This document shows positions 1 to 64,000 of a stretch of 64,000 bases of DNA, piece by piece. Made by a program: the position numbers and the translations under genes. The first letter of the stretch is position 1, and the number at the start of each line of letters is the position of its first letter. Below the pieces are notes generated by a model that did not search any database, was not told the DNA's origin, and worked only from the letters and a program-made list of their open reading frames with translations. Origin of the DNA: Archaeoglobus profundus DSM 5631 (GTDB lineage Archaea > Halobacteriota > Archaeoglobi > Archaeoglobales > Archaeoglobaceae); assembly GCF_000025285.1 (NCBI RefSeq), contig NC_013741.1:310001-374000 (forward strand), read 5' to 3'.

Positions 1-167
1 TTCCAAGCCGTACCTAGATGAATTCTTCCAGTGGTGTAAGGAGGCCCATCTACGAAGAAAAAGAGCCTATCTCCCTTGCTTTTCACTTTTTCGTATATTT
101 TGTTTTTCTCCCAGAACTCCCTCACTTCTCTCTCCACTTCGTGAGGAGAATAAGCGTTAGGAAACAT
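1..167 (-). CDS. ileS: Isoleucyl-tRNA synthetase, N-terminal fragment (cut by window edge)
   Basis: Only the first 55 or so codons lie in the window; the gene runs off the left edge. The translation begins MFPNAYSPHEVEREV and contains the class I synthetase segment DGPPYTTGRIHLGT, whose HLGT is the ATP-binding HIGH motif. The combination PPYTTGRIHLG is typical of IleRS, which charges tRNA-Ile in the cytoplasm. The ATG at 165-167 was chosen because family similarity begins directly after it. Upstream, on the same strand, lies a C/D box RNA. The partial length prevents checking the editing domain. Confidence 0.88.
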   Translation of the reverse strand, partial: MFPNAYSPHEVEREVREFWEKNKIYEKVKSKGDRLFFFVDGPPYTTGRIHLGTAW

Positions 168-204
168 GAAATTCAAGCTTAGATTTCTGTTTAAAACTCT
201 ATCG

Positions 205-260
205 TATCAGCGGGTTCGATTCATCATCGCTTGGCTCAGAGTAGAGCAACTTCATCACAC
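205..260 (-). ncRNA. C/D box guide sRNA 1
   Basis: On the minus strand all four boxes are present in order: C GTGATGA (252-258), D' CTGA (236-239), C' ATGATGA (221-227) and D CTGA (207-210), with guide spacers of about 10-13 nt. This is the archaeal C/D sRNA architecture, which directs fibrillarin 2'-O-methylation. The D guide (ATCGAACCCG) is complementary to the T-arm sequence CGGGTTCGAT found in many tRNAs, so a tRNA target is possible (inference). Confidence 0.85.
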
Positions 261-278
261 CATATTCTTAGTTCGCAA

Positions 279-286
279 GCTATATA
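279..286 (+). promoter_or_regulatory. TATA box for sRNA 2
   Basis: CTATATAG lies about 25 nt upstream of the C box of the sRNA at 308-363, the usual archaeal TATA-to-start distance. No ORF starts there, so it is best read as the promoter of the guide RNA. Confidence 0.5.
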
Positions 287-307
287 GGTCTAACCCTCAA
301 ACTCGTT

Positions 308-363
308 ACGGGATGAAGAGGGAGAGTCGAACTGAGATATGATGAAGTTACTCCTGGCTGACC
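308..363 (+). ncRNA. C/D box guide sRNA 2
   Basis: Boxes in order: C GGGATGA (310-316, one mismatch to RTGATGA), D' CTGA (332-335), C' ATGATGA (339-345), D CTGA (358-361). The D'-C' spacer is 3 nt and the guide before D is 12 nt, both typical. A TATA-like element sits about 25 nt upstream. Box C is imperfect, so this one is slightly less certain than its neighbours. Confidence 0.7.
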
Positions 364-368
364 GAACA

Positions 369-378
369 TTTTTATACT
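369..378 (+). promoter_or_regulatory. TATA box for sRNA 3
   Basis: TTTTTATACT lies about 25-30 nt upstream of the sRNA beginning near 399. It falls only a few bases after sRNA 2 ends, so each RNA seems to have its own promoter. Confidence 0.5.
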
Positions 379-398
379 CTTTTGCGGTTCTTCAAGTG

Positions 399-451
399 GG
401 ATGATGAGTGGGGTAGCTCCTGATGTGTGATGAGCCTCACCACTCCTGACA
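399..451 (+). ncRNA. C/D box guide sRNA 3
   Basis: Perfect boxes: C ATGATGA (401-407), D' CTGA (420-423), C' GTGATGA (427-433), D CTGA (446-449), both guides 12 nt, D'-C' spacer 3 nt. The D'/C' core CTGATGTGTGATGAG is identical to that of sRNA 4 on the other strand, which suggests they are related by duplication. Confidence 0.9.
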
Positions 452-500
452 ACCAATTTAACAAATTCAATTCTGTAGGCAAATTCTCAAAAAATAGAAA

Positions 501-553
501 AATCAGGTCGGGGCTCTCTCATCACACATCAGAAAGGAGGTCTCTCATCACCT
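501..553 (-). ncRNA. C/D box guide sRNA 4, overlapping a stop codon
   Basis: On the minus strand: C GTGATGA (545-551), D' CTGA (529-532), C' GTGATGA (519-525), D CTGA (503-506), with two 12-nt guides. Box C includes the TGA stop codon (548-550) of the PAC2-family gene immediately upstream on the same strand. The RNA may therefore be processed from the 3' end of that mRNA, because no separate TATA box is obvious (inference). Confidence 0.88.
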
Positions 554-1327
554 GAAGTATCTCAAATCCTCATCACTCCTATACTGCTGAACGACCTGTT
601 CCTGCATTTCCCTTATCTGTTCTATGAATTTTTCCATCTCCTTAGCTCTTTCTTCAAGATCCTCAACACTGACTTTGAGGTTCAGAATTTTCATTAGGAC
701 ATCTAAAACAGCCTTTGCACTCTTGGGATCAACCATGTATCCGGATGTTACACCCATGAGACAGGCCGCCTCAATCCCCTCAAGCTGTGAAACGCCTAGA
801 AGTAATCCAGAAGCTCCAATTATACCGCCGCTTGGTTCCCCTTTCTCAAATTTGACTCCAAATTTCTTAAGCTCTTCAACCAATTCAGGTGTGTTAGCTG
901 CGCCTATTACGTATGGCTCCTCGACCATCCTTCCAACACCGTATCCACCTAATGTGAATATTCTTTTAGCTCCGAACTTCTTCGCAATCTCGATGTAAGC
1001 ATTTACAAGCTCGTAATGACCGATTCCATCCATACTCTGGAAGTCTCCAACAAGTATAAGGAGGTCGGGAGAATTACCATCTGATTTGTACGCATAAACC
1101 TCGTTCTTCGGTAACCTTATAGTTCCATCCTCGTTGACCATAACCTGAGGAGGGAAGTGGTGAGAGTATATTTCGACGACCTTAACGGTATCAAGCTCCT
1201 TTACTAGATGATCAGCAACGAGCTTACCTACATGTCCAATTCCCGGTAATCCTTCGATGAACACTGGATCTTTCAAACCCACCCCTTCGGGTTCTTTCAG
1301 ATATCTCACATCAACCCTCTTCAGCAT
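548..1327 (-). CDS. PAC2-family (proteasome assembly chaperone-like) protein
   Basis: A 259-residue protein of the PAC2/DUF75 family. The N-terminal half holds the family segment FIEGLPGIGHVGKLVADHL (about residues 23-41) and later LGGYGVGR, GVTSGYMVDP and a helical, charged C-terminus. Archaeal members are annotated as proteasome assembly chaperone-like, but their actual partner is not settled. Its start overlaps the end of nop10 by 17 nt, so the two are co-transcribed. Its stop codon lies inside box C of a C/D sRNA. Confidence 0.85.
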   Translation of the reverse strand: MLKRVDVRYLKEPEGVGLKDPVFIEGLPGIGHVGKLVADHLVKELDTVKVVEIYSHHFPPQVMVNEDGTIRLPKNEVYAYKSDGNSPDLLILVGDFQSMDGIGHYELVNAYIEIAKKFGAKRIFTLGGYGVGRMVEEPYVIGAANTPELVEELKKFGVKFEKGEPSGGIIGASGLLLGVSQLEGIEAACLMGVTSGYMVDPKSAKAVLDVLMKILNLKVSVEDLEERAKEMEKFIEQIREMQEQVVQQYRSDEDLRYFR

Positions 1328-1511
1328 GCCTCCACCTCCCGATGTTGAAGAATCCTACTTCCTTTCTCAACTTCCTCCTGTACTTTCCGTAGGGATCTTC
1401 AGGAGAGAACTTAGGTGGTATGGGCATAAAAGTCTTCTCTCCGCAATTTGGACAAACTTCTTTGAGAGTGTACCGTCCACATTTGGGACATTTTCTCATC
1501 TTAACTTTCAT
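1311..1511 (-). CDS. nop10: H/ACA RNP protein Nop10
   Basis: A 66-residue protein with the Nop10 zinc ribbon, two CPxCG-type knuckles (CPKCG at residues 8-12 and CPNCG near 20), then PPKFSPEDPYGKYRRKLR and a C-terminal tail, the normal length and order for archaeal Nop10. Nop10 binds Cbf5 and is required for H/ACA-guided pseudouridylation. An alternative start at MRKCPKCG (1499) is possible. In many archaea nop10 sits with aIF2-alpha and a PAC2 gene; here only the PAC2 gene is adjacent and suf genes lie upstream. Confidence 0.95.
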   Translation of the reverse strand: MKVKMRKCPKCGRYTLKEVCPNCGEKTFMPIPPKFSPEDPYGKYRRKLRKEVGFFNIGRWRHAEEG

Positions 1512-1560
1512 GATCGAAGTATCTCGAAGACTTTAAAGAACTTTTCATACCTCGGTAGGA

Positions 1561-2592
1561 TTATATCAGAGCCTTTTCAACCAGCTCAATCGCCTTATCT
1601 ATTTCCTTCTTCAAGACTTCGGGCAATCCCTTTATATCTATCTCCATGAAACCTCTTATTATCAGAGATATAGCTTCATCTCTGCTTAAACCGCGAGTCA
1701 TCAGATAGAATATCTCATCTTCGGCAATCTTACCTATAGCCGCTTCATGGCTTAAATCAACGTTCGGATTTCTAGCTTCAAGCTCGGGAATGGCATGAAT
1801 GATACCGCCACCGAGAATCATTCCTTTGCACTCCAGATGCCCCTTTACACCTTCAGCGTTTCCTATGATGTGCCCTCTTGCAACGATCTTTCCTCCCTTG
1901 CTTATACTCCTCGAAATTATCTCAGCCGAGCTTCCTTCGCCGTTCAAGTACACTCTGCTACCAAGATCTATCTCAGAATCTTCAAATCCTACTATGACGC
2001 TGCTGAAAACAACTTTTGCATTTTTATCGAGGTATGCGGTAGGGTAGGCCTTTAAATACTTAACAGGGCTGAGAAGTACGTAGTTGCTTATGAATGTACC
2101 ATTTTCTTCAACCTTTATCGCAGTTTTCGGTAGAACTTCATTTTTCTTCTTCCAGTTGTGTATCATCGTAAAAGTTACCTTTGCGTTCCTTTTAACGTAA
2201 AACTCTGAAATTCCTAGGTGTAATCCAGAAAGTCTTTCAGATGTACAGCCAGTTATCAAATTAAGCTCGGAATCTTCCTCCGCTATTACTATGTTGTGAA
2301 CTTTCTGACTCTTAACTCTTTTAAGATAGAGGCAAGCTTCTACGGGAAAATCAACCTTAACTCCCTTTGGAACCCTTATGAAGTATCCATCGAATTCTCC
2401 CTCCTCCCTTTCAATTAGTTTCCAACTGTAATCCTTAAGCCATTCGTACTTCTCAAGTGCCTGCTTTGTGCTCATCACTTCAACATTCCTAGCGAAGCTT
2501 ATGGTTGGCTTGTCGTCAACCATTAGGAAGCTTGCAGATCTCTTTGAAGGATCTCTTTCAATTCCAACTTTTTTCAGAGAGTCCTCAGGCAT
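1561..2592 (-). CDS. sufB: SufB/SufD-family Fe-S cluster scaffold protein
   Basis: A 343-residue SufB/SufD-fold protein. The right-handed beta-helix core and the C-terminal segment with LSHEAAIGKI followed by FYLMTRGLSRDEA are family hallmarks. With SufC it forms a scaffold complex that builds Fe-S clusters in the cytoplasm. Only one SufB/D gene is present next to sufC, the minimal two-gene arrangement common in anaerobic archaea. Its start overlaps the end of sufC by 19 nt, so the two are translated together. Whether to call it SufB or SufD cannot be decided by eye; SufB is more likely in a two-gene system. Confidence 0.88.
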   Translation of the reverse strand: MPEDSLKKVGIERDPSKRSASFLMVDDKPTISFARNVEVMSTKQALEKYEWLKDYSWKLIEREEGEFDGYFIRVPKGVKVDFPVEACLYLKRVKSQKVHNIVIAEEDSELNLITGCTSERLSGLHLGISEFYVKRNAKVTFTMIHNWKKKNEVLPKTAIKVEENGTFISNYVLLSPVKYLKAYPTAYLDKNAKVVFSSVIVGFEDSEIDLGSRVYLNGEGSSAEIISRSISKGGKIVARGHIIGNAEGVKGHLECKGMILGGGIIHAIPELEARNPNVDLSHEAAIGKIAEDEIFYLMTRGLSRDEAISLIIRGFMEIDIKGLPEVLKKEIDKAIELVEKALI

Positions 2593-3329
2593 CTTTTAAC
2601 ACACTCCTCGTATCCGTAATTTTCAACTGTCTTCAAAATGTCGTAAGGATCACCAACACAGGCAATCCTGCCTTTGTACATTATTACGCCGTAGTCTGCA
2701 TCGACGTATTTTAGAATATGACCGGTATGAGTTATTATTATCCCCGATTTAGTCCTCTCCTCTTCCGGCTTGTCCCTCTCAAGCAGCTTACTTATAGCTT
2801 TGCCTATGACAGCTATATTTTCCAAATCTACTCCACTATCGGGTTCATCCAGCATGGCAAATTCGGGATTCATTAGCAGGAGTTGTAGGAGCTCAGATCT
2901 CTTGACTTCGCCACCAGAAAAACCAACATTCAAATCCCTATCGAGTAGGTTTTCCATCTTCAGCATCTTGACGTATTCTTCTATCTTGTCTTCGGTACCA
3001 CCGAGCTTAGCACAGTGCTTGATCAAATCCCTTAACTTTACACCGGGAATCTTCGGAGGATTTTGATACGATATTCCCAACCCCATCTTCACCCTTTCAT
3101 CGGGACTCATGTTTGTTATATCTTTTCCTTTGAATATAATTCTTCCATCATAAATCTTGTACTTGGGATTACCAGCTATAGCCATGAGCAACGTAGATTT
3201 ACCGCTACCGTTCGGTCCGAAAAGAGCGTAAGTCTGACCCCTTTGGATGTAGAGGTTAACATTTTGGAGAATTTTCCTACCATCCACTTCAACGCCTAAA
3301 TTTACTATTCTGAGTATCCCTCTGTCCAT
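2574..3329 (-). CDS. sufC: Fe-S assembly ATPase SufC
   Basis: A 251-residue ABC ATPase. Walker A GPNGSGKST is at residues 38-46, the signature FSGGE at 137-141 and Walker B FAMLDEPD at 157-164; YQNPPKIPGVKL is typical of SufC. It provides ATP-driven conformational change to the SufB scaffold. First gene of the sufCB operon, with upstream non-coding space to 3370. No sufS, sufE or sufU lies nearby. Confidence 0.95.
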   Translation of the reverse strand: MDRGILRIVNLGVEVDGRKILQNVNLYIQRGQTYALFGPNGSGKSTLLMAIAGNPKYKIYDGRIIFKGKDITNMSPDERVKMGLGISYQNPPKIPGVKLRDLIKHCAKLGGTEDKIEEYVKMLKMENLLDRDLNVGFSGGEVKRSELLQLLLMNPEFAMLDEPDSGVDLENIAVIGKAISKLLERDKPEEERTKSGIIITHTGHILKYVDADYGVIMYKGRIACVGDPYDILKTVENYGYEECVKRCLRTL

Positions 3330-3369
3330 CGGGTGTTAGGGGAAGTCTAAAACATAAAAGGTTTTTGAA

Positions 3370-3840
3370 TTAGAACTCGACAACGCTTACAACCCCATCC
3401 TCGACTATCGCAAAAGTTCTTCTACCAGTTAGATAACCGCAGATCTCGCCCGGGTTGATTATGATCTTGTTCTCAACCCTCTCAACCTTGACTTCATGCG
3501 TATGTCCCAGCACAAGATACCTATGATTTGTTTTCTTCAGAATCTCGACTATTCTTGCATCGGTTCCATGATAAACGACACCCTCCGGAAACTCAACAAT
3601 TTCTCCTATAACCCATTCGTTATCCTCTGCAATTTTTGTCAACAGCCTCTTTTCTCCATCGTTGTTGCCGAATGCGAAGTAAATCTTCTTCCCCAAATTC
3701 TTGAGAGCCTTCATTGCAAACGGAGCAACAATATCTCCCGCATGGACGATGAAGTCAAATCTTTCGGATTTTAACGCGTCGATCAAATCTCTTATAGCTT
3801 GCATGTTGTCGTGTGTGTCGGATATTGCCACGAACTTCAT
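3370..3840 (-). CDS. YfcE/MJ0936-family metallophosphoesterase
   Basis: A 156-residue calcineurin-like phosphoesterase. Metal-binding motifs appear in order: DTHDN (residues 8-12), GDIVAP (near 36), GNND (near 59) and GHTHE (near 118). The protein has the short length of the MJ0936/YfcE group, which hydrolyses phosphodiesters in vitro with divalent metals; the natural substrate is unknown. It is separate from the suf operon and is followed by a MITE insertion. Confidence 0.88.
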   Translation of the reverse strand: MKFVAISDTHDNMQAIRDLIDALKSERFDFIVHAGDIVAPFAMKALKNLGKKIYFAFGNNDGEKRLLTKIAEDNEWVIGEIVEFPEGVVYHGTDARIVEILKKTNHRYLVLGHTHEVKVERVENKIIINPGEICGYLTGRRTFAIVEDGVVSVVEF

Positions 3841-3905
3841 GCTATGAAGTCTGGGAATCTGATAATAACATTTTCACAGCAGACCAGTTTTTGGATCAAG
3901 CTTAC

Positions 3906-4205
3906 AGAGCGTCGCTAAGAAAGCCTCGCTCTTCAGAGCGGGGATGAATTAGGGGAGGAGGGAGGGGGAGGTTGGTGGAGCGTTAGTTTTATAAAGCCTC
4001 GTTCTGATTTATCGATGTCGGGTGGGTAGGGAGGGTCAACCAAGTCCCCGCAAGGGGAACTATAGCCCACCTCTCCGCCTTGCGGACAGGTGGGTTTAAC
4101 GGGGTGCTGACCCACCCCGTGTATATCCGATGAGGAGCGAGGCTGAGGATATGCACAAACCTCCCCGCAAGGAATCCTCGCACTTCAGTGCGGGGAGGAG
4201 GTCAA
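3906..4205 (+). mobile_element. Non-autonomous IS608-type MITE, copy 1
   Basis: A 300-bp element identical by eye to the copy at 12054-12353, which is inverted relative to it. It follows a TTAC tetranucleotide (3902-3905) and ends in TCAA (4202-4205), the left target and right cleavage sites known for IS608. Both ends match the complete IS element at 51689-53470: the left end carries an imperfect hairpin around CGCTCTTCAGAGCG and the right end a hairpin around CGCACTTCAGTGCG. No transposase is encoded; short ORFs inside are spurious. The right-end half is highly structured, like a TnpB guide RNA. Confidence 0.9.
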
Positions 4206-4768
4206 AGACTTAAGTGAGGGTATAGTTTTCTCAGATAGCTCCACATAACTTCTAAAGCCTCCTTTTCTCTCCTTCCACCACACTTCTCTACAATTTCAGC
4301 ATAATACCTTACCTTCTCGATAAGTTTGGGATTTTGTTTCAACCTTGTCGCGTGAACCAAAGCCTCTATGAGAGCGTTGAACCCCCTATTTACTGCTCTA
4401 AGTCCCTTTCTCAAAACCTCTCCCCTTGAAAGCTCCAAGTCCACCCAACAATTTTTCAAGTTAGCTTTGAACTGGCACCAAGCTAAGGCACCATTTATTA
4501 TTGGCGGATCTGAGCTTTCGAACCAATCTTCGCTTAGATCGTCAAATGCTGAAATTGTAAAGACGAGTGGATCGTGTACGATGTTAACGTAGAGTGTACC
4601 CTTCTTCAGATTTTCTCTGGTGTGTGAGGGGTATATTCTCAGCTTTGCGAACGTACTTTCTGGATTCTCAACTATTATACCGAGAGGAGCGGTGTTTATC
4701 CATTCTCCTATTGTTATCCCTATAACCTCGTTTATTCCGTCCGTAAATCCGAAATCTGAAAGTTTCAA
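4202..4768 (-). CDS. DUF447-family protein
   Basis: A 188-residue protein of the DUF447 family, which has a flavin-reductase-like split-barrel fold (family knowledge). Visible landmarks are GFTDGINEVIGIT near the N-terminus, SHTRENLKKG and PPIINGALAWCQF. It overlaps the CitG-like gene by 4 nt (ATGA), so they form an operon; homologues of this pair occur with methanopterin-related genes in methanogens and methylotrophs, which suggests a C1-cofactor role (inference). The stop codon TGA lies within the terminal TCAA of MITE copy 1, so the extreme C-terminus may have been altered by the insertion. Confidence 0.78.
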   Translation of the reverse strand: MKLSDFGFTDGINEVIGITIGEWINTAPLGIIVENPESTFAKLRIYPSHTRENLKKGTLYVNIVHDPLVFTISAFDDLSEDWFESSDPPIINGALAWCQFKANLKNCWVDLELSRGEVLRKGLRAVNRGFNALIEALVHATRLKQNPKLIEKVRYYAEIVEKCGGRREKEALEVMWSYLRKLYPHLSL

Positions 4769-5598
4769 ATCAATCCCTCCTTCAGAGCAAGATATATCGA
4801 CGAACAGGTTAAATCTGCAATGCTGCCCGGGTTAATCCCCCTTTTAACGAGCTCTTCATCAAATTTCCTGACACCCTCCAAGCTGAATTCATCTAAGAAT
4901 TCTTCAGCCCTTTCCTTAACGTAGTATGCTGTATCTAAGCCGTGCTTAGCAATTACGAGTGGATCTAAATGCTTGGATAGGAGATAGATATAGGTATAGA
5001 CTATCGCTTCGTTGAGGTTTCCACATTGCTCGTAGCGATTTCTGAGAATTGTACATCCTTCCAAACTTCTCCAGTATCTTTCAACAAGTTCCCTCGCAAC
5101 CACATTCTCTTTTGGAGACTTCTCCAGCCAGTGATAGAGATTCACTTTCTTTTCGAGAATCTCCTCCTTAACTTTTTCTCCCCTCAGATCGAGTTCTTTA
5201 ACTTTCATAACCCTTGGTTTGCATATCCTGAAGGCGGACAGAATTGCTAAGGAGTCTTCGTGAGTAGTCTTCTTGAGCTCATCCTCGACATCATCTACCT
5301 TTCCCCCACACCATATCAGTGGAATTAGTAGGAAAAAAGCTCCGAAGTGAACGTTGGTTCTGCAAATCTCGTAAGACCTAACAACCGCGTTGAAGAAGTT
5401 TGTCCCTATACTGCCCCTCCTATTCATACAGTCTTCAAAGGCGGGATAAGCTGAAATTGCAGATAGAATGAAGTGCTCGAATTTCAGATCGGAAAACTCA
5501 TGCTCTCTGTCTACATTTCCCGGCTTAGGATTTGCGGATACTTCTAGCAGCAAACTCAAAACTCCCAGCTGTGCATCGTTCATACTTTCAAATGGCAT
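4765..5598 (-). CDS. CitG/MdcB-like (triphosphoribosyl-dephospho-CoA synthase family) protein
   Basis: A 277-residue protein of the CitG family. The N-terminal ASANPKPGNVDR-type segment (EVSANPKPGNVDR) and the later LVIAKHGLDTAYYV match the family. Bacterial CitG makes the citrate-lyase prosthetic group from dephospho-CoA and ATP, but archaeal members lack citrate lyase and are thought to act in another cofactor pathway. Located upstream of and overlapping the DUF447 gene. Exact function unknown. Confidence 0.8.
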   Translation of the reverse strand: MPFESMNDAQLGVLSLLLEVSANPKPGNVDREHEFSDLKFEHFILSAISAYPAFEDCMNRRGSIGTNFFNAVVRSYEICRTNVHFGAFFLLIPLIWCGGKVDDVEDELKKTTHEDSLAILSAFRICKPRVMKVKELDLRGEKVKEEILEKKVNLYHWLEKSPKENVVARELVERYWRSLEGCTILRNRYEQCGNLNEAIVYTYIYLLSKHLDPLVIAKHGLDTAYYVKERAEEFLDEFSLEGVRKFDEELVKRGINPGSIADLTCSSIYLALKEGLI

Positions 5599-5854
5599 AA
5601 GAAACTTAAAGTTAAAAAAATTGTGTGCTTGCTACTCGATCACCGAACAGACCGAATTCAATGTGATTTCCCGTCTCGAAGCTTTTGGAGAGAAAAGGAA
5701 ACCTTTTGAGAGTTATGAGGATTTATGATCAGACTCAGAATTCGCACCTCTTGTAAATATAAAGTCATACTTTCTCGACTTGGATTGTGTGAAAGATGCA
5801 AAAATTGGCTGGTTTAAGAAACATTTAAATTACCCTCGAAATTAGGCAACCGCT

Positions 5855-6883
5855 ATGATGAGAAGAATCAAAAATCAGGTTCTTCAAGCCCTTTACAGAA
5901 GGGAAATGAGCGTTTACGAGCTTATAGACGAGCAGGATGCCAGCTTACCTGAGTTTTTTGAACTTATACAGAGTATGGAGAGGGAGGGTCTGATAAAGGT
6001 TGAGAACGGTATGATAAGTCTCACTGATAAGGGTTTAAAATTGTGTGAGGAGTTGGGCGTAAAGAAAGTTGAGAAACTCACGTGTGACTGTTGTGAAGGG
6101 ACGGGATACGCGATAAAGGGGATATTTGAGAGTACGCTTAAAGAGTACTCCGAAATTGCTAAGGATAGGCCAGAGGCCATAGAGGTTTACGATCAGGGTT
6201 TTATAAGCTTGGATGGAGTTATAAGAAGAGTGGAGTTCCTGTTTGAAAGGGGAGACTTGCTTAAAACTGAAATCTTCGTCGTTGGAGATGACGATCTTTT
6301 CAGCTTAGCTTCAGCCTTAACTGGTCTCCCGAAGAGGGTTTTTGTAGTTGATATCGACGAAAGACTAATAGATTTTATAAATAAGAAAGCCGACGAGTAC
6401 GGATTGCCAGTTGAAGCTCAGGTTTACGATGTTCAGCAGGCGTTTCCAGAGGAGTTAAAAGGCAAGTTTGACGTTTTTGTAACTGATCCAGTGGAGACGA
6501 TACCGGGATTGAAGCTGTTCCTCTCGAGGGGAGTATCAACTCTTAAGGGTGTAGGCTGTTCGGGTTACTTCGGTTTAACGACGCTTGAGGCTTCACGAAG
6601 AAAGTGGTACGAGATACAGAAGATGATTCACGACATGGGGTTCGTAATTACGGATATCAGAAGAAAGTTCAACGTATATCCGCAGGACGAGAAGAACTTC
6701 TTCAGATTCCAAGAGAAGTTGCCGATAGTTAAGAAACTGGGTGCTAAGGTCGATTACAACTGGTATAAATCGAGCCTTTACAGGATAGAAGCTGTAAAGG
6801 AGCCTAAGCCTTTGGTTGAGGGAGAGATGAGAATAGACGAAAAAGTGTACAAGGACGAGGAGAGCTGGGCAACCCCTTACTGA
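5855..6883 (+). CDS. bpsA: N4-bis(aminopropyl)spermidine synthase
   Basis: A 342-residue protein of the BpsA (formerly DUF43) family, which transfers aminopropyl groups from decarboxylated S-adenosylmethionine to spermidine to give quaternary branched polyamines. These stabilise nucleic acids in hyperthermophiles. An N-terminal winged-helix-like region (about 1-65) is followed by a CDCCEGTG segment (77-84) and the Rossmann methyltransferase-like domain with the diagnostic GDDD (144-147). A 1-base gap separates it from the following PUA gene. The start may be either of two adjacent ATGs. Confidence 0.92.
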   Translation: MMRRIKNQVLQALYRREMSVYELIDEQDASLPEFFELIQSMEREGLIKVENGMISLTDKGLKLCEELGVKKVEKLTCDCCEGTGYAIKGIFESTLKEYSEIAKDRPEAIEVYDQGFISLDGVIRRVEFLFERGDLLKTEIFVVGDDDLFSLASALTGLPKRVFVVDIDERLIDFINKKADEYGLPVEAQVYDVQQAFPEELKGKFDVFVTDPVETIPGLKLFLSRGVSTLKGVGCSGYFGLTTLEASRRKWYEIQKMIHDMGFVITDIRRKFNVYPQDEKNFFRFQEKLPIVKKLGAKVDYNWYKSSLYRIEAVKEPKPLVEGEMRIDEKVYKDEESWATPY

Positions 6884-6884
6884 T

Positions 6885-7358
6885 ATGAAGCGCTACAGAC
6901 TTAGAAAGAAGGATTCCAAGGCAATTTCAAAATTTTTTGAAGAGAACTACAAAATTTCGATTAAGGGTGATATGGAGAAATTCGAATTCGATGATATCAG
7001 CATTATAACGGTTGATAACGAGCCGATAATCCTTGAATACGAGGGGAGGTACTATTTTACGGTTTACGGCGTAATCAAGTTTAAGCCTGAGAAAGGTAAG
7101 GTCGTTGTGGATGAAGGAGCTATGCCCTACATAATGAAAGGGGCAGATGTAATGAAACCCGGGATTGTTGAGGCTGATGAAAGCATAAAGGCTGGAGATT
7201 TCGTCTATGTTGCCGTGGAAAAAAAGATGACACCTATTGCCGTTGGGATAGCTCTGGTTGATGGAATTGAGATGAAAGGAGGTAAGGGTAAAGCTGTGAA
7301 GAATATCCACCATCTGAAAGATAAAATTTGGAACTACTTCTTTGTTTCGAAGAAGTAA
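6885..7358 (+). CDS. PUA-domain RNA-binding protein (MCT-1/Tma20-like)
   Basis: A 157-residue protein with an N-terminal pre-PUA region (1-75) and a C-terminal PUA domain (about 78-155) containing VVVDEGAMPYIMKGADVMKP and later FVYVAVEKKMTPIAVGIA, a pattern of archaeal homologues of MCT-1/Tma20. Eukaryotic relatives act on ribosomes in initiation and recycling. Its coding region starts one base after bpsA, so the two are probably co-transcribed. Confidence 0.82.
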   Translation: MKRYRLRKKDSKAISKFFEENYKISIKGDMEKFEFDDISIITVDNEPIILEYEGRYYFTVYGVIKFKPEKGKVVVDEGAMPYIMKGADVMKPGIVEADESIKAGDFVYVAVEKKMTPIAVGIALVDGIEMKGGKGKAVKNIHHLKDKIWNYFFVSKK

Positions 7359-7359
7359 T

Positions 7360-7857
7360 TCAGCTTATCACTATTTTCTGAACTCCATCGACCTTCAGAA
7401 ACTCATCCACAAGCCTTCCCGGTATCTTTCCGTCTGTAACTATTGTAAGCTTTGACTCTACGCTTAGCTCTGGGTCTTCTGCAAGTATGAACCTTATCGG
7501 AATTCCTTCTTTCGCAAGTATTGAAGTTATACCGGCTACTATCCCAACCTTATGGCTTTCTGCATAAACTTCCAAAACACCAAAACCCAAAATCCTCGCG
7601 ACTTCGGTTATGTTTGCCACTGGCTTCAGCGAAGAAAAGACTTTTCTAAGCTCTTCATCGCTCTCTATGTTCTGAATGGCGGAAACGACAACCTTTCTGT
7701 CAACATCCAGAGCTTCCGCAATCTTTGTCGGCACAAGCTCTATCTTATCACAGTAAGCCTTTCCATTCCTAACTGAGATACCCAACCTCAAGAACTCTTT
7801 TGCAACGACTATCTGAGAAGGATACTTCTCAAACTTCTCGGCAATTTTGCGCCACAT
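7360..7857 (-). CDS. HTH-ACT domain regulator of amino-acid metabolism (predicted)
   Basis: A 165-residue protein. The N-terminal part (about 1-90) is helical with an HTH-like segment (VPTKIAEALDVDRKVVVSAIQ); the C-terminal part (about 95-165) is an ACT domain, with VGIVAGITSILAKEGIPIRFI and LTIVTDGKIPG. ACT domains bind amino acids, so a ligand-responsive transcription regulator is likely. It converges with the PUA gene, leaving only 1 nt between stops. The ligand is unknown. Confidence 0.75.
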   Translation of the reverse strand: MWRKIAEKFEKYPSQIVVAKEFLRLGISVRNGKAYCDKIELVPTKIAEALDVDRKVVVSAIQNIESDEELRKVFSSLKPVANITEVARILGFGVLEVYAESHKVGIVAGITSILAKEGIPIRFILAEDPELSVESKLTIVTDGKIPGRLVDEFLKVDGVQKIVIS

Positions 7858-7870
7858 GACGAAAGTATTG

Positions 7871-9010
7871 TTAAGGGATTAAAAGTTTCCTTATGTCTAT
7901 TCCTGTCATCTGAAGAACCACGTATGCACCGTATATTGTCCCAATTATACTACCGATGTTTGTCAAAGCTGCAACGAGTAAGACTCTAAAGGCCTTATTT
8001 CTCCAAAGGTCTTTAAGTGAGCTTGCGTTTGAAAGACTTATCAGATCGTCAACGCTTGGTTTTCTCATCTTCAGCTCGACATAGCCTGAGACCCAGCCCG
8101 CCGCTACTAGAGGATTTATAGACGTTAGCCAAGCGCATAGAAAAGCTGCAAGTATAGACAATGGATGAGCTAACGCAAGGGTTGCGCCTAGAGCTGAAAG
8201 CGTTCCGTTTATGAGGAACCAATACATGAATGCCTTGAGAGCCATTTCGCTTCCGAGCTTTGTCAATATGTATGCAAACGTTCCAACGATTAAAGCCGAT
8301 AGAATCCAACCGAAAGCCTTGGAAAGGCTGAACTTGCCCTTCTTAACCTCCAAAAGTTTTTCAATAGGAGGGAGCTTTTCAGGATTTTTCAAGTAACCCT
8401 CTATACCCTTCTTGTGACCAGCTCCAACAACTACAACTATTTTGTTGTACCTCTCACTAACTCTGATTATGTTGTAAGCCATGTAGGCATCTCTTTCATC
8501 TATCAAGACTTCTCCAGCTTTCGGACTTATCTTTCTGAACTCCTCGATAAGGGAATCGACATTGCTCGCAACGTCTTCAACATCTTCCTTACTGAAGAGC
8601 CCTTTCAAGATATTCCAACCGAACTTCAGTTTCTCAAAGAAACTCATCTTCTGCCAGAGCCTTTGAAAGGTAATGCCAATATCTCTATCTATAAGCAAAA
8701 CGTCGGCTCCCAACTCTCTCGCTTTCTTTATGGCAGTTAGCATCTCCTCTCCCGGTCTTACCCCTGTTTCTTCTCCAATTTTTCTTTGAAAGTAAGCCAA
8801 AACAATTTGAAGTAATGCGAGAGAGATGTTACCACTCTTTAAAACATCTGAAAGCGATATGCTTTGGACATTATTGATTAACGCGTTGTACCTCCTAGGA
8901 CAGAGTTCTACAGCTACAGCATCCGGATTAACTTCTTCTATAACTTTATGAACCTTTTCTACGCTCTCTCTGAGTACATGAGCTGTTCCAACGATGTAAA
9001 CTTCAGCCAC
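7871..9010 (-). CDS. TraB/GumN-family membrane protein
   Basis: A 379-residue protein. The N-terminal domain (about 1-210) begins VYIVGTAHVLRESVEKV and includes DAVAVELCPRRY, DVLLIDRDIGITFQRLW and VVVVGAGHKKGIEGYL, all marks of the TraB/PrgY family. The C-terminal 150 residues hold about five hydrophobic segments. The family has a putative metal-dependent peptidase-like fold (EreA/GumN-related); archaeal function is unknown. It reads away from the divergently placed phenylacetate-CoA ligase. Confidence 0.85.
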   Translation of the reverse strand: MAEVYIVGTAHVLRESVEKVHKVIEEVNPDAVAVELCPRRYNALINNVQSISLSDVLKSGNISLALLQIVLAYFQRKIGEETGVRPGEEMLTAIKKARELGADVLLIDRDIGITFQRLWQKMSFFEKLKFGWNILKGLFSKEDVEDVASNVDSLIEEFRKISPKAGEVLIDERDAYMAYNIIRVSERYNKIVVVVGAGHKKGIEGYLKNPEKLPPIEKLLEVKKGKFSLSKAFGWILSALIVGTFAYILTKLGSEMALKAFMYWFLINGTLSALGATLALAHPLSILAAFLCAWLTSINPLVAAGWVSGYVELKMRKPSVDDLISLSNASSLKDLWRNKAFRVLLVAALTNIGSIIGTIYGAYVVLQMTGIDIRKLLIP

Positions 9011-9065
9011 AGTTCAACTTTACTCACACTATTTAAACGATCTCTTTCTCAAAATTTATGACTAA

Positions 9066-9092
9066 TCCCACAAAATGGGAAAGGTTTATATA
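9066..9092 (+). promoter_or_regulatory. Promoter with upstream inverted repeat
   Basis: TCCCA (9066-9070), five bases, then TGGGA (9076-9080) make a perfect inverted repeat directly before an A/G-rich BRE and the TATA box TTTATATA (9085-9092). The ATG of the CoA ligase at 9113 falls where transcription should begin, so the mRNA is probably leaderless. The repeat is well placed for an activator or repressor. Confidence 0.6.
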
Positions 9093-9112
9093 CTCTGAAT
9101 CGAACGCACGTT

Positions 9113-10363
9113 ATGAGACTTCTCCTCAAGGCTGAGAAGGGAGTGAAAATGAGTAGAAAAAAGATAGAGGAGATCAAGAACAGACGTTTTAGGAGAATAG
9201 TAAGATACGTTTATCAAAATTGCCCGTTCTACAGGAGGAAGTTCAAATCTGCTGGTATCGATGTTGATAAGATCAGGAGCGTTGAAGATATATCCAAGTT
9301 ACCCTTCACAACCAAACAAGAGCTTAGGGAAGCTTATCCGCTTAAGATTCTATGTGTTCCGAAGGAAAAGGTTGTTAGAATTCAGATGAGTGGTGGAACG
9401 ACCGGACAGCCGGTCATAATTCCCTACACACGTAAGGATGTTGAACAGTGGAAGGAGATGATGCTTAGAGCATTCTATATAGCCAATATAACTTCTAAAG
9501 ACGTAATTCAAATAACTCCAGCTTTTGGCCTGTGGAACGGTGGATTTGGCTTTCATTTCGCTGCAGATGCAATAAACGCTTTTGTAGTTCCAATAGGACC
9601 CGGAAATACGAGAAATCAGCTGAGGTTCATGAGAGATTTCGGAACGACGGTGCTGTGCTCAACGGCAAGCTATCCTCTCAGACTCTTGGAAGTTGCAAAA
9701 GAGATGGGAATCGATCTAAATGAGCTGGAGCTTGAAAAAATGCTGTTAGGAGCGGAACCTTGGACTGAGGAGATGAGGAAGATTATCGAAAGAGAATTCG
9801 ATGTCATTGCATATGACATACCCGGTTTAACCGAGATGGGTGGAGTTGGAACTGTCGGATTTGAATGTCCGGAGAGAATGGGTTTGCACATGTGGGAGGA
9901 CAACTACATTGTTGAAGTAGTCGATCCTGAAACTGGAGAGGTCTTGGATGAGGGGGAGGAAGGAGAGGTTGTTTACACAGCTTTGAACAGGGAAGCAATG
10001 CCACTGATAAGGTACAGGAGTGGAGAGGTGTCAGCTGTTGTTAGTAGAGAACCTTGCGAGTGCGGTATCGAGCACATGACGATCAGGAGAATTAGAGGTA
10101 GAACTGACGATATGATAATCTACAGGGGCGTTAAGTTCTATCCGGCGGATGTCGAAGAGATTCTTGCAAGCTATGGAATTACTCAGTACAGAATAGTTCT
10201 AGACAGTAAGGTAATTGTAGAGTTTGAAGGTGACGAAAGCCTTGTTCTAAAGCTGGCGAGAGATTTTAAAGAGTTCTTGGGATTCAAACCGAAGCTCGTA
10301 GCTTTGCCTTTCGGAACTCTTGAAAGATTTGAAGGAAAGGCTAAGAGACTGGTCAAGTCTTGA
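9113..10363 (+). CDS. Phenylacetate-CoA ligase-like enzyme
   Basis: A 416-residue member of the PaaK branch of the ANL (adenylate-forming) superfamily, which couples an aryl acid to CoA with ATP. The A3-type loop MSGGTTGQPVI lies near residue 98-108; YDIPGLTEMGG and YRSGEVSAVV follow, and the C-terminal domain begins RIRGRTDDMIIYRGVKFYP. In archaea such enzymes often activate arylacetates formed from aromatic amino acids, which fits the indolepyruvate oxidoreductase elsewhere in the window (inference). Start 9113 is supported by the TATA position; an internal ATG at 9149 has a GGGAGTGA ribosome-binding-like sequence and is the alternative. Confidence 0.87.
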   Translation: MRLLLKAEKGVKMSRKKIEEIKNRRFRRIVRYVYQNCPFYRRKFKSAGIDVDKIRSVEDISKLPFTTKQELREAYPLKILCVPKEKVVRIQMSGGTTGQPVIIPYTRKDVEQWKEMMLRAFYIANITSKDVIQITPAFGLWNGGFGFHFAADAINAFVVPIGPGNTRNQLRFMRDFGTTVLCSTASYPLRLLEVAKEMGIDLNELELEKMLLGAEPWTEEMRKIIEREFDVIAYDIPGLTEMGGVGTVGFECPERMGLHMWEDNYIVEVVDPETGEVLDEGEEGEVVYTALNREAMPLIRYRSGEVSAVVSREPCECGIEHMTIRRIRGRTDDMIIYRGVKFYPADVEEILASYGITQYRIVLDSKVIVEFEGDESLVLKLARDFKEFLGFKPKLVALPFGTLERFEGKAKRLVKS

Positions 10364-10402
10364 TCGAAAGTGTTAAAATCGCAAAATCATTTAAACCTTT
10401 AA

Positions 10403-10487
10403 GCGGGGGTTGCCGAGTCAGGTCAAAGGCGCGGGATTTAGGGTCCCGTCCCGTAGGGGTTCGAGGGTTCAAATCCCTCCCCCCGCA
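10403..10487 (+). tRNA. tRNA-Leu(TAG)
   Basis: Acceptor GCGGGGG pairs with CCCCCGC (10480-10486), discriminator A at 10487. The anticodon loop TTTAGGG gives TAG (10439-10441). A long variable arm is present between the anticodon and T stems, as expected for a class II tRNA, and the T arm is GAGGG-TTCAAAT-CCCTC. CCA is not encoded. A TATA-like TTTAAACC lies about 15-20 nt upstream. Confidence 0.97.
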
Positions 10488-10670
10488 TGCAATTCCAATA
10501 AAATCCAGTACGAGCAGTTTGTTGAGAAAATTGAGCTGAAAGCTATCTCCGATGAGGAAAAGAAAAGATATAAGGCCTCCGTTTTGAAATTTTTAGAGGC
10601 GATTTTATACGATCTTGAAGATAAAAGAGTTATTAATTATATAAACAGATTAAAAAGCAAGAAGGAGTAA
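10488..10670 (+). other. Orphan coding-like tail fused in frame to tRNA-Leu
   Basis: The reading frame entering from the tRNA continues for about 55 codons with a protein-like, charged, helical composition (for example EEKKRYKASVLKFLEAILYD) and stops at 10670. The only possible start codons lie inside the tRNA gene, so no independent start is visible. It may be the truncated remnant of an element integrated at the tRNA 3' end; the pattern loosely resembles an integrase core-binding domain. Treat as unassigned. Confidence 0.3.
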
Positions 10671-10732
10671 ACAATCGATACGAGCGTTTTCTAAAGGAGA
10701 GAATATTTAAAATGGGCTTCGTAAGTGTAAAA

Positions 10733-11464
10733 TCATATCCGATTATGTCTTCTGAGCGGTTTTAGGTATTTCATTTCTAGCTCAAGCAACAGTTGAACTC
10801 CTGCCACGAGTAGGGAGAGAGCCGCGAGCGCTAAAAGAAAACAAGAGTGTGGGATTGTATGGCTGACTCTGTGAATTCCGTAGAGACCAACGAAGCTGAA
10901 GGCTATGCACGACGTTTTCACGGGAGGTACAACATCTACAGCATCGACGAGCGACGCAAGTTCTTTATGGATCTTGAGGAGATAAGCTCCCAAAACCAAA
11001 CCAATCAAGGTTATAGAAGCAACGAAAGACATGATCACCACTTGCACAATGGTCTCGAAGTTCGACAAATATATGCGAATATACTCGTCAACTTCCCTCG
11101 CAACGAGGTGAAGAACTGCAAGGTATATCAAAAACTCGAAAGTATCCCTGTTAATTCTCAAAGCTCCAACGGATTTGAAAATGTGGAGCAGTCGAACCAG
11201 TATAACTGCTTCAACGATCATTAAGAGGATTAGACCATGGAGCGTGTGATACGTCGGATCGATGCCGTAAAACATGGTCAATATCCCCGTTACACCCTTG
11301 TATATCGCTGTTACCACCAGAAGGAGTATGCACACGGCTATATCTCTGGGATTAATCGCTCTTGCGTCTATTTTGGCGCTCAGAGATGAGTAGGCTACAG
11401 CCGAAAGTGCAACAACTATCAAACCCATCAAAGCTGGGAGTGTGTCAGCTATAATCAAATTCAT
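10733..11464 (-). CDS. Unknown membrane protein, about seven transmembrane segments
   Basis: A 243-residue hydrophobic protein that I do not recognise. Hydrophobic stretches are near residues 5-28, 44-66, 77-95, 107-122, 138-164, 183-200 and 208-226, with polar loops between. There is no clear enzymatic motif. The C-terminus is basic (KYLKPLRRHNRI). It stands alone, with tRNA-Leu behind and a gene-poor region ahead of its start. Confidence 0.65.
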   Translation of the reverse strand: MNLIIADTLPALMGLIVVALSAVAYSSLSAKIDARAINPRDIAVCILLLVVTAIYKGVTGILTMFYGIDPTYHTLHGLILLMIVEAVILVRLLHIFKSVGALRINRDTFEFLIYLAVLHLVAREVDEYIRIYLSNFETIVQVVIMSFVASITLIGLVLGAYLLKIHKELASLVDAVDVVPPVKTSCIAFSFVGLYGIHRVSHTIPHSCFLLALAALSLLVAGVQLLLELEMKYLKPLRRHNRI

Positions 11465-11573
11465 GGATGGATTCAGCGATCTTACGGGCTTAAAAGTTTT
11501 ATTCCTTTTTCAGGTGTGTCTTTTGAGATTGCACTACAGATTGAATTAAATTCTTCCATGCTTAGAAGTTTGA

Positions 11574-11613
11574 GTTCAACAGCCTACAACGTTGAACTTA
11601 TACTCAAGTTCAA
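11574..11613. repeat. Overlapping inverted repeats able to form alternative hairpins
   Basis: GTTCAAC (11574-11580) can pair with GTTGAAC (11591-11597). The same right-hand segment, as TTGAACTT (11592-11599), can instead pair with AAGTTCAA (11606-11613) across a 6-nt loop. The two hairpins are mutually exclusive. Confidence 0.6.
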
Positions 11614-11641
11614 TTCTTGAGCGTGATTACAGAAGCCCTAA

Positions 11642-11686
11642 AAATTCTTCATGCCCTCTTTCAGTTTCGTAGAGGTTGAAGAATTT
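11642..11686. repeat. Two-part hairpin
   Basis: AAATTCTTCA (11642-11651) pairs perfectly with TGAAGAATTT (11677-11686); inside it CCTCT (11655-11659) pairs with AGAGG (11671-11675). The internal-loop-plus-terminal-stem shape could belong to a structured RNA, but there is no known family match by eye. Confidence 0.5.
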
Positions 11687-12053
11687 CTAAGAAACCTAAA
11701 CCTTGGACTAGGCGGAAGTTTAATTCGTAGCCGCTGTGGTAGCTTTACATTTCTTTTTTCTTGGCGTTTAGATTTTGGTGTGGAGACTTGTCCTGAAATA
11801 AAATAGATATAGGTTGCGTTTTGGTTAGGAGGTAGGTAGTTAGGAAGTGGGAGGATGTTTTGAGGTACCCTTCACGTTTTATGTGAGCTTTTTTGTTCCT
11901 GTCATTTTTGACATCTTTTGGTATTTTCTGTCATTCATTATTCTTGCCATACCCTTATGCAATTACACTCCGATAATATTCCTTGCAACACTTAATAGAA
12001 AAATCTGTCTCGAGCAATGGATTGCTTCGAAAGACATTTAACGTTTAACTAAG

Positions 12054-12353
12054 TTGACCTCCTCCCCGCACTGAAGTGCGAGGATTCCTTGCGGGGAGGT
12101 TTGTGCATATCCTCAGCCTCGCTCCTCATCGGATATACACGGGGTGGGTCAGCACCCCGTTAAACCCACCTGTCCGCAAGGCGGAGAGGTGGGCTATAGT
12201 TCCCCTTGCGGGGACTTGGTTGACCCTCCCTACCCACCCGACATCGATAAATCAGAACGAGGCTTTATAAAACTAACGCTCCACCAACCTCCCCCTCCCT
12301 CCTCCCCTAATTCATCCCCGCTCTGAAGAGCGAGGCTTTCTTAGCGACGCTCT
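12054..12353 (-). mobile_element. Non-autonomous IS608-type MITE, copy 2
   Basis: The same 300 bp as 3906-4205, inverted. On the plus strand it begins TTGA (complement of the TCAA right end) and is followed by GTAA (12354-12357, complement of the TTAC target). No transposase is present. It ends 11 bp before a C/D sRNA. Apparent 60- and 64-codon ORFs inside are spurious: both are GC-rich products of the repeat sequence. Confidence 0.9.
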
Positions 12354-12364
12354 GTAAATTCTTC

Positions 12365-12417
12365 CGATGATGATTCGGTTCTCGTCTGAGCGGTGATGAG
12401 AGCCTTCGGTTCTGAAA
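12365..12417 (+). ncRNA. C/D box guide sRNA 5
   Basis: Boxes in order: C ATGATGA (12367-12373), D' CTGA (12386-12389), C' GTGATGA (12393-12399), D CTGA (12412-12415), 3-nt D'-C' spacer and two 12-nt guides that share TTCGGTT. No TATA box is seen in the usual place because MITE copy 2 ends there; a TATA-like TTTATAAAA lies farther up inside the MITE. Confidence 0.88.
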
Positions 12418-12420
12418 AAT

Positions 12421-12427
12421 TTTATAT
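12421..12427 (+). promoter_or_regulatory. TATA box of the MBL/Fe-ADH operon
   Basis: TTTATAT lies directly after the D box of sRNA 5 and 22-28 nt before the ATG at 12449, which predicts a leaderless transcript. Confidence 0.5.
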
Positions 12428-12448
12428 CTCGGGAGATAATCTAAAAAC

Positions 12449-13012
12449 ATGAAGCTTAGATGGTTGGGTAACTCGTGTGTTGAAATAATAGACGACTTGC
12501 ACACAGTAATTGACCCGAACTACGTTATTGAGCCTGAACCTGAGATCGATTATGTTCTCGTAACACATGAGCACAACGATCACATAGATGTTGAAAAGCT
12601 CAAAAGCTTGAAGTATAAGCATCTCGTCGCTCCAGAATACACTTTAAAGCTCTATAACCTTGAAGGAATTAAGGCTGAGGTCGGTAAGGAGTTGGATGGT
12701 ATAAGAATTCTGCCGAGCTGGTGCTGGAAAGCTGAAGAATCTGTAAGCTATTACTATAAGGGAGTTCTGCACAGCGGTGATTCAGCCAAATTCCCAGACG
12801 TTAAAGATGTCAAAGTTGCTTTCACAGCATGTTTCCCAGATTTCTACGATGATTACGTCAGGGAGATGAAGAGGTTAAAACCTGAGTTAGTCATTCCGAT
12901 ACACTACGACCCAGAAAGGAAGTTGAAGAACGCCGAGGGGCTCGTGGAGAGGTTGAGAAATGAAGGGATAAACGCGAGGATAGTTAAGATAGGAGAGGTT
13001 GTAGAGATATGA
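12449..13012 (+). CDS. MBL-fold metal-dependent hydrolase
   Basis: A 187-residue metallo-beta-lactamase-fold protein similar to the UlaG-like group. The metal motif HEHNDH spans residues 40-45, further ligands are the aspartate in HSGDSAKF (about 111) and the histidine in VIPIHYD (about 152). The substrate is unknown. It overlaps the Fe-ADH gene by 4 nt (ATGA), so the two are an operon. Confidence 0.87.
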   Translation: MKLRWLGNSCVEIIDDLHTVIDPNYVIEPEPEIDYVLVTHEHNDHIDVEKLKSLKYKHLVAPEYTLKLYNLEGIKAEVGKELDGIRILPSWCWKAEESVSYYYKGVLHSGDSAKFPDVKDVKVAFTACFPDFYDDYVREMKRLKPELVIPIHYDPERKLKNAEGLVERLRNEGINARIVKIGEVVEI

Positions 13013-14121
13013 AGAGCTTCGAGCTTAGGTATGCTTACACTCATCTTTACTTTGGACTGAACGCTGTTGAGAAGATAAGAAATCATTTGAACAGTGTCGA
13101 AAGGGTAACCATTGCTACTGGAAAGCAATCCGCAAGAGTCAGCGGAGCCTTAAAAGATGTTGAAACAATTTTAAGAGATTTGGAAATAGAATACGAAGTT
13201 TTCGATAAAATTAAGGCAAATCCAACAGTCGAAATTGCGGATGATCTTGCCAAAGTTGTTTGGGAAAACGGAAGTGACTGCATAATAGCAATAGGCGGCG
13301 GTAGTGTAATTGATACGGCTAAGGTTTCCTCTTGCATAGCTCTGAGCGGTGGAAAAGCTGAAGAGTATCTAAAGGGTAGGAAGGCAAAAAGGTACCTTCC
13401 ACTCCTTGCAATAAACTTGACTCATGGAACTGGGAGTGAGATAGACAAATTTGCCGTCCTAACGCATGAGAGAGAGAAGATAGGAATTTCCATTAGATAT
13501 CCAGATTTCAGTTTCGACGATCCGAAGTATACTTTAACTCTACCAAAGGAGCAATCGATTTACACGACGATAGATGCATTCTTCCACGCTTATGAAGCTG
13601 TAACTGCAAAAACTACCAATCCGTTCGTCGAGACCTTAGTCTTTGAGTGTGCGAGGATAATAGGTGAAAATTTGCCTAAAGAACAGAAGCTTGAGGAAAA
13701 GTACAATTTGCTTTATGCCTCCATGATTGCCGGAATAGCCTTAGATATGAGTCCAGCACACATAGTTCATGCGATAGAACACGCTCTGAGCGGAATTAAT
13801 CCCAAGCTTGCGCACGGTTGCGGATTGGCCTTAATAGGTCCAAGAGCTATATACTGGATTCACAAACACTCCGAAAATTCTGCCAAGATTTTGAGATGTC
13901 TTGTGGGGAGGGATGTAAGTTCAGCTGAGGAAGCTGAAAAAATCTTCAGAGAATTTCTGAACTCTATCGGATTTAATGAAAGATTGAGTGATTACATCGG
14001 TAGAGATGATTTCAAAGACGTCGAGAAAATAGTTTTCGGACCTTTGAAGTATCTATTGAATCGTATAGATTTCGAATTCACTAGGGAAATGCTTTACGAC
14101 ATCCTTGAAAGGAGCCTATAA
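13009..14121 (+). CDS. Iron-containing alcohol dehydrogenase
   Basis: A 370-residue group III (iron-dependent) alcohol dehydrogenase. The nucleotide-binding GGGSVID is at residues 96-102, THGTGSE at 138-144, and the metal ligands appear in TIDAFFHAYEA and HAIEHALSG, with a final histidine in NPKLAHGCGLA. It oxidises alcohols or reduces aldehydes with NAD(P)(H). The natural substrate is unknown. Translationally coupled to the MBL gene upstream. Confidence 0.9.
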   Translation: MKSFELRYAYTHLYFGLNAVEKIRNHLNSVERVTIATGKQSARVSGALKDVETILRDLEIEYEVFDKIKANPTVEIADDLAKVVWENGSDCIIAIGGGSVIDTAKVSSCIALSGGKAEEYLKGRKAKRYLPLLAINLTHGTGSEIDKFAVLTHEREKIGISIRYPDFSFDDPKYTLTLPKEQSIYTTIDAFFHAYEAVTAKTTNPFVETLVFECARIIGENLPKEQKLEEKYNLLYASMIAGIALDMSPAHIVHAIEHALSGINPKLAHGCGLALIGPRAIYWIHKHSENSAKILRCLVGRDVSSAEEAEKIFREFLNSIGFNERLSDYIGRDDFKDVEKIVFGPLKYLLNRIDFEFTREMLYDILERSL

Positions 14122-14154
14122 TTTTTATAGCTCAAACTTCCCCACTTTAATTCT

Positions 14155-15087
14155 GTGAATGTAGTTGATGTGTTCGCTGGATGCGGAGGATTTAGCAGAG
14201 GCTTTAAGGAAGAAGGTTTCGAGTTAGTCGCTGCCATCGAGAATTTTAAGCCCGTGGCTGAAACTTACAAAACAAACTTTCCCGAGGTAGAGGTCATAGT
14301 TAAAGACGTTAAAGAAGTTAGAGGATTTGATGTTGAGAGAATTTGTGGAGATGTCGATGTTTTAATAGGATCTCCGCCTTGCGAACCCTTCACATCTGTA
14401 AATCTTAGGAGGATGAAAAAGCCTGAAGACAGATTGTATAAGGATAAGAGGGGACAACTCGTTCTCCACTTCATAAGGCTTGTTAGGGAACTTAAGCCGA
14501 AGGTTTTCGTCATGGAGAACGTTCCTCAGATTTTGGAGATTAGGAATGCGATAGAGAGAGAGTTTCGCAAAATCGGAGTTTACAGAGTTTACTTCAACGT
14601 TTTGAAGGCTCAGAACTACGGAAACCCTTCGAAGAGAACGAGAGTCTTCATATCGAATGTGCCTATAGATGAGAAGCCTGCTAAAAGATATGTCAAAGTT
14701 GCAGACGCTTTAAGAGATTTGCCACCGCTAAATACAATTCCAAATCACGAGGAAATTAGGATTTCGAAATCGAAGCTTGAGAAAATAGCTATGCTTAGGT
14801 GGGGTGAAAGCCTTGTTAAATTTGGAGGAAGATTTGAAAACTGGCTTAGGTTACACCCTTACAAGCTGGCTCCGACAGTAATGGGACACTCAAGGTTCAT
14901 ACACCCATTTGAGGATAGGCTCTTAACGGTTAGAGAACAGGCTAGGCTTATGGGTTTTCCAGATGATCACGTGTTCTTAGGTGGCAAGAATGTCCAGTTC
15001 GACATGGTTGGTGAGGCAGTTCCAGTTCCACTTGCTAAAGCTGTTGCCAAAGAGATTAAGCTAAAGATTTCGGAGATGGAGATTTAA
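14155..15087 (+). CDS. C5-cytosine methyltransferase, orphan
   Basis: A 310-residue C5-cytosine methyltransferase. Motif I is DVFAGCGGFSRGF (5-17), motif IV carries the catalytic Cys in PPCEPF (74-79) where most enzymes have PPCQGFS, motif VI is ENV (121-123), motif VIII is in KRTRVFI, and motifs IX-X are at the C-terminus (RLMGFPDDH and QFDMVGEAVP). It starts at GTG 14155 behind the TATA box TTTTTATAG, which predicts a leaderless mRNA. No restriction endonuclease gene is adjacent, so it looks like a solitary enzyme. Confidence 0.88.
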   Translation: MNVVDVFAGCGGFSRGFKEEGFELVAAIENFKPVAETYKTNFPEVEVIVKDVKEVRGFDVERICGDVDVLIGSPPCEPFTSVNLRRMKKPEDRLYKDKRGQLVLHFIRLVRELKPKVFVMENVPQILEIRNAIEREFRKIGVYRVYFNVLKAQNYGNPSKRTRVFISNVPIDEKPAKRYVKVADALRDLPPLNTIPNHEEIRISKSKLEKIAMLRWGESLVKFGGRFENWLRLHPYKLAPTVMGHSRFIHPFEDRLLTVREQARLMGFPDDHVFLGGKNVQFDMVGEAVPVPLAKAVAKEIKLKISEMEI

Positions 15088-15245
15088 CCTTTTTTAGCGT
15101 TGAAACTGCTCTTTTCTCAACAGCGAAGGGGCTGGGAATACGATTTTTCTTTTGAAGTGAGTGAAGATTCAAGAACTATTGCATTGCAATATTTGTTTAT
15201 TATAACTTTGAGTAAACGTTTAAAATCAGATCACAACTTTCACGC

Positions 15246-16229
15246 ATGAAAAAGATCGTAGTCATACCGGGTGATGGGATTGGGAAGGAAGTTATCCCAG
15301 CTACACTTCATATACTCCAAGGACTTGATCTCCCATTCGAATACGTCTACGCTGAGGCAGGAGATGAGTGCTTCGAAAAGTACGGCACTCCCCTACCAGA
15401 AGAAACCCTAGAGCTTTGTAAGGAGAGCGATGCAATCCTATTCGGTGCAGTTGGTGAGACTGCTGCCGATGTCATAGTTAAGCTTAGGCAGGAGCTGGAT
15501 TTGTTTGCAAACGTAAGGCCAGCAAAGTCTATGAGGGGTGTTAAGTGTCTGTACGATAATGTTGACTTGGTTGTTGTGAGAGAGAATACTGAATGTCTCT
15601 ACAAGGGTTACGAGTTCGATGTTGGAGATTCAGCGGTTGCCATGAGAGTTATAACGAGAAAAGGTTGCGAAAGGATCGTTAAATTCGCCTTCGAGTTTGC
15701 TAAGAGGGAGGGGAGAAAGAAGGTTACGGCTTTGCATAAGGCGAATGTGCTTAAGAAGACTTGCGGTCTTTTCAAGCGAACATTCTACGAAATCGCTAGA
15801 AACTACGATATAGAAGCCAACGATTATTATATAGATGCTGGATGCCTTTACTTGGTTACAAAGCCTTGGATATTCGATGTGATAGTCACGACGAACCTCT
15901 TCGGTGATATTGTCAGCGATCTGACAGCTGGCTTAGTTGGAGGTTTGGGATTGGCTCCCTCAGCCAATATAGGTGAAAGGTACGCCTTATTTGAACCAGT
16001 TCACGGAAGTGCTCCAGACATAGCTGGAAAGGGTATAGCAAATCCTACTGCCACCATACTTTCAGCTTGCATGATGCTGAGACATTTAGGATTTTCCGAA
16101 GTTGCTGAGAAGATCGAGAAGGCATTGAAAAAGGTTATTGCCGAAGGAAAGACTACGCCCGATTTGGGCGGTAACTTAAAGACGATGGAGTTCGCTGAGG
16201 AAGTCCTGAAGGCCTGTAGAGAAGTTTAA
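15246..16229 (+). CDS. leuB: 3-isopropylmalate dehydrogenase-family enzyme
   Basis: A 327-residue beta-decarboxylating dehydrogenase. PGDGIGKEV is at 8-16, VVRENTECLYKG near 113, the family signature NLFGDIVSDL near 220 and EPVHGSAPDIAGKG near 255. It oxidatively decarboxylates 3-isopropylmalate in leucine synthesis, or a related homologue (isocitrate, homoisocitrate or methylmalate). The substrate cannot be fixed by eye, but the length suits archaeal LeuB. It has its own upstream region with GTTTAAAAT (15218-15226) as a likely TATA box. No other leu gene is adjacent. Confidence 0.85.
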   Translation: MKKIVVIPGDGIGKEVIPATLHILQGLDLPFEYVYAEAGDECFEKYGTPLPEETLELCKESDAILFGAVGETAADVIVKLRQELDLFANVRPAKSMRGVKCLYDNVDLVVVRENTECLYKGYEFDVGDSAVAMRVITRKGCERIVKFAFEFAKREGRKKVTALHKANVLKKTCGLFKRTFYEIARNYDIEANDYYIDAGCLYLVTKPWIFDVIVTTNLFGDIVSDLTAGLVGGLGLAPSANIGERYALFEPVHGSAPDIAGKGIANPTATILSACMMLRHLGFSEVAEKIEKALKKVIAEGKTTPDLGGNLKTMEFAEEVLKACREV

Positions 16230-16256
16230 TATACTCCAAAACTTTCAGGATTTACG

Positions 16257-16889
16257 ATGATAATTTCAATTGTGGGCGGAACGGGTAATCTGGGAAAGGG
16301 CTTGGCTGTCAGACTTGCTTTAGCCGGATACAAGGTAGTTGTTGGCTCTAGAATGGTTGAAAAGGCTGAAGAGAAGGCTAAGGAATATAGCAAGCTCTGT
16401 GGGTGTAAAATTGAAGGTCTATCCAATGATAAAGCTATAGATATTTGTGATGTGGCTATCCTTACTATACCTTGGAAAAGTGCTTTAGATTTTGTAAAAA
16501 ATTATAGAGATTCCCTTTCCAAGAAGATCGTAATTTCTCCAATAGTTCCTATGGTAAAAGAGGGAGAATTTGTTTATAAGCCTCTTAACGGTTCGATGGC
16601 TGAGAGCATAGCAAAGATTTTGGGTAATAAAGTTGTTTCGGCTTTTCAGAACATTCCAGCAAAGAGATTTTCAAATCTCAACGAAACTCCAGAGTTTGAT
16701 GTAATAGTCTGCGGAGATAACGAAGAAGCTAAGGCAGTTGTCATGGAAATCGTGAACAGCATTGAGAGGCTTAGAGCTTTAGATGGGGGCCCTCTTTCAA
16801 ATTCTCGAATTGTTGAGAGCCTCACTCCATTCCTAATAAACCTCGCAAGTAGAAATGGATTGAAAGAATTGGGTGTAAAATTCGTCTGA
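16257..16889 (+). CDS. fno: F420H2:NADP oxidoreductase
   Basis: A 210-residue protein with N-terminal Rossmann motif SIVGGTGNLGKGLA, the NADP-binding VVGSRMVEKA loop, and LTIPW, SAFQNIPA and LDGGPLSNSRIVE, which are typical of archaeal Fno (NpdG). It transfers hydride between reduced coenzyme F420 and NADP+, supplying NADPH for biosynthesis. It lies close behind leuB and may be co-transcribed. Confidence 0.92.
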   Translation: MIISIVGGTGNLGKGLAVRLALAGYKVVVGSRMVEKAEEKAKEYSKLCGCKIEGLSNDKAIDICDVAILTIPWKSALDFVKNYRDSLSKKIVISPIVPMVKEGEFVYKPLNGSMAESIAKILGNKVVSAFQNIPAKRFSNLNETPEFDVIVCGDNEEAKAVVMEIVNSIERLRALDGGPLSNSRIVESLTPFLINLASRNGLKELGVKFV

Positions 16890-16947
16890 TGAAAAATGAT
16901 AAAAATGAAAAATGATGAAAAAAGTTAAATAGAATGAGGTTTCGGGC

Positions 16948-18573
16948 GTGGACATGGAGAGGGTGCTTAGAAACTCGTCATATCTGAATGCGATGTCTAC
17001 AACATCTACAAGGACTAGAGTACGTGATGTAAATCCACAAAGCGGAATGTGTCCACTTTGTATAAGAGAGTGCCCCTTCCTTTGTGAAATCGGTCTATCG
17101 GCATTTAGAGGTAGAGAAGCCTTGTATCCAGACCCCCAGTACTTTGGAGACAGTACCGCATCCGGTTTAAAGGACTACGGCCTTGACTGGTCTCACATCC
17201 AAATACTACCAAGGCTTAGAGGAGCTGAGGGTATAGAGCCCGATCCAGACAAGATGCTGTTCCCTAAGGCATCTGTAGAGACAGAGATTGGTGGAATAAA
17301 GCTGAAGATGCCAGTAGCAATAGGTGCTTATGGTTCAACGGATGTTGCGAGGAAGTACTGGGACGGTATAGCCATTGGTTCGGCCCTTGCTGGTGTTATA
17401 CTCATCATTGGAGAGAATGTTTGTGGTGTAGATCCAGAATCGACATTCTCCAACGGTAAGGTCGTTAGATCGCCAGAGATGGAAAGGCGTATTAAGCTCT
17501 TTAGAGAGTTCTGGGATGGAAAGTATGGAAACATCGCCGTCCAGACAAACGTAGAGGATCAGAGAATTGGTGTCGACGAGTACGTCATTTCAAAGCTCGA
17601 GGTGGATATAATTGAACGAAAGTGGGGTCAGGGTGCTAAGGCTATTGGTGGTGAAATTCGTGTATATTCCTTGGAGAGAGCAATCGAATTGAAGAAGAGA
17701 GGTTATCTTATCATCCCAGACCCAGAAGATCCGGAGGTCCAACAAGCGTTTAAGGACGGACTGTTCAAGTCTTTCGAGAGGCACAGCAGAGTAGGCTCAC
17801 CTAGAGCTGCCGATGTCATTGAAGATGTTGAGAGGCTACGTGAAATGGGTGCGAAGGTTGTAACGATAAAGACCGGTGCCTACAGGCCCGTCGATGTTGC
17901 TTGGACTTTGAGAGTTGCGTCTGAGGCTAAGGTTGATTATGTAACGTTTGATGGTGCTGGCGGTGGAACGGGAATGTCGCCAGTACCTATGATGAATGAG
18001 ATGGGTGTCCCAACTGTCTATCTGGAATCTTTGATTCTCAAGGCGCTACTTGCCCTGAAGAAGAAGGGTAAGTACGTGCCAGATATAAGCATGGCTGGAT
18101 GTTTCATCAACGAGACCCAGATATTCAAGGCGATTGCTATGAGCAACTTCGACGGAAAGCCATTCGTAAAGACTGTTACGATGGGCAGAAGCCCACTTAC
18201 GGCTGTAATGAAGGCCTCTTACTTCTGCGAGCTTGCAAGTCAGGGCAAGCTACCGAGAGAGTTTGCGAGAAGATTCGGTGAAACTCCAGACAAGTTTTTC
18301 ATCCTCGCCGACGAATTGAAGGCAAAGTACGGAGACAAGGTAGGAAAGGAAATTCCGTGGACGGCTGTTGGCCTCTATACGTATCTGGACAGGATAAAGG
18401 AAGGTCTGAAGCAGCTTCTCGCCGGAGTGAGGAAGTTCAGGATCGATCTGATCGACAGGAATGATCTAGCATCGCTTAAGCCGCTCGCTGCAGAGGTTAC
18501 GGGAATACCAATGGTTCACGAAGTCGACAAGGAGCTGTTCGAGCAAATACTCGACGCCAGTACGATTGAGTAA
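16948..18573 (+). CDS. Archaeal-type FMN glutamate synthase, catalytic subunit
   Basis: A 541-residue protein of the FMN-binding glutamate synthase family. A short N-terminal cysteine cluster (MCPLCIRECPFLCEIG, about residues 34-49) may bind a metal or cluster. The FMN barrel includes TFDGAGGGTGMSPVPMMNEMG (split here into TFDGAGGGTG and SPVPMMNEMG) and MAGCFINETQIFKAIAM. The archaeal enzyme lacks the glutaminase domain of bacterial GltB on the same chain. It is followed by glnA, so the two could form a GS-GOGAT pair. The start is GTG 16948; ATG 16954 is an alternative. Confidence 0.85.
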   Translation: MDMERVLRNSSYLNAMSTTSTRTRVRDVNPQSGMCPLCIRECPFLCEIGLSAFRGREALYPDPQYFGDSTASGLKDYGLDWSHIQILPRLRGAEGIEPDPDKMLFPKASVETEIGGIKLKMPVAIGAYGSTDVARKYWDGIAIGSALAGVILIIGENVCGVDPESTFSNGKVVRSPEMERRIKLFREFWDGKYGNIAVQTNVEDQRIGVDEYVISKLEVDIIERKWGQGAKAIGGEIRVYSLERAIELKKRGYLIIPDPEDPEVQQAFKDGLFKSFERHSRVGSPRAADVIEDVERLREMGAKVVTIKTGAYRPVDVAWTLRVASEAKVDYVTFDGAGGGTGMSPVPMMNEMGVPTVYLESLILKALLALKKKGKYVPDISMAGCFINETQIFKAIAMSNFDGKPFVKTVTMGRSPLTAVMKASYFCELASQGKLPREFARRFGETPDKFFILADELKAKYGDKVGKEIPWTAVGLYTYLDRIKEGLKQLLAGVRKFRIDLIDRNDLASLKPLAAEVTGIPMVHEVDKELFEQILDASTIE

Positions 18574-18763
18574 ATTTTTAACTTTCCTTTCTTTCTATTC
18601 TTGAAGAAAATTCCAATTGGTGGATAACCTTACGGTATCTTGTAAAGTTAACTGCGTTAGGTTTAAAATCCATTTTGATTGATTTTTATTAATTTGAAAG
18701 ATATTAATTATATCTGTAAAGTCTTGAAGAATTTTTCATTATCTTGAGGGGAAGATAGCAAAA

Positions 18764-18770
18764 TTTATAT
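18764..18770 (+). promoter_or_regulatory. glnA TATA box
   Basis: TTTATAT is 25-31 nt before the ATG at 18795 but only 10-16 nt before the ATG at 18780. The position therefore favours 18795 as the true start on a leaderless mRNA. Confidence 0.55.
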
Positions 18771-18794
18771 GACTAGTTCATGACAGCTAAACAC

Positions 18795-20237
18795 ATGGAT
18801 GTAAGGGAAGTTCTTAAAAGGAACAATATTAAACAAGTATTGTGCGCGTTCTCTGATATTAGAGGATATTTAATGACTTTCTCAGTTCCTGCGAGAGAAT
18901 TTATTGAAGGAAACGCTTTAGAAGATGGGATAGGGTTCGATGGGGCATCCATTAGAGGTTTCAAGACTATCGAGCAGAGCGATATGGTTTGGAAGCCGGA
19001 TCCAGAAACGTTAAGAATAGTTCCTTGGATAAATGATCCCATTCACAAAACAGCAATTATATTTGGTGACGTTTACGAGGCTGGCGGTGAGAATTTAGCT
19101 GACTGCGATCCGAGAGGGTTCGTAGCTAAGAGCTTGCAGAAGAAGTTGGCTGAAGAAGGCAAGTCGGTTATATTGGGGCCAGAGATAGAGTTCTTTGTTT
19201 TCGAAAATTTGGATCCTATGTGCTTGGCTTGGGATTTGTGGACATCTCCAAACGGTGGTGCTGGAGATTCGTGGGGGCCGCCAAGGGTGATGCCGAAAAG
19301 TCCAGAGCTTACGCCGGGTAAGAACTTCATAATAAGGCCTAAAGAGGGTTACTTCAGACCCCCTCCAGAAGATACAACCGTAGAATACAGAAACGAATTG
19401 GTGCATTACTTGGAGCAGATGGGTGTAATAGTGGAATACCACCACCACGAAGTCGCTACCGCTGGGCAGGTAGAGTTGGACTTCAAACCGATGGGATTGG
19501 TTCCAGCTGGTGATGCATTTTACATCTACAAGTTTGCGGCGAAAAACTTAGCAGCAATGAGAGGATGGATAGCAACTTTCATGCCGAGGCCGCTCTACTT
19601 GGACAACGCGAGCGGTATGCACGTTCATCAAAGCCTCTGGGAGGGAGAACCGTTTAAGGGCAAGAATCTCTTCGCCGATCCGGATGATGAATTTGGCTTA
19701 AGTCAGAAGGCAAGATATTACATCGGCGGTTTACTTGAGCATGCTAAGGCTTTGACGGCGTTATGCTGTCCTACAGTAAACTCTTACAAGAGACTCGTTC
19801 CGGGGTTTGAGGCGCCAATATACATCTGCTGGAGTCCGGGGAACAGATCGGCATTGGTTAGAGTTCCAATGTACTTGAAAAAGCCTTCAGCTATTAGAAT
19901 AGAATACAGAGGTGCAGATCCAAGTTGCAATCCTTACTTGGCATTCACTGCGATGATTGCAGCGGGTTTGGATGGAATAAAGAAGAAGATCGATCCTGGT
20001 GATCCGATAATGAAGGATGTTTACGAGCTATCCCCTGAAGAAAAGAAGGAATTGGGAATTGGCGAGTTGCCAACTACGCTCAGAGACGCTTTGGATCATC
20101 TGGCGAGTGATGAGGTTATTCAGAAAGTATTGGGATCGCACATCTTTGATTCCTTCATGAGCATAAAGATTGACGAGTGGAATCAGTACTGTCTGTACAT
20201 CACTCCTTGGGAGTATATGAAATATATGGATATTTAA
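18795..20237 (+). CDS. glnA: Glutamine synthetase, type I
   Basis: A 480-residue (from 18795) GSI enzyme that makes glutamine from glutamate, ammonia and ATP. The beta-grasp domain has DGIGFDGASIRGF; the catalytic domain has LGPEIEFFVF, EYHHHEVATAGQVELDF, the ATP-binding SGMHVHQSLW and PGNRSALVRVP, and the glutamate-binding EYRGADPSCNPYLA. The conserved adenylylation tyrosine region of bacterial GSI-beta is not evident, as expected for archaeal GSI-alpha. An upstream in-frame ATG at 18780 lies too close to the TATA box. The 200 bp before it are AT-rich with a T-run terminator for the preceding gene. Confidence 0.95.
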   Translation: MDVREVLKRNNIKQVLCAFSDIRGYLMTFSVPAREFIEGNALEDGIGFDGASIRGFKTIEQSDMVWKPDPETLRIVPWINDPIHKTAIIFGDVYEAGGENLADCDPRGFVAKSLQKKLAEEGKSVILGPEIEFFVFENLDPMCLAWDLWTSPNGGAGDSWGPPRVMPKSPELTPGKNFIIRPKEGYFRPPPEDTTVEYRNELVHYLEQMGVIVEYHHHEVATAGQVELDFKPMGLVPAGDAFYIYKFAAKNLAAMRGWIATFMPRPLYLDNASGMHVHQSLWEGEPFKGKNLFADPDDEFGLSQKARYYIGGLLEHAKALTALCCPTVNSYKRLVPGFEAPIYICWSPGNRSALVRVPMYLKKPSAIRIEYRGADPSCNPYLAFTAMIAAGLDGIKKKIDPGDPIMKDVYELSPEEKKELGIGELPTTLRDALDHLASDEVIQKVLGSHIFDSFMSIKIDEWNQYCLYITPWEYMKYMDI

Positions 20238-20368
20238 TAATTTTTATATCATTTTTACTTATTGCTCTTTCTATTGTTCCAACATTCAAAAGCTTTAAAG
20301 GAAATTTAAATTTTATATAACAAAAGCATTAAATATTTTGTGGACATAGATTTGTTTGGGTGATTTGT

Positions 20369-20692
20369 ATGGGTGTACACAGGATAACGAGCGAAGCTGC
20401 TAAGTATTACGCTAAACGGGAGAAAATTTTGGGCATCGGTGTGTCACTTCTCGGCCTTGCGAGTGAGAAGTTAGATGAACTTACGAAGGAGCAGTTCGAG
20501 AAGTTGGGTGACTTAGCTTCCATGTTACTTCCTCACGCACCAGGTTACGCTGGAAAGTTGATTCCGATAATTGCAAGACTCTTCTGGAAACTCGCTGGAG
20601 TGAAGGAAAAGGAGTTCAAATACGTTGAACTCGACGAAATTGAGAAGTATATGGAGGAGTTAAAGAACGAGCTAGGATTGCAAGTAGAATAA
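20369..20692 (+). CDS. Small conserved-looking protein of unknown function
   Basis: A 107-residue protein (110 if the GTG at 20360 is used). It is mainly helical: TSEAAKYYAKREKILGIG, then LTKEQFEKLGDLASMLLP, LIPIIARLFWKLAG and an acidic C-terminal helix. I recognise no family. Codon use and composition match the neighbours, and the ATG at 20369 follows a TATA-like ATTTTATATAAC by a suitable distance. Confidence 0.6.
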   Translation: MGVHRITSEAAKYYAKREKILGIGVSLLGLASEKLDELTKEQFEKLGDLASMLLPHAPGYAGKLIPIIARLFWKLAGVKEKEFKYVELDEIEKYMEELKNELGLQVE

Positions 20693-20724
20693 CTTTAATT
20701 TTCTTTTGTAAAGAACAAAACATC

Positions 20725-21117
20725 ATGATAGAGATAAAAACGAGCAGGAGGGTTGAAATTGTTGATATAACCGACAAGGTTAGAGAAATAGTCGACAAAC
20801 ATAGCGTTAGGGATGGAATCGCTGTCGTATACACTAAACACACAACAACTGCCATAATAATCAACGAAAACGAGTCGGGTTTGAAGGAAGATGTTATCAG
20901 TGTCCTCGAAAAGCTTATTCCGACAAACGCTGGATACATGCACGACAGAATTGATAACAATGCTGATTCCCATTTAAGAGCTATTCTTTTAGGAAATTCA
21001 GTCGTAATCCCAATTACAGACGGAAAGCTAGACTTGGGAACTTGGCAGAGGATCATGTTTGTTGAGCTTGACGGTCCAAGAACGAGGAAGGTTATTGTAA
21101 AGGTGATACCTTGCTGA
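20725..21117 (+). CDS. YjbQ-family protein (UPF0047)
   Basis: A 130-residue protein of the YjbQ/UPF0047 family. Marks: YTKHTTTAIIINENESGL (35-52), AGYMHDRIDNNADSHLRA and the C-terminal LGTWQRIMFVELDGPR. Bacterial members show weak thiamine-phosphate synthase activity and are sometimes named accordingly, but the physiological role is unknown. It overlaps nep1 by 7 nt. Confidence 0.9.
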   Translation: MIEIKTSRRVEIVDITDKVREIVDKHSVRDGIAVVYTKHTTTAIIINENESGLKEDVISVLEKLIPTNAGYMHDRIDNNADSHLRAILLGNSVVIPITDGKLDLGTWQRIMFVELDGPRTRKVIVKVIPC

Positions 21118-21767
21118 GAATTGTTTTCGTCGAGAGTTCGCTCGAAACAGTTCCAAAATCGATTGCCAAGCATCCAGCAATACTGAGCGATGCCAGAAGG
21201 AGGAAGAAGAAGCCTACTGAAATGATTTTAGACGATTCTAGACATCATACGGCCATGAAAGACTTGGAAAACAGAGAAAAGAGAGGTAGGCCAGATATAA
21301 TTCACCAATGCTTACTTTTAGCTCTAGATTCACCTATTAATGACTTGGAAGTTTACGTTCACACGATAAACGACGTGATGATTTGGATAAACAGAAAAAC
21401 AAGGTTACCGAGAAACTACAACAGATTTATTGGCTTGATGGAGGATTTATTCAAAAAGAGGGAAATAAAAGCTGATGGCGAAGTCCTGCTGAAAATCGTA
21501 GATTTGAGCTTGGAGGATGTTTTAAGGGATTTCAGGGTTGTTGTCATGAGCGAGAAAGGGGAAAGGAGAGAAGTTAAGCTTGAGGGTTGTGCAGTCTGTA
21601 TAGGAGCCTTCCCTCACGGTGACTTCGATGAAAAAACGGTTGAAGTTTTCAGAAAGGTTGATGCAGAATTCGTTTCGGTTGCAGATAAGCCTGTAACCGC
21701 TCTGTATACGACTTGTTGGGTTGTGGGGCATGTGGGAGTGAAAGCGTTAAATCCTTTGCGAGATTAA
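21111..21767 (+). CDS. nep1: rRNA pseudouridine N1-methyltransferase Nep1
   Basis: A 218-residue SPOUT-class methyltransferase of the Nep1/Emg1 family, which methylates N1 of a pseudouridine in 16S rRNA helix 35 and helps small-subunit assembly. Features: [11 protein letters not shown] near 39-49, [24 protein letters not shown] and the C-terminal SAM-knot region [12 protein letters not shown] and [11 protein letters not shown]. It starts at TTG and overlaps the YjbQ gene. Confidence 0.94.
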
Positions 21768-21774
21768 GGCTGTC

Positions 21775-22767
21775 ATGGAAAAGTTCAGCTACGCAAAGGC
21801 TGGTGTAGATATAAGACAGGAGGAGAAGGCAGTAAAATCGCTCGTTAGTAAGATAAAGTACGTAAGGCAGGGTTTTGGAAAGCCGATTCTGATGGGGCAC
21901 TATGCGAGCGTTTTAGATTTTGGTGAAGTTGGCGTTGCTATAACTACAGATGGTGTTGGAACAAAGATAATCGTCGCTGAGAAGCTTGGAAAGTTCGACA
22001 CAATAGGCATAGACTGCGTCGCCATGAACGTTAACGACTTACTTGCTATAGGGGCTGAGCCGATTGCTATGGTTGATTACATTGCCACTTTCAATCCCGA
22101 TGAGAGAGTTATGGAGCAGATTGCAATTGGATTGGAGAAGGGTTGCGAAATTGCAAACATAACGCTCGTTGGCGGAGAAACGGCAACACTGCCAGATCTA
22201 ATTAAGGGCTGGGATTTGGTTGGAACTGCGATAGGTGTTGTTGACAAAGATAAAATCATAACTGGCAAGGATATTCAGGCTGGGGACGTTATATTCGGAG
22301 TTCCTAGCAGTGGAATCCACAGCAACGGCTTAACTCTTGCGAGGAAGGTTATAGAGAATGCTGGGCTAAGTTATCACGATAAATTTAACGGAAAGACTAT
22401 TGGAGAGGAGCTTCTAACTCCTACAAGGATTTACATTGAAATTTTAGATGTTGTAAGAAACTGCGAAGTTCACGGCTTAGCCCACATAACTGGCGGTGGA
22501 TTGCTGAACCTTAAGAGATTGAAGAATGTTAAATACGTAATCGATGACCCGCTAAAGCCTCAGAAGATCTTTAGGTTCATTCAGGAGCTCGGAAAGATCG
22601 ATGACGATGAGATGTACAGGACATTCAACATGGGTATGGGGTTTGCGATAATTCTGCCTGAGGAAGAGGTAGACTGCGTTAAAAAATACGTTGATGGAAA
22701 AGTTGTGGGATTCGTTGAAGAGGGAGAGGGTGTATACGTTAAAGACATGAGAATCGATAAATTTTAA
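21775..22767 (+). CDS. purM: Phosphoribosylformylglycinamidine cyclo-ligase
   Basis: A 330-residue AIR synthetase, fifth step of purine synthesis. It starts [15 protein letters not shown] and contains [69 protein letters not shown] and [10 protein letters not shown], all family hallmarks. It lies 7 nt after nep1 and 24 nt before a CBS protein, probably one transcript. Confidence 0.97.
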
Positions 22768-22791
22768 TTTTTTACTTTTCAAACCTAAAAT

Positions 22792-23178
22792 ATGGTTAAA
22801 GTTGGAGATGCAATGGTTAGGGAGATTGTGTCTGTAGACTACAGAACTCCCGTGAAGGAAGTTGTAAGAATCATGGGACAGAGAAAAATTGGAAGCGTTT
22901 TAGTATCGAGAAATGGAGAGATATACGGAATATTCACGGAAAGAGATTTGGTTTCTAAGGTTCTGCTTGAAGGAAGCTTAGATGATGATGTCGGGAAGTA
23001 CACCTCAACACCGCTCATAACAGTTTCACTGGATTACGACTTGAAAGAGGCTACGAGAATAATGTCGGATATGAAGATAAAGAGGCTCGTAGTAGTTGAG
23101 GATGGTAAGATAGTTGGAATTTTGACAGCTTCGGACGTTGTTAGGGCTATAGCTAAAGCTCCTTTAGAGGTGTTGTGA
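22792..23178 (+). CDS. Tandem CBS-domain protein
   Basis: A 128-residue protein made of two CBS domains (about 1-60 and 66-125). Each ends in the usual pattern, GIFTERDLVSKVL and GILTASDVVRAI. Such stand-alone Bateman modules bind adenine nucleotides or SAM and usually regulate partners. It is directly followed, without spacing, by the zinc-ribbon gene. Confidence 0.9.
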   Translation: MVKVGDAMVREIVSVDYRTPVKEVVRIMGQRKIGSVLVSRNGEIYGIFTERDLVSKVLLEGSLDDDVGKYTSTPLITVSLDYDLKEATRIMSDMKIKRLVVVEDGKIVGILTASDVVRAIAKAPLEVL

Positions 23179-23406
23179 ATGAAGTGTGTTAGTTGTGGAA
23201 GGGAACTAAGAGAGGAAGATGAGGGAGTAACTTGGAGGAGATGCAGTATTTGTAAGAGTCCAGTTTGCTTTGATTGCGTAAGGTATGTGGGTACTTGGGT
23301 AAGAGGTCTTTACAAGAACTTCGTTAACGTTATACCCGTCTGTCCAAATTGCCTACCAAAATCGATGCTGAAGAGGCTAGCTGAGAAAAAGCTAAAGGAA
23401 GAATAG
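23179..23406 (+). CDS. Small zinc-ribbon protein
   Basis: A 75-residue protein with three CxxC-type pairs: CVSCGRE (3-9), CSICKSPVCFDC (27-38) and CPNC (about 56-59). The layout suggests a treble-clef or B-box-like double zinc site. The function is unknown. Begins immediately after the CBS gene, so likely a partner. Confidence 0.75.
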   Translation: MKCVSCGRELREEDEGVTWRRCSICKSPVCFDCVRYVGTWVRGLYKNFVNVIPVCPNCLPKSMLKRLAEKKLKEE

Positions 23407-23437
23407 CTTAAATACTCTCTTTACCCAAACCCCTCTA

Positions 23438-24391
23438 ATGAAAGTTCAGATATACGGTGCAGGGATATCTGGAAGTTATCTCTACCATCTTTTGGATCAA
23501 GATGGTTTTGAAGTGTCAATCTACGATGTAAGAAGTAAGCCGGATTGTAGATGTGCTTGGGGTTTTAGCTATTCAGAAACCAAAGAGCTTTATAAAAAGA
23601 TAGGAATAAATGTCGACGAATTCTTGCTATCAAAGCCGAAATACGTCATAGTCAATAATAGGCTCTGGCTGAAGAACAAGGAGATCGTTATACTGGATAA
23701 AAAGAGATTGATGGAGGAACTCTGGAGCTTCGAGCTTAAAGATGAGGGTGGAGATGTTGTGGTTGATGCCACCGGACATAGCAGAGCAATATTGCCAAAG
23801 ATAGAGAACGACGCCATATACACGACAGTTCAAAACGTTGAGAAGCACGATCTCGATGAGAACATCTACATTTACATGGTTAAAACGGGCTACGCTTGGG
23901 CTTTTCCTCTCGGAGATGGTAGGTGGCATATTGGAGCTGGTGATATGAGTAGAGAGAGGGCTTTGGAGCTTGTAAAGAAGCTGAGAGAAGTTTACGAAAT
24001 CGAAGAGGTTGAAGGGGAGTGCAATTGCATTGGGAAGATAAGACTTCTACCCCCTTCAAAATGTAAACCAATAGTCTGGAATAACGTTTACGGTGTTGGA
24101 GAGGCGATAGGATGCGTCAGTGGGGCTGGTGAGGGAAACGCTCCCTCACTTAAATGTGCAAAGATTTTTTACGACTGTTTGGTCGAGAACAAGCTTGAAG
24201 AGTATGAAAAAAGAGTTTTGGAAGAGTTCTGGTGGATAGAAGTCGAGCACGAATTCGTTTCAGCCGTTCAAACTGGCAAAAAATTGAAAGCCTTGAGACT
24301 ACTTCCAAAGATAATCCCTATCGAGTCGAGGAGAAGCGTTGAACAATCTTTTGAAACCATAAAAAGTCTCTTGGGCCTCTTGAAGCAGTAG
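23438..24391 (+). CDS. FAD-dependent geranylgeranyl reductase-family protein
   Basis: A 317-residue flavoprotein. The FAD-binding GAGISGSYL is near residues 7-15, and DVVVDATGHSRAI and GVGEAIGCVSGAGEGNAP are the two further FAD motifs of this family. Archaeal members reduce the isoprenoid chains of membrane lipids, but shorter relatives have other roles. At 317 residues it is shorter than typical archaeal GGR (about 390-450), so the substrate is uncertain. Confidence 0.75.
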   Translation: MKVQIYGAGISGSYLYHLLDQDGFEVSIYDVRSKPDCRCAWGFSYSETKELYKKIGINVDEFLLSKPKYVIVNNRLWLKNKEIVILDKKRLMEELWSFELKDEGGDVVVDATGHSRAILPKIENDAIYTTVQNVEKHDLDENIYIYMVKTGYAWAFPLGDGRWHIGAGDMSRERALELVKKLREVYEIEEVEGECNCIGKIRLLPPSKCKPIVWNNVYGVGEAIGCVSGAGEGNAPSLKCAKIFYDCLVENKLEEYEKRVLEEFWWIEVEHEFVSAVQTGKKLKALRLLPKIIPIESRRSVEQSFETIKSLLGLLKQ

Positions 24392-24505
24392 ACTATTTTT
24401 CCCATCTTTACAGATTTTTAAAAGGCTCGAAAGTGTAAGTAGTATCGAGTCGTAAGGCTAAAAACAATCAAAAAACTTAACTATTGTTCACATTACTCAC
24501 CAGAG

Positions 24506-25423
24506 ATGAAGCATCTAATATCAATGGCCGATCTAACTCCAGAAGAACTCGAAGAGATTTTAAAGCTTGCAGAGAAGTTAAAAGAGGAAAGATACAAGGG
24601 GAGAGTCACGGATTACCTCAAAAACAAAAGCTTAGCAATGATTTTTGAGTTGCCTTCAACAAGAACGAGAATTTCTTTCGAGGTTGCAATGACCGACTTA
24701 GGAGGTCATGCACTTTATCTAAACTGGAACGATCTACAGCTCGGCAGAGGTGAGCCTATAAAAGATACGGCGAGAGTCTTGAGCAGATACGTTCACGCTG
24801 TGATGATGAGGGTCAGAAAGCACGAGACTATTTTGGAATTTGCCAAGTATTCTACGGTTCCAGTCATAAACGGCTTAAGCGATCTGGAGCATCCCTGCCA
24901 AGTCATAGCGGATCTTCTCACAATTAAGGAGTACAAGGGAGATTTGAAGTCTGTAAGGTTAACTTGGATAGGAGACGGAAACAACGTATGTAATTCCCTC
25001 ATCTTAGCTTCGGCCTTGACTGGAATGGAGATGGTTGTCTGTACTCCTAAAGGATACGAGCCTAACAAGGAGATAGTTGAGAAAGCATTGAAGATGGGTG
25101 CAAAGCTCACGTTTGAGAGCGATCCCCTAAAGGCCGTTGAGAATGCCGACGTAATTTACACGGATGTATGGGTTTCAATGGGACAGGAGAGGGAGAGGAG
25201 AAAGAGGTTAAAGGCTTTTACGGGTTACCAAGTTACACAAAAGCTCGTAGATTCTGCCAAGACGAATGTAGTTGTAATGCACTGCCTTCCAGCTCACAGA
25301 GGAGAGGAAATAACTGAAGAAGTTTTGGAAGGCGAGCACTCGATAGTCTTCGACCAAGCTGAGAACAGGCTACACGCTCAGAAAGCGATACTCCTGAAGC
25401 TTATAGGAAAGGAGAAGGAATAA
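24506..25423 (+). CDS. argF: Ornithine carbamoyltransferase
   Basis: A 305-residue OTCase, which makes citrulline from ornithine and carbamoyl phosphate. The carbamoyl-phosphate site STRTR follows FELP (52-60), then HPCQVIADLLT (near 131), the ornithine motif VSMGQE and HCLPAHRGEEIT. The gene has its own upstream region and converges with alba. Confidence 0.97.
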   Translation: MKHLISMADLTPEELEEILKLAEKLKEERYKGRVTDYLKNKSLAMIFELPSTRTRISFEVAMTDLGGHALYLNWNDLQLGRGEPIKDTARVLSRYVHAVMMRVRKHETILEFAKYSTVPVINGLSDLEHPCQVIADLLTIKEYKGDLKSVRLTWIGDGNNVCNSLILASALTGMEMVVCTPKGYEPNKEIVEKALKMGAKLTFESDPLKAVENADVIYTDVWVSMGQERERRKRLKAFTGYQVTQKLVDSAKTNVVVMHCLPAHRGEEITEEVLEGEHSIVFDQAENRLHAQKAILLKLIGKEKE

Positions 25424-25425
25424 AA

Positions 25426-25704
25426 TTATTCGGATTTCTTAGCCAAAACAATCTCAATTGTGGAGACGTTTACTTTTCTACCTTGTTCGCTCTCAAGCTC
25501 TTCGGTATCGATCTTTATGCTCTCTACCTCGACATTCGGTAAGAATCTGTTCCTGACGATCTCCGCTACATCTACTGCTCTGCTTATCGCCTTTCCTCTC
25601 GCCTTAAGCACAACTCTCTCAGCACCTTCATTGAACTGCGTCAATGTGGCGAGCACATAGTTCATTACTGGCTTCTGTCCGACGTAAACAACTCCCTCTG
25701 TCAT
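25426..25704 (-). CDS. albA: Chromatin protein Alba (first copy)
   Basis: A 92-residue Alba/Sac10b protein. The conserved [14 protein letters not shown] (6-19) and [21 protein letters not shown] include the central DNA/RNA-binding lysine region. It coats DNA and RNA and is controlled by acetylation in some archaea. A second copy is at 33493-33765 (about 70% identical by eye). Its upstream region overlaps the downstream end of an ORF that reads through the tRNA-Ser. Confidence 0.96.
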
Positions 25705-26063
25705 AGCTTATGCGAGAATGTAGCGTTATTTAAAAGTTGCTGATGGCAAACTTTATCTTCCTCAAATATAAGAGATTTTTCGAGCCGGGGTTGCAGAGTC
25801 CGGCACTGCGGGGGACTCGAGATCCCCTGCCCGAAAGGGTTCGTGGGTTCAAATCCCACCCCCGGCGTAGAGCGGTCGTCCAATCCCCACGCACCGACCT
25901 CTATCCTCTTATTGAACTGCTCATAAAGCGGTAGAAACTTCTCTAAGAACTTCTCGACGAATATACTCAAATTCCTCCCCAACAAGCCGAGTTTCTCAGC
26001 CCTCTCTGATAGGTCTTTCCTGATGATGAAAGTCGTTTTCCTTCTAGGGATTTCATCAGACAT
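25701..26063 (-). CDS. Ribbon-helix-helix-like protein reading antisense through tRNA-Ser
   Basis: A 120-codon ORF. Residues 1-55 look like a genuine DNA-binding protein: [20 protein letters not shown] resembles an RHH beta-strand and first helix, followed by helices ending [10 protein letters not shown]. From about residue 65 the frame enters the antisense strand of tRNA-Ser (25784-25867), giving [13 protein letters not shown], and continues to 25701. A TATA-like ATTTATAAA precedes it near 26101-26110. It mirrors the ORF at 28425-28721 at the other end of the island. How much of the C-terminus is translated is unknown. Confidence 0.55.
25784..25867 (+). tRNA. tRNA-Ser(CGA)
   Basis: Acceptor GCCGGGG pairs with CCCCGGC (25860-25866), discriminator G at 25867. 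The anticodon loop CTCGAGA reads CGA (25818-25820). A long variable arm (around CCCGAAAGGG) marks a class II serine tRNA. The T arm is GTGGG-TTCAAAT-CCCAC. The 3' end faces the accessory island. Confidence 0.97.
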
Positions 26064-26157
26064 CTGTGGAAGTCTATATACATCTAATATGTCCCTTGCT
26101 GTTTTATAAATAATAAAATAATAATAAAATCAAGAGAATCAATTATCTGGCGTTGCA

Positions 26158-26346
26158 TCACATCATCACCTCTCTAAGCCAAGTTCTAAACTCAAGCTCG
26201 TCTAATAGGGTGCTGTTGTCTAAATCGATGACAGCATAGGTATCTCTGCTGTGTCCGTTGCCGGACCTTCTCACACGGTAGCGGACACCCTTGTTCCTGG
26301 AATGTCTACCTGTGGTCACAATCATTGGACCTGTAACTGTGGACAC
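26158..26346 (-). CDS. Small unknown ORF with a C-terminal motif repeated at the far island end
   Basis: A 62-codon ORF, basic at the N-terminus (TTGRHSRNKGVRYRVRR) and ending LLDELEFRTWLREVMM. A closely similar ending, LLNELEFSYWLREVV, is encoded in inverted orientation at about 28376-28420. A 14-nt exact match (26186-26199 against 28385-28398, inverted) links them. In both places an RHH-like ORF follows. I do not recognise the family; the repetition suggests that it is real or was real. Confidence 0.4.
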   Translation of the reverse strand: MSTVTGPMIVTTGRHSRNKGVRYRVRRSGNGHSRDTYAVIDLDNSTLLDELEFRTWLREVMM

Positions 26347-26360
26347 AAAGTCTTAAATTT

Positions 26361-26582
26361 TTGCTTAGGTTATGTATAGTTACTGTTACACTCAACAAGG
26401 AAGTGGCGGAAAAGCTAGAAAAGCTCAGGAGGGAGGGGAAAACTCTTAGTGACGTAATAAAAAGAATAGTAGAAACTTATGAGGAGCTTGAGGATTATAT
26501 TGACGAAAAATGGGGGAAACTTCAAAGAGATAAAGAGAAGTTTATAGACCTTGAAGATTACGCATCTTCAAGAGGTCTTTGA
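26361..26582 (+). CDS. Antitoxin-like protein (VapB/RelB type)
   Basis: A 73-residue protein. The pattern VTLNKEVAEKLEKLRREGKTLSDVIKRIVE is that of short archaeal antitoxins of the DUF7557 sort, with an N-terminal DNA-binding strand-helix-helix and an acidic C-terminal tail (EDYIDEKWGKL). It starts at TTG because no ATG is available. Its stop overlaps the ATG of a degenerate toxin gene. Confidence 0.65.
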   Translation: MLRLCIVTVTLNKEVAEKLEKLRREGKTLSDVIKRIVETYEELEDYIDEKWGKLQRDKEKFIDLEDYASSRGL

Positions 26583-26712
26583 ATGTTCTCGGTTTTGATT
26601 CATCCTGATGTAGCCAAATTTTTAGACAAGTTGTCTGAAAGCGTTGTTATCCTGTAGCTGTTCAGTTCACTCAAGAAATACAGAGATTAGTTAAGAGTGG
26701 TTGTTTAGGAGC
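26583..26712 (+). pseudogene. Degenerate RelE-family toxin
   Basis: The ORF beginning ATG 26583 encodes MFSVLIHPDVAKFLDKLSE, the N-terminus of a RelE/ParE-type mRNA interferase, but meets a stop after 24 codons (26655-26657). Following bases in other frames are also stopped quickly. The toxin half of the module has decayed while the antitoxin frame remains open. The right border is approximate. Confidence 0.6.
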
Positions 26713-26759
26713 GCTACGGTAATAGAACTTATAAGTATCCCAGCCAGTATTCGTAATCG

Positions 26760-28019
26760 ATGCTAAATGCAACAGCTATAAGGGAGTATTTGGATAAAAG
26801 ATACAATATTTCTGCGAAATACTACCTCAACAGTTCTCTGCTCAGCTGTGTTAGAAGATTTAACGATATCTCCCGAGATGAAAAAGATACGGCAAACTTT
26901 GCTTTCATCTCAGCTATGTACGACTATCAAATGAAAGTATCTCATCTGATCAGTAGATTTAACTTCATAGTAGATTTCCTTGAGCGTAATAATCTTGAGT
27001 TGCCCGACCTAGCTGACAGCTCTCACTTCGAAAAGCTGAGAGATTTGATGTTGAAGAACTACGGCTACTTTCACAGATTCGATCCGCGAATGAGAGATTT
27101 CCGAAAGCTGGTGGATGTTTTAACGAAGCTTGATCTTGAAAATATAGCTAAAGATTATTATGATCCCAACCAGTCTGAACCCGTGGAAAAGGTTATAGAT
27201 GGAATTCTAAATGAAATTCGTCGGTTTGCCGAATTTTCTTCGCGTGGCTTCATCCCAAACCCTAAAAATAAGTCATCGAAGAAGAGACTAACACTCTTCC
27301 TTAGATGGGTTGTAAGGCCCGAATATCCAGATTTAGGAGTTTGGAAGTTCATAAGCCCTGCACATCTGTATGTTTCGATGGATCTCGGAGTGTTAAGAGT
27401 ATTTCAGAGGATGACTGGTATAGCACTTAGAAATAACTGGGACGGCGTCATAAGAGTCACAGACTACTTTAGAAGTGTAAATCCCCAAGATCCAGCCAAA
27501 TACGATTACGTTCTCTCGAGACCGGCAATACTGGACATATGCAAGAAGAGCTTAGAATATTCCGGCTGCGATGCCTGCCTTCTAAATGAGATATGCTTGA
27601 CGGGTAGAGAAAATATCAGAAATATCAGGTTAGTCGTTGAAGAGGAGGTAGATAAAACTAGGCATGATTATATTCGAGATCTTTTTAAGAGCAGGAATCC
27701 TTGGAAGGCTTCCTGCGTTAGAGAGGAGTATCTGAACGGAAGAGCGGACATAGTGTGTTATTTGCCGGATATGAAAAGTCCTGAGAGGATAGTAGTAGTC
27801 GAGGTTAAAGTTGTTCTGACTTTCAACGGTGTGAAGCAGCTCCTGAATTACATTAGAACAGCTATCGAGAAGTGGAAAGAGACTGTAAAGGAGTGCAGAG
27901 GTGCAATGGTGTGCGAGTGCATTTCAAAAGATCAAGAACAGAAAATTTTGGAGATTTCAGAATATCATAGCATCGAAATATATAAATTTGAGAGCAACAA
28001 GTTTGTTAGGATTGCTTAG
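26760..28019 (+). CDS. HhH-GPD/DUF2400-like protein with Fe-S loop fused to a PD-(D/E)XK nuclease
   Basis: A 419-residue protein. The middle part resembles the DUF2400 group of helix-hairpin-helix proteins: KKRLTLFLRWVVRPEYPDLG (174-193), then AHLYVSMDLGVLRVFQRMTG and VNPQDPAKYDY. It is followed by C261-x8-C270-x2-C273-x5-C279, like the [4Fe-4S] loop of endonuclease III-type glycosylases (x6 there). The C-terminal 110 residues look like a RecB-type nuclease: GRADIVCYL (D330), VVEVK (E348, K350) and QLLNYI with Q360-x3-Y364. The N-terminal 160 residues are helical and unassigned. It lies in the tRNA-flanked island between a broken TA module and a convergent resolvase-like gene. Function is inferred only: DNA damage or foreign-DNA processing. 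Confidence 0.65.
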   Translation: MLNATAIREYLDKRYNISAKYYLNSSLLSCVRRFNDISRDEKDTANFAFISAMYDYQMKVSHLISRFNFIVDFLERNNLELPDLADSSHFEKLRDLMLKNYGYFHRFDPRMRDFRKLVDVLTKLDLENIAKDYYDPNQSEPVEKVIDGILNEIRRFAEFSSRGFIPNPKNKSSKKRLTLFLRWVVRPEYPDLGVWKFISPAHLYVSMDLGVLRVFQRMTGIALRNNWDGVIRVTDYFRSVNPQDPAKYDYVLSRPAILDICKKSLEYSGCDACLLNEICLTGRENIRNIRLVVEEEVDKTRHDYIRDLFKSRNPWKASCVREEYLNGRADIVCYLPDMKSPERIVVVEVKVVLTFNGVKQLLNYIRTAIEKWKETVKECRGAMVCECISKDQEQKILEISEYHSIEIYKFESNKFVRIA

Positions 28020-28032
28020 TCTTTTAGCTCCT

Positions 28033-28371
28033 TCAAGTTTCAAGTCTCAAAACTTCCCATTCAACTCTTCCTTGCGTAACAGCATCCCTTATGAGCCTCT
28101 CCCTTTTACTCAAAGCTGATTTCCCGTATTTTACCTCAACAAACACAATCTTTCTCAAATCTCCTTCATCAAGCCCATCGAAAACGATTAAATCTACAGG
28201 TGATCCGATGAAGCGGACATCCTTTGGGTTGTACTTGAATCCCGGGAAAAATGGAATCAGATGCTCTGTAACTTTTCCAGTTATCACAGCCTTGCTCTTT
28301 TCTATCGCATCTCTTTTTATCTCCTTCTCATACTTCTGCTTCCACTCCTCGAAGAGGATTTTCAATAACAC
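28033..28371 (-). CDS. Holliday junction resolvase-related PD-(D/E)XK endonuclease
   Basis: A 112-residue protein similar to archaeal proteins annotated as endonucleases related to Hjr. GKVTEHLIPFFPGF supplies the first acid (E36), GSPVDLIVFDG the aspartate (D60) and IVFVEVKYG the E79-x-K81 pair. The end GRVEWEVLRL is common in this group. It starts at GTG, overlapping the inverted-repeat remnant, and converges with the nuclease fusion gene with 13 nt between stops. Confidence 0.75.
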   Translation of the reverse strand: MLLKILFEEWKQKYEKEIKRDAIEKSKAVITGKVTEHLIPFFPGFKYNPKDVRFIGSPVDLIVFDGLDEGDLRKIVFVEVKYGKSALSKRERLIRDAVTQGRVEWEVLRLET

Positions 28372-28375
28372 AAAA

Positions 28376-28438
28376 CTTCTTAATGAGCTTGAGTTTAGTT
28401 ATTGGTTGAGGGAGGTTGTCAAAAATGGAAGAACTTAA
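28376..28438 (+). repeat. Remnant matching the end of the small ORF at 26158-26346 (inverted)
   Basis: In frame +, this stretch encodes LLNELEFSYWLREVV and matches LLDELEFRTWLREVM on the opposite strand at about 26158-26212 (about 12 of 16 residues). GAGCTTGAGTTTAG is identical. No start codon is in reach, so only the gene's end survives. Confidence 0.55.
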
Positions 28439-28721
28439 TTTTTATTCTCATATGAGAATTAATGTGGGAAGGCGACCTAGTGGTAGGGTGAACTTTTGTC
28501 TGAGGATTGACAGGCATCTATACGAGAGATTAAAGAAAATAGCGGAAGCAGAGGGAAGATCTATCGCTGATCTCCTAGAACCAAAGATAATTGAATTGGT
28601 AGCGGTCTATGAAAAGGAATTGGCATGGGCTCGCCCGGATTCGAACCGGGGACCTTCGCCTCGTAAGGGCGACGTCATAACCCCTAGACCACGAGCCCTA
28701 TCTTGCCTATTGAGTATTTGA
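28425..28721 (+). CDS. Ribbon-helix-helix-like protein reading antisense through tRNA-Val
   Basis: An ORF of 98 codons from ATG 28425 (101 from TTG 28416). Residues up to about 65 form a plausible RHH protein: [21 protein letters not shown] then [23 protein letters not shown]. The frame then enters the antisense strand of tRNA-Val, giving [16 protein letters not shown], and stops at 28721. The arrangement repeats that at 25701-26063. Translation of the tRNA-derived tail is unproven. Confidence 0.55.
28626..28698 (-). tRNA. tRNA-Val(TAC)
   Basis: On the minus strand the acceptor GGGCTCG (28692-28698) pairs with CGAGCCC, with discriminator A at 28626. The anticodon stem-loop TCGCC-CTTACGA-GGCGA gives TAC. 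The T arm is CCCGG-TTCGAAT-CCGGG. No intron or encoded CCA. Its 3' end points into the island. Confidence 0.97.
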
Positions 28722-28738
28722 TTATAAGTATTGCGGTA

Positions 28739-30490
28739 ATGTTATTAACAGATCGATCGATACGAGCAGTGTCGCGCCCAAGCTGGGATGAATACTTCAT
28801 GGAACTGGCTTTGGTCGTTGCGAAGCGCTCAACTTGCTTGAGGCAGAAGGTGGGAGCAATAATAATCAAAGATAAGAGAATTCTAGCAACCGGATACAAC
28901 GGTGCTCCTTCTGGAATGGCTCACTGTTTGGATATAGGATGTTTGAGAGAGAAGCTGAGTGTTCCGAGCGGAGAAAGGCAGGAGCTATGCCTAACGCCAG
29001 ATGTTGAAATTTTAACAGATAGAGGATTTGTTAGAATTTCCGATATTAAGGTAGGAGACAAGGTCTTAACCCATAGAAATCGGTATCAAAAGGTCGTTAA
29101 GGTGATTAGTAGAGACTACAAAGGAGAAATTTGCGTAGTTAAGCCGATGGGACTCCTACCGATAAGGCTGACACCAGAACACGAAGTTTTGGCAGTAAAG
29201 ACTGTAAAATGCATCGATGGGAAGACGATCTGTAAGGAATCGTGCCAAAGCATCCTTAGAGAAAGATGTAAGAGATTTTTCGAAAGCTACGAAGAGGACT
29301 GGATACCGGCAATACTTTTGAACAAAGGTGATTTAGTCGTGTTTGGATTTGACACAACAGTTGAAAACTTAAAATCGCTTGACCTATCGAAGTACATTGA
29401 AAATCCTCCTAAAGTTTATTACGATGTTGTTAGAGCTAAGAATTCTGGAAAGACATACAGTTACATCGAGAAAGTTTACGGTATCAGCAGGAGTGTAGCT
29501 TGGAATTGGGTAAATGGAGGATCGCCCAGAGGATACGTGATAGTTAGGAATGGGATGCTACATTCAGGTGACTCTCCGAGTAAGGACATTCCCGCAGAAA
29601 TAGAAATCAATAAGGATACGATGTGGCTCTTTGGAATCTACTTGGCTGAGGGTTGCACATCAGGAAACCAAATTGCCTTTGGTTTGAACGTCGAGGAATC
29701 TGAAATCGTTGAGAGAATAGAAAACGTTATGAGAGAGACGTTCAATCTGAAGCCAAACATTTACACGAGAAAGCAATCGACGCTTGTAAGATACTCCTCC
29801 AAGATACTTGCAACAATCTTTGAAAGGTTGTTTGGTGGGAACGCGTATACGAAGAGGATTCCAGCAGAGTTGATGAGGGTAAAACCAAAATTGCAGTCCT
29901 ACATGCTTAGGGGATGGCTTGAAGGAGACGGATATGATAATTCTGTTGATGTCAGAGGAGTTACAGCCTCAAAAACTTTAGCACTTCAGATGTATCAAAT
30001 CTGCCTAAGACTGAACATGCTACCAACTCTCGATAGTTCGCCTCCACGAAAGGGTGTTAAATCGGTAATGTATCGCTTGAGGATAAACAAGAATCCAAAG
30101 TTGAAGACGAGATACATTAAAAACGGAAAGCTGTATACTCCAGTTTCTTACGTAAAGATGGACTTTTACGAGGGTAAGGTTTACAACTTGGAGGTTGAAG
30201 AAGATAAGTCATTCGTAACGGAATCGTTTATAGTTCACAACTGTAGGGGTTTGCATGCTGAGCAAAATGCAATCATTCAAGCTGCGAAGTTCGGAATATG
30301 CATCGATGGAGCTACGATGTACACAACGCACTGTCCTTGCATCACATGTGCCAAAATGATAATCAACGCTGGGATAAAGAAGGTGGTTTACGGAAAGGAG
30401 TATGCGGATAAAAGGGGTTTAGAACTTTTGAAGGAAGCTGGAGTTGAAGTTGTTTATTTACCAATTGAAAAGCTACTTGCAAAATCTTAA
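28739..30490 (+). CDS. dCMP deaminase precursor interrupted by an intein
   Basis: The precursor is 583 residues from ATG 28739 (a TTG at 28703 or GTG at 28769 are alternatives). The extein halves, up to ...GERQEL and from [12 protein letters not shown], join to a deaminase of about 165 residues. Zinc and catalytic residues are in HAE of the C-extein and in HCPCITC. It converts dCMP to dUMP for thymidylate synthesis. The N-extein contains [12 protein letters not shown] and [12 protein letters not shown]. Splicing would be needed to bring GERQEL next to CRGLHAE, so unspliced protein should be inactive. tRNA-Val lies just upstream, divergently. Confidence 0.9.
28988..30241 (+). other. Intein with LAGLIDADG homing endonuclease, 418 residues
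   Basis: It begins with the nucleophile Cys (TGC 28988-28990) in [15 protein letters not shown] (block A) and ends with FIVHN (block G), followed by Cys +1 of the C-extein. Block B is near [15 protein letters not shown], with the TxxH-type histidine. Endonuclease motifs are LFGIYLAEG and [10 protein letters not shown] (two LAGLIDADG copies). All splicing residues are present, so it should splice. The insertion point is five residues before the zinc-binding HAE. Confidence 0.92.
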
Positions 30491-31912
30491 CCTCCCCACT
30501 TCCCCATTGTAGTAAACTGCCACGTTACACGGCATGGGATTCAAGTTCATTTTCTTCTGAAATTCGGTTTGAGCTTGCCATGTGCTTGAGTTAACAACCA
30601 GGACACCCCTGTAAAATCCAACACCGTATGTGTGAACGTGACCACAATGCAAAACGTCTGGAACTTCATCTATTACGAGCCAATCTTCCCTCTCCGGCGC
30701 TATTGGAGTTTTTCCACCATATATCGGGCAGAGATGCCTTCTCTTAAGAAGTTCTATCATAGCTTCGTGCGGCTTCTCGTAGCTGAGTCTTGGAATCTTA
30801 GTTATTACGTCATCCAAGCTCCTTCCATGATAAATCAAAACTTTCAAGCCATCCAAATCGACGTGAGCTGGATTACCAACGTGAATAACATTGTTTGAGA
30901 AAAGATCTCTTATTTCCTTCGGCAAAGCTGGTTGAGGTTCTGCCTGTCTTATGGCATCGTGATTACCTACGGACAGTATGACTTTCACGTCTTTGGGTAT
31001 CTTGTCCAACTGCTCCGCAGCGTACTGGTATTGACCGTATATGTCCGTAATAGTAAGATCGTTCTCCAGCCCCGGATAAACTCCAACTCCATCGACTATA
31101 TCCCCAGCAATAACGACGTACTTTATCTTACTCGCGAGATCGACAACTTTCTCATTTCCAACTTCTCCGCTCAGCCACTTCGTAAAGACTTCCCATTCCT
31201 TCTCAAGAAATTCTTTGCTTCCAAAGTGTGTATCGGATATGAAGACTATACCGAAGTCCTTCTTTGCCCTCTCCCTCATCGGGATATCTGGAAATATTAT
31301 CCTATCAGCATATATTCTACCATTCCTGTACACACCAATTACTCCAACCACTTCATCTCCCAAAAGCTCCAATGCCAATTCTTTCAATTTCTCTCCAGCA
31401 AATACGCTGACAACACCCGTTTTATCTTCCAAATCAAAAACGGCAAACTCACCGTAATCCCTAACGTCCTTGACCATTCCTACAACTTCAACCTGCTCGT
31501 TCTTAAATTTGGGAAGAGAAGAAATCCTAACACCACCTATTCTTCTTCTCACGAGTGCGCTCAACTTTTCAAAGCGGGAGTTGAAGTAGGCTAAGAAATC
31601 TTCTATTCCACCCTCACATGTCGATCTGCCGGTAACATCCTTTACGCTTACATTCTCCTGACTTCTAACGACCTGTTTAGGTTTATCATCAACATTTTTT
31701 ACATCGTTGGTTGTGGGGGCTGTTTTAAAACTTTTGATAGCTCTCTCAACTTCTTCACGTGATATAACAAAGCTGCTGGTTGTTTTGCATATGTGGGCTA
31801 TCAAGCTATCTAAATTGTGATGATCGACGTTTTTTATGAGTACTTCAACTGCTAACGGATGAATGTTCCTGCCGTAGACAGCGAACTTCTTTATAATCGT
31901 TTTTTTGTCCAT
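30473..31912 (-). CDS. polB: DNA polymerase D small subunit (DP1)
   Basis: A 479-residue DP1, the proofreading 3'-5' exonuclease subunit of the archaeal replicative PolD. After a helical N-terminus (1-75) and linker (75-115) comes an OB-fold region (about 120-210) and the calcineurin-like phosphoesterase domain with [32 protein letters not shown] and HCGHVHTYG. The large subunit is not in the window. It is convergent with the deaminase gene, overlapping it by 18 nt. Confidence 0.95.
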
Positions 31913-31994
31913 CGAATCTTGTGATACTTCACATGATTAATCTATTTCGCTTTAACAGTAAATATTATTAGTTAACCCAGAAAGATTTCAAAAG

Positions 31995-32903
31995 ATGAGA
32001 CTTCTTACGATAGGCGTGGGAACTAAAGGGGCGGAAATTTCCAGTCTTTTGTATAAAAGAGGGGTTAAGGTCAATCGAATTCCTCTTTTCAGGTGTTATG
32101 CTGTTCTAAATAATCTGAACGATGTTAGTAAAATAAAGCTGGATGAGAAGAATAAGTTCTACCTTCCCAAGAACTCGGACGTTACTGGAATCATTAACGA
32201 GATAATGAGCAGATACGAAATTCACGAGGGAGCTATGCTCATAACGTCCATTAAGGAGGAAGATTTTAACGTCACGATTGAGTTGAGTCGCAAGCTTAGA
32301 GAGGTTTTGGATGATCCTGTGATGGTATTGGGTGTTTTGAGCTTAAAGAATGTTGATTCTGGAGAGTTGAGAAGGAGAATTAAAAGTTTGAAGGAGTTTT
32401 CAGATTACCTTCTTCTGACAAGGGAAGAGAGCGTGAATGAAACAGTCGAAGCGCTGAACATTCTCGCAAGGGTTGGTGAGATCGATTTGAAGAGGAGGGT
32501 TGCTGGTGAGGTTGTTGTAGACACTTCAGATCTATTCAATGCCTTAGCAAGGGATGGATTTACCGTTTTAGGTCAATCTAAGCGTAGTATACCTATTTTT
32601 AAATTTTTCATGAAGAGAAGTCAGCTCTTGGCTTTGAGAACTCAGAGGATGGTTGAGATGGTGAAAGATGCCGTGAGAAATCTCAGCTTCAATGGGGACA
32701 TTGAATCTGCCAAGAGCTCTCTTATAGTTTTTGCCGGAAATCCCGATGAAATTACTATGGATGGTCTGTTCGCAAGCATAAGCTTTGTCGAAAGTTTGAA
32801 CGATGGTATGGTCGTTAGATACGGAGATTATCCCATTCCCAGAGCTAGGTTTTTGAGTACCGTCGTGCTCTTCTCTGGATTAAGGAAAATTAAATTTGAC
32901 TGA
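31995..32903 (+). CDS. Divergent tubulin/FtsZ-superfamily protein lacking the GTP-binding signature
   Basis: A 302-residue protein. The N-terminus LLTIGVGTKGAEISSLL looks like the first FtsZ nucleotide loop, and later parts follow the FtsZ order: SDYLLLTREESVNETV, VVVDTSDLFNALARDGFTVLG, then a C-terminal domain with SLIVFAGNPDEITMDGLF and VLFSGL. However, the tubulin signature GGGTG(S/T)G is absent; the equivalent stretch reads GAMLITSIKEED. It is therefore likely a non-GTPase or altered-nucleotide relative with an unknown cytoskeletal role. It is divergent from PolD DP1 and overlaps the end of the SpoIIM gene by 14 nt. Confidence 0.65.
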   Translation: MRLLTIGVGTKGAEISSLLYKRGVKVNRIPLFRCYAVLNNLNDVSKIKLDEKNKFYLPKNSDVTGIINEIMSRYEIHEGAMLITSIKEEDFNVTIELSRKLREVLDDPVMVLGVLSLKNVDSGELRRRIKSLKEFSDYLLLTREESVNETVEALNILARVGEIDLKRRVAGEVVVDTSDLFNALARDGFTVLGQSKRSIPIFKFFMKRSQLLALRTQRMVEMVKDAVRNLSFNGDIESAKSSLIVFAGNPDEITMDGLFASISFVESLNDGMVVRYGDYPIPRARFLSTVVLFSGLRKIKFD

Positions 32904-33471
32904 TTATAGGAGTTACGTAGGTCTCTATAAAGGCCGCTACGAGTAGCATCGGCATGACGTATTTCAAGTAAGCTCTAACGGCCCTCTTAATCTCAAACTT
33001 TATGTCAACACTCACCCCCCTAGCCCTATTCAACGTGGCGATACCCAGCTTCAATCCGTAAGAGCATGCAATCAAAACGGCTGGGATCTCAAGTATACCG
33101 TGAGGTATTAGCATCAATAGCACTTTCAACAATCCAACATTCTTTGAAACAACGGCAGAAACGACACCTATTGTGAACCCGTTGATGGCTATGAACAGAA
33201 CAGGGATTACACCAAAAGCTAGGCCAAGTAACATGTTTACAAAACTCTTGACGGTATTATTAACGAAGATTACAGCAAATATCATTGCCTGTGGAAGATC
33301 TTTGACAAACGATAAGCTTTCGAAAATCTGTTTTATAAAGGTTTCAGCTTGATCGGGATGGCTTGCAGCCCATTGGTAGCCGATGTAAGTTGATAGGAGG
33401 AATACCGCCAGAAGTACTATGAACTCCTTCATGCTGTAAGGCATACGAAAGATTAATATAACCTTTCCCAA
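32890..33471 (-). CDS. SpoIIM-family membrane protein
   Basis: A 193-residue integral membrane protein of the stage II sporulation M family. Five or so hydrophobic segments, with the typical [20 protein letters not shown] and [23 protein letters not shown]. Archaeal members have no known sporulation role. The start may be a later ATG (M10). It is convergent with the FtsZ-like gene. Confidence 0.88.
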
Positions 33472-33492
33472 GCTCTTGAGCAGGTGATAAGA

Positions 33493-33765
33493 ATGGCAGA
33501 GAATGCGGTGTTTGTTGGGAACAAGCCGGTAATGAACTACGTGTTGGCCGTGCTGACGCAGTTCAACAACGGCGCAAAGGAGGTAGCAATTAAGGCGAGA
33601 GGAAAGGCGATAAGTAGGGCAGTCGATGTAGCAGAGATCGTCAGAAAAAGATTCTTGCCAGATGTCGATGTCAAGGACATAAAGATCTCAACTGAGCAAA
33701 TCGAGAGCGAGCAGGGAACTGCGAACGTCTCAGCGATTGAGATAATTTTGGCTAAGAAGGAGTAA
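33493..33765 (+). CDS. albA: Chromatin protein Alba (second copy)
   Basis: A 90-residue Alba protein from ATG 33493 (in-frame start at 33484 also possible). It shares [23 protein letters not shown]-type sequence (shown in part) and [21 protein letters not shown] with the first copy. Alba paralogues can form heterodimers with different DNA and RNA binding. Confidence 0.95.
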
Positions 33766-33788
33766 CTCTCTTTCTTTTGCTTTTATTT

Positions 33789-34430
33789 ATGATTGAAGAA
33801 TTTTTGGATTTTGTTAGATCTAAGCTCGAAGAGAAAGAGTTAGCTAGAGAAGAGTTACTTAAGCTTGTTAGAGAAATGCGAATAAACTCCACAAAAGCCA
33901 TAGCTTCAATTCATGCTGGCGATTTTAAGAAGGCTGACGAATACCTAAGAAATGCGATGGAAATACTTCAAAAGGTTAAGGAGTATAAAGTCTATCCAGA
34001 CGTTTATTACCCCGTAACATTCGATGCCATGCAAGAGTTAGTTGAAGCTTACGTCTTCAGGCATATCGTTGAAAATTACGATATCGACGTTGATCTAAGC
34101 CAACTCGATGTGGAGTTCGCTCCGATCTTAACTGGTTTAGCCGATGCTGTTGGAGAAATTAGAAGACATATACTTGATTTACTCAGAAAAAATGAGTTTG
34201 ATAAGGCCGAGAAGTTGATAGGCATTATGGAGAGAATCTACAATAACCTCATAACGTTCAGCTTTCCGGACAAGATAACTCCAAATTTGAGGCCAAAAGT
34301 AGATTACGTTAGGAATGCAATAGAGAGAACAAAATCGGATTTCATATCTGCAAAAGCTTCCGCTTTGAGTGAAGATGTTAAAAGCTTAGAAGAGCTTATC
34401 AAGAAGCTTCAACAATCTTTAAGAGCTTAA
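33789..34430 (+). CDS. Translin-family RNA-binding protein
   Basis: A 213-residue all-helical protein (from ATG 33789) of the archaeal translin family. TKAIASIHAGDFKKADEYL and PVTFDAMQELVEAYVF are characteristic. Eukaryotic translin binds single-stranded nucleic acid and with TRAX forms C3PO; archaeal homologues form similar octamers, with unclear role. Converges with the VWA gene, overlapping 32 nt. Confidence 0.85.
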   Translation: MIEEFLDFVRSKLEEKELAREELLKLVREMRINSTKAIASIHAGDFKKADEYLRNAMEILQKVKEYKVYPDVYYPVTFDAMQELVEAYVFRHIVENYDIDVDLSQLDVEFAPILTGLADAVGEIRRHILDLLRKNEFDKAEKLIGIMERIYNNLITFSFPDKITPNLRPKVDYVRNAIERTKSDFISAKASALSEDVKSLEELIKKLQQSLRA

Positions 34431-35691
34431 TTCCTCCAGCCTCACTTAACTCCGCTCTCATGTAGCAGTCGCTTATGCTTTTTAAGGTCTCGTTTTCGCC
34501 CTGAATCATAACCGAGATGAGATTTGCGTTCGCCTTCTTTAAATCCTTTGAGAGGTCTTCAACTACATCCTCCCCGTCAGTTATTATTACGATTGTGTTC
34601 GTCAAATCCGACAACCCCCTTTCAACTAAATCTTTTACAGCAGTTCTTAAGGCATTTGTTATGTCGGTTCCTCCGTTTGACTTAACCTTTAGAATAGCGT
34701 CAACAACTTCATGCGGATCGCTCAGCAAGTGATGGGTTTTCTTGTCGAAAAATCTGAGGAAGTACCTCCTCCTTTTTAGGCTCGCCATCCTGTATATTGC
34801 CAAGGCAACACTTCTCGCCCAAACCGTTTTTTCACCAACCATAGATCCACTTTTATCCACGAGTATGTAATAGGCGCCTTCAGCAATGCTGAGCTTCTCC
34901 TTCGTTAGAAATCCTTCACCGCTAAACTTTTTCAAGAAGAGCTCTTCTGGTAGAGCTAGCTCTCTAACTAAAGCTCTGTCTATTCTTTTGGTTAGGCTGT
35001 AACCGGATAGCTCTTCCCCGAATCTCCCCCTTTTCTTTAGAATGTATGTCGCTTTTGGAATGTGGCTGAAGAGCTTCTTCGAGAAGGAGACTATATCTCT
35101 CATGAACTTCACATAAAGCATGTGCTCAGCCAAATCTAAAACTTTCTTGAACGTTCCCTCCTCCTTTCCAGCCCTTTTACCACCTATAAGTTCCCTAACA
35201 TCGTTTGCATTTCTGACCATCTCTTCAGCATATTCGGTTGCGTAATCCAAAATCGCCGGAATCTCTCCGCCTTCAACCATAGCCCTCATCGCCCATACGA
35301 CGTAAGCCTTCAAGTTATCGAACGGGTTTTCGTGCTCGAGTCTTATCAATCCCAAAACCTTCCCTATAACAGCCTTTGCCAAAGCTATGCTGTATGCAAG
35401 GCTCATCTCATCGTCTAAAGTCGTAAGCATCTTTATCTTCTGATACCTATCGCTCGAGATGTAATCCTGCAAAAACTTCCTAGCCTCTTCAAGCACGTCG
35501 TCTTCATTCTTTGATCTCAAGAAAGGGTAGAGGGAGTAGTGTAGAAAGTAGCAATCTGTAGCGATCAGTTGAATCTGCTCACAAGTTCTGTAAACCTGTT
35601 GTAGATCTTTTGGCAGATAACCTTCAATTCTCTGAGCGATCAGCTGATAGATAAAGTCATCATTTGTAACGTTTACGAGATTGTTCTTCAT
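34399..35691 (-). CDS. VWA-domain protein, partner of MoxR ATPase
   Basis: A 430-residue protein. The first 265 residues are helical (CoxE/ViaA-like); the C-terminal von Willebrand A domain has the MIDAS motif DKSGSMVG, then NGGTDITNALR and IVIITDGED. Such proteins pair with MoxR/RavA AAA+ ATPases to load metals or remodel proteins. Overlaps the ATPase gene by 4 nt (ATGA). Confidence 0.87.
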   Translation of the reverse strand: MKNNLVNVTNDDFIYQLIAQRIEGYLPKDLQQVYRTCEQIQLIATDCYFLHYSLYPFLRSKNEDDVLEEARKFLQDYISSDRYQKIKMLTTLDDEMSLAYSIALAKAVIGKVLGLIRLEHENPFDNLKAYVVWAMRAMVEGGEIPAILDYATEYAEEMVRNANDVRELIGGKRAGKEEGTFKKVLDLAEHMLYVKFMRDIVSFSKKLFSHIPKATYILKKRGRFGEELSGYSLTKRIDRALVRELALPEELFLKKFSGEGFLTKEKLSIAEGAYYILVDKSGSMVGEKTVWARSVALAIYRMASLKRRRYFLRFFDKKTHHLLSDPHEVVDAILKVKSNGGTDITNALRTAVKDLVERGLSDLTNTIVIITDGEDVVEDLSKDLKKANANLISVMIQGENETLKSISDCYMRAELSEAGGIKLLKIVEAS

Positions 35692-36827
35692 ATTCCGAAG
35701 AGTTCAGCCTTCTTCCTCTCCAAAACGTCTTCTGCTCTACTGTAAACCTGCTTGAACTGTCTTATGTACGGTAGCAATCTCGGATTCTTCGGTATCTCAT
35801 CCATTAAAGTTGATGCTTTCTTGTAAATTGTCGATAGCATCTTAAGTTCTTCCATTCCACCGTTAAGACTCGCATTTAAGGCGTTTTGCAACTCCGCAGT
35901 TACAACCTGAATCTTCTGCACGTGCTGATAGAAACTGCTCAGTCCAAGCTCGAGTATTATCTGTTCAACCTTTTTCAAATCCTCTTCATCGTGAACGGCT
36001 GTAAGCTTCAAAGCCTCTGCTAAGGAGTCTAAGCTAACATCGTTCTCTCCGTAAACGAAGGATATTGCAGAGGCTACTTTCAGAACCTTTATTTTCCTCC
36101 TATCCGAAATCTTAACTCCCCTTTGCTTTAACCTCACTAGAGCTTCGATATATCTCCTTATTAGATCTCTGTTGCTGGTAATCTGCCTAAACTTTTCCAT
36201 TACTGCATTTTGCAAACTTTTAACGTCGTTCACGCTCATAACGATATCGCTTTCAACGCCCAAATCTAGTTCGACGCCCTTTTCTATTAACTCTTCCCAT
36301 GAATCCTCTGAAACACCTTTAACAAAGCATCTTATTGTTAGCCTGTCGTAGAATGGCGCATCTTCGACATCGCCACTTATCTCGTTGCTTGCGGTATACA
36401 ACGCCAGCATCGGCAACCTTATGTAACTTCCATCACTGAAAATTCTCTTGTTAAGGATTATGTCCAGAAGAATGTTTCTGATAGCCGAGCTTGCCTTGAA
36501 AATTTCATCCAAGAAGACTATCTCAGCTTGCGGAAGCTTTCCTTCAGTTCTTCTGACGTACTTACCTTCCCTCAATGCATTTATATCCAAAACACCCAGT
36601 ATCTCATCTGGCTCGGTAAACCTTGTTAAGAGGTAGTAGAAGTACCTAGCATCGATCATGCTGGCTAGATTTTCGATTAAAGCCGTTTTAGCCGTTCCAA
36701 CCTCTCCAACAAGTATTGTAGGTTCTCCAGAAAGCAGACCGGCAAGTACAGCTGTTATCTCTGCCTCCCTCTGAACGAACCTCTCCGCAAGCCTATACTT
36801 AAGTTCGGTAAGCTTGTCCTTCAACAT
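35688..36827 (-). CDS. MoxR/RavA-type AAA+ ATPase
   Basis: A 379-residue ATPase. Walker A GEVGTAKT (about 41-48), Walker B IVFLDEIFKA (about 103-112), sensor-1 ALYTASNEI. The C-terminus after residue 280 is helical. RavA/MoxR ATPases act as chaperones with VWA partners, here the next gene. Client unknown. Confidence 0.9.
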   Translation of the reverse strand: MLKDKLTELKYRLAERFVQREAEITAVLAGLLSGEPTILVGEVGTAKTALIENLASMIDARYFYYLLTRFTEPDEILGVLDINALREGKYVRRTEGKLPQAEIVFLDEIFKASSAIRNILLDIILNKRIFSDGSYIRLPMLALYTASNEISGDVEDAPFYDRLTIRCFVKGVSEDSWEELIEKGVELDLGVESDIVMSVNDVKSLQNAVMEKFRQITSNRDLIRRYIEALVRLKQRGVKISDRRKIKVLKVASAISFVYGENDVSLDSLAEALKLTAVHDEEDLKKVEQIILELGLSSFYQHVQKIQVVTAELQNALNASLNGGMEELKMLSTIYKKASTLMDEIPKNPRLLPYIRQFKQVYSRAEDVLERKKAELFGI

Positions 36828-36852
36828 TTGTCGTTAATACGTTCACGATGTA

Positions 36853-37437
36853 TTAACCTTTTTTGCTCAAAATATCGTGGAAGAAGAACCATGCACTGAA
36901 CACACCCATCGATATACCAATTCCAATGCTCAAACCCCAAGCGAGAGCGGATTTTATCTCGGGTGTGAGATTTGTTACATCTATTAGGAGGACTAGGACG
37001 ATGAATAATGTCATTAGGGTCATGAATCCTCTCATCTTCCCTTCAACCGCAATCTTCTCCGAAATTCTACTGACTGCAACGAAGACTATAGCGATGAGAA
37101 ATATCACACTTAGGACTCTACCAAAATACTCTAAGGCCATATTTAGGTAATCCATTCCTTCGGGAAATGCTACACTTGATATTGTGTAGAGGGCTGTGAG
37201 TGCTATGCCGACATTTAGAATTGCCAACATGAGAGATGAAAAGGATATGTTGATGTGTCTCGCTAAAGGTTTGAAGAGTTCACCGACCTTAAACACCTCG
37301 AAAATCTTTGAGAGTGCCCTGTTTATGGCGTAACCTAACACGAAGAATAAACATATGAGTATTACAGATACTATCATCTTGGGTATGAGAGCTTCAACAT
37401 CCTTGAGGGCCATTATTACAGCTTCCTGCAGATTCAT
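36853..37437 (-). CDS. Membrane protein resembling an MscS-type channel N-terminal region
   Basis: A 194-residue protein with about five hydrophobic segments (near 16-38, 66-88, 101-122, 133-151, 164-188). LFFVLGYAINRALSKIF and the layout resemble the transmembrane repeat region of small mechanosensitive channels, but the cytoplasmic beta domain is missing. Function uncertain. It overlaps the MFS-like gene by 4 nt. Confidence 0.6.
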   Translation of the reverse strand: MNLQEAVIMALKDVEALIPKMIVSVILICLFFVLGYAINRALSKIFEVFKVGELFKPLARHINISFSSLMLAILNVGIALTALYTISSVAFPEGMDYLNMALEYFGRVLSVIFLIAIVFVAVSRISEKIAVEGKMRGFMTLMTLFIVLVLLIDVTNLTPEIKSALAWGLSIGIGISMGVFSAWFFFHDILSKKG

Positions 37438-38756
37438 AGGCTTAAGTAGTAAGCAACTCTGTATATAAAGATGATCAGAATTACCGATAACGATACGACT
37501 GTAAGCCTTATTGCCAGCAACGTGGTTTCTCTTGCAAGTGTGGTTGAGAATGAATAGCCCGATATTGTCAGATTGTAAACTATCCTTGAGTACAATCTCG
37601 CCCTTTCGACATCTATTGAAATCTCTGGAATTGCTAAAAGCGATAATATCAAAGCTGATAACAACAGCAATGAAGCTGAGATCATCATAAAGTGAAATGT
37701 GCCGACAATAATTGCAACTATCATTCCGAAGAACTGTGAGAGTGTTGTTACAGCTGTTAATAGAAATGGAACTTCCCTTCCCTTAATTTCAGCACATATG
37801 AAGCTAGCGAGCATGTTTGTTCCGTTAAATGCGAATGTGTAAATTATAGCAATGAACAAATGAAGAATAGGAATGTTTACAGTGTATATCATGAACGGGA
37901 CTGCGCTAGCAAGGACTACTGCAAACCTGTAAGTTCTGTAACTTCTACCAGACCAGAAGAGCGGTGCAAATATGGATGTAGTAGTTTGAAGGAAGCTTAT
38001 AAGCATTGCAAAGTAATCTTCGACTTTGAGATCGCTGACTAAATGAGGAGTCCAAGTGGAACCTATTATTGCTGAGGAGGAAGTTACAAGCAATAGAAAC
38101 AATAAGACATTGACAGATTTAACCTTAAGCTCTTCTTCAATCTCTCTAAGTCTTACATGACCTATGTCCGCAAACAGCAGAACGACCGTTGATGTAAATC
38201 CTACAGCCGATGCCAAGGCGTAGAGGTAAGTGTACTTTTCGTAACCACTTAATGTGTAGAGCACGATCAGAGAAGTTATAGAGCCAAGTATGTTTGAGAA
38301 TGCCCCCAAAGAGTTTCTCAAAGCCAATGTTTTCTTTGCATCTCTCTCATCAAGAGAAAATATTGCAACATTTATCAGTGCCGATGTTGGTACTGTGAAG
38401 CATATTGCGAGCGTGTAGAATGCTGGAAGGATATTCAGGTAGTAGGATAGAGGTATAAGTCCCCAGAAGATTCTTTCTAGAGCGTGAAATATTATCAGAT
38501 ACTTCTTCGGATTCTTGAGGAAAATGTGCCTGCACTTGTAAACAACGTAGGCTAAAAGGGTGGCAAAGAGATAAGCCTTTGCGTTAAGTTTGACAATCTC
38601 GAGTACATCGTATCCTACTACAGCCAGATATATCGGCGCTAAGCTCCTCGTTATGTTTACGTAAAATCCTGCTGTCAAAGCCTCCATTACGAGCGATTTT
38701 CCCCTCATTTTTGTACAAGCGTAAAGAAAGTATAGCATTGATAAAACGTTTTTCAT
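37434..38756 (-). CDS. MFS-like multi-spanning transporter
   Basis: About 440 residues from ATG 38756 (ATGs at 38738 or 38708 are alternatives). About ten to twelve hydrophobic segments, with a central polar loop near HVRLREIEEELKVKSVN. It resembles MFS proteins, but no substrate motif was recognised. A longer upstream open frame would run into cofE and is rejected as a start. With the 38756 start, its CAT overlaps the ATG of cofE in the tetranucleotide CATG, so the two divergent genes share their start region. Confidence 0.65.
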   Translation of the reverse strand: MKNVLSMLYFLYACTKMRGKSLVMEALTAGFYVNITRSLAPIYLAVVGYDVLEIVKLNAKAYLFATLLAYVVYKCRHIFLKNPKKYLIIFHALERIFWGLIPLSYYLNILPAFYTLAICFTVPTSALINVAIFSLDERDAKKTLALRNSLGAFSNILGSITSLIVLYTLSGYEKYTYLYALASAVGFTSTVVLLFADIGHVRLREIEEELKVKSVNVLLFLLLVTSSSAIIGSTWTPHLVSDLKVEDYFAMLISFLQTTTSIFAPLFWSGRSYRTYRFAVVLASAVPFMIYTVNIPILHLFIAIIYTFAFNGTNMLASFICAEIKGREVPFLLTAVTTLSQFFGMIVAIIVGTFHFMMISASLLLLSALILSLLAIPEISIDVERARLYSRIVYNLTISGYSFSTTLARETTLLAIRLTVVSLSVILIIFIYRVAYYLSL

Positions 38757-39501
38757 GGAAATTGTAGGTCTAAAGCTTCCGTTGATAAAGGAAGGAGACG
38801 ATATAGCTAAACTGATTGTCGAGAGGTTCGATGTTGAAGATGGGGATGTGATAGCAATATGTTCAACTGTAGTTTCGAAAGCAGAAGGTAGGATTGCAAG
38901 GCTCGATGAATACAAACCCAGTGCTAAAGCTATTGAAATAGCCAATAGGATAGGAGAAGATGCAAGGTTTGTTCAGGCTGTCTTGGATGAGAGCGATGAA
39001 ATATTGATAGATTATCCATTTTTACTTGTTAAAGCGAAATTTGGGAACATCTGCGTAAACGCTGGAATAGACAGAAGCAACGTTGAGAGTGGAGTAATAT
39101 TGTTACCTCCGAAGGATCCGGATGAAAGTGCAAGGAGGATAAGGGAGAGAATCAGGGAATTAACTGGGAAGGATGTGGGAATAATTATTACAGATACGAA
39201 CGGCAGATGCTTCAGAAAGGGAGTTGTCGGTGTGGCTATTGGTGCTTCGGGAGTTCAGGTCTTAAGAGATTGGATTGGAAAGGTGGATCTTTACGGAAAT
39301 CCTTTAAGCAAAACTGTCGAATGCGTTGCAGATGAGATTGCCGGCTTTGCAAACCTAATTATGGGTGAGGGAGATTGGGGAATTCCTGTTGTAATTTTTA
39401 GAGGTTTAAATCTTAGAGGAGAGGGATGTGCTAGGGATATATATAGAAGTGAAAGGGAAGACGTAATAAGAATGCATTTGAAAAAATCTAGGATTTCTTA
39501 A
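38755..39501 (+). CDS. cofE: Coenzyme F420-0:L-glutamate ligase
   Basis: A 248-residue CofE, which adds glutamates to F420-0 using GTP. Family features: GLKLPLIKEGDDIAKLI at the N-terminus, STVVSKAEGR, the DTNGRCFRKGVVGVAIG segment and CVADEIAGFANLIMGEGD. The full single-domain archaeal length. Fits the F420-dependent Fno elsewhere in the window. Its end overlaps iorA by 14 nt, convergent. Confidence 0.96.
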   Translation: MEIVGLKLPLIKEGDDIAKLIVERFDVEDGDVIAICSTVVSKAEGRIARLDEYKPSAKAIEIANRIGEDARFVQAVLDESDEILIDYPFLLVKAKFGNICVNAGIDRSNVESGVILLPPKDPDESARRIRERIRELTGKDVGIIITDTNGRCFRKGVVGVAIGASGVQVLRDWIGKVDLYGNPLSKTVECVADEIAGFANLIMGEGDWGIPVVIFRGLNLRGEGCARDIYRSEREDVIRMHLKKSRIS

Positions 39502-41341
39502 CCTTTATCGCCCTCTCTGGGCATATTCTCGCGCATACTCCGCAAGATGTGCAGAGTGCCGGGTCTATCTGTGGTTTTTCTCCATCTAGGTAGATTGCTG
39601 GGCATGAGAAAACTCTGTAACATTCTCCGCAGTTGTTGCACTTATTCTGTAATATTTCAAACGGTAACAGCTTTACTCCTTTTCTCCTGAGTTCCCTCAT
39701 CCTGACTATTGAACAGAGCTGTTTAGCAACAACAACGGCAACACTGTCGTGATCTAAAGCCCTTCTTACAGCATCTTCAACATTCCTAACACTGTAGGAA
39801 TTTACAACTTCCACAAATTCTACGCCGCAGGCTTTTGCAACTTCCTCAATTTTTATTGCCTTTCCGACGCTACCATCAGCTTTCAAACCTATTCCGGGAT
39901 GTGGCTGGTGTCCAGTCATTCCGGTGGTCATGTTGTCCAAAACTACGAGAACGAACTTTGCTCCATTGTAGACCGCGTTAATTAGCGCTGGGATTCCCGC
40001 ATGGAAGAATGTTGAATCACCGATAGTTGCGATTATCTTGTCCTTTATCACCCAGCTTAAGCCATTTGATACTCCAACGCTCGCACCCATACAAACGCAT
40101 ACCTCTACAGCCCTATACGGTGGATTGTAGCCTAAGGTGTAGCAACCTATATCACTTGGTAGGGCGCACTTTACCTCGTTTGCAATCTTTCTCAGAACGT
40201 AGAAAACTGGAGAGTGAGGACAACCCGGACAAAGGACGGGAGGTCTTGGAGGCGCAATCTTCGAAATCTCTCTCGCTCTTTCAACGATGCGGTCGTAGTC
40301 TAGCCTTGTAGGAATATTCAACAGCTTTGCAATTGCTTTTTCAACTATTGGTATACTGTATTCGTAGTGCATGGGCAAATGGCCAGTCAGCTTACCGTAA
40401 ACGTTCTTAGTTAACGTTTTTACGAAGATTTCAACAATCGGATCGACCTCTTCAACTACCAAGACTCTTTCAACAGATGTAACAAAATCTTCAATTTTCT
40501 TCATAGGTAGAGGATGCATCGAAGAAAGCTTGAGAATTGGCAGATTTAAATTCAATCTCTTCAAAGCATCCTTAACATAGGAATAGCTCAAACCACACGC
40601 TATTATTCCCAGCCTACTATCTCCGTCTTCAACCCAATTTCTTTCCCATCTTTCCAAGAAGTCCTGAAGGTTCTTCAGCTTTTTTTCGAGTTCTAGCTTC
40701 AGCTTTCTTGCGTTAGAGGGAAGAACAACGAATTTCTCCGGTTTTGCAACCCATTCAACCTTTTCAAGCTTCTTTTCGGGAATTTTTCCAAGCCTTACAA
40801 TTCCCCTTGCATGGCTCAACCTCGTGTAAGTTCTTAAGATTACGGGCAGTCCAAATTTTTCAGAGATTTCAAAACACTCTTTCGTCAAGTCTTTAAGTTC
40901 TTGAACGCTGTGCGCTTCGAAAACTGGCACCTTAGCTGATAATCCGTACCACCTGTTATCCTGCTCGTTTTGACTGCTGTGCATGAAGGGATCGTCAGCT
41001 GTAACTAGAACGAATCCACCTACCGCACCTATGTATGCGAAGCTGAAGAGGGCATCACTCGCAACATTTACTCCAACATGTTTCATAGCACACATTCCCC
41101 TTTTACCGGCTAAGGAAGCACCCATTGCCACCTCAAAAGCGACCTTCTCATTTGTTGAGTATTCAACGTGCATGAAGTCCTTCAAAAGCTTTGAGACCTT
41201 TGCAAGGGTATCACCGATTTCGGATGAAGGTGTTCCGGGATAGCATGCAAATACATCTACACCAGCTTCCAAAGCTCCTCTTGCGATTGCCTCATTCCCA
41301 AGTAGAAATGCTTTCTCTCCCTCACTGCCAAGTACATGCAT
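39488..41341 (-). CDS. iorA: Indolepyruvate:ferredoxin oxidoreductase, alpha subunit
   Basis: A 617-residue subunit that oxidises aryl pyruvates to aryl-acetyl-CoA and reduces ferredoxin. Pyrimidine-binding half at the N-terminus (GVDVFACYPGTPSSEI), TPP-binding half with PPRPPVLCPGCPHSP and IATIGDSTFFHAGIPAL, and two C-terminal [4Fe-4S] clusters (CNNCGECYRVFSCP and CTSCGVCARICP). The beta subunit gene iorB is not adjacent. The aryl-CoA ligase at 9113 would act on related metabolites. Confidence 0.95.
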   Translation of the reverse strand: MHVLGSEGEKAFLLGNEAIARGALEAGVDVFACYPGTPSSEIGDTLAKVSKLLKDFMHVEYSTNEKVAFEVAMGASLAGKRGMCAMKHVGVNVASDALFSFAYIGAVGGFVLVTADDPFMHSSQNEQDNRWYGLSAKVPVFEAHSVQELKDLTKECFEISEKFGLPVILRTYTRLSHARGIVRLGKIPEKKLEKVEWVAKPEKFVVLPSNARKLKLELEKKLKNLQDFLERWERNWVEDGDSRLGIIACGLSYSYVKDALKRLNLNLPILKLSSMHPLPMKKIEDFVTSVERVLVVEEVDPIVEIFVKTLTKNVYGKLTGHLPMHYEYSIPIVEKAIAKLLNIPTRLDYDRIVERAREISKIAPPRPPVLCPGCPHSPVFYVLRKIANEVKCALPSDIGCYTLGYNPPYRAVEVCVCMGASVGVSNGLSWVIKDKIIATIGDSTFFHAGIPALINAVYNGAKFVLVVLDNMTTGMTGHQPHPGIGLKADGSVGKAIKIEEVAKACGVEFVEVVNSYSVRNVEDAVRRALDHDSVAVVVAKQLCSIVRMRELRRKGVKLLPFEILQNKCNNCGECYRVFSCPAIYLDGEKPQIDPALCTSCGVCARICPERAIKVKKS

Positions 41342-41410
41342 GGGATGGCAATTAGGGGATGGATTTTAACCTTTTGCGATAGGTTTAACTTCAAGCTCTT
41401 AACTTCGTTC

Positions 41411-42085
41411 ATGGACTGGAAAGGGATTGCTAGGGAGATAATATCGACGATTATAATAGTTGGAGCTATTATTGGAATAGGAATTGCGATAACTGGTACT
41501 TGGCCATTCATGGTTGCCGTTCAATCTGGTAGCATGGAGCCGCACATTCACAAAGGCGATGTAATAATACTCTTTGGCTTGAATAGGGTTGGTAAAGTGG
41601 TAACTTGGATAGACGGTTCTAAGAGTGACTACAAGATGTTTGGAGATTACGGTGATGTGATAGTCTATTATCCAAACGGTGATAATGGCAAAACACCCAT
41701 AATTCACAGGGTAATTGCTTACGTTCATAAAGGTGAATACATACCGACTTTAATAAAGATAAACGGAAGGGTGTATTTGGGATATGTAAAGGTTAAAGCG
41801 AAGGTTAGTGGATTCATCACTCAGGGAGATGCAAACTACGAGCCATGTAAAATTCAAGATTTAAAAAATTTATTAATATATAATTATGTTTTATTATACA
41901 ACGAAACCGAAAAACGCTTCGATAAAGTTAACTTAAGCGACCTCACTAAGTTTAAAATGTGTAAGTTAGGTATTCCAGATCAGCTTGCACCAGATTGGAA
42001 TATAGAGCCAGTTAAAGAGGAGTGGATCGTTGGCGTTGCGAAGTTTAGAATACCTTATGTCGGATGGGTAAGGTTGCTGATATGA
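41411..42085 (+). CDS. Archaeal signal peptidase I
   Basis: A 224-residue membrane protease (start ATG 41411; a longer frame from 41336 overlaps iorA and is less likely). An N-terminal transmembrane helix (about 10-30) leads to the catalytic SGSMEPHI, with Ser near residue 46, and IIHRVIAY carrying the histidine that replaces the bacterial lysine. It cleaves Sec signal peptides on the outer face. Overlaps the next gene by 4 nt. Confidence 0.9.
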   Translation: MDWKGIAREIISTIIIVGAIIGIGIAITGTWPFMVAVQSGSMEPHIHKGDVIILFGLNRVGKVVTWIDGSKSDYKMFGDYGDVIVYYPNGDNGKTPIIHRVIAYVHKGEYIPTLIKINGRVYLGYVKVKAKVSGFITQGDANYEPCKIQDLKNLLIYNYVLLYNETEKRFDKVNLSDLTKFKMCKLGIPDQLAPDWNIEPVKEEWIVGVAKFRIPYVGWVRLLI

Positions 42086-43146
42086 AGTGCTACATCCTAA
42101 CTTCTGATCTTCAGAGGGATAGAGCAAAAAAGATAGCTGAAAAGCTTGAATCTTTGGGCTTGGAGATTGCTAGCGAAATTGAACCTTACAGCTGTGTTGT
42201 TGTTGCGAGTGGAGGAACAGAAAGAAAGATACTTGAAGCTGTTAATGAGCCAGTTGTAGTCTGGGCTTTACCCTATTACAACTCTCTTCCAGCAGTTTTG
42301 GAAGCTTACGCCGTTAAAGAGTTCAGATTCTTCTATTCAGACATTGACGAGAAAGCTCTTGAGAAAATCAAGATTTACGAGAGAGTTTTCAATGCAATAA
42401 AAAGGTTGAGAGGTATTAGGTTGGGCATAGTAGGTGGAGTTTCGGACTGGATAGTTACCGACGGTAACTGGGTTAGAAATTTATTGGAAGTCGTTGAAAT
42501 AGGCTTGGAAGATGTAAGGGTTGAGGGAGAGGGAGTTGAAAGGGCTTACAGCGTCTACAATTCTCTTAGAGAGATTATCGAAAGGTACGAACTCGATGCT
42601 TTGACAATCAAATGCTTCGATCTTCTGGAAAAAGATACTACAGCATGCTTAGCTCTCCACCTTCTGAACGATGAGATTCCCGCTGGTTGTGAAGGGGACT
42701 TGGAAGCGGTCTTTACCATGATTGTTTTGAGACTTTTAACTAATCAGCCCTGTTGGATGGCAAACATAAACAGAATTGGTAGAACAGCTGTTCTCTCGCA
42801 CTGCACAGTTCCAAAATCTATGTGCGAATACGTAAAATTAACAACTCACATGGAGTCTGGAAAAGGTGTTGGAATTGAAGGCGTTTTAAGGAAGGGTATA
42901 GTAACGATTGCAAGGTTTAGAGGTAAAAGAGCTTTAATTGCAAGGGGTAGAATTTTGAGAGGCAATCTGGGTGATGAAACACTATGCAGAACTCAGGTTG
43001 AGGTCGAAACTGGCGATTTAATCGGATTTGGAAATCACGTAGTCTTAAGCTACGGAGATCATGTTGAGCTTCTCAAGGAGTTCTGTTTCTATACGGGTTT
43101 TGAACCTCAGATCCGTGGCCCTCATCACCGCTCAGTGGCGGATTAG
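42082..43146 (+). CDS. FucI/AraA-like sugar isomerase-fold protein
   Basis: A 354-residue protein (from ATG 42082). The N-terminal half has Rossmann-like segments (VVVASGGTERK, GIVGGVSDWIV); DLLEKDTTACLALHLLNDEIPAGCEGD resembles the L-fucose/L-arabinose isomerase family, which binds Mn(II) through Glu, Asp and His. Archaeal members are uncharacterised, and sugar isomerisation is only an analogy. Its last codons overlap C/D sRNA 6 on the other strand. Confidence 0.7.
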   Translation: MKCYILTSDLQRDRAKKIAEKLESLGLEIASEIEPYSCVVVASGGTERKILEAVNEPVVVWALPYYNSLPAVLEAYAVKEFRFFYSDIDEKALEKIKIYERVFNAIKRLRGIRLGIVGGVSDWIVTDGNWVRNLLEVVEIGLEDVRVEGEGVERAYSVYNSLREIIERYELDALTIKCFDLLEKDTTACLALHLLNDEIPAGCEGDLEAVFTMIVLRLLTNQPCWMANINRIGRTAVLSHCTVPKSMCEYVKLTTHMESGKGVGIEGVLRKGIVTIARFRGKRALIARGRILRGNLGDETLCRTQVEVETGDLIGFGNHVVLSYGDHVELLKEFCFYTGFEPQIRGPHHRSVAD

Positions 43147-43156
43147 CTCATCATCG
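43105..43156 (-). ncRNA. C/D box guide sRNA 6, antisense to a gene end
   Basis: Minus-strand boxes: C ATGATGA (43148-43154), D' CTGA (43132-43135), C' GTGATGA (43122-43128), D CTGA (43107-43110), with 3-nt D'-C' spacer and guides of 12 and 11 nt. It covers the last 14 codons and stop of the sugar isomerase-like gene on the opposite strand. Confidence 0.88.
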
Positions 43157-43193
43157 GCACATTAAGTTTGTTAGATTGCTTAATTTTGTTTAC

Positions 43194-43742
43194 TCAATCC
43201 AAAACTCCCTTCGTGCTTAGAACATCCTCGCCAATTACCTCCTTAGCCTGTCTGAATGCTAGAGCAAGTGCCTTAAAGCAGGCTTCGATCTTGTGGTGCA
43301 TGTTTTGCCCTTTAACGATCAGATGTACATTCATCCCCGAATTTCTGCAGAATGTGTCGAAGAAGTGGACGTAGTTCTCGTTAATATCGCCCTCGATGAC
43401 AAAGTAACCCCTGCCGCTCAAATCTAGACCACATATCGCTAAAGCATCATCCATAGGAACTATCGCCTGTCCAAAGCGCCTTATACCCCTCTTATCCCCC
43501 AAAGCTTTGGCGACTGCAGTTCCCAAAGCTATTGCAGTATCTTCAATTGTGTGATGTTCGTCATCTCCGAAAGCTCTAAGCGTTAAACTCACGTTCGAGT
43601 GCTTTGCCAAGGTTTCGAGCATGTGCCTGAAGAATGGAATGTCCATCTCAATCGTATAACCCTTCGAATCGAGATCCAATTCAATGTATATATCCACTTC
43701 CCCTGTCTTTCTCCTAACAACAGCCTTTCTCAAAACCCTCAT
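43194..43742 (-). CDS. hisB: Imidazoleglycerol-phosphate dehydratase
   Basis: A 182-residue HisB, step 7 of histidine synthesis. Both Mn-binding histidine motifs are present: GDDEHHTIEDTA (about 59-70) and QNMHHKIEACFKA (about 146-158), and FFRHMLETLAKHS is typical. Overlaps hisA by 4 nt. Confidence 0.96.
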   Translation of the reverse strand: MRVLRKAVVRRKTGEVDIYIELDLDSKGYTIEMDIPFFRHMLETLAKHSNVSLTLRAFGDDEHHTIEDTAIALGTAVAKALGDKRGIRRFGQAIVPMDDALAICGLDLSGRGYFVIEGDINENYVHFFDTFCRNSGMNVHLIVKGQNMHHKIEACFKALALAFRQAKEVIGEDVLSTKGVLD

Positions 43743-44476
43743 TCCTCCTCCCCCAAAAGATCTTCAAGTCTGACCTTACCCGTATACAGAGCCGATCCTA
43801 TAATAACTCCCACGGCTCCGCACTTCTTTATCGCTCTTACATCATCCGGACTACTTATACCTCCGGCAACGTAAACCGGTAAGCTCGTACTTTCCACAAC
43901 TTCCCTAATCTTCTCAAGCTCAACACCCGAAACCAAACCCTCAACATCAACGTTCGTATAGAGCAATGAGACTTCACAATCCTCGTAAAGCTTCGCAACT
44001 TCTATTGGCGTTAGCTCCGTTTTCCTAACCCATCCCTCTACAACAACTTTTCCTTTCTTAGAATCCACGGCAATCATAACCCTATTCGGATATTTTTTTG
44101 CGAACGTCTTCACAGATCTTACATCTCTAACTGCTAGAGTCCCAAAAATTACCCTTTCAACTCCTGAATTAAGAAGTCTCTCAGCTATCTTCAAGTCTCT
44201 TATACCTCCTCCAGCCTGAGTCTCTGCGATCCTTGCTATTTCCAAGATAACATCCTCGTGAAACAGCCTCCCTTCGAAGGCGCCATCTAAGTCTATAACG
44301 TGTAGAACCCTCGCCCCCTTCTTTATCCACATCTTTGCAACCTCTATTGGGTCTTCGAGCTCGATCGTAACCTTGTCTTTCCTCCCTTGAACCAATCTGA
44401 CTACCTTTCCACCCTTGAGATCAACCGCTGGTATCACTCTGAACACTACCGAACTTCTCCCTTGAACTTTTAACAC
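43739..44476 (-). CDS. hisA: ProFAR isomerase
   Basis: A 245-residue (beta-alpha)8 barrel. VIPAVDLKGGKVVRLVQG has the catalytic Asp; HVIDLDGAF, GGIRDL, LYTNVDVEG and VAGGISSPDDV follow the HisA/HisF half-barrel repeats. It converts ProFAR to PRFAR in histidine synthesis. The likely start is a GTG near 44446 (FRVIPAVDL), as the frame upstream overlaps the protease gene. Same operon as hisB. Confidence 0.95.
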   Translation of the reverse strand: MLKVQGRSSVVFRVIPAVDLKGGKVVRLVQGRKDKVTIELEDPIEVAKMWIKKGARVLHVIDLDGAFEGRLFHEDVILEIARIAETQAGGGIRDLKIAERLLNSGVERVIFGTLAVRDVRSVKTFAKKYPNRVMIAVDSKKGKVVVEGWVRKTELTPIEVAKLYEDCEVSLLYTNVDVEGLVSGVELEKIREVVESTSLPVYVAGGISSPDDVRAIKKCGAVGVIIGSALYTGKVRLEDLLGEEE

Positions 44477-45509
44477 CTTCGAATATCTCGAGTATCTCGG
44501 CCAGCTTGATTATATCACTCCTTGATATTATACCAACAACCCTATCTCCTTCCACAACAGGTAACCTGCCAATTCTGTTCTCGCTCATTATCCTTAGAGC
44601 TTCGAAGACTTTAGTTTCTGGGGTTACTGCTATGACTTTCCTACTCATAACGTTCTCAACAACGTCGTTTTCATCAGCGTCCGTTATGTCCTTGAGTGTG
44701 ACTATCCCAACCAGTCTGCCATCCTTAACAACCGGATATCCCAAGTGCTTTTGCCTCAACATTAAGCTTATAACATCCCTTACCGTCATATCGGGAGTTA
44801 CGCAGATAGGATTTGGAGTCATGACATCTCCAACCTTGTAATTTGAAAGCAATCCTTCCAAAGTTACCGCTCTCTCTTCTTCAACAGCTCCTATGTATAT
44901 GAAAAGAGCTATGAATGTCAGCCATATGTTATAGAAAAGGCCAAAGACACCCATGAATATCGCGAAAGCTTTTCCAACATTTGCCGAAATTCTTGTAGCT
45001 CTGACGTATCCAAACTTCTTTGCTAAAAGACTCCTGAGAACCCTTCCACCATCCATGGGAAAAGCCGGGATTAAGTTAAATATTGCCAAGATTAGATTGA
45101 AGTAGCCAAATAAATGTAAGAACCTGTGAGGTGTAAGAATAAAGAGCGATAATACTAAACTTGCTAGAGGACCAGCTATGGCTATTGCGAACTCCTTCTT
45201 TGGCTCCTTTGGTAAGTTCTCTATGCTCGCAACACCGCCAAATATGAATAGGATAATTTCCCTAACTCTAGCACCAAACCTCTTTGCAACTAGGGAGTGT
45301 GAAAGCTCATGAATGAGAACAGCCACGAATATCGATACAGCCATAACAACCGAATAAATCAACCTCATCGGATTCTGCAAATCCGAGAATCCAAATGGTG
45401 GTTTGTTGACGTAGAAGACGTAAGACAGTATCAGCAGTATCAACGCTAAGCTTATGTGTGCTTTAACATCTATCCCGAATATTCTGCATATTCTGATCGA
45501 GTAAGCCAT
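44421..45509 (-). CDS. Site-2-type M50 membrane metalloprotease with CBS domains
   Basis: A 362-residue protein. HELSHSLVAKRFG (HExxH) in the second or third membrane helix and FPMDGGRVLRSLLA provide the zinc ligands. Six or so hydrophobic segments precede two CBS domains (from about residue 225, DVMTPNPICVT and NVMSRKVIAVT). Such proteases cleave membrane-anchored regulators, with CBS sensing nucleotides. The end of the gene overlaps hisA by up to 56 nt. Confidence 0.92.
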   Translation of the reverse strand: MAYSIRICRIFGIDVKAHISLALILLILSYVFYVNKPPFGFSDLQNPMRLIYSVVMAVSIFVAVLIHELSHSLVAKRFGARVREIILFIFGGVASIENLPKEPKKEFAIAIAGPLASLVLSLFILTPHRFLHLFGYFNLILAIFNLIPAFPMDGGRVLRSLLAKKFGYVRATRISANVGKAFAIFMGVFGLFYNIWLTFIALFIYIGAVEEERAVTLEGLLSNYKVGDVMTPNPICVTPDMTVRDVISLMLRQKHLGYPVVKDGRLVGIVTLKDITDADENDVVENVMSRKVIAVTPETKVFEALRIMSENRIGRLPVVEGDRVVGIISRSDIIKLAEILEIFEGVKSSREKFGSVQSDTSG

Positions 45510-45554
45510 GCTAAACTGTGGTTAAGCTTATATTTAGCATTTGTTAGTCTTAAC

Positions 45555-46073
45555 GTGCTAAGCGACATTTTAGAATCGGATTGGAGGAGAAAAGTATTAC
45601 CCGTCAAACCACTCTTAGAAAAGATCGAAAAGCTTGAAAGTAGAAATGTAGCTTTTGACATCGGGGCAGGGACGGGTTACTTCACTGTTCACTTGGCAAA
45701 GTTCTTCAGAAAGGTTTACGCCGTTGAGAAGGATATAGAGGCTGTAAAGAAGCTTGCAAATAAGGGCTTGAGAAACGTTGGGATAATAGTTTCCGACAAG
45801 CCCCCTGAGATCGATTTTGAAGTTGATTTCGTGCTCTTTGCAGATTCACTTCACGAAATAGAGAATAGAGAAGAATACGCTGACTGGGTTAAAAAGCATG
45901 CAAAGTCTTTCGCTGTCATAGACTGGAAGAAAGAATCCTGTCTAGATATCGGACCACCAAGCGATCGAAGACTGGATATTGACTACGTCTTAAAGCTTTT
46001 CAAAGGTTTTAATATCGAAGTTTTGAATGTTTATAAGTGTCACTACTTCATCTTTGGCTATGTACTACGTTAA
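45555..46073 (+). CDS. Class I SAM-dependent methyltransferase
   Basis: About 172 residues from GTG 45555. Motif I FDIGAGTGYFTVHLAK, motif II YAVEKDIEAV and motif IV-like LFADSLHEIENREEYA are clear. The substrate is unknown. The start at 45555 is chosen because a TATA-like TTATATTTAG lies about 25 nt upstream and because the longer frame would overlap the protease. It overlaps the radical SAM gene by 14 nt. Confidence 0.85.
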   Translation: MLSDILESDWRRKVLPVKPLLEKIEKLESRNVAFDIGAGTGYFTVHLAKFFRKVYAVEKDIEAVKKLANKGLRNVGIIVSDKPPEIDFEVDFVLFADSLHEIENREEYADWVKKHAKSFAVIDWKKESCLDIGPPSDRRLDIDYVLKLFKGFNIEVLNVYKCHYFIFGYVLR

Positions 46074-46890
46074 GCCTTTTGATCCTTGGAAATCAAAGTT
46101 ATGCACATGCCCGCCAAAGTTTTCGTTTAACCCTTACACTGGCTGTTATCACAACTGCATATACTGCTACTCAACTTACATACCTCGATTTCACGAACTA
46201 AGACTTAAAAAAGACCTATTCAGAAAGCTTGTAAAAGATCTGGAGAAGATTCCAAAAAATTCTCTGATATCGATGTCAAACAGCAGCGACCCCTACCCAC
46301 CGATAGAGAGAGAATTAAAGATAACGAGAAAATGCTTAGAAATTATGAGCGACTTTGACATAAAACTTCTCATCGTAACCAAAAGCGATATTGTGGCAAG
46401 GGATTTGGATGTATTTCCAAAGAAAAGCGCCGTAGGCATCACGATCACAAGCTTGAAAACAGCCAAAGTTATCGAGCCAAACGCACCAGATCCAGAGAAG
46501 AGAATTGAGGCTCTCAAGATAATTAAAGAATGCGGTGTCCCCGTAATCTTGCGCTTAGACCCTATAATCCCCTTTCTAACTGAGGATGAAGCCATGAAAG
46601 TTCTTGAGAAGTGCGACTTCGTCGATCACGTTGTTACGTCAACTCTCAAGCTTAGAAAAGACATTCTGGCAAGGTTTTCCAAGGTTCTACCCGATTTGGC
46701 TGAAGTCTATAAGAGAATTTACACCGAGAGAGTTGGTAGTTACATGTATCTGCCAAAAGATTTTAGAATCCGCCTTTTAAAGGCGATAGAAGAAAAATGC
46801 AATGAATTGGGAGTAAGCTGTGCCTTCTGCAGGGAAGGAATACTATTCAAAGCTAAGAGTTGTGACGGTTCGCATCTAATTCCCTCTTAA
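46060..46890 (+). CDS. Radical SAM protein of the spore photoproduct lyase-like family
   Basis: About 276 residues from ATG 46060. The cluster motif is C-x3-C-x2-C in GCYHNCIYCYS, followed by SNSSDPYPPIERE and LRLDPIIP. Such short SplB-like proteins are common in archaea with unknown substrates; C-terminal cysteines (CAFCRE) may bind a second cluster. Overlaps the methyltransferase gene and converges with nikO. Confidence 0.85.
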   Translation: MYYVKPFDPWKSKLCTCPPKFSFNPYTGCYHNCIYCYSTYIPRFHELRLKKDLFRKLVKDLEKIPKNSLISMSNSSDPYPPIERELKITRKCLEIMSDFDIKLLIVTKSDIVARDLDVFPKKSAVGITITSLKTAKVIEPNAPDPEKRIEALKIIKECGVPVILRLDPIIPFLTEDEAMKVLEKCDFVDHVVTSTLKLRKDILARFSKVLPDLAEVYKRIYTERVGSYMYLPKDFRIRLLKAIEEKCNELGVSCAFCREGILFKAKSCDGSHLIPS

Positions 46891-47665
46891 TTATCTCAAC
46901 AGCTTCATCCAATGATTGTGGTATCTTTAAGCCAAGTTTCATAAAGAGTTTAACGATTTGCGGTGCATCCAATCCATTCTGCCTAAGTAAATCCAAATCT
47001 AAGAATACATCCTTAGGCTTTCCGATCTTAACAATTTCTCTGTTTAGTATTATTGTTTTATCTGATTGCAACGCCAATTCGGTATCATGTGTAGCGATTA
47101 GAATTGTCATTCCGTCATCATTCAAATCCCTAATTATTTCTATTAGCTCTTCTCTGGAGACTGGATCCAAGTTAGCTGTCGGTTCATCAAGAAGCAGAAT
47201 CCTCGGTTCTGTGCATATGGCGGATGCTATTGCAACCTTCTTCTTTTCTCCGAAGCTTAAATGATGTGGATACCTATCTTTATACCCTTCAAGACCAAAC
47301 TTTTCCAAAACAACGTTTACCCTCCTCACAATCTCATTCTTTTCAAATCCGAGATTTATCAAGCCGAAAGCAATCTCATCGAACACTGTAGGCATGAAGA
47401 TCTGATCGTCCGGATTCTGAAAGACCATTCCTATCGTCTTAACTAGCTCCTTTCTACTGTAATCTTCAATCTTTTTGCCAAACAACTTTATTTCACCTTC
47501 ACCTTTTAAAATGCCTACCAAGTTTAAGAACAGAGTAGTTTTGCCAGCTCCATTCGGGCCAAGAATCGTAATAATTTCGCCTTCCTCAACGCTAAACGTA
47601 ACGTTATCAAGCACTTTTCTATCTTCATAAGCGTAGCTTAGATTTGAAACTTCTAAAGCATCCAT
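46853..47665 (-). CDS. nikO: Nickel/cobalt ECF transporter ATPase
   Basis: A 270-residue ABC ATPase. Walker A GPNGAGKTT (35-43), Q-loop MVFQNPDDQIFMPTVFDEIAFG (split, near 79-100), signature LSFGEKKKVAIA and Walker B ILLLDEPTANLDP. The QNPDDQ(I/L)F form is typical of ECF energising units. Overlaps nikQ by 13 nt. Confidence 0.93.
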   Translation of the reverse strand: MDALEVSNLSYAYEDRKVLDNVTFSVEEGEIITILGPNGAGKTTLFLNLVGILKGEGEIKLFGKKIEDYSRKELVKTIGMVFQNPDDQIFMPTVFDEIAFGLINLGFEKNEIVRRVNVVLEKFGLEGYKDRYPHHLSFGEKKKVAIASAICTEPRILLLDEPTANLDPVSREELIEIIRDLNDDGMTILIATHDTELALQSDKTIILNREIVKIGKPKDVFLDLDLLRQNGLDAPQIVKLFMKLGLKIPQSLDEAVEIIKRELDANRHNS

Positions 47666-48360
47666 GCTACGATGTGCAGAGTTATTGCAAGATATAAAGA
47701 TAGCGTAACGAACAAGATGTCTCTCGCAGTAATCTTAAAATCCGTGATCGTTTCGATGTTTCCAGTGTAACCCCTTAGAATCATTGCTCTGTAAACGCTT
47801 TCCGCTCTCTCGTAGCTTCTGATGAAAAGCGTAGCTATAAGCTTTGCAATTGTCTCGAACGTATGAATATTTGTTCTCTTTTCAAAACCCTTCATCTTCA
47901 AAGCGATGCTCAGCTTTTCGTATTCCTCAGCGAATACGAAGATGTAACGGTATGCGAACATGAGAATCTGAGTTAATTTGCTCGGAAAACCTATTTGGTT
48001 GAGGGCTTTTATGGATATATCGAAGCGGGAGGTTGCAAATGCTACGAATATGAGTATCAGAGCCGAAGTAGCTCTCGTAAATATTTCGAAAGGTCTGTGG
48101 CCAAATATCAGCATAGTAATCGATAGAATAAGTAGAAAAATCAGGCCGTACTTTAACTGCTCAAATGCAAATTTAAGTGGTAATTTCGATAAGTATAAGA
48201 AGATCAAAGATATTGTCAGGGCTAGGATACAAGCCAAAAGATCTTTAACGAGTACTATTGAAAAAACCAGAATGAAGATTCCCAGTAACTTGGCTCTCGG
48301 ATCTAGTCTGTGTATGAGCGAATCCAAGTGATAGTATCTATCTACGAGATGATGCTTCAT
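47653..48360 (-). CDS. nikQ: Nickel/cobalt ECF transporter T component
   Basis: A 235-residue CbiQ-family protein with about five membrane segments. LDPRAKLLGIFILV near the N-terminus and the coupling-helix motif SYERAESVYRAMILRGYTG with AR-type charged residues are typical. It links the ATPase to the substrate-binding M component. Overlaps nikL by 4 nt. Confidence 0.9.
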   Translation of the reverse strand: MKHHLVDRYYHLDSLIHRLDPRAKLLGIFILVFSIVLVKDLLACILALTISLIFLYLSKLPLKFAFEQLKYGLIFLLILSITMLIFGHRPFEIFTRATSALILIFVAFATSRFDISIKALNQIGFPSKLTQILMFAYRYIFVFAEEYEKLSIALKMKGFEKRTNIHTFETIAKLIATLFIRSYERAESVYRAMILRGYTGNIETITDFKITARDILFVTLSLYLAITLHIVAWML

Positions 48361-48767
48361 CTCTTCCTCCTTGCAATGTAGAGCGATGCAATTCCGGCCA
48401 ATCCTGCCAGATAGCCCAATCCCGATATGACCTTGAGATGTATTGGCTCCTCTTTCACAACAACCTGAGCAGAAGTTAGATTAACGTCGCACTCAGCTCT
48501 ATGCCCCATCGATTCGACGACAACCCTGTAACTTTCACCGATCTCTGGTTTGAATCTGAAAGTACCGTTTTCATCCGTCTTACCTTCAACGTAGAGTGTT
48601 CCGTCAGATCTGTAAACCTTCACGACACCATCAACAACCTTAGCTCCGCCACCGTACCAAGCGTAAACCTCAACCTCGGAAACTTTGTAATTCACGTGCA
48701 TTCTATGTGCATTTACTGGGACTGCCAAGATTAAGATCACTATCAGGGCTACGACATATTTCCTCAA
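48357..48767 (-). CDS. nikL: NikL-like accessory component of the nickel transporter
   Basis: A 136-residue protein with an N-terminal signal peptide (hydrophobic to VNAHR), an extracellular beta-rich domain of the carboxypeptidase-regulatory type (YVEGKTDENGTFRF) and a C-terminal transmembrane helix ending in RRKR. This matches NikL/CbiL-type components of nickel ECF systems, and the position between nikM and nikQ supports it. Confidence 0.78.
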   Translation of the reverse strand: MRKYVVALIVILILAVPVNAHRMHVNYKVSEVEVYAWYGGGAKVVDGVVKVYRSDGTLYVEGKTDENGTFRFKPEIGESYRVVVESMGHRAECDVNLTSAQVVVKEEPIHLKVISGLGYLAGLAGIASLYIARRKR

Positions 48768-49342
48768 GCTATCACCTCTCTCTTAACTTTCAACAGCATT
48801 GCCACAACGAATGCAGATACGAAAGCTTCTACCATTGCAATTGGTACATGGGCTATGAATAGTAAAACAGCCACTTCATAAAACTCTTCACCGCTCAACA
48901 TTAGAACAATTGACGTTAATAGGACTGCCAAAAATACTGCCAATCCGCAAGCAACACCAGCTGTGATCGGATTTTTCTTGAGTCTGAAGATGTAATATGC
49001 AATCAGAGCTGGAATTCCCATATTTATCGTGTTTATTCCCAAAGTTGTTATACCTCCGTGCTGGAAAAGGAGAGCTTGTAGAAGCAATCCTATGAAGATG
49101 GCTGGATATGAATATAAACCGAGCAGAATTCCCATTAGACCGTTCAAGATGAGATGAGCAGATGTAGGGCCTATAGGAATGTGGATGAGTGAGGCTATGA
49201 AAAATGCCGACGTTACAATTGAAATCTTCGGTATATCCTCTGCTCTTACTCTTCTCAAAGTAAAAAATAGGATAACTGCGGTTACGATGTATCCGGTGAT
49301 CCATATCTCCGGTGCTAACACTCCATCGCTTATGTGGACCAT
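48764..49342 (-). CDS. nikM: Nickel/cobalt ECF transporter substrate-binding subunit
   Basis: About 192 residues from MVHISDGVL (49342), the mature-like CbiM/NikM N-terminus whose first residues Met-x-His coordinate the metal. Six to seven membrane segments follow, with IPIGPTSAHLILNG and LLFQHGGITTLGINTINMG. The start is set by this metal motif; the ORF is open eight codons further upstream. It abuts nikK. Confidence 0.93.
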   Translation of the reverse strand: MVHISDGVLAPEIWITGYIVTAVILFFTLRRVRAEDIPKISIVTSAFFIASLIHIPIGPTSAHLILNGLMGILLGLYSYPAIFIGLLLQALLFQHGGITTLGINTINMGIPALIAYYIFRLKKNPITAGVACGLAVFLAVLLTSIVLMLSGEEFYEVAVLLFIAHVPIAMVEAFVSAFVVAMLLKVKREVIA

Positions 49343-49343
49343 A

Positions 49344-50300
49344 TTACTTCCTCGCAATTGCCACAATTGCCAATATTATAGCTATTACGGCCAATCCTAT
49401 CGCTCCGTAGCTCATGCTCTGATCACTCGCCCCCTTCAACGCACTAATCTTACTCTCAAGTGTGTCAATCTTTCCGCTCAATTCATCTATTTTACTCTCC
49501 AATTCACTCAAATCTGCCGTTGCTTTTGCCTCCGGCGGGAACTTCTCAAGCACTGGAACTATTATGACTCCTCTCTTCTCCATACCTCCTTCCTCTGCGT
49601 AGACACCTACGAACCATATTCCGGGTTCATCGAGCGTGTATGCAAAGTAGCCATAGTCATTTGTCTTAACGACTCTTGTGAACATCATCGGCGGATCTTG
49701 CTTGAACTTCTCTTCTGCAAGCTTCACAATTGGCTCAGCTTCATCTTTCGTGTTATACTTCTCTACCTCAACTATCGCATTGGCGAGAGGTTCACCTTTG
49801 AAAATGGCTTTACCGCTGAAAACGAATCCTTCTTCAATACCGTAAGGTCTTGTGTAGGGAATTACCTCAACTTCCTGCCCAACGACAGCATCCCATCCCT
49901 CCCAAGCCTCCTCGCCACAGTGTATTATCGCTTTCGTGTAATCGATCAGACCGTGCTCTTCTTCGACGAGTTTTACTGCAACTATGTAATCGCCTGGCTC
50001 TTCAACCTTGAACGATACCTTCCAAGCCTTCAAACCTTCAAGCGTCACTTCTTCGGGTGTAAGCGTTCTAACGTTACCTTTTGGATCCTTTAGGGTTACT
50101 TCGACATCTGGACAGTCGAAGAGTATGTGCTCAAACGGGTGTCCCCAGAGGATGTAGAGTGTCTTCGTTTCACCGAGCTCAGCTAAGTAATCCTCCGCCT
50201 TAGCATCGAGCTTCGGTAGAACCATTGTAAAGTGTGCACTCGCAACACCGCAAACGACAAAGAATGCCAACACTAAACTAACTACAATTGCTTTTCTCAT
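49344..50300 (-). CDS. nikK: NikK-like DUF4198 extracellular protein
   Basis: About 318 residues from ATG 50300. An N-terminal signal peptide ends around GVASAHFTMVLP; a DUF4198-type extracellular domain runs to about 255, with a histidine near the predicted mature N-terminus that may bind metal. Then comes a heptad-like coiled coil (LSELESKIDELSGKIDTLE) and a C-terminal transmembrane helix. First gene of the operon, so it is likely a nickel-handling subunit of the NikKMLQO transporter. Confidence 0.78.
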   Translation of the reverse strand: MRKAIVVSLVLAFFVVCGVASAHFTMVLPKLDAKAEDYLAELGETKTLYILWGHPFEHILFDCPDVEVTLKDPKGNVRTLTPEEVTLEGLKAWKVSFKVEEPGDYIVAVKLVEEEHGLIDYTKAIIHCGEEAWEGWDAVVGQEVEVIPYTRPYGIEEGFVFSGKAIFKGEPLANAIVEVEKYNTKDEAEPIVKLAEEKFKQDPPMMFTRVVKTNDYGYFAYTLDEPGIWFVGVYAEEGGMEKRGVIIVPVLEKFPPEAKATADLSELESKIDELSGKIDTLESKISALKGASDQSMSYGAIGLAVIAIILAIVAIARK

Positions 50301-50316
50301 ATTTATCACCGCAAAT

Positions 50317-50334
50317 GTGCTAACTATGTAACAC
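50317..50334 (-). promoter_or_regulatory. Candidate NikR-like operator of the nik operon
   Basis: GTGCTAACTATGTAACAC is an imperfect 18-bp palindrome (12 of 18 positions symmetric), with half-sites GTGCTA/GTGTTA. It lies between the minus-strand TATA-like CTTATAAG (50334-50341) and the ATG at 50300, a good place for repression. The half-site GTGTTAC resembles archaeal and bacterial NikR sites, but the spacing is shorter than in classical NikR operators. Confidence 0.45.
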
Positions 50335-50410
50335 TTATAAGCTTTTCGATAATATCATTTGCACGGTCGTCATAAAAAAATTTAATTCATCACAACAATA
50401 ACATTAGACG

Positions 50411-51295
50411 ATGCTTGAAGTTGAACTCTCGAATCTAAGGCTTAGAAACCCTATCATGCTCGCGAGCGGGATCTTAGGAAGTCACGCTGGTTCTCTCAAC
50501 AGGATAGCGGAGCACGCTGGAGCTGTAGTTACGAAATCCGTCGGATTGGAGGGGAGAGAGGGTTACAAGAATCCTTGTGTAATAAGTTGGGAGTGCGGAA
50601 TTTTGAATGCGGTAGGATTGGCTTCGCCTCCAGCTAAGGAATTTGCAAGAGAATTAAAGATGTTTAATGGTGCTTGTCCGCTAATCGTGAGTTTTTTCGG
50701 TTCTAATCCAGAGGAATTCGCCGAATTGGTCAAGATATTCGATTTTGCTAATGCATTCGAACTTAACTTAAGCTGTCCCCATGCCAAAGGTTTGGGATTG
50801 GAGATAGGAAGAGATTTCGATTTGGTTTACGAGATAATTAGAGCTGTGAAGAGAAACACGGATAAACCAGTTTTTGCAAAAGTTTCTGCCAATCTCGATT
50901 ACGTTGAATTGGCTAAGGTTTGTGAATCTGCAAAAGCTGATGGAATAGTTGCTATAAACACAGTTAGGGGTATGGCTATTGATATAGTAAGTAAGAGGCC
51001 CATTTTGAGTAACGTAAGCGGTGGTGTCAGTGGAAAGGCTATAAAGCCAATAGCTCTGAAATGCGTCTGGGACATTTACGAGGAAGTGAGCATTCCAGTT
51101 ATAGGGTGTGGTGGCATCTCGAACTGGAAAGATGTTGTCGAATTCGCTTTAGCAGGAGCTAGGGCCGTTCAAATAGGTAGCGCGTTCTACTACAGTTACG
51201 ATGTGATTAAAAATATCTTAGAAGGTCTAGAATCCTACTTGAGAATAAACGGAGTCAGCTTTGATGAGTTGGTCGGTTTAGCTCATAAACGTTAG
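50411..51295 (+). CDS. pyrD: Dihydroorotate dehydrogenase, class 1B catalytic subunit
   Basis: A 294-residue FMN enzyme of pyrimidine synthesis. NPIMLASGILGSH, SFFGSNPEEFAELV, ELNLSCPHAKG (with the catalytic Cys), FAKVSAN, SGGVSGKAIKPIAL and VIGCGGISNWKDV are its marks. The partner pyrK (electron transfer) is not adjacent. Start ATG 50411. Confidence 0.95.
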   Translation: MLEVELSNLRLRNPIMLASGILGSHAGSLNRIAEHAGAVVTKSVGLEGREGYKNPCVISWECGILNAVGLASPPAKEFARELKMFNGACPLIVSFFGSNPEEFAELVKIFDFANAFELNLSCPHAKGLGLEIGRDFDLVYEIIRAVKRNTDKPVFAKVSANLDYVELAKVCESAKADGIVAINTVRGMAIDIVSKRPILSNVSGGVSGKAIKPIALKCVWDIYEEVSIPVIGCGGISNWKDVVEFALAGARAVQIGSAFYYSYDVIKNILEGLESYLRINGVSFDELVGLAHKR

Positions 51296-51307
51296 TTGGG
51301 TGGGAAG

Positions 51308-51457
51308 ATGAGGAAATGGATGAAAGGATTTTTGGGATTTCTTGGATTTCTGGGATTTAACGCATTCAAGACAGGAAACTACTTGTGGTTGCTGTGGTTT
51401 GTCTGGTTTACGTGGTTTTATTACTTCAAATACTTGAAAGAGGGAGATGAAAAATGA
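51308..51457 (+). CDS. 49-residue aromatic small membrane protein
   Basis: An ORF from ATG 51308 preceded by GGGTGGGAAG. The product begins MRKWMKGFLGFLGFLGF and continues with an aromatic membrane stretch (YLWLLWFVWFTWFYYFKY). It overlaps the next gene by 4 nt (ATGA), which supports translation. Repeated FLGF peptides occur in tiny membrane proteins of bacteria and archaea, with no known function. It is too short for usual gene callers. Confidence 0.7.
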   Translation: MRKWMKGFLGFLGFLGFNAFKTGNYLWLLWFVWFTWFYYFKYLKEGDEK

Positions 51458-51688
51458 ATTTGAAGGTGGTTGCGCTTGCAGTAATGTTGATCTTGGCTTT
51501 ACTTGCAGCTTATCAGTTTTCAACTGATCATAATTCGAACGTAGTGAGTTATAAGGTTGAAAAATGTGAAGCGGGGTTTGGAAAACCATTTGCGAGATAC
51601 GATGAACAAAATAAGACCTTAAACGCTGTAGTTTGGGTTAACTGTTGCGGTGTTGAGGTCAAGGTTGAAAGGGAGGGAAAAAACTTAC
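51454..51688 (+). pseudogene. 5' part of an eight-cysteine-type secreted protein, interrupted by an IS
   Basis: It encodes a signal-anchor (VVALAVMLILALLAAYQF) followed by an extracellular part, with VNCCGVEVKVEREGKNLQ before the insertion. The frame is broken by the IS608-like element that begins at 51689. The rest is at 53471-53818, where RILEIQYGELCRCICR would follow. Joining after TTAC and TCAA, as in IS608, leaves the halves out of frame; retaining the last AA would restore the frame. Either a small indel occurred or the cut differs. Confidence 0.7.
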
Positions 51689-51808
51689 AAAACGTCGCTA
51701 AGAAAGCCCCGCTCTTTAGAGCGGGGATGAATTAGGGGAGGCGGGAGGGGGGAGGTTGGTGGTAGGTGTTTATTAGACCTAAAATTCTTATTATACACAA
51801 TTTAAACT

Positions 51809-52225
51809 ATGCAACTAAAATCGACAAGACATGCTAAATATCTGTGCAACTATCATTTCGTGTTTATTCCTAAGTATCGAAGGTCAATTTTAGACAAGTA
51901 TAAGGAGGATTTGAAGGATATATTTCATCAGATAGCTGAGAAATGGGGATTTGAGATTTTAGCGTTGGAGATTATGCCTGACCATGTTCATCTATTCGTT
52001 TCAGCTCCTCCAAAGTATGCTCCTGCACAAATTATTAAGATATTCAAGGGAGCATCTTCAAGAGAGTTAGGTAAGAGGTATCCTGAATCAAAAATTAAGG
52101 GTTCAGAACTTTGGGCAAGGAGTTATTTCGTAGCGACAGCAGGTAACGTCTCGTCAGACGTAATAATGGAGTACGTTAAAGAACAATACTTCAAGGAGGC
52201 TAAGAAGAATGAAAAGAGTGAATAA
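51809..52225 (+). CDS. tnpA: Y1 HUH transposase TnpA
   Basis: A 138-residue IS200-type transposase. The HUH metal motif is PDHVHLF (His59, His61) and the catalytic tyrosine is Tyr122 in IMEYVKEQ. It cuts single-stranded element ends at subterminal hairpins. Length is close to that of IS608 TnpA. Overlaps tnpB by 17 nt. Confidence 0.95.
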   Translation: MQLKSTRHAKYLCNYHFVFIPKYRRSILDKYKEDLKDIFHQIAEKWGFEILALEIMPDHVHLFVSAPPKYAPAQIIKIFKGASSRELGKRYPESKIKGSELWARSYFVATAGNVSSDVIMEYVKEQYFKEAKKNEKSE

Positions 52226-53453
52226 GTTCAGGCTAAGACCAACCAAGGAGCAGGAGAAGGTTTTGTTTAGCTTGTGCGAGATGTCAGCAGTTTTATGGAA
52301 TAAGCTAAACTACGTTAGACGACAGTTGTTCTTTGAAGGAAAATTCGATTGGAAAGAAGGAGTTGAGGAACTATATGATGAGTTCAAGCCGATTTTAGGT
52401 TCAGCTACCGCTCAGCAAATTATAAGGAAGAACAACGAAGCTTGGAGAAGTTTCTTCTCCTTGTTAAGGCTTAAGAATCAAAGAAAACTACCATCACACA
52501 TTCGTAAGGTTTCTCCTCCTCGCTACTGGAAGGACAGGTTATTGAATAAGAGGAAATTGATGACTGTCATTAGAAACGATTGTTATAGGATAGAAGAGGT
52601 GGAAGGAAAGAAGTATTTGGTTCTGCCTAAGGGTTTGAGGATTAGAATAACTGGAGAAATAAAGTGGAGAGGGAAACAAGGGAGATTAGAAATCTTTTAC
52701 GACGACTTAACGGGGAGATGGTACGCACATCAGTCTGTAGAAGTTGATCAACCGAGGCGTACCATCTCCCCTGAGAAGAGAGCTTTCATAGACTTAGGAG
52801 TGATAAACATCATAACAGCTTGGATTGAAGGTGAAAAGCAACCAATAGCGTTTAGCGGTAAGTCCTTGTTGGCAGATTGGTGGTATTGGACTCACAAAAT
52901 CGCTCACTACCAATCGATAGCTAAGAAAGTTAACGGAATGGATACGACGAGGAGAATCAGAAAATACTACCGAAAGAGACAGCTAAGGTTTAGACATGCT
53001 GTTAACACCATAATCTACAGATTCGTTAAACTCTGCTACGAGAGGGGAGTAACAGAAATCATAGTCGGAGACGTTAAGGGAATAAGACAAAACAACGACA
53101 AGAATACTAAAGCCAACGCAATTATTCACAACTTCTGGAGCTTCAGATACATTATCGATAGATTAATCACGACAGCAGAAAACTTCGGAATTAAAGTTAA
53201 ATTCGTTAGGGAGGACTATACGTCATCGGTCTGTCCGAGATGCGGTTCAACTAATGCGTATAAGCATAAAAGATTGTTCAAGTGTCTAAACTGTGGTTTA
53301 GAAGCTCATAGAGATGTTGTTGGTGTGCTAAATATAGCCCGTGTCTCCCTCAATGGGAGAGACGGGTTTAACGGGGTGCTGGCACACCCCGTGCTTCTAC
53401 GGGTCTCTCCCGTAGAAGCTCAAACCTCCCCGCAGGGAATCCTCGCACTTTAG
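52209..53453 (+). CDS. tnpB: RNA-guided nuclease TnpB
   Basis: A 414-residue TnpB. RuvC-I is FIDLG (Asp195), the zinc ribbon is CPRC...CLNC (342, 345, 359, 362), and RuvC-III is HRDVVGVLN (Asp369). At RuvC-II the usual Glu is replaced: the segment reads EIIVGDVKGI (Gly287), and Glu335 in FVREDYTSSVC may serve instead, as in TnpB groups with rearranged catalytic sites. TnpB uses a right-end-derived guide RNA to cut DNA next to the TAM, expected here to be TTAC. Its last codons run into the right-end hairpins. Confidence 0.92.
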   Translation: MKRVNKFRLRPTKEQEKVLFSLCEMSAVLWNKLNYVRRQLFFEGKFDWKEGVEELYDEFKPILGSATAQQIIRKNNEAWRSFFSLLRLKNQRKLPSHIRKVSPPRYWKDRLLNKRKLMTVIRNDCYRIEEVEGKKYLVLPKGLRIRITGEIKWRGKQGRLEIFYDDLTGRWYAHQSVEVDQPRRTISPEKRAFIDLGVINIITAWIEGEKQPIAFSGKSLLADWWYWTHKIAHYQSIAKKVNGMDTTRRIRKYYRKRQLRFRHAVNTIIYRFVKLCYERGVTEIIVGDVKGIRQNNDKNTKANAIIHNFWSFRYIIDRLITTAENFGIKVKFVREDYTSSVCPRCGSTNAYKHKRLFKCLNCGLEAHRDVVGVLNIARVSLNGRDGFNGVLAHPVLLRVSPVEAQTSPQGILAL

Positions 53454-53470
53454 TGCGGGGAGGATGTCAA
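53340..53470 (+). ncRNA. Putative TnpB guide (omega) RNA scaffold at IS right end
   Basis: In IS605 elements the guide RNA spans the tnpB 3' end and the right end, with the guide taken from flanking DNA. Here the segment folds into several GC-rich hairpins, including GTGTCTC...GAGAGAC, CGGGGTGC...GCACACCCCG, TCTACGGG...CCCGTAGA and the terminal CGCACTTTAGTGCG. The predicted guide begins at 53471. The 5' end is not known. Confidence 0.55.
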
Positions 53471-53818
53471 AGAATTTTGGAGATACAATACGGAGAGCTT
53501 TGTAGATGTATATGCAGGAGTGAGGTAACGATTTTCAATGTCCCAGAAAATGCAGCAGTAGTATTTGTGAATAAGGATGGTGATTACTTCATTCTATCAC
53601 CCCATGTAGAATTTTGCGGCTGGTCGACTTATGGTAGATGCAATAGCGATGAAGATTGCATAGTAGCAGGATGCTCCGGACAAGTTTGCCAGTCAAAGTT
53701 CGAAGAATTGACTGTTACGATATGCGAATGGCTTGACTGCTACGGTGCGGAGAAGTTCAATGTTTCATGCAGATGCGTTGATGGAAGGTGTCAATGGACT
53801 TCGACAAGCATCGAATAA
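53471..53818 (+). pseudogene. 3' part of the interrupted eight-cysteine-type protein
   Basis: Encodes RILEIQYGELCRCICRSEV and then a C-terminal cysteine-rich domain: CGWSTYGRCNSDEDCIVAGC, GQVC, ICEWLDC, CRCVDGRC. This resembles the archaeal eight-cysteine-cluster domain of secreted proteins. The element supplies an apparent new start (MRGGCQ) but without signal sequence, so the product would not be exported. It has no obvious promoter of its own. Confidence 0.7.
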
Positions 53819-53851
53819 ATCTTTTTATACCGTCGTTCAAACGCTTGAGGT

Positions 53852-54241
53852 ATGTGCATATTTTGCAAGATTGCGAAGAAGGAAGAAAAGGCGTACGTAG
53901 TGTACGAAAGCGATAATGTTATTGCCTTTCTGGACATAAACCCCCTCAGCAAGGGTCACACGCTGGTAATTCCAAAAGAGCACTATGAGAACCTTTTGGA
54001 GGTTCCTTCCGATTTAGCGAAAGATTTGCACGAAGCTATTAAGGCTGTTTGCGAGAAGCTGAAGGTGTTTAATCCAGCTGGGTTCAACATCGTTAGTAAC
54101 ATCGGAAAGCAGGCTGGGCAAGTCATAATGCACGCTCATATTCACGTAATTCCAAGGTATGAGGATGAAGAAACGAGGCCTATAACGTTTGGGAAGCCGG
54201 TTAAAGTAGATCTTGAAGAAGTTTACAGGGAGCTATGCTGA
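53852..54241 (+). CDS. HIT-family hydrolase
   Basis: A 129-residue HIT protein. CIFCKIAKKE at the N-terminus and the catalytic HAHIHVIPRY (about 96-105) are clear. These enzymes hydrolyse nucleoside phosphoramidates or related nucleotides. TATA-like TTTTTATAC lies about 24 nt upstream. Overlaps coaBC by 7 nt. Confidence 0.94.
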   Translation: MCIFCKIAKKEEKAYVVYESDNVIAFLDINPLSKGHTLVIPKEHYENLLEVPSDLAKDLHEAIKAVCEKLKVFNPAGFNIVSNIGKQAGQVIMHAHIHVIPRYEDEETRPITFGKPVKVDLEEVYRELC

Positions 54242-55383
54242 AGACGATAGTTTTGGGAATTACTGGAAGCGTTTCAGCAGTAAATTCCTTTAACATTGCG
54301 AGAGAGTTAAAGAGGAGAGGATTTAAGGTTGTAGCAGTTTTAAGCGATGATGCTAAGAAATTCGTTACGCCAGAGCTGATGAAGTTTGCATGCGATGAAG
54401 TTTTGGAGGAATTTGACGAATCTTACCACGTCAGATTTTTGGGGTATGGAGGTGAAGCGGATTTACTTCTAATTGCTCCAGCTACGGCCAACACTATATC
54501 GAAGATAGCTCACGGCATCGCAGATACAAACGTTACACTAGTGGCTTTAACAGCTTTGGGAAGTGGAAAACCCGTTCTGGTTGCTCCGGCGATGCATTTG
54601 GCAATGTATGAAGCTATTAAGGACAACTTGGAGATTTTGAGAAGTAAGGGCGTTGAGGAGATAAAGCCGAAGTTTGAGGGGTTAAAGGCCAAGCTCGCTG
54701 AGGTTGAAAGGATAGTTCTCCATGTTGAGAGGGCTTTGAGCAGTGACGAGTTTAAAGGTAAGAGAGTTGTCGTTACATCAGGTCCGACTTTCGAGTTTAT
54801 AGACCCTATCAGGTTCATCAGCAACAAAAGTTCTGGTAGGATGGGCAACGAATTGGCTTTAGAATTCTGGAGAAGGAAGGCTGAAGTAGTTCTGATTTCG
54901 TCAAAGCCCATAGAGATTGACCCTCCGAATTTCAAAGTGGTTAAGGTTGTCTCAGTTAAGGACATGCTCGATGCCGTTCTAAAGGAAATTGAAAACTGCG
55001 ATCTATTCGTATGTGCCTCGGCCCCTTCAGATTTTGTAGTCGATAGAGTCGACTCGAAAATAAAAACAACTGAAGAACTCGTTTTAAAGCTGAAGCAGGC
55101 TCCGAAGATAATTAAGGAGGTAAGAAAGGTTTACGACGGGCCTATCATAGGATTCAAGGCTGAAACGGGCTTGAGCGATGAAGAACTAATTGAAGTGGCT
55201 AAGAGAAAGATGGAGGAAGATAAACTGGAGATGGTCGTTGCAAACGATGTTAAGGAAAGGGGAATGGGAACTGTGGATACGAGAGTTGTTATAGTTACGC
55301 CCAAGAGGGTCGAATGGGTCAAAGGATTGAAGAGAGATGTTGCCAAGAGGATCGTGAACGCTTACGTTGAAGATTATCTGTAA
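54235..55383 (+). CDS. coaBC: Bifunctional phosphopantothenoylcysteine synthetase/decarboxylase
   Basis: A 382-residue CoaBC. The N-terminal flavoprotein half (about 1-180) has GITGSVSAVNSFNIARELKRRG, the HVRF segment and APAMHLAMYEA; the C-terminal CoaB half has VTSGPTFEFIDPIRFISNKSSG (split), KMEEDKLEMVVAND and the final Lys-rich end. It forms 4'-phosphopantetheine in CoA synthesis, using CTP. Pantoate kinase, in the same pathway, is 3 kb away. Confidence 0.94.
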   Translation: MLKTIVLGITGSVSAVNSFNIARELKRRGFKVVAVLSDDAKKFVTPELMKFACDEVLEEFDESYHVRFLGYGGEADLLLIAPATANTISKIAHGIADTNVTLVALTALGSGKPVLVAPAMHLAMYEAIKDNLEILRSKGVEEIKPKFEGLKAKLAEVERIVLHVERALSSDEFKGKRVVVTSGPTFEFIDPIRFISNKSSGRMGNELALEFWRRKAEVVLISSKPIEIDPPNFKVVKVVSVKDMLDAVLKEIENCDLFVCASAPSDFVVDRVDSKIKTTEELVLKLKQAPKIIKEVRKVYDGPIIGFKAETGLSDEELIEVAKRKMEEDKLEMVVANDVKERGMGTVDTRVVIVTPKRVEWVKGLKRDVAKRIVNAYVEDYL

Positions 55384-56471
55384 AGAAGTCTGAAGATTGT
55401 CGGAGATATCAGGCACGAAATTATCGTGAAAGTTATGAGGGAAGTTGCTTCGAAGTCCGAAAGAATGCCAGCTGAAACTCCTATTGTTACCCCCGCCACT
55501 GTTAAGCTTAGTTTTGTTGATTGTAGAACTCCAAAGGTAAGAGCTCTTTCAAACCTCAAAATAAGTGCTGGCAAGACTTTAACGATGTAAGATACTGCAA
55601 GCAGGATTAACGCAAACTTGATCATGTTTAAATCTATTCTGAAGTAGAATTCGGCACCAGTTTTGATGAAGAAAATGGGGATTAGAAAGCCGTAGCCTAT
55701 TCCATAGAGCTTGTCATATAGCTTTTTACCACCTCTGAACAAGGTTGAGAGAAGAAGTCCAGCCAAGAAAGCACCGAGTATTGCCTCAACACCTAAGATA
55801 TAGCTTAAACCGACGAATACAGTCATTATTGCGAGAGAGCCTCTTACTCCTATCTCCATTGGATCCCTAACGAACCACCTTGCCACGAATTCGGGAAAGT
55901 GCCAAATTACCAATCTGCCCAAGTGGTAGGATATGAAGAATGCTACTATTATCAGAAATGCGAAGATTATTTGGATGAATCCGGAAAGGAAGTAGATGGA
56001 AAGCAGAAACATAGTCGTTACGTCTGTTATAAAAGCCGTTATTATGCTCATCTGCCCGAACTTCGTCTTCTCTATCTTTAACTCCCTCAAAGTCGATACT
56101 ACTATACCGACGGCAACGTTTGCCAGCAGTATCGCGTAGAGTAAACTCAATCCAAGTGCCTGTGTGATTGCGAACGATACAATCAGAGATAGAATTAGAA
56201 ACGCTACGCTAAGAGGTAAAGTACGCTTCTCCCTTAATATTGCCGTAATGTCAATCTCAAGACCTGATAGAAACATTAAGAATATCAGACCCAAGAGAGC
56301 TAGGAACGACAGCCACTCAGAATGTTTAATGGCGTTTAGAAAGCTTACACCTAGAAACATACCTAACACAAGCTCTACAACCACTGCAGGAATGTTCAGC
56401 CTCTCGGCTAAGAGAGGCGAGAGAAAGGCAATTAGGGAAATTAGAGTTATTGTGATCAGATCCTCGCTCAT
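55374..56471 (-). CDS. Kef/CPA2-type cation:proton antiporter
   Basis: A 365-residue membrane protein with about 12 hydrophobic segments. LNIPAVVVELVLGMFLGVS and FLSGLEIDITAILRE (with the membrane Asp region) and GVEAILGAFLAGLLLS are family features. It exchanges Na+ or K+ for protons. Overlaps the TrkA-like gene by 4 nt, so that protein is likely its regulator. Confidence 0.9.
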   Translation of the reverse strand: MSEDLITITLISLIAFLSPLLAERLNIPAVVVELVLGMFLGVSFLNAIKHSEWLSFLALLGLIFLMFLSGLEIDITAILREKRTLPLSVAFLILSLIVSFAITQALGLSLLYAILLANVAVGIVVSTLRELKIEKTKFGQMSIITAFITDVTTMFLLSIYFLSGFIQIIFAFLIIVAFFISYHLGRLVIWHFPEFVARWFVRDPMEIGVRGSLAIMTVFVGLSYILGVEAILGAFLAGLLLSTLFRGGKKLYDKLYGIGYGFLIPIFFIKTGAEFYFRIDLNMIKFALILLAVSYIVKVLPALILRFERALTFGVLQSTKLSLTVAGVTIGVSAGILSDFEATSLITFTIISCLISPTIFRLLYR

Positions 56472-57553
56472 ACCAGAAGCACCGATGTATCCATATCGAC
56501 AATTACCTTCCAGATAATATCTTCATCTATGTTTCCGACATCGTTCTTAAGCGAGATTATCAGAAGATCGTATCTCCTCTTAAATTCTCTGACAAACTCA
56601 ACGAAGGGATTTCCTTCGGTAACGCTGACATCAACTGAAGTCTCAATTACTTTCGAAGCGTACACCAACTGCTCCTTTTCAAGAAGTAGGAGCTTTACAT
56701 AATCGAAAGCCCTTGCAAACACCTTTGAAAGGGAGATAATCTTAAAGGGGTCGCTCGAGTTTACAACTGCAAGTATCTTCTTGTACTCTCTCTTCCCCCT
56801 AGCAACAACAGTTGGGTGAACCTTTGAAAGCTCTTCTATTAAGTTATCTTTCTTTTTGATGGCTGAAGTCACCACTAAGTCGGCTTCATCAAGCTTTGTA
56901 AGATCTTTCACGATACCAGCATTTCCCGAAACTAGCTTTAGAGTGATTATATTGGATTCAAACCTCTCGGAAAGCATTCGCGACTCTGTAATTATATCCT
57001 CATCTCTGTATCCTCTAAGGATCCTCAAAATATTGTCAAAGGGGTTTCTTGCTTGTCTGATCTCTTCACCGCAAAGAATTCCGAGTGTATCCCCTTCTTT
57101 CAAGATAAGTTCGGGATGAGGTCTAAGCAGTTTTCCTCCTCTGAAAACCGATACTACAGCACATTCGTCACCCATGTCCATCCTTCTTAAGGGAACGCCG
57201 CTCAAAGACTTCCCAACAACAGTCTCCAAGTACTTTCTCCTCACTCCAGTCCCATTGCTTGCCCTATCAATTCTCAGCTTTCTGTAAAGATCGCAAACCC
57301 TTTCAACATTCACTTCTACGACATCGACTCCTTTTGATTTCAGAAACTCTGCAATCTTCGAATTGGTTGATTCGTCTGAAGCGAGTACAACCTTAGCAGA
57401 GCTTAGATCGAGCTTAGGAATGATCTCGAGTGGATCTCCTTCAATTACATTGATATCTTTCAAATCATCGGTATCCTTACCAACAAACACACAGTTGCTA
57501 TATATCCTCGCAATTTTCCTTGCAATTTCTTTGTCGCCAACTACGATGTACAC
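56468..57553 (-). CDS. TrkA-type regulatory protein with C-terminal USP-like domain
   Basis: A 361-residue protein. It starts with a Rossmann nucleotide-binding RCK-N domain (YIVVGDKEIARKIARIY, VIEGDP, VVLASDESTNSKI), then an RCK-C/TrkA-C domain (about 117-165, GDTLGILCGEEI), followed by a universal-stress-like domain. It would sense NAD(H) or nucleotides and gate the adjacent antiporter. First gene of the two-gene operon. Confidence 0.85.
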   Translation of the reverse strand: MYIVVGDKEIARKIARIYSNCVFVGKDTDDLKDINVIEGDPLEIIPKLDLSSAKVVLASDESTNSKIAEFLKSKGVDVVEVNVERVCDLYRKLRIDRASNGTGVRRKYLETVVGKSLSGVPLRRMDMGDECAVVSVFRGGKLLRPHPELILKEGDTLGILCGEEIRQARNPFDNILRILRGYRDEDIITESRMLSERFESNIITLKLVSGNAGIVKDLTKLDEADLVVTSAIKKKDNLIEELSKVHPTVVARGKREYKKILAVVNSSDPFKIISLSKVFARAFDYVKLLLLEKEQLVYASKVIETSVDVSVTEGNPFVEFVREFKRRYDLLIISLKNDVGNIDEDIIWKVIVDMDTSVLLV

Positions 57554-57601
57554 TACTTGAGCATGGGGTATAGTTTTAAAATAGTTTGTCGGAGTTGGGT
57601 T

Positions 57602-58144
57602 ATGATTGGCGACAAGGCTTTGAAAGTTGTAAGCGACTTTGTTCTTAGAAAGGTTCCTGAAGGATTGTTTGAGGTAAGGACATTCTGTGCTTGCTCGGAT
57701 TATAGAAGGTTGGATGTTAAGACTCCAGAAGAAATTGTGAAAGTGCTTAACGAAGTTTTTGAAAGGTTTGGAAGCTTAATAGAGGACTGGGAAGTTGAGG
57801 CCATAAAACCTTGGCTAAGGCCATACGGAATAATTATTGAGAAAGAAGATCGCTACAGAGCTAAGCTTCTCAAAACTGGTTACGAAGATAAACTGGACGA
57901 ACTCTTAGATTATTACTCATGTGGAATGAAAAGAGAATCTCTCGTACTTGCAAAAGCTTTACTTGATTCGATTGCAAAGGAGAGGGGTTTTGAGAGCTTT
58001 AAGGACATGGTTAAAGGTAAACTGGCAGACCTTCTGGAGCTATTCTACGATTCACTTGATAGGGATTTGAACGATGAGGAGATATTGTTCCTTTTAAAAA
58101 CAATGCGGAATGTATTGGAACTATGTTCGTCTCAGCGAGTGTAA
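57602..58144 (+). CDS. Conserved-looking protein of unknown function
   Basis: About 180 residues from ATG 57602 (an upstream in-frame start at 57557 exists). It is rich in helices and acidic residues: VRTFCACSDYRRLDVKTPEEI, YYSCGMKRESLVLAKALLD and DRDLNDEEILFLLKTMRN. I do not recognise it. Its end overlaps the pantoate kinase gene by 22 nt, suggesting co-expression. Confidence 0.65.
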   Translation: MIGDKALKVVSDFVLRKVPEGLFEVRTFCACSDYRRLDVKTPEEIVKVLNEVFERFGSLIEDWEVEAIKPWLRPYGIIIEKEDRYRAKLLKTGYEDKLDELLDYYSCGMKRESLVLAKALLDSIAKERGFESFKDMVKGKLADLLELFYDSLDRDLNDEEILFLLKTMRNVLELCSSQRV

Positions 58145-58923
58145 CGTGCTTTTTCGCACCAGTGATAGATGATCCTAAGAACTCTGGATCTATAGGAGTC
58201 GGATTTACAATAGATAGAGGTGTTGAGGTAAGACTAGCTGAAAAAACAACATTTAACGGTAAGAAAATAAGGTTACCAACTCTCGAATACGTTTTGAGCA
58301 AGCTTGGATATGAGGGAGGAGCTGAAATAAAATCTGATCTTCCTTTAGGATGTGGATTTGGCTTGAGTGGTGCAACAGCTTTAGCAAGTGCACTTGAAGT
58401 TAACGAAAAGCTCGGTTTGAATCTATCCTTGTTTCAAATTGCTGATCTGGCACATGAAGCTGAGGTTTTAAATAGAACGGGACTGGGCGATGTGACAACG
58501 CAGTGTCACGGTGGATTCGTTGTAAGGAAGAATGCTAGCGCCCCTTCTATATGCAGTGTTGACAGATTCCTCTGGGATGTGGAAATGGATTTTCTCGTTA
58601 TGGGTGAGCTTAAAACGAGTGAAATACTTGAAGGAAACTTGAAGGAGGTTTACAAGATTGGCGTTGAATGTTTAAAGAAGTTCTTGAAAAGACCTTCGAT
58701 AAGTTACCTGTTTGAAGTTTCCAAGGAATTTACGCTAAGGTGCGGCTTTGCGGATGACGATATACTGGATGCAATTGAGGCAGTTGAAAGCTGTGGAGGA
58801 CTGGCAAGCATGATAATGTTGGGCAAAGGCGTCTTTGCCCTCAATGGGGATGTCTTAAGAGAGTTGAAAGGATTCTATACCAAGTCAAGAGTTGTATGGT
58901 ACGGAATAAAGAAAAGCTTATAA
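58123..58923 (+). CDS. Pantoate kinase
   Basis: A 266-residue GHMP-superfamily kinase of the archaeal pantoate kinase group, which phosphorylates pantoate before condensation with beta-alanine. Marks: SVTCFFAPVIDDPKNSGSIGVGF-type N-terminus (shown in part), the ATP loop DLPLGCGFGLSGATALA, GLGDVTTQCHGGFVVR and GKGVFAL. Works in the archaeal CoA pathway with CoaBC. Confidence 0.9.
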   Translation: MFVSASVTCFFAPVIDDPKNSGSIGVGFTIDRGVEVRLAEKTTFNGKKIRLPTLEYVLSKLGYEGGAEIKSDLPLGCGFGLSGATALASALEVNEKLGLNLSLFQIADLAHEAEVLNRTGLGDVTTQCHGGFVVRKNASAPSICSVDRFLWDVEMDFLVMGELKTSEILEGNLKEVYKIGVECLKKFLKRPSISYLFEVSKEFTLRCGFADDDILDAIEAVESCGGLASMIMLGKGVFALNGDVLRELKGFYTKSRVVWYGIKKSL

Positions 58924-58947
58924 TATATTCGTGCTGAGACTGTTTGA

Positions 58948-59514
58948 ATGAAGGTTTTAGAGCTTGACGAGAAGGATAGATTGATTATAAAAATACTTCA
59001 GGAAAATCCTAAGATCTCTCAAACTGAGGTAGCCAAACTTGTCGGTCTTTCCCAGCCCTCTGTGGGAGGCAGGATAAAGAAGCTGAAAGAGCTTGGAATA
59101 ATAGATCACACTTATGGAGTGAATTTAAAGAACTCGCGCATGTACATACTGAAAGTAGATGTGAAGTGCAAAAATCCCGATGAGATTCTCGACACCCTAA
59201 GAGACTGCCCTTTCTTTCTCAATGGATTTGTAGTTGCTGGAAACAGAAACCTGATACTGATGTTTGTCGGTGAAGATCTTCCAACGCTTGAGGCGATAGT
59301 AGATAAGCATGTGAGGCCGAATCCGGACGTTTACGATGTCGATGTAGGAATAATAGTCAGGACTGAAAAGAGTACAATAATTCCGCTTAACGTAGGCTTT
59401 AAAAGAGATAAAGTCGCACCGTGCAAATCCTATTGTAGTGAATGCGACTATTGGGGTAAGATTTGCTTGGGATGCCCAATAACTGGTCATTACAGAGGTA
59501 GGGTTTTGAGATAA
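58948..59514 (+). CDS. Lrp/AsnC-family regulator with C-terminal cysteine cluster
   Basis: A 188-residue regulator. The N-terminal HTH (DRLIIKILQENPKISQTEVA, LSQPSVGGRIKKL) is clear; the middle is an RAM-like domain. The C-terminus adds CKSYCSECDYWGKICLGCP, a C-x3-C-x2-C-x6-C-x2-C cluster able to bind zinc or another metal, so it may be metal or redox responsive. Overlaps the next gene by 1 nt. TATA-like TTATAATATATTC precedes it. Confidence 0.88.
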   Translation: MKVLELDEKDRLIIKILQENPKISQTEVAKLVGLSQPSVGGRIKKLKELGIIDHTYGVNLKNSRMYILKVDVKCKNPDEILDTLRDCPFFLNGFVVAGNRNLILMFVGEDLPTLEAIVDKHVRPNPDVYDVDVGIIVRTEKSTIIPLNVGFKRDKVAPCKSYCSECDYWGKICLGCPITGHYRGRVLR

Positions 59515-60077
59515 TGCTGAGTGCTATTAAAGGCAGAACAACCGAGCTTCTGAAACCTATTACAAACATATTAGCCAAAATCGGTATTAAGCCAAACCAT
59601 TTGACAATTTTAGGGTTGCTTCTAGGCTTTCTCTGTGCCTACGAGATTTACTTGGGAAATTACACAGTTTCCGTAATTCTCCTAATTCTTAGCTCTCTTA
59701 TGGATGCTCTAGATGGAGCCTTGGCCAGAGATAAGGGGATGATTACAGAGTTTGGAGGATTTCTTGATTCCGTCTTGGACAGGTATGTTGATATAGCTAT
59801 ATTCTTCGCTTTGGGATTTCAAGTCGGTTGGGTTTTAGCGGTCTTTGCTCTAAGTGGCGCTTTGATGGTGAGCTACACAAGAGCTAGGGCTGAGAAGATA
59901 ATACCAAAATGTGATGTCGGGATTGCAGAAAGGGGAGAGAGGCTGATTTTAATTATGATTGGTTTGGCCTTTCCAAGCATTCTCGAATCGATAGTCCTCA
60001 TAGTAGGTATTCTCTCACACTTAACAGCTTTGCACAGGATTATCTATACGTACAAGGAATGCAAAAGAAAAACTTGA
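59514..60077 (+). CDS. Archaetidylinositol-phosphate synthase-type CDP-alcohol phosphotransferase
   Basis: A 187-residue membrane enzyme. The CDP-alcohol phosphotransferase motif D-x2-DG-x2-AR-x8-G-x3-D-x3-D is seen in DALDGALARDK and GGFLDSVLDR. About five or six membrane helices. The N-terminus (IKPNHLTILGLLLGF) is typical of archaeal AIP synthases, which make archaetidyl-myo-inositol phosphate. A different head group cannot be excluded. Confidence 0.85.
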   Translation: MLSAIKGRTTELLKPITNILAKIGIKPNHLTILGLLLGFLCAYEIYLGNYTVSVILLILSSLMDALDGALARDKGMITEFGGFLDSVLDRYVDIAIFFALGFQVGWVLAVFALSGALMVSYTRARAEKIIPKCDVGIAERGERLILIMIGLAFPSILESIVLIVGILSHLTALHRIIYTYKECKRKT

Positions 60078-60086
60078 GGACAAAAG

Positions 60087-60908
60087 TTAGATAAGGAAAA
60101 ATTCGAATGGATCGATCTCGTATAGCTCGATCTTTCCACTGTCACACAACCTCGTCAAAGCTGGGTCTATTGGCAGTTCCAAGAAGAAGTCTATGCGATA
60201 CTTGCTCGCCATCTCTGCAGCCCTACCCTTGCCGAACAAATACTCCTTGTGCCCACACTGCGGGCATTCATAGTAGCTCATGTTTTCAACCAACCCCACT
60301 ATTGCAGTGTTCAACTCTTGAGCCAACTTGAGAGACTTTTCAACTATCGTAGCTGTGAGCTCCTGAGGAGTGGCGACCAGAATAACTCCATTCGGTCTAA
60401 CTTCTTGCAGAACTGTTAAAGGTACATCACCCGTTCCAGGGGGTAGATCAAATATTAAGTAGTCCAACTCGCCCCACTCCGTTTTTGCAAGCATGTCTCT
60501 TATTACTCCACTCACCAACGGGCCTCTCCAAGCTAACGGGCTTTCAGGCGATGGTAAGAAGAACTGAATCGACATTACAGCGATTCCCCACTTGTCCGTA
60601 TGAACTGGTTCAATTCCATCCTCTCTAACAACTGGACGTTTGTTCTCAACTCCGAATATCTTCGGAATACTCGAACCCCAGAAGTCGCAGTCCATGATTC
60701 CCGTCTTGTATCCTTTTTTCCCATAGTGAACTGCTAAGAGACCAGCTACGGTACTTTTTCCAACCCCACCCTTGCCGCTCATTACAGCCAGCTTGGTTTT
60801 GACTTTTTTCATCCTCTTAGCCAGTTGATCGATACCTTCCATGAACTTCTTTTTGACTTCCTCATGATTGAATTTCATCTTCTCCTTAACTTCCTCGTAC
60901 TCCTGCAT
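60087..60908 (-). CDS. Mrp/NBP35-family Fe-S carrier ATPase
   Basis: About 273 residues from ATG 60908, behind GGAGGTGAT, a strong ribosome-binding site. Deviant Walker A MSGKGGVGKSTVAG, DCDFWGSSIPKIFG, SIQFFLPSPESPLAWRGP and the C-terminal YECPQCGHKEYLFG with the CxxC that carries the cluster. These proteins assemble and deliver [4Fe-4S] clusters. The longer open frame (to 61016) overlaps the preceding gene and is not used. Last gene of the operon. Confidence 0.93.
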   Translation of the reverse strand: MQEYEEVKEKMKFNHEEVKKKFMEGIDQLAKRMKKVKTKLAVMSGKGGVGKSTVAGLLAVHYGKKGYKTGIMDCDFWGSSIPKIFGVENKRPVVREDGIEPVHTDKWGIAVMSIQFFLPSPESPLAWRGPLVSGVIRDMLAKTEWGELDYLIFDLPPGTGDVPLTVLQEVRPNGVILVATPQELTATIVEKSLKLAQELNTAIVGLVENMSYYECPQCGHKEYLFGKGRAAEMASKYRIDFFLELPIDPALTRLCDSGKIELYEIDPFEFFLI

Positions 60909-60912
60909 GCTA

Positions 60913-61746
60913 TCACCTCCATATGTTCTCCCAAGCTTCCACGATTTCATCCTTAATCGGTATTTGTAGATTTGCAATTGCCTTCGGTATATCCTCGTAG
61001 AAAGGAACTTTTGCAACTATAGGAATTTTCTCAGACTTGCAGAATCTCTCAATTTTATTGCTGACATCCAAGTTCAAGTTGAATTTGTTTATGATAATGT
61101 AGGGCTCTATTCTGAAGTGTCTTATTAGCTTTAAAACTCTCTCCATATCGTTTAAGCCCGAAAGAGTAGGTTCCGTAACTACAACCGCTTTATCAACCTT
61201 CGATAAGCTCGCAATTACCGGACAGCCTATTCCCGGTGCCCCATCAACCAAAATCAAGTCTAAGCCTTTCTCTTCAGCAACCTTCTCTGCCTTAGCTTTC
61301 ACCTCGTGCACAAGCAAACCGCTGTTCTCTTCACCGGGCTCAAGCAAAGCGTGAACAAAAGGTCCGTACTCAGTTTCGGACACAAAGATCTTACCCCTCT
61401 CTTCAGAGACCATTTCAATCGCTTTGTTCGGACAAGCTCTGAAGCAGAAAGCACAGCCTTCGCACCTCACAATGTCAACCTTGTAGGAATCGTTCTCGAC
61501 GTAAATTGCGTCAAACCTGCATAGATCCATGCATAACCCACATCTTTCACACTTATCTTGAATTATCCTAGCCTTCTTCATACCTTTAAACGGAATTTCC
61601 TCCAAAATCCTCGGCTTTAGAAGAATGTGCAAGTTTGGAGCATCGACATCACAATCGGCTATAACTCCCTTGCAAAGGGTTGCAAACACCGATGTGACCG
61701 TAGTTTTTCCAGTTCCACCCTTTCCACTAACTACTGCAATCTGCAT
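60913..61746 (-). CDS. MinD-superfamily ATPase with inserted ferredoxin domain (B)
   Basis: A 277-residue P-loop ATPase. Walker A SGKGGTGKTTVTS (8-20), then two 4Fe-4S motifs inserted at about residues 60-105 (CERCGLCMDLCRFDAI and CEGCAFCFRACPNKAI), and DGAPGIGCPVI as switch. This family pairs with a paralogue (next gene) and with a NifX-like protein. It overlaps its neighbour by 16 nt. Role in cluster assembly or cofactor handling is inferred. Confidence 0.93.
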   Translation of the reverse strand: MQIAVVSGKGGTGKTTVTSVFATLCKGVIADCDVDAPNLHILLKPRILEEIPFKGMKKARIIQDKCERCGLCMDLCRFDAIYVENDSYKVDIVRCEGCAFCFRACPNKAIEMVSEERGKIFVSETEYGPFVHALLEPGEENSGLLVHEVKAKAEKVAEEKGLDLILVDGAPGIGCPVIASLSKVDKAVVVTEPTLSGLNDMERVLKLIRHFRIEPYIIINKFNLNLDVSNKIERFCKSEKIPIVAKVPFYEDIPKAIANLQIPIKDEIVEAWENIWR

Positions 61747-62528
61747 TTAATCACCTCGTAGATCTCTCTAAACAGATCAGCATAGTCGTGCAAAAGCTCT
61801 CCCCTGGAATAGCTCTCCGCAATACGCTTGCTGAACGGTATTCTGCCAATTATATCCGCATCGATCTTGTCTTCAATGTTGAAGGGTAATCCGTGCTTGT
61901 TTATTACAACACCGTAGGAAACCTCAAGCTTGTCCAGAACGCTCATGGCTAATTTGAGATCGTGCAAGCTGAAGGGAGTTGGCTCACAAACGAGAATGCA
62001 GTAATCAGCATCTCTAACACTTTCAACCATAGGGCAGGATGTCCCGGGCGGGCAATCTATAATTGCATCGCCTTTAATCTTTTTTTTGACCTGCTTTATG
62101 ATCGGAACTGGAGTAGTCTCTCCGACATTCAAAATGCCGTAGGTCAGTTTTATTTTGGAATTCACCTCAACGATCTTTCCTATGGGTATCTCGACTTCTT
62201 CAATCGCTCTTTTAGAACAAAAGTAGCTGCAAGCTCCGCAGCTGTGACAGAGCTCTGGCATAACGTATATTTTGTCCTTTAGAACGACTATAGCATGAAA
62301 TTCACATACGTCTCTGCAGATCCCGCAATAGTCGCACCTGCTTTCATCTATTGATGGAACCTTTCTGCAAACAATTTCTTCCCTCTTTTCACCTTTGATG
62401 AAAAGGTGGCAGTTCGGTTCCTCAACATCCAAATCGAAGAGGTCTACACCGTTGAAGTATGCCAAATTTACTGCAAGGGTCGTTTTTCCCGTCCCTCCCT
62501 TACCACTCGCAATCGCAATCTTTACCAT
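61731..62528 (-). CDS. MinD-superfamily ATPase with inserted ferredoxin domain (A)
   Basis: About 265 residues from MVKIAIASGKGGTGKTTL (62528; longer frame to 62555 overlaps NifX-like gene). Two 4Fe-4S motifs (CDYCGICRDVCEFHAI, CHSCGACSYFCSKRAI), DCPPGTSCPMVE and VVINKHG. Paralogue of the next gene; the pair is probably a heterodimer. The order NifX-like, MinD-Fd A, MinD-Fd B, Mrp is seen in other anaerobes. Confidence 0.93.
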   Translation of the reverse strand: MVKIAIASGKGGTGKTTLAVNLAYFNGVDLFDLDVEEPNCHLFIKGEKREEIVCRKVPSIDESRCDYCGICRDVCEFHAIVVLKDKIYVMPELCHSCGACSYFCSKRAIEEVEIPIGKIVEVNSKIKLTYGILNVGETTPVPIIKQVKKKIKGDAIIDCPPGTSCPMVESVRDADYCILVCEPTPFSLHDLKLAMSVLDKLEVSYGVVINKHGLPFNIEDKIDADIIGRIPFSKRIAESYSRGELLHDYADLFREIYEVIKCRLQ

Positions 62529-62920
62529 TGACCCCTTCCTCCCCCTCTTCTCCACCTTCCCATCTTTGGCTGGGATGGAGATGTAATCTCCTCAAGCTCT
62601 CCCCTGATTAGCTTTTCAATAGCCTCTTTCACTGTCAGTCCACTCCCTCTGTAAACCTTGATCCCGGCCGAACTTAGAACTCCCAAAGCGTTGGGACCGA
62701 CGTTTCCAGTTATAACCGCATTGACTCCTTTATCGACCAAAAACTGAGAAACCGCAACTCCCGCACCTCCACCTCTCACAGCGAAATCGTTTCTAACAAC
62801 TTCAACACTCTTAATTTCTCCATCTTCAACATCTACTATCGTGAAGCTCACAGCCCTTCCAAAAACTTCAGAGACCTTGTCATCCAAACCACCGCTTATA
62901 GTAGAGACTGCAACTCTCAT
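62522..62920 (-). CDS. NifX/NifB C-terminal-family (dinitrogenase iron-molybdenum cofactor) protein
   Basis: A 132-residue protein of the NifX/MTH1175 family: MRVAVSTISGGLDDKVSEVFGR, then GAGVAVSQFLVDKGVNAVITG and VGPNALGVLSSAGIKVYRG. A glycine- and arginine-rich tail (RWRRGGGRGQW) closes it. Relatives bind Mo-Cu or Fe-S clusters, such as orange protein of sulphate reducers. First gene of the operon. Confidence 0.9.
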   Translation of the reverse strand: MRVAVSTISGGLDDKVSEVFGRAVSFTIVDVEDGEIKSVEVVRNDFAVRGGGAGVAVSQFLVDKGVNAVITGNVGPNALGVLSSAGIKVYRGSGLTVKEAIEKLIRGELEEITSPSQPKMGRWRRGGGRGQW

Positions 62921-63043
62921 GAGTGCTAATGGGCTGTGCGGTATATTAGGTTATCCTAAAGTTCGACTCGATCTAAAACATCTTATATGAACTAACCATT
63001 TTGATGGACAAGTCTTAAAATACTTCAATGAAACACTTGTGAG

Positions 63044-63703
63044 ATGCTCAGGGCTATACAGATAATAGCCAAGAACGAAATCGGTGTTCTTAGGGATGTT
63101 ACGACGGTCATAGCAAATTACAATGGAAACATAACGTATTCCCAGACGTTTATACTCGAAGATGGAGAGTACAAGGGTAAAGCCATGATATATTTTGAAG
63201 TTGAAGGTGGTGATTTCGAGAGTATGCTCAAAGAGATCAAGGAGATTCCGACCGTTTTGAGTGTTGAAGAAGTAAAACCGTTCAAGGACATATTTGGTAA
63301 GAGAGTTATAATATTTGGCGGTGGTGCTTTGGTTTCTCAAGTGGCGTTGGGTGCGATTAGCGAAGCGGACAGACACAACTTGAGAGGGGAAAGAATTAGT
63401 GTCGATACGATGCCCATAGTTGGTGAAATCGAATTGGCTGAAGCTGTGAATGCCGTTTCAAGATTGCACAGAGCTAAAGCTTTAGTTTTGGCCGGTGGTT
63501 TGATGGGCGGTAAGATTGCGGATGAGGTGAAGATGCTTAGGAGATGTGGTATTCCAGTGATATCTCTGAACATGCTCGGTAGTGTTCCAAAGGTCAGTGA
63601 TCTGGTTGTAAGTGATCCTGTCATGGCCGGAACTCTAGCAGTTATGCACGTAAGTGAAAAGGCTAAGTTCGACATCAGAAGGGTGAGGGGCAGGCGGATT
63701 TGA
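63044..63703 (+). CDS. ACT-domain protein of the DUF5612 family
   Basis: A 219-residue protein. The N-terminal ACT domain (RAIQIIAKNEIGVLRDVTTVI, about 3-75) is followed by a region with GKRVIIFGGGALVSQVALGAI and VLAGGLMGGKIADEV. ACT domains bind amino acids; a regulatory or allosteric role is likely. TATA-like sequence around 63015-63020. The end overlaps the partial mobB by 29 nt. Confidence 0.82.
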   Translation: MLRAIQIIAKNEIGVLRDVTTVIANYNGNITYSQTFILEDGEYKGKAMIYFEVEGGDFESMLKEIKEIPTVLSVEEVKPFKDIFGKRVIIFGGGALVSQVALGAISEADRHNLRGERISVDTMPIVGEIELAEAVNAVSRLHRAKALVLAGGLMGGKIADEVKMLRRCGIPVISLNMLGSVPKVSDLVVSDPVMAGTLAVMHVSEKAKFDIRRVRGRRI

Positions 63704-64000
63704 TCCAGCTGATCATGAAGTTTGCTATATTCTCGTAATCGTCCCTCCTGAATTTGGGTTGGAAATCGACATTGAAATCGGCAACGACAGCAATCACATT
63801 TGTATAACTTCTTAAATCCTCTCCGTCTTTAAGAACCACAATCTTTGGATAATTCGAGCTACTGAAACCTTCTGTTAGTATCAAATCGTACTTGTCCTTG
63901 AAAATTTCGATAAGTGTATCGAGATCATCTGGAATCCTACCTATGAAAGCAGTCTTTTCCTTAGAGGTTATTACGACATCTGCTCCACTCCTAAAAATCC
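63675..64000 (-). CDS. mobB: MobB-like molybdopterin-guanine dinucleotide protein (N-terminus outside window)
   Basis: The C-terminal 108 or so codons of a MobB-family protein; the P-loop half lies beyond the right edge. Visible parts: RSGADVVITSKEKTAFIGR (shown in part), YDLILTEGFSSSNYPKIVVL and FNVDFQPKFRRDDYENIANF. MobB assists attachment of GMP to molybdopterin. Oddly close to the NifX-like operon, also linked to molybdenum in other organisms. Confidence 0.8.
   Translation of the reverse strand, partial: IFRSGADVVITSKEKTAFIGRIPDDLDTLIEIFKDKYDLILTEGFSSSNYPKIVVLKDGEDLRSYTNVIAVVADFNVDFQPKFRRDDYENIANFMISWIKSACPSPF

Follow-up and report, generated by a model that had tools for sequence, protein, structure and literature searches.

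Cell shape in archaea is set by filaments of CetZ. Two CetZs have been counted in each complete genome of the Archaeoglobales and the Methanomicrobiales, and the second CetZ of the Archaeoglobales was described as 'Non-Halobacteria-like', deep-branching and with a short M-loop (Brown and Duggin 2023, PMC9856176). CetZ is also listed for the Archaeoglobi, alongside new CetZ-like groups, in the CetZ passages of PMC9871819, and those passages do not describe the protein family reported here. There is no mention of a lost GTP site or of a one-sided subunit in the Results, Discussion and Methods of PMC9856176; in the main texts of the literature searched the loss of the pocket is not noted, and no regulator acting on the ends of CetZ filaments is named in that literature.

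How a subunit with only one working face might behave can be judged from FtsZ. In the FtsZ of S. aureus, the water that attacks the GTP of the lower subunit is kept in place by the T7 residues D210 and D213. FtsZ mutations in the bottom (T7-side) face are reported to be toxic, whereas those in the top face are not (passages of PMC8936486). Filaments of the tubulin superfamily have negative regulators or caps, among them the plastid protein ARC3, an FtsZ-derived chimera fused to a kinase-like part (in the part of PMC5877594 that treats it), and MciZ, a cap that binds the bottom (T7) face (the same passages of PMC8936486).

Gene and family assignment

The window, which is the whole stretch of 64,000 nucleotides from Archaeoglobus profundus DSM 5631 that was analysed, contains a gene whose product had been predicted to be a tubulin/FtsZ relative without the GTP-binding signature. 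The open reading frame is genuine, and chance is not its explanation because orthologues occur across the Archaeoglobales, dN/dS is 0.02-0.06 and the predicted fold compares with CetZ1 at a Z of 32.3. Its features are as follows.

31995..32903, + strand: entire gene of the pocket-less CetZ paralogue (open reading frame, ATG start, 302 aa)
31995..32033, + strand: S1/T1 loop, residues 1-13, with GVGTKG (alignment)
32136..32210, + strand: residues 48-72, site of the deleted T3 loop, KGHGVGTDN in canonical CetZ (alignment)
32211..32270, + strand: residues 73-92, S4 and the position that T4 would occupy, with SIKEE-DFN instead of the canonical GLGGGTGSGG (alignment)
32475..32558, + strand: residues 161-188, T7 loop together with the first part of H8, GE...GEVVVDTSDLFNALARDG (the family's most conserved stretch)
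32805..32885, + strand: residues 271-297, last strands S9-S10, with VRYGDYPIP (alignment, model)
32890..33471, - strand: SpoIIM-type membrane protein, convergent neighbour with a 14-base overlap with the 3' end of the paralogue gene (PF01944, E 1.1e-36)

The G-rich first loop, IGVGTKG, spans residues 6-12 and the stretch DTSDLFNALARDG residues 176-188. The protein ends a few residues past S9-S10, with neither H11 nor the acidic tail.

The assignment of the paralogue to CetZ was based on family models, sequence matches and a predicted fold. The Pfam family CetZ_C (PF21011) covers residues 147-299 with an E of 3.1e-20 and 72.8 bits, against a cut-off of 21.6, and the best sequence matches in the PDB are the CetZs of H. 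volcanii (4b46, E 1.8e-12; 4b45, E 2.8e-10). At E<=10, the same Pfam search of the window protein returned no match to the Tubulin GTPase domain (PF00091) and none to the FtsZ domain. An AlphaFold2 model built from 43 sequences (pLDDT 89.6, pTM 0.89) has the tubulin/FtsZ fold, with two domains connected through helix H7; in Foldseek it matches 4b46 with an E of 1.2e-20, and it superimposes on CetZ1 with a VIA Z of 32.3 and an rmsd of 2.3 over 276 residues. Lower scores were obtained for CetZ2 (31.2), the CetZ of Methanosaeta (27.7) and FtsZ (about 24-26), and the CetZ structures outscore every FtsZ row shown in the comparison. In addition, the T7 motif VVDTSD lacks the Asn that stands two residues before the first Asp in the NxDxxD of FtsZ. 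Structure comparison therefore found a predicted fold related to tubulin, rather than the unrelated fold that would have told against the original prediction, and sequence, family models and fold together uphold membership of the tubulin superfamily; the affinity, however, is to CetZ and not to FtsZ.

Compared with the canonical CetZs (H. volcanii CetZ1, 4b46, and CetZ2, 4b45, and the CetZ of the organism's own genome at locus L043), the paralogue shares the whole fold, the CetZ_C domain, the T7 position and the R-G-D-P strand, but it lacks the GTP pocket (T3, T4 and T5), the C-terminal helix and the acidic tail, and is about 80-100 aa shorter. As judged from sequence and model, the paralogue is a CetZ-family pseudoenzyme in which the whole two-domain fold was kept and its own nucleotide site was dismantled.

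Loss of the GTP pocket

Motifs were counted in an alignment (A1) of 36 of the 37 orthologues, the omitted one running off its contig. The absence of GGGTGSG from the window protein, as first predicted, was borne out for the family as a whole, since neither GGGTGSG nor GGGTGTG is present in any of the 36 aligned orthologues; the canonical T4, GLGGGTGSGG, is replaced by the family consensus SLEDDFGY. The T3 motif is likewise retained in 0/36, and alignment against canonical CetZ shows that most of T5/H5 and the C-terminal tail are also missing. T1 is partly kept: G7 and G9 are invariant (36/36), and the complete GxGxxG is found in 29/36. One deep member of the family (L037) still passes PF00091, at 37.7 bits against a cut-off of 33, and no such match was found in L036; on these sequence matches, the loss of the pocket appears to have been graded, with L037 as an intermediate state.

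The partly retained G-rich T1 and the PF00091 score of that deep member could be taken to mean that the paralogue is an ordinary divergent CetZ, still able to bind GTP and to form polymers by itself. Given that the window protein has no PF00091 match and that T3 and T4 are missing in all 36 aligned orthologues, we consider this very improbable.

The retained T7 face and a possible filament cap

The face opposite the lost pocket is retained. The T7 motif EVV[VI]DTSDxxN, with both acidic residues, is present in 36/36 aligned orthologues, and D176 and D179 of the paralogue fall in the alignment columns of the FtsZ T7 acids. A second alignment (A2) was gathered by a pattern search (EVV[VI]DTSD and [EDN][ED]ITM[DE]GxF), so that the invariance of T7 there partly reflects the patterns used; the A1 counts are unaffected by these patterns, its orthologues having been gathered by whole-protein search. 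The second T7 acid is Asp in all 36 orthologues, as in FtsZ, whereas it is Glu in 29/29 aligned rows of canonical CetZ. Among 10-residue windows of the paralogue family, residues 171-180 (T7) rank first in conservation (0.26 bits, median 1.65); in canonical CetZ, the top window is T4 (0.05 bits) and T7 comes 73rd of 395. Conservation is inverted between the two, with T4 at the top in canonical CetZ and T7 at the top in the paralogue family, and the paralogue would be a clear example from nature of this inversion in a pseudoGTPase of the tubulin superfamily. T7 is also where internal model confidence is lowest, the 10-residue blocks from residue 161 scoring 58 and 67.

The first reading of the sequence held that the protein might be a scaffold or regulator of FtsZ/CetZ filaments. 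This is plausible, and the retained T7 face narrows it to a subunit with a single working side or a cap for CetZ. By analogy with FtsZ, we tentatively propose that the paralogue caps the GTP-exposing end of CetZ filaments, a reading that we regard as a serious candidate though somewhat short of probable. Points against it are the Asp in place of the CetZ Glu in T7, the low model confidence there, the near absence of canonical cetZ and of any conserved gene from the neighbourhood, and the AU result on ancestry given below. The T7/H8/S9 face would dock head-to-tail on the GTP-loaded face of the same cell's canonical CetZ, with D176 and D179 placing the water molecule for its attack on that neighbour's GTP. 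Having no nucleotide of its own, the paralogue would offer no competent surface to a next subunit, and the GTP-exposing end would be terminated or capped; it may also trigger hydrolysis of the terminal GTP, which would set filament length or turnover. The geometry of the superfamily would allow addition at the GTP-exposing end only, and if CetZ behaves as FtsZ does, the capped end would be the one that does not grow and the cap would be tolerated. Like ARC3 and MciZ, the paralogue would act as a negative regulator or cap, but unlike ARC3 it has no kinase-like part, and the face that it is proposed to cap is opposite to the one bound by MciZ. A paralogue with one filament face would offer a natural means of finding the growing end of a CetZ filament.

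The N-terminal domain, which contains the degenerate face, is not decaying at random. The family conserves N27, L31, F32, N68, E75 and E78 in this domain, and all of these except N68 differ from the canonical CetZ consensus. The five newly fixed residues suggest, at the level of sequence, that the degenerate face gained another partner or role, and this counts against a bare cap because a bare cap would not need new conserved residues. They are accommodated by an alternative in which the paralogue is an alternating or obligate hetero-subunit. It would then take up fixed positions in a copolymer with CetZ, and its upper face, though free of nucleotide, would form a new contact with the T7 face of CetZ where a cap would end the filament.

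The septin fold is unrelated to that of tubulin and CetZ. Septin pseudoGTPases are nevertheless like the paralogue in being cytoskeletal GTPase paralogues that lost nucleotide activity and kept an assembly interface, which lends the hetero-subunit some support, but unlike it they belong to ordered hetero-oligomers in eukaryotes (abstract of PMC10731463). Since the elements that make the upper contact of FtsZ (T3, T4 and T5) have been deleted from the paralogue or are not conserved in it, we judge a hetero-subunit unlikely. The same family-specific residues outside T7, together with the invariant T1 glycines G7 and G9, would also suit a nucleotide-independent scaffold or adaptor that makes no end-on contact with a filament and keeps the T7 stretch for folding or for another ligand. 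In a scaffold, however, T7 and the start of H8 should drift, since they are interface elements of the superfamily, and here they are the most conserved part of the protein and the catalytic acids are invariant; a role of this kind is therefore improbable.

Distribution and selection

Among 60 related genomes, orthologues were found in 37 of the 38 that belong to the Archaeoglobales (families f1 and f2), and 36 of these 37 also carry a canonical CetZ, with T3 and T4 intact in those that were aligned, the organism's own included. Across 392 genomes of the phylum, 53/57 genomes of the Archaeoglobales (f1/f2) have a match of at least 370 bits and the next match scores 152; the four without the paralogue are either <90% complete or >5% contaminated. 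A pattern scan of 84,980 species returned 42 loci, all labelled as Archaeoglobi, as Archaeoglobales or with the name of one of the order's families or genera, and it is on these names that f1 and f2 are equated with the Archaeoglobales. No orthologue outside the Archaeoglobales was found in either the phylum genomes or the pattern scan.

Values of dN/dS were 0.02-0.06 in the 7 of 16 pairs with a finite dS, three of those seven having a dS >1.5 and the remaining nine pairs being saturated. These low values indicate that the paralogue is under strong purifying selection, and together with its presence in 53/57 genomes of the order they rule out a pseudogene or decaying copy.

The organism's own genome has two FtsZ genes and one intact CetZ besides the paralogue. 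The two FtsZ genes, and an Asp at position 179 as in FtsZ, could indicate that the paralogue docks through T7 on FtsZ and regulates the FtsZ1/FtsZ2 division filaments instead of those of CetZ. This is distinctly improbable, given that the C-terminal domain, the fold and the context of T7 (VDTSDxxN, with no FtsZ-type Asn before the Asp pair) are all CetZ-like. Tubulin/FtsZ genes are present in 60/60 genomes, far more widely than the paralogue, and co-occurrence is therefore no support for FtsZ as the partner.

Genome G033 contains a single intact CetZ plus the paralogue and, by elimination, the paralogue is probably the second Archaeoglobales CetZ of PMC9856176. The count of 'two CetZs' per genome would accordingly conceal a protein whose way of working is unlikely to be that of CetZ.

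Ancestry and the long CetZ-like proteins

A tree of 70 proteins, which took in 23 of the 36 rows of the paralogue family, resolved three supported groups: canonical CetZ (95/98), the paralogue family (100/99) and a group of long CetZ-like proteins (100/99), with no supported branching order among the three. The paralogue family falls outside the canonical CetZ clade. A clade of the paralogue with the canonical CetZs of the Archaeoglobales was rejected by the AU test (p 0.0065), a test that was named after the tree had been seen. Recent duplication of the organism's own CetZ is ruled out by this result, so the paralogue cannot be explained as just an eroded version of its putative partner.

The long proteins (L049, L113-L122 and L127) are about 400-940 aa in length, most with a long acidic low-complexity tail. 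At E<=1e-70, 34 of 196 phylum genomes contained a single such match each (families f6, f13, f16, f23, f24 and f25). They probably represent the second CetZ of the Methanomicrobiales in PMC9856176. As in the paralogue, T3 and GGGTGSG are missing and both T7 acids are kept (12/12 aligned), T4 being reduced to GLGG[SNRA]; unlike the paralogue, they are longer, mostly retain an acidic tail, and retain T5/T6 and the Glu of T7. PF00091 scored above its cut-off in the one long protein examined.

With the 23/36 family rows, a clade of the paralogue and the long group was compatible with the data (AU p 0.457), the free tree preferring another arrangement by 0.41 lnL. When the paralogue family was represented only by the two deep members of f2 and L127 was left out, the clade was recovered at 95/80, and the long branches leave it unsure. 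It is doubtful, but worth stating, that the paralogue and the long group (probably of the Methanomicrobiales) might be one ancient lineage and at the same time half-site caps, which would have kept of the composite GTPase just its T7 half and would end or time CetZ filaments. Such proteins, if this were true, would be dedicated terminators built from the filament's own subunit.

Genomic neighbourhood

The SpoIIM-type gene had been pointed out as a neighbour with overlapping ends. The overlap of 14 bases is real, but it carries no functional evidence: SpoIIM adjoins the paralogue in 7 of the 42 named loci, always convergently, and a functional link is ruled out on these grounds. Elsewhere the neighbours are housekeeping genes with no common theme (tRNA pseudouridine synthase, M24 peptidases, NUDIX, GAPDH-like and KH proteins), and no gene neighbour conserved across the order was found among the 42 loci. 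In JdFR-42 (L037, L091), paralogue and canonical cetZ stand side by side on one strand, the paralogue upstream at a distance of 147 bases (L091, 8001-10319). This adjacency is seen at 1/42 named loci only, and in the other genome of the same family (L090) no cetZ start was found in the 274 bases downstream of the paralogue.

Other genes nearby were also recorded. At 28703-30490 (+), the window encodes a deoxycytidylate/cytidine deaminase split by an intein that carries an endonuclease of the LAGLIDADG type (Hint_2, Intein_splicing, LAGLIDADG_3), and an ORF of similar length that matches it is in the same place in L052. A VWA protein and a MoxR-type AAA ATPase, with overlapping ends, are encoded at 34399-36827 (-); this is likely a chaperone pair without a link to the paralogue. 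At 33484-34430 (+), Alba (PF01918) precedes a member of the Translin family (PF01997, E 1.6e-6), and homologues of both adjoin the paralogue gene in L052-L056 as well.
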